NCBI GenBank assembly: GCA_025360645.1
Contig: JANYBT010000124.1
Location: 1 to 37,236, forward strand
Length of the DNA: 37,236 bases
Source: Acidobacteriaceae bacterium
Lineage (GTDB): Bacteria; Acidobacteriota; Terriglobia; Terriglobales; Acidobacteriaceae
Reading direction: 5' to 3'
Shown: one piece after another, positions 1-37,236 of the stretch
Layout of the letters: the number at the start of each line of letters is the position of its first letter
How positions within the stretch are numbered: the stretch's first letter is position 1
The notes under the pieces: generated by a model
Told to the model about the DNA's origin: nothing
What the model saw: the letters and a program-made list of their open reading frames with translations, nothing else
The model's database searches: none
Made by a program: the position numbers and the translations under genes

Positions 1-1
1 G

Positions 2-874
2 CGCAAACCCGTCCGCTCCATGCCGGGGGTTTCGAATTTGTCGGTGGACGAGGCGGTGAAGGAAGCGCGCGAAGCGCTGGGCCTGGGCGTGCCGGCGGTG
101 ATTCTGTTTGGACTTCCCTCGGCTAAGGATGAAGTTGCCACCGGAGCATGGGCCGACGATGGGATCGTGCAGCAGGCGGCGCGCGCCATCAAGCGCGAAG
201 TGCCCGGCATGCTGGTAATGGGCGATGTCTGCCTGTGCGAATACATGTCGCATGGCCACTGCGGCATTGTGAAGGCGGGCGCGGCCTCAGCGGACGGCGC
301 TGCGGCGTATGAGATCGTGAACGACGCCAGCCTGGAGTTGCTGGCAAAGACGTCGGTGTCGCTGGCGCGCGCGGGAGTGGACATCATCGCTCCCTCAGAC
401 ATGATGGACGGGCGGGTAGCGGCGATCCGGCGCGGGTTGGACGCGGCGGGACTGGAGAACACGCCGATCCTGTCCTACGCCGCTAAATTTGCGTCCGGGT
501 TCTATGGGCCGTTTCGCGAGGCGGCAGATTCAGCGCCGCAGTTCGGCGACCGGCGCTCGTATCAGATGGATGGAGCGAACTTGCGCGAAGCCATGCACGA
601 GATTGAGCTCGACATCGCAGAAGGCGCAGACATGATCATGGTGAAGCCGGCCATGCCGTATCTGGATGTGATTGCAGCCGCGCGCCAGCGCTTTGATTTG
701 CCGCTGGCGGCGTATCAGGTGTCAGGCGAGTACGCCATGATCGAAGCGGCGGCGGCCAATGGCTGGATTGAGCGGGAGCGGGTGATGATGGAGTCGCTGC
801 TCTCCATCCGGCGGGCGGGGGCGAGCATCATCCTGACCTACTACGCGAAGGAAGCGGCCAAACTGCTGGGATAG
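2..874 (+). CDS. hemB: Delta-aminolevulinic acid dehydratase (porphobilinogen synthase), 5' partial
   Basis: This enzyme condenses two 5-aminolevulinate molecules to porphobilinogen in the cytoplasm, an early step of haem biosynthesis. The reading frame is open from the window edge, so the first 35-45 residues expected for the family (about 325 aa) lie outside; the first internal ATG is at 20. Counting from that ATG, the metal-binding cysteine cluster is C71, C73 and C81 ([15 protein letters not shown]), which indicates a zinc-type enzyme. The two active-site lysines are K156 in [14 protein letters not shown] and K209 in [11 protein letters not shown], the latter being the usual Schiff-base lysine. 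All catalytic residues in the visible part are intact. A hairpin terminator follows the stop codon. Identification is very secure; only the start is unseen. Confidence 0.97.
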
Positions 875-908
875 GGTCGGCGGCTCGCGGCACTCGAGCT
901 AAAAAACG

Positions 909-937
909 AAGGCCAGCTATGCCAGCCGGCCTTTTCT
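909..937. terminator. Bidirectional terminator between hemB and the HU gene
   Basis: An AAGGCC/GGCCTT stem with an inner GCT/AGC stem and one A-C mismatch surrounds the loop ATGCC. It is followed by TTCTCC on the plus strand. On the minus strand it is followed by a TTTTTT run (the A run at 901-906). It lies between the converging ends of hemB (874) and the HU gene (974), so it can serve both. Confidence 0.7.
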
Positions 938-940
938 CCA

Positions 941-966
941 TTGAGCGGAAGTGTTGAGCGGAAGTG
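941..966. repeat. Tandem 13-bp duplication
   Basis: TTGAGCGGAAGTG occurs twice back to back (941-953 and 954-966) in the short gap between the hemB terminator and the end of the HU gene. It is a perfect duplication with no evident function and was probably produced by replication slippage. Confidence 0.85.
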
Positions 967-973
967 TCTGGAA

Positions 974-1273
974 CTATTTGGCCTTGGGGGGCGCGATCGC
1001 ATCTTTGGCGGCTTTGGCGACGCGGAACTTCACGACGGTCTTGGCCTTGATCTGGATCGGCTCGCCGGTTTGCGGGTTGCGTCCCATGCGGGCCTTGCGC
1101 TGCGCCTTCACCAGACGGCCCAGGCCGGGAACGACAAACACGCCGTTCTTTTTGGTTTCTTTCACAGCGACGTCGGCCAGTTGTTCCAGGAACGATGCCA
1201 CCGTCTTGTTAGGGAGCTCGAGCTTTTCAGCCAAGTGACGAGTGAGTTGAGTTTTGGTCATGCCTGAAGCCAT
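974..1273 (-). CDS. HU/IHF-family DNA-binding protein
   Basis: A 99-residue histone-like protein that would bend and compact DNA as a dimer. The family signature is visible: an N-terminal helical pair (MTKTQLTRHLAEKLELPNKT), the GLGRL turn, and the beta-arm region RKARMGRNPQTGEPIQIKA, where the conserved GRNPxTGE proline sits at the tip that intercalates into DNA. The C-terminus carries a short lysine/alanine tail (AAKDAIAPPKAK). The start at 1273 is chosen because GAGGAGG lies five bases upstream; a second ATG twelve bases further in is less well placed. It is a single gene, converging on hemB and divergent from the next gene. Whether it is the general HU or a specialised paralogue cannot be told from one copy. 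Confidence 0.93.
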   Translation of the reverse strand: MASGMTKTQLTRHLAEKLELPNKTVASFLEQLADVAVKETKKNGVFVVPGLGRLVKAQRKARMGRNPQTGEPIQIKAKTVVKFRVAKAAKDAIAPPKAK

Positions 1274-1659
1274 GAATCCTCCTCTTGAAATGGAATTACT
1301 TGATTTGTGCCCTATCGACGCATCTTATACCCGTATCCTGTGGAAAAAACATAATAATTACCGCATTTTTAGCGGTTATCCAGAAGGTACATGGGTAAAC
1401 ATACGCGTAAACAGCATGGTTGGGCGAGGTCGTCGATCGAAATATTTGAAATTGCCGATGTTTTCCAGCCTCCGCGGGAAGAGCAAGGCGCAAGCGACCG
1501 GTTGGTCTCGGCGTGGCGCGAGCGACCGGCACCGGTGTGGCCGGGTTTGATTGCGAAATGCAATAATGCAAGTTCTTCCTTCGGTGATTGTCAAAGCAGT
1601 GAATGCCAAAGCGGTGATAGCCAAAGCAGTGATTACCAAAGGTCTACAGGAGCGTGGGC
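1274..1659. other. Divergent intergenic region with AT-rich core and short repeats
   Basis: About 386 bases separate the HU start from the next forward gene, and I see no convincing gene in them. The part next to HU is AT-rich (1338-1384). It contains TTTTCCACA on the minus strand (1339-1347), TTATCCAGA on the plus strand (1376-1384) and a small palindrome, ACCGC-N7-GCGGT (1360-1376). These resemble DnaA boxes, but only two are present. The distal part holds a 15-bp tandem repeat. Open frames of 60-90 codons cross this stretch, but they have poor composition and no ribosome site, so I did not call them. Confidence 0.6.
1584..1640. repeat. Degenerate 15-bp tandem repeat, nearly four units
   Basis: Units begin at 1584, 1599, 1614 and 1629 and follow the pattern GTGATNGCCAAAGCA, for example GTGAATGCCAAAGCG and GTGATAGCCAAAGCA. 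The fourth unit is incomplete at its end. The array stops about 20 bases before the next gene's start. Confidence 0.85.
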
Positions 1660-2319
1660 GTGAGTTGTGCGATTTGCAATGAGCGGAAAGAAAAGCGGTT
1701 TTGCCCCGCCATCCACGGGCGTATTTGCCCGCAGTGTTGCGGCGAGCAGCGCGAGGTGACTCTGGACTGCCCGTCGGACTGCGTGTATTTGCAGCAAGCT
1801 CGAGCGCACGAGAAACCGCGGCGGGCCGAGGAGCACGATGCCAAAGAATTTTTCTGGCAAGTGGAAGTGGATGATGCGTTTTGGCGCCGCCATGAACACT
1901 TGATTACGGGATTGGCGTATGCGCTGGTGAAGAGCGTTCGGCAGGATCGGGCGCTGGTGGACCGCGATCTGACTGCGACGCTGATCGGCCTGGCGGAGCG
2001 CTACCAGACCCTGGTGAATTCCAGCCTGTACTACGAAACCCCGACGACGAATGTCGCTCACCAGCGGATCGCCGATGAAATCGCCAGGATGGTGGACGAG
2101 TTTCGTCAGGCGGAGCAGCAGCAACTGGGCGCGGCGCGGCTGCGCGACGAGGACGTTTTGAAGACGGTGGTGTTCCTGCTGCGGACCGCGCTGGTGCGGA
2201 GCAATGGCAGGCCGAAATCCAGAGCATTCGTGGATTTTCTGTTTGAGCAGTTTCCGGAGAAGAGCGGAGTGCAGGCGTCGGCGGAGGAAGCGGGCAAAGG
2301 CCGCATCATAGTCCCATAA
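1660..2319 (+). CDS. Unrecognised protein with Cys-rich N-terminal zinc-binding module
   Basis: I do not recognise this 219-residue protein. Its first 40 residues hold eight cysteines in spaced pairs (CAIC, FC, CPQCC, C-P-S-D-C), which suggests one or two structural zinc sites. The rest (about 60-200) is soluble, charged and probably helical, with a tail rich in A, E and G. The GTG at 1660 is preferred because AGGAG (1648-1652) lies seven bases upstream; an earlier in-frame GTG at 1654 sits almost on top of that ribosome site. It lies 110 bases upstream of ispE in the same orientation. No enzyme motif is visible, so a DNA, RNA or protein-binding role is only a guess from the zinc module. Confidence 0.75.
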   Translation: MSCAICNERKEKRFCPAIHGRICPQCCGEQREVTLDCPSDCVYLQQARAHEKPRRAEEHDAKEFFWQVEVDDAFWRRHEHLITGLAYALVKSVRQDRALVDRDLTATLIGLAERYQTLVNSSLYYETPTTNVAHQRIADEIARMVDEFRQAEQQQLGAARLRDEDVLKTVVFLLRTALVRSNGRPKSRAFVDFLFEQFPEKSGVQASAEEAGKGRIIVP

Positions 2320-2429
2320 GCGTGCCGTAGTTGTCCCGTAAGCGTCCCGTGCGTTGAAGTGCGAGTGGAGAAGGCCAGGGCGCCGAGAGCACAGATTTCC
2401 AGGAATAATCATCGTACAATCATCGCTGC

Positions 2430-3413
2430 ATGAAGCCAGTCAGCCTGCGTTCGTTCGCCAAAATCAATCTGGGCCTGTGCATTGGACCGGTGCGGCGGGA
2501 TGGATTTCACGAATTGCGCACGGTGTACCAAACCATTGCGCTGCACGATGTGGTGCACATCACGCTGGGGCGGGGCCGGGGGATTGAGTTGCGGTGCTCG
2601 GATCCGCGGGTCCCGCGCGACCAGAGCAACACCTGCTGGCGGATGGCCGAGAAGATGCTGCAAGCCCTCAAGCTGAAAAATAGAGTCGTCATCGAGATTG
2701 AGAAACGGTTGCCGGTGCAAGGTGGGCTGGGTGGAGCGTCAGGCAACGCCGCGGCTACGCTCTTGGGCTTGGAGCGAGCGGCGGGAAAGCAGTTGCGTCC
2801 CGAAGACAGGCTGGCGATTGCGGCTGAGGTGGGGTCGGATGTGCCTTTGTTCTTAATCGGGGGCACGGTGATGGGAGTGGGCAGGGGCGAAGAGGTGTAT
2901 CCGCTGCCGGACTTGCCAGCCATTCCGATGGTCGTGGCGACTCCGGAAGTTGGGGTAGCCACGCCGCATGCGTTTGCGGAGTGGGACCGATGGACGGCGA
3001 AAGAATACGGGGAATTGACGGCGGAGCAGGCATCCGATAGACTTAAAAGGTTCGGCAGCAGAGTGAGTACGCTGTTGAGCGTTGGGTCTACGCTATCCGG
3101 TGCTCCTGCAAGAGGTGGGAGCCGGGTTGGGAGCCTGCTTCTCGACCTTGTCCGTACCGGGATCGAAAACGACTTCGAAAGAGTCGTCTTTCCTGAGTAT
3201 CCCGAATTACGAGACTTGAAACAGGCCTTGCGGCGTGCAGGTTCTATATATGCATCTTTGTCGGGCTCCGGCTCGGCGCTGTATGGCTTATTCCGGACCA
3301 AGGAAGACGCCAAGAACGCGGCAGCCAGAATCGTGAGCAGTGGCACACCGGCGCAAGCCACCGTGACGCTGGGCCGAGGACAGCTGCGCAAGAAGACTTT
3401 TTTGGCCGGCTGA
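2430..3413 (+). CDS. ispE: 4-diphosphocytidyl-2-C-methyl-D-erythritol kinase
   Basis: IspE phosphorylates CDP-methylerythritol at the 2-hydroxyl with ATP, in the non-mevalonate (MEP) pathway to isoprenoids. The GHMP-kinase fold is evident: an N-terminal motif SFAKINLGLCIG with the substrate lysine, the ATP loop GGLGGASGNAAATLLGL (about residues 95-111), and the C-terminal glycine motif SLSGSGSALYGLF. At 327 residues it is somewhat longer than the usual 280-310. The extra length lies between about residues 195 and 245 (APARGGSRVGS and neighbours), before the conserved region NDFERVVFPEYPEL. There is no clear ribosome site. TACAAT at 2413-2418 could be a -10 box, which would make the mRNA nearly leaderless. 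A tRNA gene and prs follow. Confidence 0.96.
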   Translation: MKPVSLRSFAKINLGLCIGPVRRDGFHELRTVYQTIALHDVVHITLGRGRGIELRCSDPRVPRDQSNTCWRMAEKMLQALKLKNRVVIEIEKRLPVQGGLGGASGNAAATLLGLERAAGKQLRPEDRLAIAAEVGSDVPLFLIGGTVMGVGRGEEVYPLPDLPAIPMVVATPEVGVATPHAFAEWDRWTAKEYGELTAEQASDRLKRFGSRVSTLLSVGSTLSGAPARGGSRVGSLLLDLVRTGIENDFERVVFPEYPELRDLKQALRRAGSIYASLSGSGSALYGLFRTKEDAKNAAARIVSSGTPAQATVTLGRGQLRKKTFLAG

Positions 3414-3468
3414 GCAGTCGCTGAGCGGTAGGGGTCAGGGCAGTGTCGCGGAGGTCGGCAGAGTTTAC

Positions 3469-3542
3469 TGGGCCGTCGACTAATGGTAGGTCAAGTGCCT
3501 TTGGAGCACTTTGTCTAGGTTCGAATCCTAGCGGCCCAGCCA
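3469..3542 (+). tRNA. tRNA-Gln (anticodon TTG)
   Basis: The cloverleaf folds completely by eye. The acceptor stem TGGGCCG pairs with CGGCCCA (3532-3538). The D arm is GAC/GTC around a TAATGGTAG loop. The anticodon stem AGTGC/GCACT holds the loop CTTTGGA, giving anticodon TTG. The T arm is CTAGG-TTCGAAT-CCTAG. The discriminator is G and the 3' CCA (3540-3542) is encoded. The U1-A72 end pair is typical of tRNA-Gln. The gene sits between ispE and prs, as in several gamma-proteobacteria. Confidence 0.97.
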
Positions 3543-3652
3543 AAATTTGCTTAGTGGAACAGGAATCAGAGAGTGGGCCGGAAGAAGCTCCCCTGGTTTG
3601 GTTGAAAAGTGCGGCAACTGAGTCGTTGACTCCCGGTTCGAGGTAGCAAACG

Positions 3653-4675
3653 ATGTCCACCACGATTGCGATAGCCACGGAAAAACCGCCAGGCGTTGAC
3701 GCGAAAACGGAACGCAAGCCGCAGCGCGCCCGGATGGACGACCGGTTGAAGATTTTTTGCGGCACGGCGAACGAGCCGTTGTGCGAAGAGGTTTGCCAGT
3801 TTCTGGGCATGACCCGTGGCCAGGCGTTGGTCACGCGTTTCAAAGATGGCGAAGCGTACGTGCAGATTCAGGAAAACGTGCGCGGTTTTGATGTGTTCCT
3901 GATGCAGCCCACTTGTCATCCGGTGGACATGCACCTGATGGAACTGCTGTTGATGATGGACGCGTTGAAGCGGGCGTCGGCGCGGCGGATTACGGCAGTG
4001 ATTCCGTATTACGGCTATGCCAGGCAGGACCGGAAAGACAAGCCGCGAGTGCCCATTTCGTCGAAGCTGGTGGCCGACCTGCTGACCACCGCGGGGGCCG
4101 ACCGGGCGCTGGTGGTGGATTTGCATGCGCCGCAGTTGCAAGGATTTTTTAATATCCCGGTGGACCATTTGTTTGCGTCGCCGGTGTTGGTGGACCATTT
4201 CAAGAAATTGAACTTGCCGAACTTGACGGTGGTCTCGCCGGATGCGGGAGGCGTGGAGCGGGCTCGCTTTTTCGCCAAGAAGATGGATTCCGCTCTGGCC
4301 ATTGTGGATAAGCGGCGGGTGGAGATGAACGTGGCCGAAGTGATGCACGTGATCGGCGACGTGCGGGACCGCACCTGCCTGGTGATTGACGATCTGATTG
4401 ACACGGCGGGAACGCTGGTAAAGACGGCGGAAGCCTTGTTGAGCAACGGCGCCACTTCGGTGTATGCCTGCGCCTCGCATCCGGTGCTGTCGGGGCCGGC
4501 GGTGGAAAACATTATGAATTCCGCCATCACGGAAGTGGTGGTGACCAATACCATCCCGCTGTCACAAGCGGCCAAAGACTTACCCAAGATCAAAGTGCTA
4601 TCGATCGCGGGCTTGATTGGACGGGCCATCCAGTCCATCCACGAAGAGACCTCGGTCAGCAAACTATTTTTGTAA
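3653..4675 (+). CDS. prs: Ribose-phosphate pyrophosphokinase (PRPP synthetase)
   Basis: Prs transfers pyrophosphate from ATP to ribose 5-phosphate, giving PRPP for purine, pyrimidine, histidine and tryptophan synthesis. Recognisable motifs are the N-terminal KIFCGTANEPL, the flexible-loop region YYGYARQDRK, the metal and ribose-binding VVDLHAPQLQGFF, VVSPDAGGVERA, and the C-terminal PRPP loop CLVIDDLIDTAGTLVKTA. The core matches the family's 310-320 residues. An N-terminal extension of about 27 residues, rich in T, K and P, is predicted if the ATG at 3653 is used; GAGG about ten bases upstream supports it. The ATG at 3734 (MDDRLKIF) is an alternative. rplY follows after twelve bases, so the two are probably cotranscribed. 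Confidence 0.96.
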   Translation: MSTTIAIATEKPPGVDAKTERKPQRARMDDRLKIFCGTANEPLCEEVCQFLGMTRGQALVTRFKDGEAYVQIQENVRGFDVFLMQPTCHPVDMHLMELLLMMDALKRASARRITAVIPYYGYARQDRKDKPRVPISSKLVADLLTTAGADRALVVDLHAPQLQGFFNIPVDHLFASPVLVDHFKKLNLPNLTVVSPDAGGVERARFFAKKMDSALAIVDKRRVEMNVAEVMHVIGDVRDRTCLVIDDLIDTAGTLVKTAEALLSNGATSVYACASHPVLSGPAVENIMNSAITEVVVTNTIPLSQAAKDLPKIKVLSIAGLIGRAIQSIHEETSVSKLFL

Positions 4676-4687
4676 GGACAACGACTT

Positions 4688-5440
4688 ATGGCGACAGCAA
4701 CGGACAGCAAGCAAACCGACAGCAAGCAAAAAGAAAACAAGCAGTTGGAAGCAACCGTGCGCGAAGCGGGCAACAAGAACGCGGCGCGGCGGGTGCGCGT
4801 GGCGGGACAGATCCCGGCGGTGGTGTATGGCGCGGGCAAAGAGTCCGTGTCGTTGAGCGTGGATCCGCGGCATGTGCTGAAGATTCTGTATTCGGAGACC
4901 GGCCACAACACGATTTTCGACTTGTCTGTGGCCGGTGAACACACCAAGGTGATGATTGTCGACTGGCAGTTTGAGCCGATCAAGAGCAAGCTGCTGCACA
5001 TTGACCTGAAGCGCATCGCCATGGACAAGAAGCTAACGGTCACAGTCCCGATTGTGCTGAAGGGCGAAGCCGAAGGGGTGAAGTTGCAAGGTGGATTGAT
5101 GGAACAAGTGTTGCGCGAAGTCGAAATCAAGTGCTTGCCGGCGGATATTCCGGGACACATCGATGCCGACGTTTCGCAATTGGTGTTTGGGACGGTGCTG
5201 CGCGTTTCCGATCTTCCCAAGAGCGACCAGATCGAGTACTTGACCGATGCCGACCAGACCGTAGCCCACATCGTGACCATCAAGGAAGAAGTGGTGGCGG
5301 CGCCAGAAGTGGAAGCGGCAGCAGCAGCCACGACGGGTGAGCCGGAAGTCATGAAGAAGGGCAAGCAAGAAACTGACGGCGAACCCTCCGGCGACAAGGA
5401 TAAGGACAAGGACAAGAAGGAAAAGAAAGATAAGAAGTAG
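4688..5440 (+). CDS. rplY: 50S ribosomal protein L25 (CTC/TL5 form)
   Basis: This protein binds 5S rRNA in the large ribosomal subunit. At 250 residues it is the long CTC/TL5 type. The N-terminal L25 domain (about residues 20-110, including RRVRVAGQIPAVVYGAG) is followed by the beta-rich C-terminal domain (about 115-205: VPIVLKGEAEGVKLQGG, HIDADVSQL). The last 40 residues are a low-complexity K/D/E tail containing DKDKDKDKKEKKDKK. The N-terminus has three pentapeptide repeats, TDSKQ-TDSKQ-KENKQ, that precede the folded domain. AAGGA just after the prs stop codon serves as ribosome site. pth begins 23 bases downstream. Confidence 0.94.
   Translation: MATATDSKQTDSKQKENKQLEATVREAGNKNAARRVRVAGQIPAVVYGAGKESVSLSVDPRHVLKILYSETGHNTIFDLSVAGEHTKVMIVDWQFEPIKSKLLHIDLKRIAMDKKLTVTVPIVLKGEAEGVKLQGGLMEQVLREVEIKCLPADIPGHIDADVSQLVFGTVLRVSDLPKSDQIEYLTDADQTVAHIVTIKEEVVAAPEVEAAAAATTGEPEVMKKGKQETDGEPSGDKDKDKDKKEKKDKK
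4700..4744 (+). repeat. 15-bp in-frame tandem repeat at the rplY 5' end
   Basis: Three 15-base units encode TDSKQ, TDSKQ and KENKQ. The first two are nearly identical at DNA level and the third has diverged. The repeat precedes the L25 fold and is likely disordered in the protein. Confidence 0.8.
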
Positions 5441-5463
5441 ATTTTGCCGCACGGGACACAGGC

Positions 5464-6045
5464 GTGAAACTGATCGTAGGACTGGGAAATCCGGGAATCG
5501 AATATCAGTTCACGCCCCACAACCTGGGATTTCTGGCGATCGATCGCATCGCCGGCGATTGCGGAGTGGAAGTCAGAAACCGGCAGTGTCGGGCGCTGAC
5601 GGCACGGGCAAAGTTTGCAGGCGAACCCGTCCTGCTGGCCAAGCCGGAAACGTTCATGAATTTGAGCGGGCTGGCGGTGCGCGAACTGGTGGCGCAATAC
5701 GAAGTGGACGTGGCCACTGAGTTGATCGTGATTTATGACGAGTTGGACTTGCCGCTAGGCACGATTCGAGTTCGCCAGCGAGGCAGTTCGGCGGGTCATA
5801 ACGGCATGGAGTCGGTGATTGGAGCGTTGGGCACGCAGGAGTTTTTGCGGGTCCGGCTGGGCACAATGCCGGGACGCAAGATTGGGGATGGAGTGCGCTA
5901 TGTACTGGCTCCCTTCCCCCGGTCCAAGCTCAAGTTGGTGGACGAAATACTGGAAGCAGCGGTGCAAGCCGTGCAGGTGATGGTGCAAGAAGGTCCGGCG
6001 GTGGCGATGAACCGCTTCAACCGGAAAATGGAAGAACCGGAATAG
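5464..6045 (+). CDS. pth: Peptidyl-tRNA hydrolase
   Basis: Pth cleaves peptidyl-tRNA released from stalled ribosomes and recycles the tRNA. The 193-residue length is normal. The catalytic set is visible: N10 in VGLGNPG, H19 in TPHNLGF, N66 in FMNLSG and D92 in IYDELDLPLG, followed by the family motif GSSAGHNGMESVI. Translation starts at GTG (5464), which is the only start that preserves the conserved first strand KLIVGLGNPG. It follows rplY closely and precedes rpsF by 63 bases, so it is probably part of one transcript from prs onward. Confidence 0.96.
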   Translation: MKLIVGLGNPGIEYQFTPHNLGFLAIDRIAGDCGVEVRNRQCRALTARAKFAGEPVLLAKPETFMNLSGLAVRELVAQYEVDVATELIVIYDELDLPLGTIRVRQRGSSAGHNGMESVIGALGTQEFLRVRLGTMPGRKIGDGVRYVLAPFPRSKLKLVDEILEAAVQAVQVMVQEGPAVAMNRFNRKMEEPE

Positions 6046-6108
6046 AAGAATTTGGCTGCGGGTCGCGAAGAAAGAGATTTCGCGCGGATTCGCGGCAGGA
6101 GACAACGA

Positions 6109-6573
6109 ATGAATCGCACTTATGAATTGATGTTCATTGTCAGGCCGGATATGGCTGACGAGGACCTGGACAAACTGGTTTCAATGCTGGAAACCCAAAC
6201 TACGACCTCCGGCGGCGCGGTGAAGAGCATTGACCGCATGGGCAAGAGGCGACTGGCGTATATGGTGCGCGGGTTCAACGACGGGATGTACATTCTGCTC
6301 ACGCTGGACGGCGACGGGCCGATGATCCACGAGTTGGAGCGTCGTCTGCGAGTGACGGAACCGGTGATCAAGTTCCTGACCGTGCGCATTGATGAAGAAC
6401 AGAAGCGCCTGGACAAGATGAGGGCGATTCGCGAGTCGCGGAAGAAGGCCAGTGCGGCGCCGGTGACGGCTGTCGCGACGCCTGCAGTGACGCCGGTCGT
6501 CCCCCCTGCAGCAGCGCCTGCCGCAACCCCTGCCCCCGCCGAGGGTGAAACGCCGGCGGCACCCACGGCTTAA
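6109..6573 (+). CDS. rpsF: 30S ribosomal protein S6
   Basis: S6 pairs with S18 on the platform of the small ribosomal subunit. The start at 6109 (MNRTYELMFIVRPD) is fixed by AGGAGA at 6097-6102, six bases upstream; an earlier in-frame ATG at 6052 would add a non-conserved leader. Residues 1-97 form the S6 fold, including the motif KRRLAYMVRGFNDGMYILL. The remaining 55 or so residues are an alanine/proline/threonine-rich tail not needed for the fold. Such low-complexity tails are known in S6 of other bacteria. rpsR follows 56 bases downstream. Confidence 0.96.
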   Translation: MNRTYELMFIVRPDMADEDLDKLVSMLETQTTTSGGAVKSIDRMGKRRLAYMVRGFNDGMYILLTLDGDGPMIHELERRLRVTEPVIKFLTVRIDEEQKRLDKMRAIRESRKKASAAPVTAVATPAVTPVVPPAAAPAATPAPAEGETPAAPTA

Positions 6574-6629
6574 ACACGCGCGGAGTTTGTGCGGGGACGA
6601 TCCCGTCCCAACCATTTTGAAGGAGCACT

Positions 6630-6974
6630 ATGACTGATGAAGTGAAAGCAACCGCACCCGTGGCAGACAGCCCGCGACCCTCGGAGGGATATCGTCCTGG
6701 CCCGCGTGGCCCCCGTCCCGCAGGTCCGGGAGGACAGCGTGAAGGCGGACGAAAATTTTTTCGGCGCAAGAAGGTATGCAAATTCTGCGTGGAAAAGATC
6801 GAGTCCATCAACTACAAGGATTATCGGCTGCTCGGACAATTTGTGGCGGAGAGCGGCAAGATTGTACCGCGCCGTTTGACCGGGGTGTGCACGCCGCACC
6901 AACGACGGCTGTCGGCCGCGATCAAACAGGCGCGCAACATCGCGCTGCTGCCCTTTGCCGGGCGGGCGTCGTAA
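6630..6974 (+). CDS. rpsR: 30S ribosomal protein S18
   Basis: The S18 core occupies about residues 42-110: [42 protein letters not shown] and [12 protein letters not shown]. The N-terminus carries a 40-residue extension rich in P, G and R ([19 protein letters not shown]), longer than in model species; it probably contacts rRNA. Cysteines are present in KVCKFC and GVC, the zinc-ligand (C+) arrangement, although the site has only three cysteines. GAAGGAGC lies just before the ATG. It is cotranscribed with rpsF and rplI. Confidence 0.95.
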
Positions 6975-7090
6975 CCACCAGGGCCACCGGCCTGGAACGC
7001 CATCAACATGCGTCAGGGCCGTGCTGCTATCGCATCTGCAACCGTGGCCAAGCGTTGCCACAGATTTCAAGATAGAAACGGAGTCATCTC

Positions 7091-7543
7091 ATGGAAGTCA
7101 TTCTGAAAGAAGACGTGCCCAAGCTGGGCTCGCGGGGCGATGTGGTAAAAGTCGCGGAAGGGTATGGCCGCAATTTTCTGCTGCCCCAAAGGCTGGCCAT
7201 CGTCGCCAACTCGGCCAATAAAGCGGTAGTGGTGCAGATGAAGGCGGCGTCCATCCGGCGGTCGGCCAAAGAGAAGTCGTCGGCTGAGGAATTGGCGAAG
7301 CAGTTCGAGGGCGTGGACATCACGTTCCAGCGCAAGGCCGGCGAGCACGATCAGTTGTTCGGATCCGTGACCACGGGCGACATTGCGGACGCGCTGGAGA
7401 AGAAAGGGCTTACAATCGATCGCCGCAAGATCCACATTCATGAACCCATCAAGACGCTGGGGGAGTTCACGATTCCGGTGAAGTTGCACCGCGACGTGAC
7501 CGCCCACCTGAAAGTGGTCATCGAAAAGGACGCGACAGAGTAA
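7091..7543 (+). CDS. rplI: 50S ribosomal protein L9
   Basis: L9 is a two-domain protein joined by a long helix that protrudes from the large subunit and helps keep frame. The 150-residue sequence has the N-terminal rRNA-binding motif MEVILKEDVPKLGSRGDVVKVAEGYGRNFLLP, here split at V22-G25 by a normal loop, a central helix (about 40-75), and a C-terminal domain with GSVTTGDIADAL and KTLGEFTIPVKLH. It ends the ribosomal block and is followed 27 bases later by a strong terminator. Confidence 0.97.
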   Translation: MEVILKEDVPKLGSRGDVVKVAEGYGRNFLLPQRLAIVANSANKAVVVQMKAASIRRSAKEKSSAEELAKQFEGVDITFQRKAGEHDQLFGSVTTGDIADALEKKGLTIDRRKIHIHEPIKTLGEFTIPVKLHRDVTAHLKVVIEKDATE

Positions 7544-7570
7544 GCTCGAGTTTCGCAAATTGAGATGTTC

Positions 7571-7605
7571 AAAAGGGGCGGCCCAGAAGCCGCCCCTTTT
7601 GTGTT
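7571..7605 (+). terminator. Strong rho-independent terminator after rplI
   Basis: A perfect 12-bp stem (AAAAGGGGCGGC and GCCGCCCCTTTT, 7571-7600) closes a six-base loop, with the T run forming the 3' arm. It closes the prs-rplI operon and isolates it from the efflux operon downstream. Confidence 0.92.
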
Positions 7606-7780
7606 GGAGCCGAGAACGCGAAAGATGCGACTGGTGGCGAGGGAGCGCCGGCTCGGGATGGGGGGAGACGCGCTAGACTCGTGCAAGCGGCAAATCGCAT
7701 TGGCAGGGCCGCGTGGAAGCAGACCGGCGCGTTAAGGCCTTGTTTAGGAAGCGTTTCGTATTATTGAGGGGGAGCAACTG

Positions 7781-9088
7781 ATGCGAAGAACAGCGTTGCG
7801 TGCGGCGGCGGGGTTGTTGATGGGATGCCAGGCGATTCTGGCGCAGACGCCAGCGGCTGGTCCCACACCATCCATCCCGCTCCAGGACGCCCTGCAGCGG
7901 GCAAGAACGTTGCAGGTGGGCTATCTGGGGGCAGTGACCAGCAGCAAACTGGCTCACGAAGACCGGGTGCAGGCCCGGGCCGCGCTGTTGCCGAGCGTGA
8001 GCTATAACAACCAGTTCCTGTACACGCAGGGCAACGGAACCGGATTCGGGCGCTACATCGCCAACAATGGCGTGCATGAATACGTAAGCCAGGGCAATGC
8101 CCACCAGACGGTCAACCTGGGTGTTGGAGAGTTTGCCGACTACCGACGCACCGGGGCCGCGGAAGCCTTGGCGCGAGCCCGGCGAGAGATTGCGCTGCGC
8201 GGGCTGCAAGTGACGGTGGTCAACAGCTTCTATGGGCTGTTGGCCGCACAACACAAACAGGACAGCGTGCAAAAAGCGTTCGATGAAGCCAATCACTTTC
8301 TGGATCTCAGCCGCAAACTGGAGAATGGTGGCGAGGTGGCCCACTCCGATGTGATCAAAGCGCAACTGCAAGCCAGCGAACGGCAGCGTGACCTGCGGGA
8401 ATCACAATTGGCGCTCGAGACGCAGCGACTAACACTGGCAGTACTGTTGTTCCCCGCTTTCAATGAGGATTTTGCGCTGGTCGATGACTTGCATGAGCCC
8501 ACCGAACTCGCGCCTTTCCCGCAAATGGAAGAACGAGCCGCCAAGAACAATGCGGATGTGCGCGCGGCGGTGGCTGCCCTGAACGCGGCCGGACATGAGG
8601 TCAGCGTGGCGCGCGGCGCGCATTTTCCGACCTTGACCCTGGATTACTTTTACGGGGTTGACGCGGCGCAATTAGCAACCAGGACCAATGGACTACGCAA
8701 CCTGGGCTACGCGGCGACTGCCACCCTGAATATTCCCGTTTGGAACTGGGGCGCCATCCAAAGCAAGGTGAAGCAGGCCGAATTGCAGCAGCACCAGGCG
8801 CAAGTGGAGCTATCGGCGGCGCAACGCGAGGCGCTGGCGCACCTGAAGGCGTTTTACGCGGAGGCCGACACGGCGCACCAACAACTGGAGACGCTGCAGG
8901 CGTCGCAAGACCTGGCGGCCGAGAGCCTGCGGCTGACCACCTTGCGTTACCAGAGCGGAGAAGCGACCGCGCTGGAAGTTGTGGATGCCCAGAACACTCT
9001 GGTGCAGTCCCGCAATTCGTACGATGACGGCGCAGTGCGGTATCGTGTTGCACTGGCGAATCTGCAAACTCTGACCGGGACATTCTAG
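7781..9088 (+). CDS. TolC-family outer membrane efflux protein
   Basis: This is the outer membrane channel component of a tripartite efflux pump. The 435 residues begin with a signal peptide (MRRTALRAAAGLLMG...AQT). Two related halves of OEP type follow: the first around LQDALQRARTLQVGYLGAV and the second ending in SLRLTTLRYQSGEATALEVVDAQNTL, the usual OEP C-terminal signature with a long amphipathic helix. GAGGGGG lies shortly before the ATG. The stop codon is four bases from the next start, so the three pump genes form one operon. No regulator adjoins it. The substrate cannot be told from the sequence. Confidence 0.92.
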   Translation: MRRTALRAAAGLLMGCQAILAQTPAAGPTPSIPLQDALQRARTLQVGYLGAVTSSKLAHEDRVQARAALLPSVSYNNQFLYTQGNGTGFGRYIANNGVHEYVSQGNAHQTVNLGVGEFADYRRTGAAEALARARREIALRGLQVTVVNSFYGLLAAQHKQDSVQKAFDEANHFLDLSRKLENGGEVAHSDVIKAQLQASERQRDLRESQLALETQRLTLAVLLFPAFNEDFALVDDLHEPTELAPFPQMEERAAKNNADVRAAVAALNAAGHEVSVARGAHFPTLTLDYFYGVDAAQLATRTNGLRNLGYAATATLNIPVWNWGAIQSKVKQAELQQHQAQVELSAAQREALAHLKAFYAEADTAHQQLETLQASQDLAAESLRLTTLRYQSGEATALEVVDAQNTLVQSRNSYDDGAVRYRVALANLQTLTGTF

Positions 9089-9092
9089 ACTC

Positions 9093-10379
9093 ATGACACT
9101 CCTCAAAAATCGAATCCTTATAACGGCGTGTGCCGCCGCTCTTCTGATGGTGCAGAGCGCGTGTACCAAGCGGAGTGGCGACGCCGATCCCGAAGTTGAT
9201 GTGCAGGCCGCGACCGCCAAAGCGGGAGAGATCGAGCAGATTGTCTCCGCGGAGGCGATTCTGTTCCCGCTGCACCAAGCCGCGATTACTCCCAAGGTGA
9301 CAGCGCCGGTAAAGAAGTTCTATGTCAATCGCGGTAGCCGCGTAAAAGCCGGCCAACTGCTGGCAGAACTGGAAAACCGCGACCTGTCCGCGGCGGCAGC
9401 GGAAAACAAGGGCACCTATGAGCAGGCCCAGGCCGCCTACAAGACGGCGACCGCGGGAACGGTGCCGCAAGACATGCAGAAAGCGGCCCTCGAGGCCCAG
9501 GCTGCCAAAGAGACCTTCGCCGCTCAACAGAAAGTGCTGGACAGCCGGCAGGAACTTTATAAGCAGGGCGCCCTTCCCCGCAAAGACCTGGACCAGGCAA
9601 GCGTCGCGCTGGTGCAATCGCGGGCGCAGTACGAAATCGCCCAGAAGCATCTGGAAGCGATGCAGTCGTTCGGCCAAGCGGAGGCATTGAAATCCGCCTC
9701 CGGGCAATTGACTTCCGCGAAAGGCAAATATCAGGGAGCGTCTGCGATGCTCGGGTACTCTGAGATTCGCAGCCCGATCGATGGGGTGGTGACCGACCGG
9801 CCGTTGTATCCCGGCGAAACCGCGGCGGCGGGAACGCCACTTCTCACCGTGATGGACACTTCGCAGGTGGTGGCCCGGGCGCATATCCCGCAGGAACAAG
9901 CTGCGTTGATCAAAACGGGCGACACCGCCAGGATCAACACCGCGGAAGCCGGGGAAGTCGCGGGAAAAGTAGTATTGGTCAGTCCCGCGCTTGATCCCAA
10001 CAGCACAACGGTCGAGGTGTGGATCCAGGCGCCGAACCGGGAGGGCAAACTGCGACCTGGGAGCACGGTACAGGTTTCCATGGTGGCCAAGACGGTGAAG
10101 GATGCGATTGTGATTCCCACCGTCGCGCTGCTCACCAGTAGCGACGGCACCAACACCGTTATGCTGGCCGGTTCTGACGGCCGCGCTCACCAGCAAGCGG
10201 TGAAAGCGGGAATTCACCATGGCGACGTGGTGCAAATCGTTGAGGGGTTGAAGGATGGTGACCGGGTAGTCAGCAGCGGCGCTTACGGGTTACCGGAGAA
10301 GACCAAGATCAAGATTGTAGAAGCAGCTCAAAAAGACAAACCTGAGGCCGGCGCGGCAGCTCCCGCTGAGAAAAACTAA
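9093..10379 (+). CDS. RND efflux periplasmic adaptor (membrane fusion protein, lipoprotein)
   Basis: The adaptor links the inner membrane pump to the TolC-like channel. A lipoprotein signal peptide ends at the lipobox VQSAC (cysteine at about residue 23). The lipoyl/barrel-sandwich halves are visible in APVKKFYVNRGSRVKAGQLLAEL (about 75-95) and SPIDGVVTDRPLYPGE (about 228). Between them is the alpha-helical hairpin (about 100-215, rich in A, Q, K and E). The beta-barrel and membrane-proximal domains follow, with a lysine-rich, acidic and alanine-rich C-terminus. It is a typical HlyD/AcrA-type protein of 428 residues. It starts four bases after the channel gene and ends ten bases before the pump gene. 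Confidence 0.93.
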   Translation: MTLLKNRILITACAAALLMVQSACTKRSGDADPEVDVQAATAKAGEIEQIVSAEAILFPLHQAAITPKVTAPVKKFYVNRGSRVKAGQLLAELENRDLSAAAAENKGTYEQAQAAYKTATAGTVPQDMQKAALEAQAAKETFAAQQKVLDSRQELYKQGALPRKDLDQASVALVQSRAQYEIAQKHLEAMQSFGQAEALKSASGQLTSAKGKYQGASAMLGYSEIRSPIDGVVTDRPLYPGETAAAGTPLLTVMDTSQVVARAHIPQEQAALIKTGDTARINTAEAGEVAGKVVLVSPALDPNSTTVEVWIQAPNREGKLRPGSTVQVSMVAKTVKDAIVIPTVALLTSSDGTNTVMLAGSDGRAHQQAVKAGIHHGDVVQIVEGLKDGDRVVSSGAYGLPEKTKIKIVEAAQKDKPEAGAAAPAEKN

Positions 10380-10388
10380 GGGCCCACG

Positions 10389-13300
10389 ATGACCTTGCGA
10401 TCCCTCGTCCAACGTCTCAAGCCAAACCTCGGAAATGGCCAAGCCGATTCGAAGTTCTGGTTTGCCCGCCAATCGCAGCCGGTGATTTTCCTCATCATCA
10501 CTCTTGCCCTGGTGGGTGGATACCTCGCGCTTTCCATTCCTGTCGCGGTGTTTCCGGCTACGAATTTTCCCCGCATCGTGATTGGCGTGGACAATGGCGT
10601 GATGCCGATTGACCAGATGATGGTCACGGTGACGCGACCGCTGGAGGAAGCGGTCAATTCGGTGCCCGGATTGCACGAAGTCCGCTCCATCACCAGCCGC
10701 GGCTCGGCAGAGGTTGATCTGTTTTTTGACTGGAACGTGGATATGTTCCAGACGCTGCAGTTGGTGGATTCCGCAGTCTCGCGCATCCAGGCCACCCTGC
10801 CCTCATCCGCGCAGATCCAGAGCCATCGCCTGACCTTTGCCAGCTTCCCCATTCTCGGATATAGCCTGACCTCGGCCACGGTGCCGCAAAGCCAGTTATG
10901 GGAACTCGCGACCTATGAGATCAAGCCGCGGCTGAACCGGCTGGATGGAGTGGCAACGGTGGTGGTGCAGGGCGGACAAGAGCCGGAATTCCATGTGGTT
11001 CCCGACCCCGCGAAGCTGCTGGAAGCCAGCGTCACCGTGCAAGACTTACTGGACGCGGTGCGGCGCACCAACCTGATTGACTCGCCCGGACTGCTGGAGC
11101 AGGACCATCAACTTTTTCTCGGGTTGATCACGGGGCAAGTCCGCGACCCAGCGCAGATATCGCAGATCGTCATCAAGACCACTGCCACGGGGATTCCGGT
11201 GCGGGTCGGTGACGTCGCAAGAGTCGAGCCTTCTTTCAAGCCGGTGTACACGCGAGTCACCGCCAACGGGGCGCCCGCCGTCCTACTCAACATCAATCGC
11301 CAGCCTGAGAGCAACACCATCAATGTGGCCAGCGAAGTCCACAGCGAGATAGAACGGGTCCGGAAGACACTGCCCCCTGGAATCGACCTGCGGCCGTTTT
11401 ATGACCAGTCAGAGATCGTGAATGAGTCCATCAAGAGCGTCCGCGACGCCATTTTGATTGGGCTGGTTCTGGCCTCCATCATCATGGTGCTGTTCTTGCG
11501 CGACTGGGGCACCTCGATTGTCGCCGGACTGGTCATCCCGGTCACCGTGGCCCTGACGTTCATAGTACTGCGGCTGATTGGGCAAAGCTTTAATCTGATG
11601 ACGCTGGGCGGACTGGCGGCGGCCGTCGGCCTGGTGATTGACGATGCCATCGTGGTGGTGGAGAACATTGTGTTACACCGCGATGCAGGCCAAGGCCGTC
11701 TCTACGCTATTCAAAGCGCGCTCAAAGAGATCACCGTCCCGCTGATCGGCTCGACCATCACCCCGATTGTGGTTTTTCTTCCTCTCATTTCCATTACCGG
11801 AGTGACCGGAACTTTTTTCCGCGCCCTGGCGGTTACCGTCGGGGCATCGCTGCTGGCGTCGCTGCTGCTGGCGTTCACCTGGACGCCGGCTCTGAGCCAG
11901 TACTTCATCCGGAGCGCGGAGGGCCGGGAAGGCCAGGAGGAGTTCAGCGAGGAACAATTGGCCGAAGCGGAAGAGCGGCAGACTGGCAAGTTCGGCAAGG
12001 TGGTCCAGTTTTACCAATACTGGCTGCGACTCGCGCTGCACCGCCCACGGGTGGTCGCGATCTTCAGCGTGGTGCTGATCGCGGCCTCTTATCTCTGCTA
12101 CCGGGGCCTGGGCACTGATCTGTTGCCCGCCATGGACGAAGGCGGATTCATTATCGACTACATCATGCCGGCTGGCAGTTCGCTGGCGGAAACCGATCGA
12201 GTAGTCAACCATATCGAGCGAATGCTGCGATCCATCCCGGAAGTGGAGAGCACCTCGCGGCGGACCGGTTTGCAACTGGGCCTGGCAGCGGTGACAGAGG
12301 CTAACACGGGAGACATCTCAGTCAAGCTCAAAGCCAAGCGCGATCGCACTATTGATGATGTCATTTCCGACGCACGCAGCAAGATCGCGCAGCAGGAACC
12401 GGCGGTGAGCGTGGAATTCATTCAACTGCTGCAAGACATGATCGGCGATCTTACCAGCTCGCCGGAGCCGATCCAGATCAAGCTATTTTCACCCGATCCG
12501 GAAGTGCTGCGCGAGGCGGGGCCGCGAGTGGCGGAGGCGATCCATAAGGTTCCGGGCGTGGTGGACGAACTCGACGGCATCGAAAACACGATTAGCGGAC
12601 CGGCCACGCAGTTCCAGGTGAATTCCATGGTTGCCGCGCGCGCCGGGTTTACGCCCGAAGAAGTTGCGGTGGATGCGGCGGCGCTGTTGGAAGGCGAACC
12701 CGCCCCGCCTCCTGTGATTGTGCACGACCGCGCTTACACCATTCGAGTGAGATTCCCGGAGCAAAGCCGTTCCTCGCGGGAGGCCATGAGCAACACCCTG
12801 CTGACCAGTTCGACCGGCAAGACGGCGACTCTGGGGTCGCTCGCCACCATCACCCAAATTCCGGGGCAAACGGAGATTCGCCGCGAAAATTTGCAACGCA
12901 CCATCGCCGTGACCGCACGGCTGGAAGGACGCGACCTGGGCAGCGGAGTCGCGGCGGTGCAGAAGGCGGTGGCCGATCTGCATTTGCCACCGAGCATCCG
13001 CGTCGAATATGGCGGAACCTTCCAGGAGCAGCAGAAGTCGTTTCACGATCTGGTGTTCGTCCTGTTGCTGGCCGTGGTATGCGTGTTTATCGTCCTGTTG
13101 TTTGAGTTCCGAACTTTCGCAGCCCCTGTAGCGATTTTGGCTTCGGCGCTGCTTTCGACTTCCGGCGTATTCGTCGCCCTGCTGATTACCCGGACCACGT
13201 TTAATATCGCGTCGTTCATGGGCCTGATCATGGTGATCGGGATCGTGGCGAAGAATGGGATTCTGCTGTTGGACGCCGACCAGAAGTTCCGCGCGGACGG

Positions 13301-13547
13301 CTTGAGTGCGGAAGACGCCATTCTACAAGCCGGACGCCGCCGTTTGCGCCCCATTGTGATGACTGCGCTGGCTGCGATCGCGGGAATGTTGCCCCTGGCA
13401 CTGGCGCTGGGTGCAGGCTCGCAAATGCTGCAGCCTCTGGCCATTGCGGTGATTGGCGGCATTCTGATTTCGATGGTGCTGTCGCTGATTATCACTCCCG
13501 CAGTGCACTTCTACATCACGCGGGAAAAGCCGGCAGTGGAAGCATAG
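10389..13547 (+). CDS. RND efflux pump inner membrane permease (HAE1-like)
   Basis: A 1052-residue proton-driven exporter of the AcrB superfamily with twelve expected membrane helices and two large periplasmic loops. TM4 carries the proton-relay aspartate pair in GLAAAVGLVIDDAIVVVEN. TM10 carries the matching lysine in IGIVAKNGILLLD. These features fit the HAE1 (hydrophobic/amphiphilic) group better than the heavy-metal (CzcA) group. A charged cytoplasmic linker between the halves (residues about 510-540, EGREGQEEFSEEQLAEAEE) is normal. It is the last gene of the efflux operon. Substrates such as drugs, bile-like compounds or solvents are possible, but nothing in the sequence chooses among them. 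Confidence 0.95.
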   Translation: MTLRSLVQRLKPNLGNGQADSKFWFARQSQPVIFLIITLALVGGYLALSIPVAVFPATNFPRIVIGVDNGVMPIDQMMVTVTRPLEEAVNSVPGLHEVRSITSRGSAEVDLFFDWNVDMFQTLQLVDSAVSRIQATLPSSAQIQSHRLTFASFPILGYSLTSATVPQSQLWELATYEIKPRLNRLDGVATVVVQGGQEPEFHVVPDPAKLLEASVTVQDLLDAVRRTNLIDSPGLLEQDHQLFLGLITGQVRDPAQISQIVIKTTATGIPVRVGDVARVEPSFKPVYTRVTANGAPAVLLNINRQPESNTINVASEVHSEIERVRKTLPPGIDLRPFYDQSEIVNESIKSVRDAILIGLVLASIIMVLFLRDWGTSIVAGLVIPVTVALTFIVLRLIGQSFNLMTLGGLAAAVGLVIDDAIVVVENIVLHRDAGQGRLYAIQSALKEITVPLIGSTITPIVVFLPLISITGVTGTFFRALAVTVGASLLASLLLAFTWTPALSQYFIRSAEGREGQEEFSEEQLAEAEERQTGKFGKVVQFYQYWLRLALHRPRVVAIFSVVLIAASYLCYRGLGTDLLPAMDEGGFIIDYIMPAGSSLAETDRVVNHIERMLRSIPEVESTSRRTGLQLGLAAVTEANTGDISVKLKAKRDRTIDDVISDARSKIAQQEPAVSVEFIQLLQDMIGDLTSSPEPIQIKLFSPDPEVLREAGPRVAEAIHKVPGVVDELDGIENTISGPATQFQVNSMVAARAGFTPEEVAVDAAALLEGEPAPPPVIVHDRAYTIRVRFPEQSRSSREAMSNTLLTSSTGKTATLGSLATITQIPGQTEIRRENLQRTIAVTARLEGRDLGSGVAAVQKAVADLHLPPSIRVEYGGTFQEQQKSFHDLVFVLLLAVVCVFIVLLFEFRTFAAPVAILASALLSTSGVFVALLITRTTFNIASFMGLIMVIGIVAKNGILLLDADQKFRADGLSAEDAILQAGRRRLRPIVMTALAAIAGMLPLALALGAGSQMLQPLAIAVIGGILISMVLSLIITPAVHFYITREKPAVEA

Positions 13548-13603
13548 GAGCGGAATAGAGGCGGGATTCTGATCGCAGACCCAGGTTTCAATGCCGCTCC
13601 CAA

Positions 13604-15184
13604 CTACAAATTACTCATCTTCCCGTCCACCATCCGCCAGATGTGAAGTTCATTCTCGTCCCGCAACTCCGCTGGTAGCGCACTCCGCGGAAAGTCCTGG
13701 TAGCACACCGGACGGGCAAAGCGGAAGATCGCTGCGCTTCCTACCGACGTGGAACGCCCATCGGAGGTCGCTGGATAGGGTCCGCCATGGACCATCGCGT
13801 GATTCACTTCCACGCCGGTGGGGAAGCCGTTGAAGACCAGCCTGCCAACTTTGGTCTCCAGTATTGCAATCAGCTCGGCCCACTCGAGTATGTCCTGCTC
13901 GGTTCCGTGAATGGTCGCCGTCAGGTGTCCTTCCAGATGGCGCGCGGCAGCCAGCACTTGCTCGCGGCTGGAGTGTTCCACCAGCAGAGTGTTGGGGCCA
14001 AATACTTCATCCGTCAGATGCGGGTCGGCCAGCAGAGACTCGGCCTTGGAACGGTAGAGGGCTGCGGGTGCGGCAAACGCTGCGCCGGATGGCATGGGCG
14101 CGACCGCCACCAACTCGATGTCGCTGCGACCATTGCGCCGTTCTCGCGCGTCAGCATAGTGGGCATGGATTCCCTTGGTCAGCATGGTGAAGGGCGCCGC
14201 TTCTCTGACCCGCTGCGCCACGGCTGCGGCTAGACTTGTCGCAGCCTCTCCTGCGGAAACAAATACCAGTCCCGGCTTGGTACAGAATTGACCTGAGCCG
14301 ATGGTGATGGAGGCATAAAGCCCGCTGGCGATTTGCTCCGAGCGCTCGCGCAGAGCACCGGGCAAAATGAACACTGGATTGGTGCTGCCCATCTCGGCAA
14401 ACACGGGGATAGGATGCGGTCGCGCCGCTGCGATGTCCATCAGCGCGCGCCCGGCTGCCAGCGACCCGGTAAAGCCAACCGCTTTCACGTCGGGATGAGC
14501 AACCAGAGCCGCTCCCACGGTGGTGCTCGCGTCCAGCAGAAACGAAAACACGCCTGGGTGCAATCCGCAGTCGCGAACCGCAGTCTGAATCGCGCGCGCG
14601 ACCAGTTCGCCCGTCCCGGGATGCGCGGGGTGAGCCTTCACAATCACCGGATTCCCTGCCGCCAATGCGGAGGCTGTGTCGCCACCCGCTGTCGAAAACG
14701 CCAGCGGGAAATTGCTTGCGCCGAATACCACCACGGGGCCCAGCGGTCGCAGCATGGAGCGCACGTCCGGCACCGGGGGCTTGCGAGCGGCGTCTCCATG
14801 ATCAATCCGGGCATGGACCCAGGAGCCTTCCTCGGCCACGTCTGCAAAGAGCCGGAGTTGATGGCAGGTGCGCCCGATTTCATTTTGAAAGCGAGCCACC
14901 GGAAGTCCCGTTTCCAGGTTCGCACGCTCGGTAATTTCGGCTGCGTTCGCTTCAATGCCATCCGCAATGCGGCGCAGGAAGGCCGCGCGCGACTTTCCAT
15001 CGAGCACGCTATAGCTGTCGAAGGCCTCACGCGCTAATGCCACCGCCCGCGTAATTTCTTCGGGATGTGCAGAAAAAAACGTCGGTTCCAGTGGCTGGCC
15101 GGTTGCGGGGTTGTTGGCGTGAAACGTCTTGCCTCCCGAAATGCCTTGCAACCTGCCGATCAACGAGAGTCCGGTGAACGTCAC
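13604..15184 (-). CDS. Alpha-ketoglutarate semialdehyde (2,5-dioxovalerate) dehydrogenase
   Basis: An aldehyde dehydrogenase-superfamily enzyme of 526 residues. The active-site set is present: N158 (GASNFPLAF), K183, E264 (FAEMGSTNPVFI) and the nucleophile C301 (GSGQFCTKPG). The motif FGASNFPLAFSTAGGDTASALAAG and the length place it with the 2,5-dioxovalerate/KGSA dehydrogenases (LhpG-like), which oxidise the semialdehyde to alpha-ketoglutarate. That is exactly the last step expected of this operon. The start is GTG at 15184, overlapping the previous stop codon by four bases (GTGA). It is the final gene of the hydroxyproline operon. Cofactor preference, NADP+ or NAD+, is not decidable by eye. 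Confidence 0.92.
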   Translation of the reverse strand: MTFTGLSLIGRLQGISGGKTFHANNPATGQPLEPTFFSAHPEEITRAVALAREAFDSYSVLDGKSRAAFLRRIADGIEANAAEITERANLETGLPVARFQNEIGRTCHQLRLFADVAEEGSWVHARIDHGDAARKPPVPDVRSMLRPLGPVVVFGASNFPLAFSTAGGDTASALAAGNPVIVKAHPAHPGTGELVARAIQTAVRDCGLHPGVFSFLLDASTTVGAALVAHPDVKAVGFTGSLAAGRALMDIAAARPHPIPVFAEMGSTNPVFILPGALRERSEQIASGLYASITIGSGQFCTKPGLVFVSAGEAATSLAAAVAQRVREAAPFTMLTKGIHAHYADARERRNGRSDIELVAVAPMPSGAAFAAPAALYRSKAESLLADPHLTDEVFGPNTLLVEHSSREQVLAAARHLEGHLTATIHGTEQDILEWAELIAILETKVGRLVFNGFPTGVEVNHAMVHGGPYPATSDGRSTSVGSAAIFRFARPVCYQDFPRSALPAELRDENELHIWRMVDGKMSNL

Positions 15185-16116
15185 TGGCCCACCTCCTGGC
15201 GAAAAGCGGTGGTGCGCCTCTGCGAATGTTGCGGCCGCTTCCGCAGCGCCTCGCGGATGATGTGTCTCACGCTTTCCAACTCCGCTCCCTCCAATTCCAA
15301 ACGCGGCGGACGTACCCGCGCGTTGCCGATTCCCAATTCAGCCTGCACCAGCTTGATGAGCTGAACAAACTTGGGCACCGTGTCCAATGCTAATAGCGGC
15401 AAGAACCAACGATAGAGTTCGAGCGCTTTCTCGTGCTCCCTGCCGATGGCAAACTCGAAAAGGTCCACCGACTCGAGCGGCAGCGCGTCGCACAGCCCGG
15501 CAATCCATCCCACGGCGCCCGCCGCAATCCCTTCGACAATGGCATCATCGACGCCGACAAAGACCTCGAGGCGGTCGCCCAGCAGGGCGCGAATCGCGGT
15601 CACGCGGCGCACGTCCGTGCTCGACTCTTTAACTGCGGCGAGGTTCGAGTGCTCGGCCGCGAGTTCAGCGATTTGACCGGGCAGGAAGTCCGTCCCATAG
15701 GCAATTGGGTTGTTGTAAAGCATGCAGGGGAGGCTGGTAGCGCGAAACACTGCTGAGACATGCGCCTTCATCTCGCGCCAGTCGCCTTTGTACACATAGG
15801 GAGGCAACACCATCAGCCCGTCACATCGCGCCTCAGCAGCTGTCTTGGCGAAAGCCACGGCTTCGCTGGTGGTCAGGGCGGAAATAGACGCCACAACCGG
15901 GGCTTGGCCCTTGAGCGCGGCGACACATGTGTTCAACACGGCGCGCTTTTCCTCATAGCTCAGCGACCCGCCTTCGCCCAGCGATCCCAATGCGACCACG
16001 CCGTTGCAACCGTTGTCCACCAGCCACCGGCAGTGCTCGGCAACGAAACCGTGGTCCACTTCGTAGTTCTGATCAAAGCAAGTCGTGATGGCGGGTATGA
16101 CGCCTTTCCAATTCAT
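15181..16116 (-). CDS. DapA-family deaminase, probable delta1-pyrroline-4-hydroxy-2-carboxylate deaminase
   Basis: A 311-residue (beta/alpha)8 aldolase of the dihydrodipicolinate synthase/N-acetylneuraminate lyase family. It has the GSLGEGG substrate-carboxylate loop (44-50), Y134 (MLYNNPIAYG) and the Schiff-base lysine K163 (LAAVKESSTD). Between a hydroxyproline dehydrogenase and a KGSA dehydrogenase, the expected reaction is deamination and dehydration of pyrroline-hydroxy-carboxylate to alpha-ketoglutarate semialdehyde (LhpC/HypD-like). The function is inferred from context; sequence alone gives only the family. The ATG at 16116 overlaps the upstream stop codon as ATGA, and the family's conserved start MNWKGVIPA supports it over a longer open frame. 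Confidence 0.88.
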   Translation of the reverse strand: MNWKGVIPAITTCFDQNYEVDHGFVAEHCRWLVDNGCNGVVALGSLGEGGSLSYEEKRAVLNTCVAALKGQAPVVASISALTTSEAVAFAKTAAEARCDGLMVLPPYVYKGDWREMKAHVSAVFRATSLPCMLYNNPIAYGTDFLPGQIAELAAEHSNLAAVKESSTDVRRVTAIRALLGDRLEVFVGVDDAIVEGIAAGAVGWIAGLCDALPLESVDLFEFAIGREHEKALELYRWFLPLLALDTVPKFVQLIKLVQAELGIGNARVRPPRLELEGAELESVRHIIREALRKRPQHSQRRTTAFRQEVGQ

Positions 16117-17432
16117 GAGCGCTCTCCTGGATTCTTGTATGGATTCGTGGCTGCATTCATCGCTGCATTCGGCTCTGTATTCACCTCTGCATTCGAGGCG
16201 GCTGCCAGCAGGCTTTCCACGCGGGCTGGAAAAACCGGGGGACGCACCGATTCGGGCTGCCATCCCAGAATAAACTGCGTGGCTGGGCCGCAGACTCTTC
16301 CCTGGCACGGTCCCATGCCGCAGCGGGTGTAAAGCTTGCCCTCGCGCCACGAATTGCACTCGCGCAAGCGGGCTAGAGTTACATCTTCGCAGCGGCAGAC
16401 CAGTGTTTCCGGAGTAGCCAGGGCTGTCAGTTCCGGCCGCAGGGCAAACGCTTTTGCCAGTCGCGCCGCGAACGGCCGCATCGCTCGCTGTTGCGCGACC
16501 AACTCAACCACGCCGCTCTGGTCGCCGCCCGCGCACAGCCCGGCGATCTGGCCCTGCAGCAGCGCGAGTTCGACACCGCCAATTCCCGTGGGTTCGCCCG
16601 CGCAGAAGACGTCCGCAACCGAAGTTTGTTGGCAGCGGTCGGTTTTCACAAAACCATTTTCCAATTGGCATCCTAGCAGCGCTGCGAGTTCAGTATTCGG
16701 AACCAGATGGAAACCGCACGCCAGATAGTCGCAGGCCCACTCGCGGGGCGATCCCCGGTGCGAGACGAGCACGCGTTCCACTTTGCCATGCCCCGCTGCC
16801 GATAGCGGCCAGCAATCCGTATAGAACGGCACCCCCACTAGTTCTCGCTTCAATCGCACTGCCTGACCAAGTTTTCGCCACCCCAGCCGGGTTGCGAAAG
16901 TCGCCAGATTGCGCCACGATGCCTGCTCGCACACACCCACAATCTCCGCGCCATAGCCGCGCAGCGTTGCTGCCACCGCCAGCAGAAGCGGCCCACTGCC
17001 TGCTACCACCACCCGCTTGCCTGCGATCGGCAGTCCTGACTTGACCAGCGCTTGCAGTCCGCCCGCACCCATCACGTTGGGAAGCGTCCAGCCAGGGAAG
17101 GGGAGGAACATCTCTCGCGCCCCAGTGGCGAGCACCAATTTCTGGTATCGGAGTTCGACCAGGGTTTCGCCCGCTTCGGCGAGCAGGAGTCCGGGCGCGG
17201 GCTGATCGAGCACTCTGGTTCCGTACAATGGCGTGACGCTGCTTCGGCTCAGCAATTCCAACCAGGGTGCTCCGCCGTTGGGGTGGGCCACCCCGCCACG
17301 CCAGATTTGTCCACCTGGGGAGGGATTGTCGTCCACCAGGCCCACGGAGCGCTGGCACTCGGCAGCCCGCAACGCCGCCGCGATTCCCGCAGGCCCCGCC
17401 CCGATGACCAGCACGTCAAAACTTCGCTTCAC
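16113..17432 (-). CDS. D-hydroxyproline dehydrogenase, HcnB-like FAD/NAD-binding subunit
   Basis: This 439-residue flavoprotein resembles HcnB/SoxA-alpha subunits. An FAD-binding Rossmann motif VLVIGAGPAGIAAALRA lies at residues 8-24. A second dinucleotide motif, KRVVVAGSGPLLLAVAATL, lies at about 139-157. A C-terminal BFD-like [2Fe-2S] module has cysteines C346, C348, C371 and C376 (CRCEDV ... RCGMGPCQGRVC). The last 24 residues are six N-x-x-x tetrapeptides encoded by a 12-bp repeat. GTG at 17432 is chosen because it overlaps the ferredoxin-like gene's stop codon (GTGA) and starts the FAD fold directly; a longer upstream frame would read through that gene. It probably forms a heterotrimer with the two subunits encoded upstream. 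Confidence 0.88.
   Translation of the reverse strand: MKRSFDVLVIGAGPAGIAAALRAAECQRSVGLVDDNPSPGGQIWRGGVAHPNGGAPWLELLSRSSVTPLYGTRVLDQPAPGLLLAEAGETLVELRYQKLVLATGAREMFLPFPGWTLPNVMGAGGLQALVKSGLPIAGKRVVVAGSGPLLLAVAATLRGYGAEIVGVCEQASWRNLATFATRLGWRKLGQAVRLKRELVGVPFYTDCWPLSAAGHGKVERVLVSHRGSPREWACDYLACGFHLVPNTELAALLGCQLENGFVKTDRCQQTSVADVFCAGEPTGIGGVELALLQGQIAGLCAGGDQSGVVELVAQQRAMRPFAARLAKAFALRPELTALATPETLVCRCEDVTLARLRECNSWREGKLYTRCGMGPCQGRVCGPATQFILGWQPESVRPPVFPARVESLLAAASNAEVNTEPNAAMNAATNPYKNPGERS
16127..16198 (-). repeat. Six 12-bp tandem repeats encoding N-x-x-x
   Basis: On the plus strand the units start at 16127, 16139, 16151, 16163, 16175 and 16187, with the pattern CTGCATTCNNNN (for example CTGCATTCATCG and CTGCATTCGGCT). 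On the coding strand they give NAEV, NTEP, NAAM, NAAT, NPYK and NPGE at the C-terminus of the HcnB-like subunit. Confidence 0.85.
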
Positions 17433-17686
17433 GGTGCACCGCTCTTCCCGGTGACCACTTCCATCCCTGGTGCGCACAATATCTGGCAACTGCGGCAGTG
17501 CGTGTGTCCGTTGATCATCACACGGCATTCGAAGCAAATGCCCATCCCGCACAGCACGCCGCGCGCTTCGCCACTGACCGAGGTGCGACAGACATCTCCG
17601 GCCATCGTGACGGCCACCGCCACCGTGGCGCCCGCCGGCACCATGATGGCTCGACCGTTGACTTGGATAGAGATTTCTTCAGACAT
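17429..17686 (-). CDS. Small (2Fe-2S) ferredoxin-like subunit, HcnA-like
   Basis: An 85-residue electron-transfer subunit. The start is ATG at 17686 ([22 protein letters not shown]), which gives the standard beta-grasp beginning and overlaps the upstream oxidase gene by eight bases. Cluster ligands are visible as C46, C51 and C54 (RGVLCGMGICFEC) plus C67 (CRSC), the Fer2_4/HcnA arrangement. Three further cysteines (C33, C64, C71) are extra. With the flavoprotein genes on either side it makes the HcnABC-like set used in several bacteria as D-hydroxyproline dehydrogenase. It overlaps the next gene by GTGA. HcnABC proper makes cyanide from glycine, but the operon context argues against that here. 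Confidence 0.88.
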   Translation of the reverse strand: MSEEISIQVNGRAIMVPAGATVAVAVTMAGDVCRTSVSGEARGVLCGMGICFECRVMINGHTHCRSCQILCAPGMEVVTGKSGAP

Positions 17687-18800
17687 GGGATTCCGTGAAA
17701 CTGCGCGATGGCAGGTAGGGTTGAATCGCAATCTCAGATGGACGTCCCGCAATCTGGTCCACCAACAACCGCGCGGTCGCAAGAGACGTAGTGATGCCCA
17801 GGCCTTCGTGGCCGGTTGCGAGAAACAAGCCGGGCGACTCCGGCCAGGGACCGATGAGCGGCAGCTTGTCGGGAGTGGCGGCGCGGAAACCCGTCCAGGC
17901 TCGAATGGACGATAGCGGGCCAATCCCGGGCATGAAGGCGCATGCGCGCTCCAACATCCGCTGCAGGATGTCGTGATCTATATTCTTGCTCTCATTGTCA
18001 TATTGTCGCGACGACCCGATGAGCAGCTGCCCCGTCCGCCGCGGCTGCACATTGAACGCCACTGAATCGCTGGTCACCGAATGCGCGCTCTTCAAGTATC
18101 CCAACTCGACCAACTGGTGACGCACAAATTCTGGATACCGGTCTGTGATCAGCAGGTGGCCCTTGCGCTTCCGAATTTTCACTCCCGCCGTCAACTCTGA
18201 AGCCCACGCTCCCGCGGCATTCACCGTGACGCCGGCCGCGATAACCGTGCCCTCAGCCAGCTGCAAGTTCCCCGCTTCAAGTTTTGCCACGGTGCCGGAA
18301 ATCAAGGTCGCCCCCGCGTCCCGGGCTCGTTTCCAAAAGTACAGCGCGGCGCACGGCGGATAGACCACAGCATCTTCCGGGGCCAGCAACCCTCCCGCCA
18401 GACCCAGCCGCAGATTGGGTTCGGCTTCACGCAGGGAATGCTGGTCGAGGATTTCGGTGCGCACACCACGAGCCGCGTAGTACTCGTGCTTGCGCCGCAC
18501 TTCGGCCATTTCGTCATCGTCGGCCGCCACCCAGATGGTCCCGGTGGGCTCGAACTCCACCTCGGAAGGAAATTCGGCACTCATCTCATGCCACAGCCGC
18601 TGCGAGAACCGGGTAAGAGCGAACTGAGCCGCGGAGTCGTCCATGACTACGATGTGCCCCATTCCCGCCGCGGTTGCGCCGCTGCCCACGAGCTCGCGCT
18701 CGACCAATGCCACGCTCATGCCGGCGCGCGCACATTCCGCCGCGCACGCCGCCCCCACAATACCGCCACCGGCAATGGCTACATCGAACGTTCGATTCAC
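17679..18800 (-). CDS. D-hydroxyproline dehydrogenase, HcnC/DAO-like FAD subunit
   Basis: A 373-residue D-amino acid oxidase-fold flavoprotein with the FAD motif [21 protein letters not shown] near the N-terminus, split by no insertion, and the C-terminal DAO signature [27 protein letters not shown]. It should bind the amino acid and reduce FAD, passing electrons to the ferredoxin-like subunit and the second flavoprotein. The alternative reading, sarcosine or glycine oxidation, is less likely because a hydroxyproline epimerase lies immediately upstream. The start is GTG at 18800, overlapping the epimerase stop codon (GTGA). Confidence 0.88.
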
Positions 18801-19756
18801 TGCGGAATGCCCATGCAGAAGGGGTCGCGAGGATCCAAAATCAAGTCCGCCTCGGCGGTCACAAAGGCCGAGCCAGTGATGCTGGGGTAAATTTTCCCTT
18901 TGCGGACCGACACGCTACCTTCAAACACGCTGCCGACAATGCTCTCCTGCCGCCACACCTCGCCTTCGCGCAACTTGCCATCGGCGTACAAGCAGGCCAT
19001 CTTCGCGCTAGTACCGGTGCCGCAGGGGGAGCGGTCATAGGCCTGCCCCGGACACAACACAAAATTCTTGCTGTCCACGCCCGCGATCTCCGATGGCGCG
19101 AACAGTTCGATGTGGTCAATCTCTTGCCCGCCTTCGCCGGTGACGCCATTCGCAGTCAACGCCAGGCGCACCGCCCAGGTGAAGTCGGTCAAAGCCTCCA
19201 CGTTCTTGAACTTCAGTTCAAGTCCGCCGCGCGCCTCAGGCTCCCGCACCAGAAAAAACCAGTTTCCGCCCCACGCCACGTCGCCCGTGACCTGGCCATA
19301 CCCCGGCACTTGCAACGCCACTCCAGCCCGCAGCCGATAACTGGCAATGTTGGTGACGGTCACTCGCCCATTACCAAGCAACATCGCAGTGACGGTGCCG
19401 ACGGGCGTCTCGATCTTGTGCTCGCCCGGTCCAATTCTTCCCATGTAAGCCAGCGTCGCCACCAGGCCGATCGTGCCATGGCCGCACATCCCCAGGTAGT
19501 CCACGTTGTTAAAGAAAATCACCCCGGCGGCACAGTTGGGATCGACCGGGTCGCACAACAACGCGGCAACCATCACGTCCGAACCCCTGGGCTCGTTGAC
19601 CACCGCCCGCCGGAAGTCATCATGCTCACGACGGAATCTTTGCAGCCGTTCGGTCAGAGGCCCGCGACCTAGGTCCGGGCCTCCGTTCACCACCAGGCGA
19701 GTGGGTTCGCCCCCGGTGTGGGAGTCAATCACATGCACTTTCTTCACAATTTCCAT
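18797..19756 (-). CDS. 4-hydroxyproline 2-epimerase (proline racemase family)
   Basis: This enzyme interconverts trans-4-hydroxy-L-proline and cis-4-hydroxy-D-proline, the entry step of the operon. Two catalytic cysteines are present, C91 in [10 protein letters not shown] and C245 in [12 protein letters not shown]. Having both indicates an epimerase or racemase rather than the related trans-3-hydroxyproline dehydratase, which lacks one. The opening [16 protein letters not shown] is typical. I prefer the ATG at 19756 (319 aa), where the family normally starts; an in-frame ATG at 19801 would add fifteen atypical residues. It is the first gene of the operon. No transporter or regulator adjoins it; the 185 bases to the divergent lipoprotein gene should hold the promoter, but I see no clear consensus. 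Confidence 0.9.
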
Positions 19757-19941
19757 GAATTCAGCACCGCGCGTCCTATTTCGAGGCCAGCCCAACATCA
19801 TACCGAAAGAGTCTCAGTGCGGTGGTTTTCGCAGCGCGGATTCGCGAGTGCCGATTGACAGCGCCTTCATCGCCATGAAAGCATGACAGTAATTGGTCTC
19901 CACCGTTTCGCTCTCGCCTGATTTCGTCAAAAGAGGATCCC

Positions 19942-21525
19942 TTGAAAAATATCTTGGCCCCTATTAGCCTTTGTGTCATTATCCTTTGCGTAACCACCTT
20001 TGTCGGTTGTGGCGGCTCGAGCAGCTATACGACCCCGCCTCCAACGGTGACGATCGCCATCTCGCCCACTTCGGCGATGGTCAATACTGGCGCGACAAAA
20101 CAATTCAGCGCGACCGTCACTGGCACGACCAACACCGCTGTTAACTGGCAAGTAAATAGTGTCGCGGGAGGCAATACCACGGTGGGTACTATTTCATCCG
20201 CGGGCCTCTACACCGCACCTGCTGCCGTCCCCAGTCCCGCAATGGTAACCGTCACCGCCGTATCGCAAGCCGACGCCAGCAAGTCGTCGTCTGCTTCAGT
20301 CACCGTCGCCTCTGGAATCTCGGTAACCATCACTCCGGCTTCGATCACTCTGGGACTGGGAGCGAACACGCAGTTCAGCGCGGCCGTTACAGGGTCAACC
20401 AACACTGCCGTTATCTGGCAAGTCAACGGCGTGGCCGGTGGAAATGTCACCGTCGGCACCATTGACAGTACGGGCCTCTACATCGGTCCCGGAGCGCTGC
20501 CTACGCCGGTAGCGGTCAACGTCACCGCAGTCGCCCAAGTGGACAGTACCACCACCTCCACGCCGTCACCGGTCACTTTGTCTGCCACGGATCCTCTCGG
20601 CTCGGTCACCACCCATGCCACGCTCACTTGTCCCGGCGGAGGCGTTTCCGGCGCGACCTGTTACACGCTCAACGTATCGTGCCCGGGTGTTGCCGACTTG
20701 ACTACTTACCTAAAGGTAAACACGCCGATTGGAACCCCCACGGGAACGGTCCTGTTTGGAATAGGAACGGGCGGCAGCGGACTCTATGACTCTGAGTTCA
20801 AGAGCGGCAAGACCGCCGTCGAAACCGTGCTCGCCGGGGGCTACACCACGGTGCAGGTAACGTTTGGCTCGCCTTTCAGCACGGCGGTACCGAGCGGTTG
20901 GCTGACCGGGCCCGGTGGGGTTCGCCATTTGGCCTGCCGCTACGCCACCACCGCCCAGTGGATCTATGCCAACATCCACAACTCCAACGCCGGCGCGCCC
21001 ATGTGCGGAACCGGCAACAGCGGAGGCTCCGCGGCCATCTCTTATGCACTGGCCCGCTTTGGCCTGGATTCCATCTTCTCCATGGTGGAACCGACCAGCG
21101 GCCCGCCGATGGCCCGCATTGATTCTGGCTGCATCTGCAACCAGCCCGACGCAAACACTTCCTGCGGCCAAGGCAGTCTCAGCCTGTGCTACAAAGGATC
21201 GTCCGGCATCATCGATGACGCTTACAACTCCACCATCTGCACGGACGCGGTGAAGTCGGGCAGCACCGCCAACCAGGCGCTGTTCCTCTCCGACAGCATT
21301 CTGGCTCCGGGCGCCAAACTGGGCTACCCCAAGACCGACGTGCACTTCCTGTTTGGGGGCTTGGACAACACTTCCGCGGTTCCGCTGGGGCTTCTCTATT
21401 TCAACAGCATCACCAGCACAACAACGCAGGCGTGCGTGGCCGATGCACCACACCCCCTCCCCGATGTTCTGGATGGCGCAACCACGGTTGCCAGCGACAT
21501 CATTGCCCGGTGCCACCTGCAGTAA
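19942..21525 (+). CDS. Secreted lipoprotein: two Ig-like domains plus alpha/beta-hydrolase-like domain
   Basis: A 527-residue exported protein. A hydrophobic signal ends in the lipobox-like FVGC (C23), followed by GGSSS. Two bacterial Ig-like domains with a 90-residue period follow (about 36-122 and 128-214), sharing TNTAV-WQVN-VAGGN and VGTI-S-GLY. The C-terminal domain (about 225-527) has a GNSGG nucleophile elbow (S360, a GxSxG match) and a late histidine in ADAPHPLPDV (about 506), consistent with a serine esterase or lipase. Several cysteines suggest disulphides outside the cytoplasm. The start is TTG at 19942 with AGAGGA four bases before it. The substrate is unknown; a polymer or plant-material esterase is only a guess. 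Confidence 0.82.
   Translation: MKNILAPISLCVIILCVTTFVGCGGSSSYTTPPPTVTIAISPTSAMVNTGATKQFSATVTGTTNTAVNWQVNSVAGGNTTVGTISSAGLYTAPAAVPSPAMVTVTAVSQADASKSSSASVTVASGISVTITPASITLGLGANTQFSAAVTGSTNTAVIWQVNGVAGGNVTVGTIDSTGLYIGPGALPTPVAVNVTAVAQVDSTTTSTPSPVTLSATDPLGSVTTHATLTCPGGGVSGATCYTLNVSCPGVADLTTYLKVNTPIGTPTGTVLFGIGTGGSGLYDSEFKSGKTAVETVLAGGYTTVQVTFGSPFSTAVPSGWLTGPGGVRHLACRYATTAQWIYANIHNSNAGAPMCGTGNSGGSAAISYALARFGLDSIFSMVEPTSGPPMARIDSGCICNQPDANTSCGQGSLSLCYKGSSGIIDDAYNSTICTDAVKSGSTANQALFLSDSILAPGAKLGYPKTDVHFLFGGLDNTSAVPLGLLYFNSITSTTTQACVADAPHPLPDVLDGATTVASDIIARCHLQ
20047..20583 (+). repeat. Two tandem Ig-like domain repeats within the lipoprotein gene
   Basis: The two 87-residue segments (20047-20307 and 20323-20583) align at a 270-bp offset with many identical residues, for example WQVNSVAGGNTTVGTI against WQVNGVAGGNVTVGTI. 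They look like an internal gene duplication that has partly diverged. Confidence 0.85.
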
Positions 21526-21609
21526 CTACGAGCGGTAAATACGGGCGGAGATTTTTCAGCGAATACAAATCTTGACTTCGCACCATTTGGTTTTGGACTT
21601 TAATAGAGC

Positions 21610-22296
21610 ATGGCTTCTGAACCACATCCCGAACTCGACCTCCTCTCCCTGGGGGATTGGGATCCGCCACTGTGGCGGTCGCTGATCGGCAACCTGCGGG
21701 ATAATCTTGCGCCCGAGAAATTGCCTGCGTTGCAACTGACTTCGCGCCCGATCGAGGTGGGAATGCTCATCGGCGATCGGCTGGCCGTACCCTGGTACCG
21801 CACCATCTTTGGCGGACTTAGCGACGTCATCTCGCCCGAGGTTCTGCCGCCTCTACAACTCGAATCGAATCCCATCGATGTGGGAGAGTTGATCACCGAC
21901 CAGTTGAGCCGGATGTGGTGGACTTCCCTGCTGCGCAATCTGGCGGACCGCGTCGCTCCCGAGCGTCAGCTTCCCCTGGAGTTGACTTCGCCGCCGATCG
22001 CCAACATCCTCCCCGCGGCGTGGCTGCAATTGCCGAGTTGGTCCTCGGTCATCTCCACGCCCAAAGTCTTTTATCCCGACAAGATTCCTGAGCCGCACCC
22101 TGCCGGATGGTCTGCTCCGGTCGCGGTGACGCCAGTCGTGGTCGAACCCAGCCCGCTGGTTCTGGACTATGTGCAGATGATGGCGCGCGATGTGGGCCGG
22201 GACCTGCGCCGTTCCCGATGGCGTGCTCGCATCTACATTGGCATCGCTGCACTGCAAGCCTTGTTCCTGGTGGCGGGCATCTTCTGGCCGAGGTGA
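21610..22296 (+). CDS. Unrecognised tail-anchored protein with three 41-residue repeats
   Basis: I do not recognise this 228-residue protein. Residues 22-62, 63-103 and 104-144 are three repeats of exactly 41 residues sharing N-L-x-D-x-[LIV]-[AS]-P-E-x-L-P-x-[LE]-L-x-S-x-P-I and ending in tryptophan. A proline-rich stretch (about 150-185) follows, then a basic segment (RDLRRSRWRAR) and one C-terminal hydrophobic helix, IYIGIAALQALFLVAGIFW (208-226). There is no signal peptide, so the repeats should face the cytoplasm with a tail anchor. The ribosome site is weak. It stands alone between the lipoprotein gene and the converging E2 gene. No function can be assigned. Confidence 0.8.
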   Translation: MASEPHPELDLLSLGDWDPPLWRSLIGNLRDNLAPEKLPALQLTSRPIEVGMLIGDRLAVPWYRTIFGGLSDVISPEVLPPLQLESNPIDVGELITDQLSRMWWTSLLRNLADRVAPERQLPLELTSPPIANILPAAWLQLPSWSSVISTPKVFYPDKIPEPHPAGWSAPVAVTPVVVEPSPLVLDYVQMMARDVGRDLRRSRWRARIYIGIAALQALFLVAGIFWPR

Positions 22297-22325
22297 TGGC
22301 GATGATGGCCTCGACGACGGCGGCC

Positions 22326-22353
22326 AAAGAAAAACCCCTGCCGGAGCAGGGGT
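22326..22353 (-). terminator. Rho-independent terminator of the E2 gene
   Basis: Read on the minus strand, ACCCCTGC/GCAGGGGT forms an 8-bp stem with a four-base loop, followed by TTTTTCTTT. It lies 19 bases beyond the stop codon of the acyltransferase gene. The plus strand lacks a T run after the hairpin, so it mainly serves the reverse-strand gene. Confidence 0.85.
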
Positions 22354-22371
22354 CGTCTTCGCAAACCTGAC

Positions 22372-23709
22372 CTATCCGATCTCCTCGCCCCAATTTTCCA
22401 GCGCCTTCTTCACCACCACCATGAACTGGTCGGCCACCGCACCGTCAATCACGCGATGGTCGTAGCCCAGGGTAAGGTTAACGACTGAACGGATCGAGAT
22501 GGAATCGTTGCCTTCCTTGTCCGTCATCACCATGGGGGTCTTGGTAATTCCGCCTACGCCCATAATGGCCACGTTGGGCTGATTGATAATGGGCAGCCCG
22601 AACACCGCGCCGAACTGGCCCGGGTTGGTGACCGTGAAGGTCGAGCCTTCCACTTCCTGCGGCATCAGTTTCTTGGAGCGGGAACGCTCCCCGAGGTCGG
22701 CAATGCCTCGCTGCAGACCCAGAAAATTCATTTCCCCGGCGTTCTTCAGGACTGGAACAATCAATCCCCAATCCAGTGCGACGGCAATTCCGACGTTGAC
22801 GTTGCGGTGATAACGGAGGTTGTCCCCCTCGAGCGAAGCGTTACAGATGGGGAACTGCTGCAGTCCGATGATGGCAGCGCGCACAAAGAAAGGCATGAAC
22901 GTCAGCCGCGCTCCGTTCCGTTGTTCAAAGCCGTTTTTCAGCTTGTTTCGCAGGTGGACGATGCGGGTCAGATCCACTTGAAACATGCAATGCACATGAG
23001 CGCTGGTGCGGCGTGATTCGACCATGCGCTGCGCGATGATCTTGCGCATCTGGGTCATGGGCACCACGTCCCCCGGAAATGGTGCGGGAGCGGGTGGCGG
23101 AGGAGTGGAGCGCGGAGCCGGGGCGCTCGACCCAGCAGCTGGGCTCGACGCAGCAGCTGACGGCTTCTCCAGGAATGCCATCACGTCCTGCTTGGTGACG
23201 CGCCCTCCGGTGCCCGTGCCCGACACCTGGGACAGATTGACGTTGTTCTCGCGGGCCAGCTTGCGCACCAGCGGGGACGAACGCACATCGGACGCTTCGT
23301 CGCCCTCCTCGGCTTGGCCGACTGCCGCCTCTGGAAGTTGCGCGGCCGCGGCGGGTGTGGCGGGTGTGGCGGATGTGACTGCCGCGGCAGCCGGGGCAGG
23401 AACTGGCTTCGACTCGGTCGCTGGAGCAGTCGCGGGCGCAGTTGCGGTTTTCGCCGGCGCCGCGGCCTCGCCCTCCGCCGCGATGGTTCCCACCACCGAA
23501 TTGACCTGTACGGTTGTGCCTTCGGGGACTCGAATCTCCTGCAGCACGCCGGTTGCGGGAGCAGGGATTTCCGCGTCCACCTTGTCGGTCGAAATCTCAA
23601 AAAGCGGTTCGTCGCGCTGGACCTTGTCGCCCGCTTTCTTCAACCACTTGGTGATGGTGCCTTCGAAGATGGATTCGCCCATCTGCGGCATGACGATATC
23701 AGTTGGCAT
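22372..23709 (-). CDS. 2-oxo acid dehydrogenase E2 (dihydrolipoamide acyltransferase)
   Basis: The 445-residue E2 core of a pyruvate, 2-oxoglutarate or branched-chain dehydrogenase complex transfers the acyl group from lipoate to CoA. In order: a lipoyl domain with K43 in EISTDKVDAEIPA; an A/P/T-rich linker (about 80-140); a peripheral-subunit-binding domain (SPLVRKLARENNV...GTGTGGRVTKQDV, about 150-190); a second linker; and the catalytic domain ending in YDHRVIDGAVADQF, with H418 and D422 as the active site. The single lipoyl domain is visible. E1 and E3 genes are not adjacent, so the substrate class (sucB-like or bkd-like) cannot be decided. A TATAAT box lies 44 bases upstream. Confidence 0.93.
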   Translation of the reverse strand: MPTDIVMPQMGESIFEGTITKWLKKAGDKVQRDEPLFEISTDKVDAEIPAPATGVLQEIRVPEGTTVQVNSVVGTIAAEGEAAAPAKTATAPATAPATESKPVPAPAAAAVTSATPATPAAAAQLPEAAVGQAEEGDEASDVRSSPLVRKLARENNVNLSQVSGTGTGGRVTKQDVMAFLEKPSAAASSPAAGSSAPAPRSTPPPPAPAPFPGDVVPMTQMRKIIAQRMVESRRTSAHVHCMFQVDLTRIVHLRNKLKNGFEQRNGARLTFMPFFVRAAIIGLQQFPICNASLEGDNLRYHRNVNVGIAVALDWGLIVPVLKNAGEMNFLGLQRGIADLGERSRSKKLMPQEVEGSTFTVTNPGQFGAVFGLPIINQPNVAIMGVGGITKTPMVMTDKEGNDSISIRSVVNLTLGYDHRVIDGAVADQFMVVVKKALENWGEEIG

Positions 23710-23752
23710 GATGTCCTTTTCCCCATCGCCCTGCTAGGAGGGCAAACTTTAA

Positions 23753-23758
23753 ATTATA
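23753..23758 (-). promoter_or_regulatory. Probable -10 box for the E2 gene
   Basis: On the minus strand the exact hexamer TATAAT lies 44 bases before the E2 start, in the 65-base gap after the small gene 23775-24083. No good -35 is seen; TTTAAG at a 15-base spacing is the nearest. The leader then contains GCCCT-N6-AGGGC. Confidence 0.4.
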
Positions 23759-23774
23759 TAAGAGCCGCAACTGC

Positions 23775-24083
23775 TTAAACCCTCTGCTGGTGGGGCGAAT
23801 CGCTCATGACGGACGCCGCCGGCGCTCCGGCCTCCTCCACCCGCAACACCGCTCCAGCTGGCAAATAGCTCTTCCGCCGGAACCAGTCTTCCATCGCCGC
23901 CTTGAGTTCTTCCAGTGGCACGTGCGCCCCAATCTCCATACGCCCATCCGCCACCGGCAAGGTGTCGTCAAATACGCTGGCATTGGTGAAATTGCGCATC
24001 GAAAAACTGTCGAGCCATTTCAGCAAGCACGCCTGCCTCACCCCGCCTTGCTCGTACTCGACCCGAAGCTTCCGCGCAAACAT
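23775..24083 (-). CDS. Small hypothetical protein
   Basis: A 102-residue soluble protein I do not recognise. It begins MFARKLRVEYEQGGVRQACL and ends in an A/S-rich tail. The ATG at 24083 is chosen because GAGGAG lies three bases upstream; the frame is open much further back, but that part overlaps the opposite-strand YeaQ gene and lacks sensible composition. The central part contains alternating charged and hydrophobic residues and a likely C-terminal helix (PLEELKAAMEDWFRRKSYLP). There is no signal peptide and no cysteine motif (one Cys). It precedes the E2 gene on the same strand, but that gene seems to have its own promoter. Confidence 0.7.
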   Translation of the reverse strand: MFARKLRVEYEQGGVRQACLLKWLDSFSMRNFTNASVFDDTLPVADGRMEIGAHVPLEELKAAMEDWFRRKSYLPAGAVLRVEEAGAPAASVMSDSPHQQRV

Positions 24084-24112
24084 ACTCCTCGATTTAACCA
24101 CAGAATCGCGGC

Positions 24113-24142
24113 TTGACACCGGGCCTAGCCTGCGCCTAATCT
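24113..24142 (+). promoter_or_regulatory. Sigma70-type promoter for the YeaQ-like gene
   Basis: TTGACA (24113-24118) and TAATCT (24137-24142) are separated by 18 bases, about 50 bases before the start at 24195. The -35 is a perfect consensus. It is located between divergent genes, so the direction fits only the forward gene. Confidence 0.55.
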
Positions 24143-24194
24143 TCCCGCCTAAGCTAAAAACTCTGCTGTTCCATACACTAACGAGGAGGCGTAT

Positions 24195-24443
24195 ATGAAT
24201 TGGTTGCTCTGGATTGTGGCAGGCCTGATCGCAGGATGGGCGACAGGGAAGATCATGAAGGGCTCCGGCTACGGAGTCGTGGGCGACATCATTTTGGGTA
24301 TTCTCGGCGGCGTTATGGGCGGCTGGGTTCTCGGCCTCCTCAACCCGAGTCTGGCCGGAGGCGGGTTCATTTATAGTGTTCTGGTCGCCATCGTTGGCGC
24401 GGTCATTCTGGTGGCCCTGGTCAGGGCAATCAAGAAAGTCTAG
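24195..24443 (+). CDS. GlsB/YeaQ/YmgE-family stress-response membrane protein
   Basis: An 82-residue protein of the transglycosylase-associated (Transgly_assoc) family. Three hydrophobic helices are visible: residues 3-18 (LLWIVAGLIAGWATG), 28-47 (VVGDIILGILGGVMGGWVLG) and 56-78 (GGFIYSVLVAIVGAVILVALV). They are rich in glycine, as usual for the family, and the protein ends in a basic RAIKKV. GAGGAGG precedes the start. Members are often induced by stress, but the molecular function is not established. It is a single gene with its own promoter and terminator. Confidence 0.9.
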   Translation: MNWLLWIVAGLIAGWATGKIMKGSGYGVVGDIILGILGGVMGGWVLGLLNPSLAGGGFIYSVLVAIVGAVILVALVRAIKKV

Positions 24444-24453
24444 TTCGCCGAAC

Positions 24454-24486
24454 AAAAAACCAGGGCGACTCCGCCCTGGTTTTTTC
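24454..24486. terminator. Bidirectional terminator between yeaQ-like gene and pckG
   Basis: CCAGGGCG and CGCCCTGG form an 8-bp stem around ACTC, flanked by AAAAAA and TTTTTT that extend the stem and supply T runs on both strands. It lies between the converging ends of the small membrane protein gene (24443) and pckG (24518). Confidence 0.92.
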
Positions 24487-24517
24487 ACCAACCCTTCATA
24501 CCTATTTCGCCCAATCC

Positions 24518-26347
24518 CTATTTCGCCGTCTCCAGCCGATGAATCAATTTTTCCACTTCCTGATTCAGCCCCGCCGGCAAACGGTTTCCGAACTGCGCGA
24601 AGTGTTCCTTGATCAGCGGTGCCTCCGCACGCCAACCATCCAGATCGACTTCCAGCAACTTCCGCACTGACGCCGCCGGAATGTTGAGACCCGCGGTGTC
24701 AAGATCTTCGGCCTTAGGCAACCGCCCAATCGGCGTCTCCACGGCTTGCGCTTTTCCGTCGCAGCGCTCGAAAATCCATTTCAAGACGCGGCTATTCTCG
24801 CCGTATCCCGGCCACAGAAACTTGCCCTGCTCGTCGGTCCGGAACCAGTTCACGTAGTAAATCTTGGGCAGGTTTGCCCCTGGCGTGGCGCCAATCGCCA
24901 AATAATGCGCGAAGTAATCGCCCATGTTGTAACCGCAGAAGGGCAGCATTGCCATGGGATCGCGACGCAACTGGCCCACTTTGCCCGCCGCCGCTGCCGT
25001 GGTCTCGCTGCTCGCCGTCGCTCCCAGGAAGGTTCCGTGCTGCCAGTCGAACGACTCGGTCACCAGCGGGACAATCCCCGCCCGTCGTCCGCCAAACAGA
25101 ATGGCGTCGATGGGCACGCCTTTAGGATCTTCCCACTCCGTGGCGATCACCGGACACTGCTTTGCAGGAGTGGTAAACCGCGCGTTGGGATGCGCCGCCT
25201 TCCTCCCGGTTTCCGGGGTCCACGGACGCCGCAGCCAGTCCATCAATTGCGCCGGCTTTTCCTTGGTCATGCCTTCCCACCAGATGTCGCCGTCCGGCGT
25301 CATGGCGCAGTTGGTGAAGATCGTGTTCCGGGTAGCCGTCAACATGGCATTGCGGTTCGAGGCCATGCTGGTGCCCGGCGCCACTCCAAAAAATCCGTAT
25401 TCAGGATTGATGGCGTACAGCCGTCCGTCTGCTCCAAACTTCATCCAGGCGATGTCGTCCCCGACCGTCTCCACCTTCCATCCTGGAATAGTGGGAATCA
25501 GCATGGCCAAATTGGTTTTGCCGCAGGCCGAGGGAAACGCTCCCGTCATGTACTTCACCCGGCCTTCGGGATTGGTCAGCTTCAGGATGAGCATGTGCTC
25601 CGCCATCCAGCCTTCATCCCGTGCCTGCACCGAAGCAATCCGCAGCGCGTGGCATTTTTTACCAAGCAGTGCATTTCCGCCGTACCCCGAACCGTAGGAC
25701 CAGATCTCGCGGGTTTCCGGGAAGTGGCAAATGTACTTTTGCTCGGAATTGCACGGCCAGGTGGAATCCTGTTCGTTCGGACCCAGCGGCGCACCAATCG
25801 AGTGCAGGCCTTTCACGAACTCGCCTTCGGTCCCCAGCACATCCAGCACGCGCGTTCCCACCCGCGACATGATGTGCATGTTGGCGACGACATAGGCTGA
25901 ATCGGTAATCTCCACGCCGATCTTGGCGATCGGAGAACCGATCGGACCCATGCTGTACGGAATCACGTACATGGTGCGTCCCACCATCGCTCCGGTATAG
26001 AGCTTGGCGAGCTTTTCCTTCATCTTACGCGGATCTTCCCAGTTGTTGGTCGGCCCAGCGTCTTCCTTCCTGGCCGAGCAAATGTAGGTCCGATCTTCCA
26101 CCCGCGCCACATCGGCCGGGTTCGACCTTACCAGGATGCTGTTGGACCGCTTCTCGGGGTTGATGGGAATGGCCACCCCCGACAGGATCATCAGTTGCAG
26201 CATGGCTTGGTATTCCGCAGGCGAGCCGTCGCACCAGTGGACGCGGTCGGGTCGGCACATCTGCGCCACTTCCTCCACCCACTTCGCCAGCCTGGAGTTC
26301 TTGCCTTCACTGCTGGTGGTTTCTACTTCCACGGCAACACTGGACAT
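24518..26347 (-). CDS. pckG: Phosphoenolpyruvate carboxykinase (GTP)
   Basis: PEPCK converts oxaloacetate and GTP to PEP, CO2 and GDP, the first committed step of gluconeogenesis. The 609 residues match the GTP-dependent family rather than the ATP form (about 530). Visible motifs include the N-terminal region [10 protein letters not shown], the P-loop [14 protein letters not shown] with the reactive cysteine characteristic of the GTP type, the metal-binding region [22 protein letters not shown], and NWEDPKG-like motifs near FGGRR. GAGG lies just before the ATG at 26347. The gene is monocistronic, with a bidirectional terminator downstream. Confidence 0.96.
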
Positions 26348-26750
26348 AAAGACCTCTTCTCGCCTGTTTCACTCGGGCATGGGATTAAATATCGCTGAGC
26401 CGGCTGAGGCAAGCAGAATGACTATTCTGTTCGACGCGGCCTTCACCAAAGCGAGTACTGATAAAGACAAGACAACTATTGTCCCTCATTTTCGAGCCGC
26501 ATTCCAGTGCCACGCGCGTCACTTGCCCGCCGCTCGAAAACTACCGTCCATTTTCGCTTCTGGAAGAGTCCCCCGGATAGGTGCGCCGTCACTAGGCCGT
26601 GTGACGTCTGACGGCTGCGCTGGCGGTGGGCTGGAGGTGGGCTGGGCGGTCGGCTAGGCAACGAAGTGAGGGTTCCTTTCGGCGGTGACGAGGGCCGACG
26701 ACGGTTGCTCCGGGGAAGCTCGGCAGGCGGGAAACAAATCGACGCCAGCG
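26348..26750. other. Intergenic region upstream of pckG, no gene seen
   Basis: About 400 bases lie between the pckG start and the end of the next reverse-strand gene. The open frames here have no family resemblance and no ribosome site. Three pieces of structure stand out: a perfect 6-4-6 palindrome (26414-26429); TTTTCGAGC (26489-26497) with its complement GCTCGAAAA (26532-26540); and a G-rich stretch around 26620-26650. I see no tRNA or known RNA motif. The pckG promoter must be here, but only weak boxes are present (TATTTA near 26386-26391 on the minus strand). Confidence 0.6.
26414..26429. promoter_or_regulatory. Palindrome upstream of pckG, possible operator
   Basis: CAGAAT-GACT-ATTCTG is a perfect 6-bp inverted repeat with a four-base spacer, centred about 75 bases upstream of the pckG start. 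Its size and position fit a dimeric repressor or activator site. No known consensus is matched. Confidence 0.3.
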
Positions 26751-27107
26751 CTACTGCACCGCTGCCGCTTCGAAATCTTCCACCACCGCATCCAACTGGG
26801 CCAGCGTCTCGTCCACTGTAAGGGAGTACATCTCACGGCCCAGGCCTTCGCCCGACTCCAAAGCAGATTTCAGATAGTGCCCCGCAATCTCAATCGCCAG
26901 CGGATCGGTGATGGTGAGGCCGGTGCGCTTCTTGTACTCGACCCACGCCGGGTGCGGCAAGGCCACCCACACCGTCCGGCCATCGACCAGGAACTTGATG
27001 TCCACCGCATCGGCATGGCGCGTTGCAATGGCAACAATCAGAGCCTGATACAGGCAATGGACGGCTTTCTTCGTCCAGCGATCGGTGGCGGTAAAGTCTT
27101 TGTACAT
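26751..27107 (-). CDS. Small hypothetical protein
   Basis: A 118-residue soluble, acidic protein that I do not recognise. It starts MYKDFTATDRWTKKAVHCLY and has alternating strand and helix segments: FLVDGRTVWVALPHPAWVEYKK (split by AL) looks like two beta strands, followed by a helical second half (LAIEIAGHYLKSALESGEG and VDETLAQLDAVVEDFEAAAVQ). The start at 27107 is preferred on composition, although GGAG lies only one base before it; the frame stays open to 27185. It follows hisS by 125 bases on the same strand. No catalytic motif is apparent. Confidence 0.65.
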   Translation of the reverse strand: MYKDFTATDRWTKKAVHCLYQALIVAIATRHADAVDIKFLVDGRTVWVALPHPAWVEYKKRTGLTITDPLAIEIAGHYLKSALESGEGLGREMYSLTVDETLAQLDAVVEDFEAAAVQ

Positions 27108-27232
27108 ACTCCAAAAACTATAGCGGAGCGAGTGCCGCGGAGCAAACTGGGACCCAAGCTCCCCGGCCTGTGTGTCGCGAAGCAATTGGGCCGGAAAGTA
27201 ATCTGAGGGCGACTTTCAACAACGCTGCAAAA

Positions 27233-28807
27233 CTACTGAATGCTTTGCGCCAACTCCGCCCGCGGAACCGAGCGCTGTTCGCCGGTGGCCAGGTTCTTTA
27301 CGGCAAAGACGTTGGACTTGGCTTCGTTCTCGCCCAGAATCAGGATGTAGCGCGCTCCCAGCTTGGCAGCAGTTTCAAAAGACTTCTTCAGGCGGAAGGT
27401 TTCGTCGCCCAGTTCGACCACCAGGTCATGGCGGCGAAGTTCGCGGGCCAGGCGCGCGGCTTCGCGATTCATTCCTGCACCCAGCGGCGCCACGTACACA
27501 TCGGGCTTGCGCAAAACCGCTTCGGCCGTTTCCGTCAGCGACATCACCAACCGGTCCTCGCCAATGGCGAAACCAATTCCGGGCGCAGCGGGGCCGCCCA
27601 AAGCTTCCGAGAGGCCGTCATACCGTCCGCCTCCGAGAATGGCATTCTGCGCTCCCAATGCACCGTGGGTGAATTCGAACGCCGTGCGCGTGTAGTAGTC
27701 GAGGCCGCGCACCAGGCGGTTGTTTTGCAAAAAACGGATGTGGACGGAGTCTAGGATTGTTTTAACCTGGGCAAAGTGAATGTGGCACTCTTCGTCCAGA
27801 AAATTGGTGATGGTGGGGAGAGTGTCAATGATCGGCTGGTCTTCGGGCACCTTGCAGTCGAACACACGCAACGGGTTGGTGACGGCGCGGCGTTGGCAGT
27901 CGGCGCACATGGTCGGGGCAACTCCCTGAAGCGCATCTTTAAGGCGTTCCAAGTAGGCCGGACGACACCTTGCGCAGCCCACGGAATTCAGTTCGAGCGT
28001 CCAGCCGGTGATGCCGAGGCGGTCAAGCAGCGTGGCCAGCATCTCGAGAATCTCGGCGTCGCGGGCGGGTGACTCGCTGCCTGCGGTCGCCGGGCCAATG
28101 ACTTCCGCGCCAATTTGATAAAACTGGCGGTAGCGTCCTTTCTGCGGACGCTCGCGGCGAAACTGCGGCCCGATGTAGAAAAATTTGCTCAGGCCCCGGT
28201 CCCACATTTTGTGCTCGATATAGGCACGCACCACTCCGGCCGTATTCTCGGGGCGCAGGGTGAGGGACTGAGGGAAGCTGTCTATCGAAACCATCTCCGT
28301 AATTAAGGGCACCGATTTCAACGCTTCGAAGTTGCTCGGCAACGGTAATGCTGTGACCAATCGAAATTCCGTTGTTCGTTTTAGCTTTTCAGTTGCCAGT
28401 TGGAGCAAGAAAAGAGCTTCGGTCGTAAGCTGGTACGCAAAGACTATAAAGTTCCATTGGCCCTCAAGCTGGATAGACATCGTAGGAAGGGGAGACCGCA
28501 ACTGCGCGGCATCCGGGTCGACCTGGTCGAAAGCCTTAACGCCAGGAAACCTTGTAGTCGCCCACTTCCTGTAGACGGAGTAGTCAGCTGCCCTAGCTCC
28601 GTCCTCCCAGGTGTACATCTCCTTCGAAACGATGTCGGTATCTTCACCCACGCCGCGGGCAAATAGTTCGGTGCTCTCGAAAATGGGAGTGCGGATTTCG
28701 TGGAAGTTGTAGGCGCGGAACACATCGCGCACCGCCGTCTCGACAAAGTTCCACAGCGCCGTTTCGGGCGGCATCAGGTCGCGCGTGCCTCGGATCGCTT
28801 TAATCAT
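27233..28807 (-). CDS. hisS: Histidyl-tRNA synthetase with a large internal insertion
   Basis: HisRS charges tRNA-His. The start at 28807 (MIKAIRGTRDLMPPE) matches the family. Motif 1 region, motif 2 (GPQFRRERPQKGRYRQFYQ), the histidine-binding RGLDYYTRTAFEF and motif 3 (GIGFAIGEDRLVM) are intact, and a C-terminal anticodon-binding domain follows. The protein is 524 residues, against about 415-430 normally. The excess lies at residues 71-179, between KEMYTWEDG and SLTLRPENTAG, which are nearly adjacent in typical HisRS. Removing it gives 415 residues. The inserted part has no stop codon and keeps frame, so the enzyme is probably functional. The gamma-carbonic anhydrase gene ends 16 bases upstream, suggesting cotranscription. 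Confidence 0.94.
   Translation of the reverse strand: MIKAIRGTRDLMPPETALWNFVETAVRDVFRAYNFHEIRTPIFESTELFARGVGEDTDIVSKEMYTWEDGARAADYSVYRKWATTRFPGVKAFDQVDPDAAQLRSPLPTMSIQLEGQWNFIVFAYQLTTEALFLLQLATEKLKRTTEFRLVTALPLPSNFEALKSVPLITEMVSIDSFPQSLTLRPENTAGVVRAYIEHKMWDRGLSKFFYIGPQFRRERPQKGRYRQFYQIGAEVIGPATAGSESPARDAEILEMLATLLDRLGITGWTLELNSVGCARCRPAYLERLKDALQGVAPTMCADCQRRAVTNPLRVFDCKVPEDQPIIDTLPTITNFLDEECHIHFAQVKTILDSVHIRFLQNNRLVRGLDYYTRTAFEFTHGALGAQNAILGGGRYDGLSEALGGPAAPGIGFAIGEDRLVMSLTETAEAVLRKPDVYVAPLGAGMNREAARLARELRRHDLVVELGDETFRLKKSFETAAKLGARYILILGENEAKSNVFAVKNLATGEQRSVPRAELAQSIQ
28271..28597 (-). other. In-frame insertion of about 109 codons within hisS
   Basis: This segment has no counterpart in standard HisRS. 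It encodes a hydrophobic/basic helical-looking stretch (FAYQLTTEALFLLQLATEKL) and is GC-poor: by hand count 116 of 240 bases (48 %) at 28261-28500 are G or C, against over 60 % in the neighbouring hisS sequence. It is too short for a usual intein and lacks intein end residues. Confidence 0.75.
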
Positions 28808-28823
28808 TTGGGATCGTGAGCCT

Positions 28824-29357
28824 TCAGATCGTCTGGCTGCCCATCTCCGCTTCTGCCAAATACGACTCGGTGTAGCCAAGATAATTCCGCGCGTACTGCA
28901 GAATCATCTCCTGATCTTTTTCGTCGAGCTTGCGGCGAAACTTGCCGGGCGACCCCATCCACAGCGAGCCCGGTTCGACAATCGTCTTCTCGGGAATCAG
29001 CGTGCCCGCGGCGATAATGGAACCCGCGCCAATCACCGCGCCATTCAAAATCGTGGAACCCATGCCAATCAGGCAGCGGTCTTCCACCACGCATCCGTGC
29101 AGCGTCACCGAGTGGCCCACTGTGACCCAATCGCCAACCGTAACGCTATACACGCCCTTCATGCCGTGCAATACGCTGCAATCCTGAATGCTAGTGTGCG
29201 AGCCGACCCGAATGGAGTGCACGTCGCCGCGCAAAACCGCGCACATCCAGACGCTGGAGCGCTCGCCCAGCCTGACGTCGCCGATGAGCTGCGCCGAGGC
29301 GTCCACGTAACAGGTGGAGGGGAATTGCGGAGTGATGCCTTTGTAAGACCGGATCAT
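28824..29357 (-). CDS. Gamma-carbonic anhydrase family protein (hexapeptide-repeat)
   Basis: A 177-residue left-handed beta-helix protein of the gamma-CA/YrdA/PaaY family, active as a trimer. The three zinc histidines are H64 (SVLHG), H82 and H87 (GHSVTLHG), with the five-residue spacing between the last two seen in archaeal Cam. R43 and D45 in VLRGDVHSIRVG match Cam's conserved Arg-Asp pair. The acidic loop of true Cam, needed for fast catalysis, is not evident, so high carbonic anhydrase activity is uncertain. The C-terminal helix (DQEMILQYARNYLGY) is typical. It is followed by hisS sixteen bases later on the same strand. Confidence 0.9.
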   Translation of the reverse strand: MIRSYKGITPQFPSTCYVDASAQLIGDVRLGERSSVWMCAVLRGDVHSIRVGSHTSIQDCSVLHGMKGVYSVTVGDWVTVGHSVTLHGCVVEDRCLIGMGSTILNGAVIGAGSIIAAGTLIPEKTIVEPGSLWMGSPGKFRRKLDEKDQEMILQYARNYLGYTESYLAEAEMGSQTI

Positions 29358-29492
29358 GGGTAATGTTTGAAAATATCACGGGCCTCGACGTTCCCGCAGG
29401 GTTTGTCAATCCATCGCAGTTCGATAGTCGCTTTGGATCCACAGGCCGCTTTGGAAATGATACTTGGAAATCTGCGGCGATGGCCAAATCGA

Positions 29493-29508
29493 CGTGATTT
29501 GGGTCACA
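29493..29508. promoter_or_regulatory. CRP/FNR-like palindrome upstream of the TonB receptor gene
   Basis: CGTGA-TTTGGG-TCACA matches nine of the ten specified bases of the E. coli CRP consensus TGTGA-N6-TCACA. It is centred about 105 bases before the receptor start. CRP/FNR-family proteins are widespread, but their use of this exact site in this organism is assumed. Confidence 0.4.
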
Positions 29509-29605
29509 TCGTTCAGTTGCGGCGGAGTGATATATAGAAGGGGTTCTCCTAGGTCTCCCCGGAATCCCCTCCGATTCCAAACTCTTCGGACGAAGGTGGA
29601 TTCCT

Positions 29606-32600
29606 ATGTCTCGCTCGGCAGGGCACAACGGTCTGTTCTCTCTCCGTTTTTGTGGTTGGGTGGCGTTCGCCGCGCTTTTTGCGACGGTCCTTGCGACGGT
29701 CCTGGTCGCGGCGCAAGATGCATCGACCGGTGCGGTCCGCGGGTCGGTCGCCGATGCGGGCGGGAATCGCGTGGCCTGGGCGAGCGTCGTACTGGTCAAC
29801 AGCGCCACTGCCCAGCGCTACACCACGGCGACCGATGACAACGGAAACTTTGCTTTCGACCTGCTGCCGCCCGGCGACTATGCTGCTCGGGCCGAAGCCA
29901 GCCTCATGTCACCGCAGGTCTCGCCGCAATTGCATGTTGACGTCGGCGGCGCCACCCAGCTCGCGTTCAAGCTCGGGGTGGCCGGGACCAAAGAGACGGT
30001 CACGGTATCCGGCGCTCCGCCGCTGGTCGAGACTGTGCCCAGTTCGGTTTCCGCGCTGATTGACGAACGCGCCATCAGCGACCTGCCGCTGAACGGGCGG
30101 CGCTTCACCGATCTCGCCCTCCTCACCCCGGGCGTCACTCAAGACCCGCGCGGCATGACTTCCACCTCCAACGGCGACCTGGCATTCGGCGGCATTCGCG
30201 GCTTCCAGTCGAGCTTTCTGGTGGACGGCGCCGACAACAACAACGGGTTCTTTTCGCAAGCCCGCGGACGCTATCGCGCGCCCTATCAGTTTTCCAACGA
30301 AGTGGTGCAAGAGTTCCGCGTATCGTCGAACGCCTATGGAGTTGAGCTGGGACGGTCGGGCGGCGCAGTGGTGAACGTTGTCACCAAATCCGGCAGCAAT
30401 CATTGGCATGGCACGGCGTTCTACTATCTGCGGGACCGGGCGCTGAACGCGACTCCGGCGTATTTGACCTTCAAGCCGAAAGACCGGCAGCACCAGTTCG
30501 GGTTCACCGTCGGTGGGCCGATCCAGCGCAACAAGACCTTCTTCTTCGCCGGATTCGACCAGCACATCTTCCACGTGCCCACGGTGGTGCAATTCCTGAA
30601 TGGCAGTACGGTGCTAGTGCCGCTGAAGGGGCCGGAGCCGCTGTCTCACGGAGACTACGAAGACAGCGACAAGGCGCTGGTGTTTGGCGCTGCGGCGCAA
30701 CTCAACACCATGGCCGGCCAGTACCAGTCGGCATTACTGGGGAATGCGGGGTTTCTGAAAATCGATACTGTTCTCAGCCAGCACAACCATCTCTCGGCGC
30801 GGCTCAGCACCTCGCAGCACCACGGGCAGAACAACGTGTTCTTCGACCCATCGAGCCCCATCACCGCCTACACCCAATCGGGCAACGGGGAAGAGAGCGT
30901 GGCCACCGAGAGCGCCGCGCTTTCCCTGACTAGCGGGATCACACCGCGGCTGATCAGTCATTTGCGGGTACAGTTTTCTCGCGACCTGCAGGAATCGAGT
31001 GCGAACTCCAGCGATCCGCGCACCCGCATCACCAGGGTGTTAGACGGATTCGGTCGATCGTCCATCCTGCCCCGCCGAACCCGCGAACACCGCCTGCATC
31101 TGGCGGAAACGTTCAGTCTCGAAGGCAGCCGCCACGCCTGGAAATTTGGCGGAGACGCGCTCTTGACCTGGACCTCCAACTTCTTTCCGTCGCTATTCGG
31201 CGGGGAATATATTTTCGACAACATTCGGGTCAACCCGTTCACCTTCGAGCCACAGCTGGCGGGGATGAAGACTACGCCGCTGCGCGCCTATGCCCACCAG
31301 GTGCCGCGTTATTACATACAGAATTTCGGATCGGCGGGGTCGAATCCGGATACCAACGAGTACTCGGCTTTTCTGCAGGACACGGTGCGGGTGACCAATC
31401 GCCTCGCGCTGAGCCTGGGGGTGCGGTACGACCTGCAAACCTTCTCCACCAAGGGGCTGGTGTCGAATCCCCTGTGGCCAGCGTCAGGGAAAGTCCCGTT
31501 CGATGACAATAACTTCGCCCCGCGTGTTGGTCTGGCCTATTCCCTAGGCCACGTGCGGCCGTTGGTGATTCGCGCCGGATATGGCTGGTTCTACAGTCGG
31601 GTTCCGCAGATCTACACCTCCGCCGTGGCCACCAAGAACGGGATGGCGGCAACTCACCTGCTACTCAAGAATGCAGATTTTTACGACCACCAGATCTTCC
31701 CCACCTATCCCACGCCCATGGTGAGTTGTGCGATGAAGGCGGCGTTCTGCGCAGCGCCCCCGGATTTAGCCAGCCACTCGTCGACCGAGATTTCTGCATT
31801 TTCGCCGGACTTCCGCACTCCCAAGGTTCATCAAGCGAGCCTGCACCTGGAGCGTGAGTTTGCCGACCACTTTGCATTGGGCGCATCTTATCTCTACGTG
31901 CACGGACAAAACCTGATCCGTTCCCGCGATGTGAACCTGCCTAAGCCAGTGAACTACTCCTACCCGGTCTATGACGACTCGGGCGTCAATTTGCTGGGGT
32001 ATTACGATGTCGCGTCGTTTTCGACGTGGCAGATGTCGCGCTCGCTGACTTGTCCGTATCCGCCGTGCATCAACCCGCTGGCGCGGCCCATCCCGCAACT
32101 GGCTTCCATCAACCAGTTCGACAGCGCGTCGTCGAGCGTGTACCACGCCATGACCGTGTCGCTGCGGCGGCGCATGACCAACGGTTTGTACTTCCGGCTG
32201 GCCTACACCTGGGCGCACGCCATCGATGATGTGCAGGATGCCTTGGTGGCTGGACGTCCCGCAGTGGTACAAAACTCCTACGCCACTTCTTCCGAACGAG
32301 GCTCGAGCGTCACCGACCAGCGGCATCGCCTGGTATTTTCGTGGATTGGAGAGCCGCAGCCTTTCAACGGGCAGCATCCTCTGTTAGCCAAAGCCTTTAA
32401 TGACTGGAAGTTAGCTGGGGTCATGACCATAGGCAGCGGGCGCCCGGTGACCGCACAAATCATCGGCGATGCCAACGGGGACGACAATTCCAGCAACGAC
32501 CGGCTCCCGGGCGTGGGAAGGAATTCCTCGGTGGGTCCCGACTACTTCACTGCCGACGTGCGCACCACGCGTAAGTTGTACATAGGAAAGCGGTTGAAGC

Positions 32601-32824
32601 TGGATCTGATGGTCGAGGTGTTCAATTTATTCAACCATACCAACCAGCGCCTACTCACCACCGACGATTTTTTTGGCGGGCTGGCCGCGCAATTCATTCC
32701 CTACTCGACCAAAGCAGGGTCGAAAGTGTATCCGGCGTACTATCAAAAGTCGACGGGATACCTGAAACCTTCCAGCGCGTATGCGCCGCGGCAGCTTCAG
32801 TTGGCGCTGAAATTCATGTTCTAG
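29606..32824 (+). CDS. TonB-dependent receptor with carboxypeptidase regulatory-like domain (Oar-like)
   Basis: A 1072-residue outer membrane receptor. A signal peptide (about 1-36, ending VLVAAQ) is followed by a carboxypeptidase-regulatory-like beta-sandwich (about 40-125: GAVRGSVADAGGNRV...TTATDDNGNFAFDLLPPGDY). The plug domain follows (about 135-270: LPLNGRRFTDLALLTPGV, FLVDGADNNNGFF, VVNVVTKSGSNHWHG), then a long beta-barrel ending in a terminal phenylalanine (LALKFMF). Proteins of this kind are strongly expanded in Acidobacteria and are thought to import large glycans, peptides or siderophores. The ligand is unknown; no partner genes adjoin. AAGGTGG lies ten bases upstream of the ATG. 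Confidence 0.95.
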   Translation: MSRSAGHNGLFSLRFCGWVAFAALFATVLATVLVAAQDASTGAVRGSVADAGGNRVAWASVVLVNSATAQRYTTATDDNGNFAFDLLPPGDYAARAEASLMSPQVSPQLHVDVGGATQLAFKLGVAGTKETVTVSGAPPLVETVPSSVSALIDERAISDLPLNGRRFTDLALLTPGVTQDPRGMTSTSNGDLAFGGIRGFQSSFLVDGADNNNGFFSQARGRYRAPYQFSNEVVQEFRVSSNAYGVELGRSGGAVVNVVTKSGSNHWHGTAFYYLRDRALNATPAYLTFKPKDRQHQFGFTVGGPIQRNKTFFFAGFDQHIFHVPTVVQFLNGSTVLVPLKGPEPLSHGDYEDSDKALVFGAAAQLNTMAGQYQSALLGNAGFLKIDTVLSQHNHLSARLSTSQHHGQNNVFFDPSSPITAYTQSGNGEESVATESAALSLTSGITPRLISHLRVQFSRDLQESSANSSDPRTRITRVLDGFGRSSILPRRTREHRLHLAETFSLEGSRHAWKFGGDALLTWTSNFFPSLFGGEYIFDNIRVNPFTFEPQLAGMKTTPLRAYAHQVPRYYIQNFGSAGSNPDTNEYSAFLQDTVRVTNRLALSLGVRYDLQTFSTKGLVSNPLWPASGKVPFDDNNFAPRVGLAYSLGHVRPLVIRAGYGWFYSRVPQIYTSAVATKNGMAATHLLLKNADFYDHQIFPTYPTPMVSCAMKAAFCAAPPDLASHSSTEISAFSPDFRTPKVHQASLHLEREFADHFALGASYLYVHGQNLIRSRDVNLPKPVNYSYPVYDDSGVNLLGYYDVASFSTWQMSRSLTCPYPPCINPLARPIPQLASINQFDSASSSVYHAMTVSLRRRMTNGLYFRLAYTWAHAIDDVQDALVAGRPAVVQNSYATSSERGSSVTDQRHRLVFSWIGEPQPFNGQHPLLAKAFNDWKLAGVMTIGSGRPVTAQIIGDANGDDNSSNDRLPGVGRNSSVGPDYFTADVRTTRKLYIGKRLKLDLMVEVFNLFNHTNQRLLTTDDFFGGLAAQFIPYSTKAGSKVYPAYYQKSTGYLKPSSAYAPRQLQLALKFMF

Positions 32825-32868
32825 CCCGGGCGAAAGCGAAAGGATTTTTGCATTTTCGTTCAAAATTT

Positions 32869-32897
32869 TTGACTTTTCGCTTGACTTGGACTATCTA
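32869..32897 (+). promoter_or_regulatory. Strong sigma70-type promoter for rpsU
   Basis: TTGACT (32869-32874) and TATCTA (32892-32897) are spaced by exactly 17 bases, about 57 bases upstream of the rpsU start. The region is notably AT-rich for this genome. Between promoter and gene lie AAGGGAGG (32913-32920) and a small hairpin, GCCCT-AATC-AGGGC. Confidence 0.7.
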
Positions 32898-32953
32898 ACC
32901 TTGAAATAACTTAAGGGAGGCCCTAATCAGGGCTGGTTTGGGGGTGTTGTTCG

Positions 32954-33151
32954 TTGGCGGAAATTCGACTTCAAGAGGGCGAGTCCCTCGAGAACGCGCT
33001 ACGCCGGTTTAAACGCAAGGTGCAGCAGGAAGACATTATTAAAGAAGTAAAACGTCATTCCTTCTACCTGAAGCCGGGCGAAAAGAAGCGCGTGAAAGAA
33101 GCATTGGCACGCAAGCGGAGCCGAAAAAAGGCACGCAAAGAAGCAGAGTAG
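32954..33151 (+). CDS. rpsU: 30S ribosomal protein S21
   Basis: S21 is a small basic protein near the anti-Shine-Dalgarno end of 16S rRNA. The 65 residues match the family throughout: EGESLENALRRFKRKVQQ, the F-Y-L-K-P-G-E-KK motif, and a K/R-rich tail (RKRSRKKARKEAE). Translation begins at TTG (32954); no ATG or GTG is in frame downstream of a stop codon at 32924. A GGGGTG seven bases before the TTG is the likely ribosome site. A better Shine-Dalgarno sequence (AAGGGAGG) lies too far upstream, separated by a hairpin. A strong terminator follows. Confidence 0.93.
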   Translation: MAEIRLQEGESLENALRRFKRKVQQEDIIKEVKRHSFYLKPGEKKRVKEALARKRSRKKARKEAE

Positions 33152-33159
33152 TAGTTTTG

Positions 33160-33197
33160 CGGGCCGCTGCCCCGGCAGCGGCCCGTTTCCCTTTTTT
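33160..33197 (+). terminator. Rho-independent terminator after rpsU
   Basis: CGGGCCGCTGCC and GGCAGCGGCCCG (33160-33185) form a perfect 12-bp stem with a very small loop, followed by TTTCCCTTTTTT. Just beyond it is another palindrome, GCCCAAGG-CT-CCTTGGGC (33198-33215). Confidence 0.9.
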
Positions 33198-33255
33198 GCC
33201 CAAGGCTCCTTGGGCGGCGGTAGCGCTTTCATTCCTCAGGCTTTATAGATGTAAT

Positions 33256-33278
33256 CCGCGCTCGGTCTCGAAGCGCGG
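33256..33278. repeat. Inverted repeat in the leader region of the zinc-ribbon gene
   Basis: CCGCGCT and AGCGCGG form a perfect 7-bp stem with a nine-base loop. It lies about 125 bases before the next gene's start and has no T run after it, so it is not an obvious terminator. Its role is unknown. Confidence 0.4.
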
Positions 33279-33403
33279 AGGGCCGAATCCAGGGTGCAGC
33301 AAAATTGAGGGGGGTGTTACAGAACTCACATCGTGGGGCGTGCGGCAGTTCCCCCTGTCGCCAGCGTTCCTGCGTGTGGGAAAGCCGAAGGGAGCATCTC
33401 TCC

Positions 33404-33715
33404 ATGGAATTCCAGGACAAGACTCTCACCTGCATCGATTGCGGAGCTGGGTTTGTTTTCACCGCAGGAGAACAGAGTTTTTTTTACGACAAGCATTTTC
33501 GGAACGAACCCAAGCGGTGCCGCCCCTGCAAGAGCAAGCGCATGGCCCTGGTGGCCGCGCCCTCGAGCAGTCGCCGCAGCGGCAAGGTGGAAACCCGCGC
33601 TACCTGTTCGCAGTGCGGCAAAGATACCACCATCCCATTCCGTCCAACTCAGGGGCGACCGGTGTTTTGCCGGGACTGCTTTCAACACCAGCGCGGGACT
33701 TCCGCGTCCGCCTGA
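33404..33715 (+). CDS. Zinc-ribbon domain protein
   Basis: A 103-residue protein with two zinc modules. The first (about 1-45) has CIDC and CRPC pairs around FTAGEQSFFYDKHF, as in the probable zinc-ribbon family zf-trcl. The second (about 66-95) has CSQCGKDTTIPFRPTQGRPVFC split as C-x2-C-x17-C-x2-C, ending CRDC, which fits the CxxC-x17-CxxC domain. A serine/arginine-rich linker (APSSSRRSGK) joins them. The start at 33404 has AAGGGAG nearby; a longer frame from 33305 is not supported. Such proteins are common in Acidobacteria and Chloroflexi and have no established function; nucleic acid binding is plausible. Confidence 0.85.
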   Translation: MEFQDKTLTCIDCGAGFVFTAGEQSFFYDKHFRNEPKRCRPCKSKRMALVAAPSSSRRSGKVETRATCSQCGKDTTIPFRPTQGRPVFCRDCFQHQRGTSASA

Positions 33716-33885
33716 TGGCCTTGAGTGAAGGGCCGGCAGAGCTTCCTGGGTTCCGTTGGAACCGGGGTCAAAGATCGGGGATTGGCTCGTTCAGCGCTCT
33801 CTCCGGCGCGGGCCAGGGATCCCACGGGGCACTGCTCGCCTGGATTCGATGGACTGGGCCGTATCTCCGCACGATTTGGGAGTGC

Positions 33886-34254
33886 TCAATCTGTGCGCTG
33901 ATTGTGCTCGGCGAGCAGACGCTTCACTCGATCCACGAGCGCCTGGGTACCGACGGGTTTCACAAGCACGGCACGCGTACCGGACTGCGTCTGATCGAGC
34001 GGAAGTGCGCTCAAAATCGCGATCGCGGGATGGTAGCTCTGGCGCTCAGCCTCGTCCACTACCTTGCGCCCGGCGTCGTCGGTTTCCATGCGGACATCAG
34101 TAATGACCAGTTCATAGCGGGCCGCCTGCAGATTTTGGATGGCCTGGGCGCTGGACTCAGCCGTGTCCACTTCGAAGCCGTGAAGCTCGAGCACCGCCTT
34201 GATGGTAAGCCGGACCGCCGCGTCGTCATCCACCAGTAGAATGCGTTGCTTCAT
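33886..34254 (-). CDS. Single-domain response regulator (CheY-like receiver)
   Basis: A 122-residue receiver domain with no output domain. Acidic pocket residues D9-D11 (ILLVDDDAA), the phosphoacceptor D53 (VITDVRM), S82 at the switch position and K99 (VLVKP) are all present, so it should be phosphorylated by a histidine kinase. No kinase gene is in the window, so it is an orphan. The region after D53 (METDDAGRKVVDEAERQ) is unusually polar for the alpha-3 helix but of normal length. It is transcribed divergently from mtaB, with only 74 bases between them. Confidence 0.92.
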   Translation of the reverse strand: MKQRILLVDDDAAVRLTIKAVLELHGFEVDTAESSAQAIQNLQAARYELVITDVRMETDDAGRKVVDEAERQSYHPAIAILSALPLDQTQSGTRAVLVKPVGTQALVDRVKRLLAEHNQRTD

Positions 34255-34328
34255 GGCTGAGAATCATGGCACTGAGGATTGTGATTGCGCCTGCAAACCG
34301 TCAGTATGACATGGACTAGTATAGAAGC

Positions 34329-35729
34329 GTGGGAAGTTTCTACATCGAGAATTTTGGATGCCGCGCGACCCAGGCCGATGGGGCCGCGGTGGAGCGCCAG
34401 TTCCTCGACCGGGGCATGGAGCGGGCAGAAGCCGCATGCCATGCCGAAATCGTCGTGTTGAACACTTGCACCGTGACGGCGGCCGCCGACCAGGATGCTC
34501 GGGCTTATATTCGGCGGATTCAACGCGAGAATCCTACCGCCACCATCGTGGTGACGGGCTGCTATGCCCAGCGCGCTCCAGAAGAACTGGCAAAACTGCC
34601 AGGAGTTTCTTTAGTGGTCGGTAACTCGCACAAGCATCAACTCGCCGAGATCGCCACCCATACAACGCTGGTGCCACTGGAATCTCTGGCGGCCGGTACC
34701 GCGGCACAGCTCTTTGTCAGTGACATTTTTGCGCACACCGAGTTGCTAACCGCGCCGGTGTTCGACGCAGCCAACCAACGCACCCGGCCCAACCTCAAAG
34801 TCCAGGATGGCTGCGACAATCGCTGCTCCTTCTGCGTGATCCCCTATGTTCGAGGCCAGAGCCGGTCGATGCAACTGGAGCAAGTGGTCCGCGAAGTCAA
34901 CGGGCTCACCGCAGCGGGCTATCGCGAATTGGTGATTTCCGGAATCAATTTGGGGCGATGGGGGAGAGACTTGACGCCGGAACAGCATTTCGAAGATCTG
35001 GTGCAAACCATCCTCGACCGCACTCCGCTGCAGAAGCTGCGCATCAGTTCGGTGGAACCGATGGACTGGAGCCAGGAGTTGATCGCGCTGGTGGCGGGAT
35101 CGTCGCGCATCGCCAAGCACGCCCATGTGCCGATGCAGTCGGGCAGCGATGCGGTGTTGCGACGGATGCATCGCAAGTACCGCCCGTGGCACTACCGCGA
35201 GAAGATCGAGACCATTCGTGCGGCCATGCCGACGGCGGCCATTGGCGCAGACGTGATGGTCGGATTTCCGGGAGAAACCGACGCCGAGTTTGAAGAGACG
35301 CGCAAGATGGTGGACGAGCTGCCATTCACCTACCTGCACGTGTTCACCTATTCGGCGCGACCCGGAACTCCGGCAGCGGCGGCGAGTGATCAAGTGCCGG
35401 TGCGCGTCGCACGCGACCGGAATCGGGTGTTACGAGACCTGGCGGAAGAAAAGAAGAGGGCCTTCATGCAAGCGTGCGTGGGCAAGGCGGTCGAGGGAAT
35501 TACCTTGAACATGGGTGAGGGCGAGTTCACCGAGGCCCTGACGGATAATTACCTGAAACTGCGGTTGCCAGGCAAGCAGGAGCCGAACCGATGGGTAACG
35601 TCGCGGGTAGAGTCGGTGGACCGTGGGATGCTGATTGCGGAAGGCTGCTCGAACCAGATCGACGTTAGCGTGACCGACAGTAGCGTGACCGACGTTAGCA
35701 AAACGGCAATCCCGCTCTACATGCTATAA
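34329..35729 (+). CDS. mtaB: tRNA t6A37 methylthiotransferase MtaB
   Basis: A radical-SAM methylthiotransferase that converts t6A37 to ms2t6A37 in tRNAs reading ANN codons. The N-terminal UPF0004 domain has cluster cysteines C11 (ENFGCRATQ), C47 (LNTCTVT) and C78 (VTGCYAQ). The radical-SAM domain has C162, C166 and C169 (DGCDNRCSFCVIPYVRGQSRS, split after V). The TRAM domain is expected at about 395-450. At 466 residues it is normal in length. The start is GTG at 34329 with a weak ribosome site. The C-terminus ends in a repeat-derived tail (DVSVT-DSSVT-DVSKT) beyond the TRAM domain. The stop codon overlaps the -10 box of the infC promoter. Confidence 0.93.
   Translation: MGSFYIENFGCRATQADGAAVERQFLDRGMERAEAACHAEIVVLNTCTVTAAADQDARAYIRRIQRENPTATIVVTGCYAQRAPEELAKLPGVSLVVGNSHKHQLAEIATHTTLVPLESLAAGTAAQLFVSDIFAHTELLTAPVFDAANQRTRPNLKVQDGCDNRCSFCVIPYVRGQSRSMQLEQVVREVNGLTAAGYRELVISGINLGRWGRDLTPEQHFEDLVQTILDRTPLQKLRISSVEPMDWSQELIALVAGSSRIAKHAHVPMQSGSDAVLRRMHRKYRPWHYREKIETIRAAMPTAAIGADVMVGFPGETDAEFEETRKMVDELPFTYLHVFTYSARPGTPAAAASDQVPVRVARDRNRVLRDLAEEKKRAFMQACVGKAVEGITLNMGEGEFTEALTDNYLKLRLPGKQEPNRWVTSRVESVDRGMLIAEGCSNQIDVSVTDSSVTDVSKTAIPLYML
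35661..35705 (+). repeat. 15-bp in-frame tandem repeat at the mtaB 3' end
   Basis: Three 15-base units (GAC GTT AGC GTG ACC, GAC AGT AGC GTG ACC, GAC GTT AGC AAA ACG) encode DVSVT, DSSVT and DVSKT near the C-terminus of MtaB. Confidence 0.8.
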
Positions 35730-35730
35730 T
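35722..35730 (+). promoter_or_regulatory. Extended -10 promoter for infC-rpmI-rplT
   Basis: TGCTATAAT is an exact TG-N-TATAAT extended -10 element. It overlaps the mtaB stop codon (TAA at 35727-35729). No -35 is recognisable, which extended -10 promoters can tolerate. Transcription would begin near 35737, giving a leader of about 33 bases. Confidence 0.6.
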
Positions 35731-35744
35731 TTTGAAACTGAGTT

Positions 35745-35764
35745 GTGCCCATAAGGCACGGAGG
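35745..35764 (+). promoter_or_regulatory. Leader hairpin and Shine-Dalgarno of infC
   Basis: GTGCC-CATAA-GGCAC (35745-35759) is a perfect 5-bp hairpin directly abutting GGAGG (35760-35764), which lies five bases before the ATC start at 35770. The ribosome site is strong and decides the start; the adjacent hairpin could influence access. Confidence 0.55.
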
Positions 35765-35769
35765 ATCGT

Positions 35770-36363
35770 ATCGACAAGCGATTTACCAGAACGAATGAGC
35801 GCATCCGGGCACGGGAAATCCGCGTCATCGGAGATGAAGGCGAACAGATTGGTGTCATGGTTCCCTTCGAAGCCCTCAAAATGGCCCGCGAAAAGAACCT
35901 GGATCTGGTAGAGATTTCGCCGACCGCCAATCCGCCTGTATGCCGCATCATGGACTACGGGAAGTTCCTGTACCAGCAGGAAAAGCGCGACCGCGAGGCC
36001 AAGAAGAACCAAAAAGTGATTGTGGTGAAGGAAGTGAAGTTCCGCATCAATGTGGACGACCACGACTACGACACCAAGAAGAACCATGTACTGCGGTTCC
36101 TGGACGACGGAGACAAGGTCAAGGCGACCATCTTCTTCCGGGGACGCGAAATGACGCGCCAGAGTTTGGGGCGAGGTATTTTGGAACGGTTGATCAAAGA
36201 CATTGGAGACAGGGGCATTGTGGAATTTCGCCCCCGGCAGGAAGGGAACACACTGCATCTGATTCTGGCGCCAAAGAAGACTGAAAAGCCAGAAAAGCCG
36301 CCAAAACCGCCCAAGCAACAACAGCAACCCGAGCCGGCGCAGGATCAAGCGGGACAGTCGTAA
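35770..36363 (+). CDS. infC: Translation initiation factor IF-3, ATC start codon
   Basis: IF-3 binds the 30S subunit and checks start-codon choice. The N-terminal domain begins IDKRFTRTNERIRAREIRVIG, the expected IF-3 opening (residue 1 would be formyl-Met). The linker and C-terminal domain follow (PPVCRIMDYGKFLYQQ, KEVKFRINVDDHDY, with the KGDKVK-like DGDKVKATIFFRGRE). A tail rich in K, P and Q ends the 197-residue protein. No ATG, GTG or TTG exists in frame between the stop codon at 35752 and the internal ATG at 35857, which would delete thirty conserved residues. GGAGG five bases before ATC (35770) makes that the start. Rare start codons in infC are known (AUU in E. coli). Confidence 0.93.
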   Translation: MDKRFTRTNERIRAREIRVIGDEGEQIGVMVPFEALKMAREKNLDLVEISPTANPPVCRIMDYGKFLYQQEKRDREAKKNQKVIVVKEVKFRINVDDHDYDTKKNHVLRFLDDGDKVKATIFFRGREMTRQSLGRGILERLIKDIGDRGIVEFRPRQEGNTLHLILAPKKTEKPEKPPKPPKQQQQPEPAQDQAGQS

Positions 36364-36453
36364 GCCGAGCTACTCGTCTCTAGCTTAGAAGAAGCGCGAG
36401 AACTTGTCGCACCGAAGACATCATTGAAGTTGAGCAAGAGAGTTGAGAACTGT

Positions 36454-36651
36454 ATGCCGAAAATGAAGACCCACAAAGGCGCAGCCAAGCGCTTTAAGAC
36501 GACTGGGACGGGCAAGATCAAGCGCGGCAAAGCGTACTTGCGCCACATCCTGACTTCCAAGGGTACCAAGCGGAAACGCCAGCTCGATGCCAGTACGCTG
36601 GTGAGTGACGCGGACGCGCCCAAAGTCAGACGGATGATCCCTTACCAATAA
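36454..36651 (+). CDS. rpmI: 50S ribosomal protein L35
   Basis: A 65-residue basic large-subunit protein with the family signature [20 protein letters not shown] and [13 protein letters not shown]. An in-frame start ten codons earlier (36424) is not conserved; the MPKMKTHKG start at 36454 is universal in the family. The ribosome site is weak. It lies 90 bases after infC and 190 bases before rplT in the classic infC-rpmI-rplT order. In model bacteria L20 represses this operon by binding its mRNA; I could not identify that site here. Confidence 0.97.
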
Positions 36652-36841
36652 CCAATTCTGCTTTGCGTTCCTCTTTTTGTCTGCGGTGTTTTCAAAGACA
36701 GGAAGGGACCCAAAAGCGAGGTGCGGAGAAGTTGACCGTGCCCGAGCCGCCAGCAGCACCGCGTGGCTCAAGGCGTGTGAAGAGGCCTGATTTCCTTACC
36801 TCCAGCCGCCCGTACAACGAAACTTAAAAAGGAGCTCTACC

Positions 36842-37210
36842 ATGCCTCGTGTAAAACGCGGAACCAAACGCCGCGCCAAACGGAAAAAGATATTAAACCG
36901 CGCCAGCGGTTATTTCTTAACCAAATCAAAATTGCATCGCGCCGCCAAAGAGGCGGTGGATCGCGCGCTGAAGTTCGCGTATTCCGGCCGCAAACAGCGC
37001 AAGCGCCAGTTCCGTTCCATTTGGATCGTGCGCATCGGCGCCGCCGCCAAATTGAACGGCATGAGCTACAGCACTTTCATCAACGGGCTGAAGAAGAGCG
37101 GCATCGAGCTGGATCGCAAGATTCTGGCGGATCTGGCAGTCAAGGATCCGGCGGGGTTCAAGCATCTGGCGGAGCAGGCCAAGGGCGCGCGGGAGAAAGC
37201 GGCAGCCTAG
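36842..37210 (+). CDS. rplT: 50S ribosomal protein L20
   Basis: L20 binds 23S rRNA early in large-subunit assembly and often represses its own operon. The 122 residues start with [21 protein letters not shown], split after N, and include [21 protein letters not shown], also split after V, and [28 protein letters not shown], all hallmark regions. AAAAAGGAG lies eight bases before the ATG. The window ends 26 bases after the stop codon; pheS often follows in other bacteria. Confidence 0.97.
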
Positions 37211-37236
37211 TTGGTTGCGCTCCATCCGTTGGCTGG

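Follow-up and report, generated by a model that had tools for sequence, protein, structure and literature searches.

What kind of protein is encoded at positions 21610–22296, and what might it do at the membrane to which it appears to be tied? The locus lies in a 37,236-nucleotide stretch of DNA, here called the window, and the protein is one of uncultured soil acidobacteria. The open reading frame is on the plus strand, starts with ATG, has no internal stops and specifies 228 residues; taken with its homologues, it marks a whole gene for a short three-box protein. A gene whose product has Ig-like matches precedes it, and a gene for 2-oxoacid dehydrogenase E2, on the opposite strand, follows. 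A sigma-70 scan gave no promoter for the gene, and the two overlapping terminator-like matches of a terminator scan form one minus-strand hairpin immediately beyond the point where the convergent gene downstream ends. Elsewhere in the window, genes for an FAD-dependent oxidoreductase (DAO) and a proline racemase stand side by side at 17682–19801 (−) by Pfam, a pair that may belong to a gene cluster for hydroxyproline breakdown, and an 82-residue Transgly_assoc gene (PF04226) at 24195–24443 lies opposite an ORF at 23778–24635 that has no Pfam match.

The protein is dominated by its repeat array. Following an ELDLL-type leader picked out by eye (residues 1–16, 21610–21657), three boxes occupy residues 17–57 (21658–21780), 58–98 (21781–21903) and 99–139 (21904–22026), all on the plus strand, and a profile derived from TonB proteins recovers them with i-E values of 1.4e-15, 3.2e-10 and 1.5e-9, respectively, at a database size set to 10,000. 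Aligned with itself at an offset of 41 residues, the protein scores 130 against a mean of −84 for 10,000 shuffles (sd 21, maximum 7), and the next-best offset among those tried, 10–60, scores −41. Units 1 and 2 share 20 of 41 residues, units 2 and 3 share 12, and units 1 and 3 share 15. An earlier note on this DNA had spoken of three exact 41-residue repeats; the period is indeed exact, but the sequence is not. The D-x-[LIV]-[AS]-P-E core that it described is present in all three units, with the L-P pair of unit 3 displaced by one residue, and the tryptophan that it assigned to each unit recurs at 62, 103 and 144. The window protein conforms in three domains to the consensus WxSLxxNLxDxxxPEKLPPLxLTSxPV of the TonB-derived profile. 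The array ends in a truncated fourth unit of WSSVISTPKVFYP type, W144–D156 (22039–22077, +), which was recognised by conservation, its likeness to a box being judged by eye; W144, S145 and P151 are identical in all 51 rows of the family alignment. Box 2 is the most conserved of the boxes, with W62, R64, F67, P76, L82, L84, S86, G92, E93, L94 and D97 present in 51/51 rows.

Beyond the array come a variable Pro-rich linker delimited by alignment and dN (residues 157–190, 22078–22179, +), a basic juxtamembrane segment with R201 and R205 in 51/51 rows (residues 194–207, 22189–22230, +) and a membrane helix supported by hydropathy, AlphaFold and alignment (residues 208–226, 22231–22287, +). The best 19-residue hydropathy window starts at 208 with a mean KD of 2.1, and both AlphaFold models place a long helix at 182–225, so that the linker, basic patch and single C-terminal membrane helix of the earlier note are borne out. 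Two residues follow the predicted end of the membrane helix, and 12 follow Q216. Hydropathy and model agree on a single membrane helix; its orientation is read from the basic residues alone. By the positive-inside rule, the basic flank of a membrane helix faces the cytoplasm. Since the repeats lie on the basic-patch side of the C-terminal helix, they are predicted to be cytoplasmic and tethered at the inner membrane, as had been proposed.

The two AlphaFold models, built from 17 and 45 sequences, are of low confidence, with pLDDT values of 61 and 67 and pTM values of 0.25 and 0.27. Model 2 has one 13-residue helix per unit (21–33, 62–74 and 103–115), exactly 41 residues apart, separated by mostly extended or unassigned segments; in model 1, unit helices are seen in units 1 and 3 only (21–33 and 103–115). 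With helices at this spacing and mostly extended stretches between them, the three-unit array looks, as modelled, like three linear docking segments rather than a globular repeat domain.

To establish that this is a real protein, we turned to its relatives. A search of named genome contigs returned 55 loci, of which 51 (L066–L116), all from metagenome-assembled Acidobacteriota, belong to the three-box family; L117–L120 were not counted in it, and L118 and L120 were read as box-carrying TonB proteins, L118 being a two-box TonB of Edaphobacter aggregans. The alignment of 51 rows consists of the window protein and 50 loci, including one long form (L114), leaving 50 short rows, 49 of them homologues from named acidobacterial contigs; L080, which has three boxes and a tail of the short-family type, is absent from it. 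The 41-residue spacing of the boxes, found by pattern, is kept across the set. With the TonB-derived profile, 50 of the 51 proteins show three domains and one shows two. The L105 ORF shows two boxes, and its assembly has N in box 1. The stop codon falls 11–14 residues past position 216 in 50/50 short rows (12 residues in 42), and residue 216 itself is evenly split, with 25 Gln and 25 Glu. Across the 40 lowest-dS pairs of 78, which share rows, dN/dS is 0.06–0.26, and the boxes evolve more slowly than the linker, whose dN is higher. Given homologues with a common spacing and stop position, together with purifying selection, the short protein is a real protein under purifying selection.

Its distribution is patchy. 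In the window's taxonomic family, three-box matches occur in at least 59 of 398 genomes and at least 26 of 79 genera, counted as profile-match rows among the matches listed and not each read for three boxes; 58 of the at least 59 genomes have frames of 208–314 residues. One genome, G577, carries two short three-box genes (G577:C86 and G577:C61). In a sample of 396 genomes from the phylum, with 18 first-look candidates scored per genome, the box matched in 47, all of the window's class and 45 of its family.

Direct searches gave the family no name. At E up to 10, nothing in Pfam, NCBIfam or the PDB sequences matches the window protein, and the family is therefore unnamed in these collections; nor does the box profile match anything in the PDB, and NCBIfam gives no match at E up to 1 for three further short members. 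Among 17 aligned rows, only the long one has TonB matches at that threshold. A Tox-MPTase5 match of one row (E 0.11) was taken as chance. In the literature searched, by titles and abstract openings, we found no description of the box or of the three-box protein.

The origin of the repeat emerged from comparison with the host's own genome. Residues 4–51 of the window protein match the N-terminus of a TonB_C protein, C131 (345-residue frame), at 52% identity and E 3.7e-6, one genome being searched. C131 has one box, a membrane helix with the S-x3-H motif, a Gly/Pro-rich stretch and then TonB_C; TonB proteins of relatives have one, two, three or four boxes immediately before the membrane helix, and TonB_C was found by Pfam in 33/33 of the box TonB proteins scanned. 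In several single-box TonB proteins, ELHLL or ELNLL stretches like the window leader precede the box, as judged by eye. A profile pooled from the boxes of the short family matches 33/33 of these TonB proteins, the worst at E 1.1e-8, and 0/693 decoys (reversed or shuffled sequences). Profiles of boxes 1, 2 and 3 taken singly match 33, 31 and 29 of the 33 at E < 1e-3; a single decoy is matched, by the box 1 profile at E 0.07. As the 33 came in through box searches, this cross-matching speaks for consistency, not frequency. They were drawn from 46 loci, 37 of them with ORFs and the other nine known by profile scan only; L127 was dropped for a masked stretch, and L125, L145 and L147 because they repeat, or nearly repeat, other loci. 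The box ORFs in the collected loci, deduplicated by exact sequence only, comprise 44 with TonB_C and 57 of the three-box family, and no third kind. One box profile, A1, mixes TonB and short-family boxes, so its scans of the host genome, of the 396-genome phylum sample and of a 60-genome co-occurrence set are not independent tests of homology; the window-to-genome match and the group-against-group profiles are. At the level of sequence, these tests establish the repeat unit as homologous to the cytoplasmic juxtamembrane box of Terriglobia TonB proteins. The earlier note's view that no family has this build is not supported, the box being that of TonB proteins and the tail resembling another TonB/TolA-like family; its suggestion of an undescribed family holds for the collections searched. 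Repeat number, whose variation it had also raised, is three in the short family (50/51 proteins) and one to four in the TonB proteins.

The tail points to a second relative. A profile of residues 190–228 of the short family, the long fusion excluded, matches 8/10 TonB-like proteins of the type found in the lipid A cluster, at E ≤ 0.032 (best 6.4e-7), and none of the 33 box TonBs or 210 decoys; its other matches are a second copy of the host genome's member and an antisense ORF at L113 (E 0.33). The likeness spans some 20 residues, the host's own protein is reached at E 0.032 and two of the ten are missed, so we say that the tail segment resembles, and is probably related to, that of the TolA/TonB-like protein of the lipid A cluster. 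The host member, C72 (L187:7539–8636), lies in the order fabZ, lpxA, lpxI, oxidoreductase, C72, miaA; Pfam identifies fabZ, lpxA and lpxI, and the oxidoreductase and miaA genes are presumed to be such, having been named by sight. C72 matches PF13103 TonB_2 at 39.3 bits and reaches 34.6 bits against the NCBIfam model tolA_full, whose cut-off is 59.45. A mixed profile of the C72-family periplasmic part and three boxes matches 382/398 genomes of the taxonomic family, and many of the matches listed span only the periplasmic part.

One genome joins the two. In G004 (L018, also L054 and L114), a 541-residue long form carries three boxes, a linker, a basic segment, an S-x3-H helix and a periplasmic part of the C72 family, which is 51–58% identical to C72-family proteins of nine other genomes and 45% identical to the separate paralogue of the same genome, itself placed between oxidoreductase and miaA genes. 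TonB_C scores 24.0 bits in this protein against a cut-off of 24.6. A tree built on the three-box region nests the long form, whose branch is flagged as long, within the short clade and next to nine short rows, with support of 84/87 at the nearest fork and 96/80 and 98/95 at two wider ones. With the long form nested among short ones, the armless architecture most probably came first in the three-box family, and the fusion would have arisen later. Proteins found fused in nature are classically taken to hint at joint action of their parts; here there is a single such event.

Box homology, tail likeness and the G004 fusion together lead us to regard the short protein as a probable armless derivative of TonB/TolA-type proteins, and we propose, at a probability of a little under one half, that it serves as a three-site membrane platform that clusters or titrates a cytoplasmic partner of the TonB box. 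Each box would form a short amphipathic helix and an extended LPPLxLTSxP segment, together a putative docking site, and what docks there would be a cytoplasmic or membrane-surface partner of the TonB proteins. One helix would tether the array at the inner membrane; a periplasmic arm and a C-terminal domain are absent. Buried Gln/Glu residues drive helix self-association, and the short protein perhaps self-associates in this way. Three sites displayed at the membrane would cluster or titrate the partner and thereby tune the number of engaged TonB-type transducers, with an effect that might be positive, as a scaffold, or negative, as a competitor. The scaffold role that the earlier note suggested is likewise an inference. 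Docking at the inner face of the membrane would be the simplest reading of a box that is kept in TonB and multiplied in a protein without outer-membrane reach. The three boxes differ, box 2 having invariant residues of its own, and this speaks against a single site present in three equivalent copies. Gene neighbours compared across subclades yielded no partner of the box.

Could the armless protein instead be a decoy, occupying the TonB/TolA site on ExbB/TolQ with its TonB-type membrane helix and so limiting the motors with a true transducer? The relationship of its tail to a TolA/TonB-like protein and the arm and S-x3-H of the G004 fusion would fit. In E. coli TonB, the Ser and His of S-x3-H make up a contact hub with TM1 of ExbB/TolQ (PMC12905483). 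S-x3-H, however, is absent from 50/50 short rows, which also have no His in the tail stretch examined and carry Gln/Glu, at residue 216, one residue past the His position. With these residues missing, it is doubtful that the short protein engages the motor as TonB normally does. A decoy would, moreover, leave three cytoplasmic boxes of fixed number unexplained, and we consider it unlikely.

The boxes might also act on lipid alone. Amphipathic box helices lying in the plane of the inner leaflet could shape or organise the membrane with no protein partner, and the box of TonB would then merely keep its cytoplasmic tail on the membrane. The helices are rich in Trp and Leu, with mean moments of 0.50–0.51 for the three short-family boxes and 0.59 for 30 TonB boxes, 1.3–2.3 sd above shuffles of the same residues. 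Their mean net charge is low, though, at 0 to +1.3, and many lipid-binding helices are not of such low net charge. Conservation also runs well past the helix (LPPLxLTSxP, G-E-L), and lipids have no need of a fixed spacing. Both the surface device and the corresponding role for the TonB box therefore seem to us improbable.

If, on the other hand, the box was borrowed and its tie to TonB lost, the short protein would be a scaffold for another pathway, such as signalling or lipid A assembly. Some subclades do have neighbours that would fit. A PilZ gene (Pfam) stands beside 16/51 loci compared, a DUF3592-like gene (DUF3592 below cut-off) beside 16/51 and a match to what we take, by sight, to be a PAS-type kinase beside 20/51, two of them at about 30% identity, nearly all of these on the opposite strand. 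A STAS gene (Pfam) lies 21–352 bases downstream in nine loci, seven of which also have a gene 21–26 bases upstream, and lpxD (Pfam) lies at most 716 bases downstream in five loci and at 6 kb in a sixth. But these neighbours vary by subclade, the PilZ/PAS group is on the opposite strand and the window locus has none of PilZ, DUF3592-like, PAS kinase, STAS or lpxD genes. No gene is common to the subclades in the neighbourhoods of 20 loci and the window or of 55 loci and the window, so the search for co-occurring genes that the earlier note had suggested brought out no general neighbour; we hold this alternative to be quite unlikely. A ferritin gene beside the host's own box TonB was not seen at the other 48 loci, most with 1.5 kb of flank. 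In the 60-genome set, 18/18 genomes with the three-box protein also have a separate TonB-length box ORF; 35/42 genomes without it have a box match too, so this co-occurrence is not evidence by itself (one-sided hypergeometric about 0.07 with kinship ignored; consistent, not significant).

That the gene is a degenerate remnant, a TonB gene minus its periplasmic part on the way to being lost, would suit the missing working parts of TonB and the patchy occurrence (at least 59/398 genomes) but is nearly excluded by purifying selection, a fixed stop, invariant residues and a spread over at least 26 genera, and the nesting of the long form in the short clade argues against recent truncation of the long form as the source of the short one.

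As a rule, TonB has a short cytoplasmic end. Parts of three published accounts give it no role (PMC12204202, PMC12905483 and PMC9008036). Here, it is a conserved, countable module, present one to four times in TonB and three times in an armless protein. Such a module, an armless array and one fusion to an arm make a testable case for cytoplasmic input to TonB/TolA machines, and they suggest that the TonB machinery has a cytoplasmic side not yet described, in a phylum that abounds in soils and has received little study. We speculate, tentatively and with more doubt than confidence, that Terriglobia have a cytoplasmic control layer on TonB, in which a partner reads the box and an armless three-box hub determines how much of that partner is available or where it sits. 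If true, energy transfer to the outer membrane would be regulated from the cytoplasm.

Set beside known systems, the window protein has three TonB-like counterparts in its own genome. Like the box TonBs (PF03544 TonB_C, TIGR01352), it has a juxtamembrane box and then one membrane helix. Those proteins, however, carry one to four boxes, with 12/18 measured spacings at 38 residues, against three boxes at 41 here, and continue into a Gly/Pro-rich periplasmic arm and TonB_C, both of which the window protein lacks. A His in the helix region is found in 27/33 box TonBs and S-x3-H in 13/33, whereas the window protein has no His there. Because only 13/33 carry it, S-x3-H is a weak criterion for a TonB in this group; box TonBs of some genera (L125, L132, L143 and similar) are without it, some even without His, and still have the box and the Gly-rich arm. 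As TonB_C, the arm and S-x3-H were each tested and found absent, we conclude that the window protein is not a TonB. With proteins of the C72 type it shares a basic juxtamembrane segment and membrane helix, but not their periplasmic arm and C-terminal domain; C72 of the host genome has no box match. A third TonB-like protein, C140 (543 aa; L034:1483–3111, −), may carry half a box, in degenerate form, ahead of its helix (11.8 bits, E 0.86, not significant alone) and differs from the window protein in its long periplasmic region, which includes TonB_C (61.4 bits). In seven relatives, frames of 557–659 residues give weak box matches (E 3e-5 to 6e-4) that might be of the C140 type. Measured against all three, what is new, as far as sequence comparison tells, is an armless, multi-box derivative of TonB-type proteins.

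Follow-up and report, generated by a model that had tools for sequence, protein, structure and literature searches.

Results

The hisS locus

The window, by which we mean the whole analysed stretch of 37,236 nucleotides, carries a histidyl-tRNA synthetase (HisRS) gene, hisS, which is the sole copy in the 3.8 Mb genome (Table 1). In its product the segments KEMYTWEDG and QSLTLRPENTAG are separated by 109 residues (110 if a Q that is also present in the short form is included). The original prediction of an extra in-frame segment was confirmed; its reading frame is unbroken from end to end. The segment takes the place of the turn of about 9–10 residues found in relatives (RGRAESDKG-like), and is not added on top of it; once it is removed, HisRS has 414–415 aa, in line with the predicted normal length of about 415. 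The count of 116 G+C in the 240 nucleotides at 28261–28500 was reproduced on recounting, and over the entire insert G+C amounts to 51.5% and GC3 to 60%, as compared to 60.5% and 73% in the remainder of the gene.

In the enzyme that surrounds the insert, all class II motifs are preserved. Its TIGR00442 score lies above the cut-off of 287 bits, HisRS motif 2 (FRRERPQKGRYRQF) and the His-binding LRPENTAG and RGLDYYT segments are intact, the core columns are invariant in an alignment of 41 sequences, and in comparison with PDB structures the core fold matches the solved HisRS 1adj/4rdx (Z 28). The hexapeptide-repeat protein gene is so close to hisS that the two are possibly co-transcribed; an outer membrane barrel protein gene adjoins this pair.

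Table 1. Features of the window; positions are counted from its first nucleotide
Feature	Position	Strand	Evidence or remark
hisS, histidyl-tRNA synthetase	27233..28807	minus	ORF from ATG, 524 aa; TIGR00442, 449 bits
109-residue domain inside hisS (HisRS residues 71-179)	28271..28597	minus	relatives and structure prediction
Codons of SKEMYTWEDG, flanking the insert on its 5' side in gene order	28598..28627	minus	conserved among relatives; edge of the exchanged segment
Codons of QSLTLRPENTAGV, flanking the insert on its 3' side in gene order	28232..28270	minus	conserved among relatives; edge of the exchanged segment
Hexapeptide-repeat protein gene	28824-29357	minus	directly upstream of hisS, 16 bases away
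CarboxypepD_reg and TonB-like outer membrane barrel protein gene	29606-32824	plus	PF13620, PF25183
tRNA-Gln gene, anticodon TTG	3469-3542	plus	

Distribution of the domain

A profile of the large inserts, searched against the genomes of the family to which the window genome belongs (Acidobacteriaceae), detected a homologous domain of about 100–130 residues in 34 of 398 genomes (approx. 9%) and in 14 of 79 genera, always at precisely this hairpin tip and inside a HisRS reading frame. The remaining genomes possess in most cases a turn of about 10 residues, and in a few a short unrelated insert. Insert-bearing hisS genes are also located on long contigs (4.67 Mb in G383 and 2.6 Mb in G314) and in the cultured Terracidiphilus gabretensis S55 and Granulicella sp. 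dw_53. Because homologues occupy the same codon position, including those on long contigs and in cultured strains, the insert is neither an assembly artefact, as had been considered, nor a chance feature.

The same profile, run against 396 genomes from across the phylum, retrieved only the window genome and two weak chance matches, which were rejected as homologues (one lay in an RpoD-like sigma factor, the other in an unrelated frame). Most bacterial-type HisRS outside the family in our phylum sample align end to end with an insert-free query, and our searches did not find the domain outside HisRS or outside the family. The insert is thus not private to the window genome, nor is it a trait of the phylum; its presence in all Acidobacteriota HisRS, raised originally, does not hold, given its frequency within the family and its absence from every genome sampled outside.

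We then read the tip, as the segment between two anchors, in 106 distinct hisS genes (80 HisRS loci from Terriglobia obtained in a collection search, supplemented by loci from genomes of the same family). Three states were observed: the short turn in 70 genes, 27–52 residues in seven, and a large insert of about 115–143 residues in 29. It should be noted that this sample is biased towards bearers, since the query itself had the insert, and that the family-wide profile count is less so. The expectation that the hairpin tip tolerates insertions was borne out, several tip lengths being found with an intact core. Two different hisS genes (L056 and L073) occur in one MAG (DAHXNK010000015.1, DAHXNK010000060.1), probably a mixed bin, and genome G343 has two insert-bearing pieces (C281:3153-3515 and C11:21-314), one of them at a contig end, which represent either a mixed bin or two alleles.

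All 29 large inserts could be aligned over their full length. Their median pairwise identity is only 23%, but one Trp of the first helix is invariant, and both the central strand and an L-[VI]-x-P-like strand are conserved; since they all align, the domain probably arose once. Most of the short inserts are unrelated to one another (L034, L094, L103, L010 and L038, 27–52 residues between anchors), some are of low complexity, their GC3 is often below that of the flanks, and none could be clearly recognised as a remainder of the large domain. L033 and L044, whose cores are not nearest neighbours, share a module of about 42 residues between KEMYTW and TLRPE, possibly a second exchanged module.

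Predicted fold and catalytic motif

That the insert might form a separate domain agrees with structure prediction, which yielded a compact fold both for the insert alone and within the full enzyme. AlphaFold2, run on the insert alignment, gave a model with pLDDT 82, pTM 0.75 and the order H-E-E-H-E-H-E (predicted elements H2-19, E42-47, E50-57, H62-74 and E79-85), and in the full-enzyme model the same elements appear at residues 71-172 with block means of 83–94. The best structural match to the predicted insert was EndoMS (Z 9.3, 2.5 Å, 95 of 117 residues), followed by NucS (Z 7.9), XisH (6.9), VC1899 (6.6), Can2 (6.4) and Rpb5 (6.0), all of which we take to be PD-(D/E)XK-type folds; the alpha-beta-beta-alpha-beta core topology of this fold is present in the model. 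The order of elements is that of the C-terminal nuclease domain of EndoMS/NucS (PF01939; 5gkj, 2vld), namely helix, strand pair with the D..E-x-K region, helix and strand. However, structural alignments show an identity of just 9–12%, the insert is devoid of the N-terminal DNA-binding domain, and the catalytic E-x-K is absent in nearly all members of the insert family.

Foldseek by itself gave no significant E-value. Independent signals at the level of sequence agree with this fold, but weakly. Among PDB sequences NucS was one of five matches to the insert profile (E 0.8). The best member, the insert of L089, aligned in register with Pfam NucS_C (PF01939) at 12.4 bits (E 0.16), below the curated cut-off of 24 bits, and the window insert did not match this family. 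The insert of L027 matched PADLOC CARF-PDDEXK over the motif region (E 0.004). With hhalign, insert subgroups matched NucS-like proteins of the same bacterial family (P 0.0003–0.003), whereas the whole set stayed below significance and the subgroup to which the window insert belongs gave nothing. The profile–profile search proposed originally produced a weak NucS-like signal for some subgroups, but none for that of the window.

In the window insert V-F-A stands at the E-x-K position, and in other members mostly x-F-R or x-F-A; E-L-K is kept only in L005 (VELK) and E-x-R in L027 (VEIR) and L121 (IEFR). The D...E-x-K site of an active PD-(D/E)XK nuclease is lacking in the window, and no copy has a clearly complete one; the L005 insert (3214-3579) may be the least degenerate member. 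Together, these data strongly suggest that the insert has a PD-(D/E)XK (restriction-endonuclease-like) fold with a shape related to the EndoMS/NucS nuclease domain, and that the canonical catalytic motif has been lost in nearly all members. The fold assignment is good, though predicted, and fold similarity alone is no proof of nuclease ancestry. Considering the structural matches, the weak sequence signals and the loss of E-x-K, the domain is probably nuclease-derived and, in the window genome, probably not a nuclease.

Several other identities were rejected. Inteins are recognised by a Hint domain with an N-terminal Cys/Ser and a C-terminal His-Asn; the insert begins with Ala-Arg and ends with Phe-Pro, and the Pfam search of it gave no match, be it to Hint or to any intein or homing-endonuclease family. 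A group I or II intron was dismissed, as the frame is open and no Rfam match was found in 27000-29600 up to E 0.1, and so was DNA repeated or mobile within the genome, as the insert is found there once. There were no matches in the sampled plasmids (window insert as query) or in the sampled phages and viral contigs (L003 insert as query); PHROGs gave matches at chance level only and a viral structure library nothing significant. In searches of the open-licence literature, we found no HisRS described with an insert of this kind.

Evolution independent of the enzyme core

Bearers of the domain are spread over the HisRS tree in a nearly random manner: 28 changes among the three tip states are needed on the core tree, as compared to a mean of 32 with shuffled labels. 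Tip states differ between cores that are 94–96% identical (L022/L064, L012/L053 and L003/L015), and cores with 89–91% identity carry inserts that are just 27–38% identical (L008/L009 and L018/L113). L003 and L090 share 72% identity in their inserts and 71% in their cores, while for L090 and L091 the respective values are 62% and 94%. Approximately unbiased (AU) tests on the insert data reject the Granulicella group of the core tree (p 3.3e-8), the core clade L008/L009/L019/L115 (p 2.9e-23) and core clade A (p 0.03). Junction DNA is conserved on both sides right up to the tip; therefore, homology for allelic replacement is available.

The low G+C first noticed in the window reflects a general pattern. 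Mean GC3 is 55 in the large inserts and 75 in the core, and insert GC3 is below that of both 60-codon flanks in 29 of 29 cases (p 4e-9). A foreign origin is not the sole possible cause: GC-biased gene conversion, if weaker in a segment that is seldom shared, could lower GC3 as well. The evidence of mobility and composition is firm, and shows that gain, loss and replacement of the domain proceeded far faster than change in the remaining hisS. Accordingly, of the origins initially offered, a lineage-specific domain is right in so far as the domain is limited to one family, but its distribution ignores the lineages within that family; a captured gene fragment and a recent insertion each fit in part, in view of the foreign composition and of the differences in presence among close relatives.

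Insert dN/dS could be measured in four pairs. In the others synonymous sites are saturated, and this also applies to the subgroup that the window insert forms with those of L083 and L004 at about 40% identity. In two of the four the insert is under strong constraint, with dN/dS as low as in the core (0.11 for L003/L090 and 0.10 for L012/L036); the value of 0.5 for both L090/L091 and L090/L117 is possibly due to exchange within the insert. Co-change with tRNA-His was rejected: among 16 genomes the acceptor stem and G-1 are identical in bearers and non-bearers (with the exception of G012, a poorly aligned non-bearer); hence no altered tRNA identity goes with the domain.

Discussion

On balance, we slightly favour the explanation that the insert is an accessory domain with no catalytic role, which recombination exchanges between hisS genes. 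Homologous recombination via the conserved codons that flank the tip would swap alternative tip alleles (the short turn, small unrelated inserts and the large domain), with the aminoacylation core and tRNA-His left unchanged. The large domain would be retained for a noncatalytic job as a surface module beside the active site; HisRS anatomy suggests a position near the active-site entrance, since the module adjoins the His-binding LRPE strand. It might bind a nucleic acid or a protein partner, or alter a surface attacked by a HisRS-targeting agent, and selection favouring variety at the tip would lead to the scattered distribution. No excess of positive charge that would suggest RNA binding was seen, the mean net charge of the inserts being -2.4. 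A point against this exchange model is that the short inserts would equally be expected in a loop that is no more than tolerant.

We advance more tentatively, and with rather more doubt than conviction, a broader version: the HisRS tip may be a site of recombination-driven diversity. Its alternative modules, among which a dead nuclease-fold domain predominates, would pass from species to species because variety is selected for, much as it is in surface antigens and immune genes; or else they would descend from a homing nuclease inserted in frame without intein or intron.

The main rival of the exchange model, which we regard as unlikely, is such a decayed homing element: a small PD-(D/E)XK homing nuclease would have entered this harmless tip with neither intron nor intein, spread through cleavage of hisS genes that lacked it, and now persist mostly as inactive copies in a cycle of gain, decay and loss. 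The predicted nuclease fold, the single site within one conserved essential gene, the patchy spread in conflict with the core tree, the foreign base composition and the E-x-K/R kept by L005, L121 and L027 are all in keeping with it. However, no copy retains a clearly complete catalytic site, domains already devoid of it are common to distant cores with dN/dS of about 0.1, and the unrelated short inserts at the same tip are left unexplained.

Somewhat less likely still is a tolerated passenger, whereby the tip would accept nearly any folded or flexible filler and inserts would come and go by chance, without benefit. This would account for tips of about 14, 27, 42–52 and 115–143 residues, all with an intact core, and for low-complexity inserts that appear useless (e.g. 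that of L103), but not for a large domain that retains its fold, its invariant Trp and a dN/dS of about 0.1 in two pairs; decay would also be expected, yet the short inserts contain no clear remnant of the large domain. An old vertical domain, lost many times and with uneven rates causing the tree conflict, is improbable: some groups of bearers hold together in the core tree and have one insert type (L090/L091/L117 and L039/L118), and the alignable inserts point to a single origin, but it requires many independent losses, the AU tests reject core clades, insert GC3 differs from that of the gene in all cases, and the inserts of the distant L003 and L090 resemble each other more than those of the close L090 and L091.

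Returning to the exchange model, insertion domains are found in several aminoacyl-tRNA synthetases, for example in HisRS after motif 2 and in GlyRS between class II motifs. The present domain resembles them as an addition at a loop of a class II core that itself remains intact; to our knowledge, they are stable within large lineages, whereas the tip domain varies between close relatives and lies elsewhere in the core, before the LRPE segment. Rickettsia palindromic elements, inteins and homing endonucleases are examples of mobile DNA read in frame within essential genes, as the HisRS insert appears to be. Unlike them, it is present in single copy and has no match to intein or homing-endonuclease Pfam families or to intron RNA, and unlike inteins it is a folded domain predicted to remain in the protein. 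The lineage-specific insertion domains of RNA polymerase (BEAN, HABAS; PMC11515920) are likewise homologous accessory domains in loops of an essential information-processing enzyme; these are reported to follow the tree of life, whereas the HisRS tip domain does not.

The insert of the window is no private insertion; it represents one of the alleles of a domain that is rapidly exchanged in an essential enzyme. Insertion domains of synthetases are normally stable marks of lineages; here, a module in the sole and essential HisRS is turned over within a short evolutionary time and moves from lineage to lineage separately from the remaining gene. Natural pairs of enzymes whose cores are almost identical, one having the domain and the other lacking it, provide a test of how an inserted domain affects a synthetase, and the system is also a test case for in-frame homing without splicing. 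A nuclease-shaped, swappable piece is unexpected in so conserved an enzyme, and if our reading is true, in some soil Acidobacteria an essential enzyme of translation would be a site of ongoing conflict or exchange.
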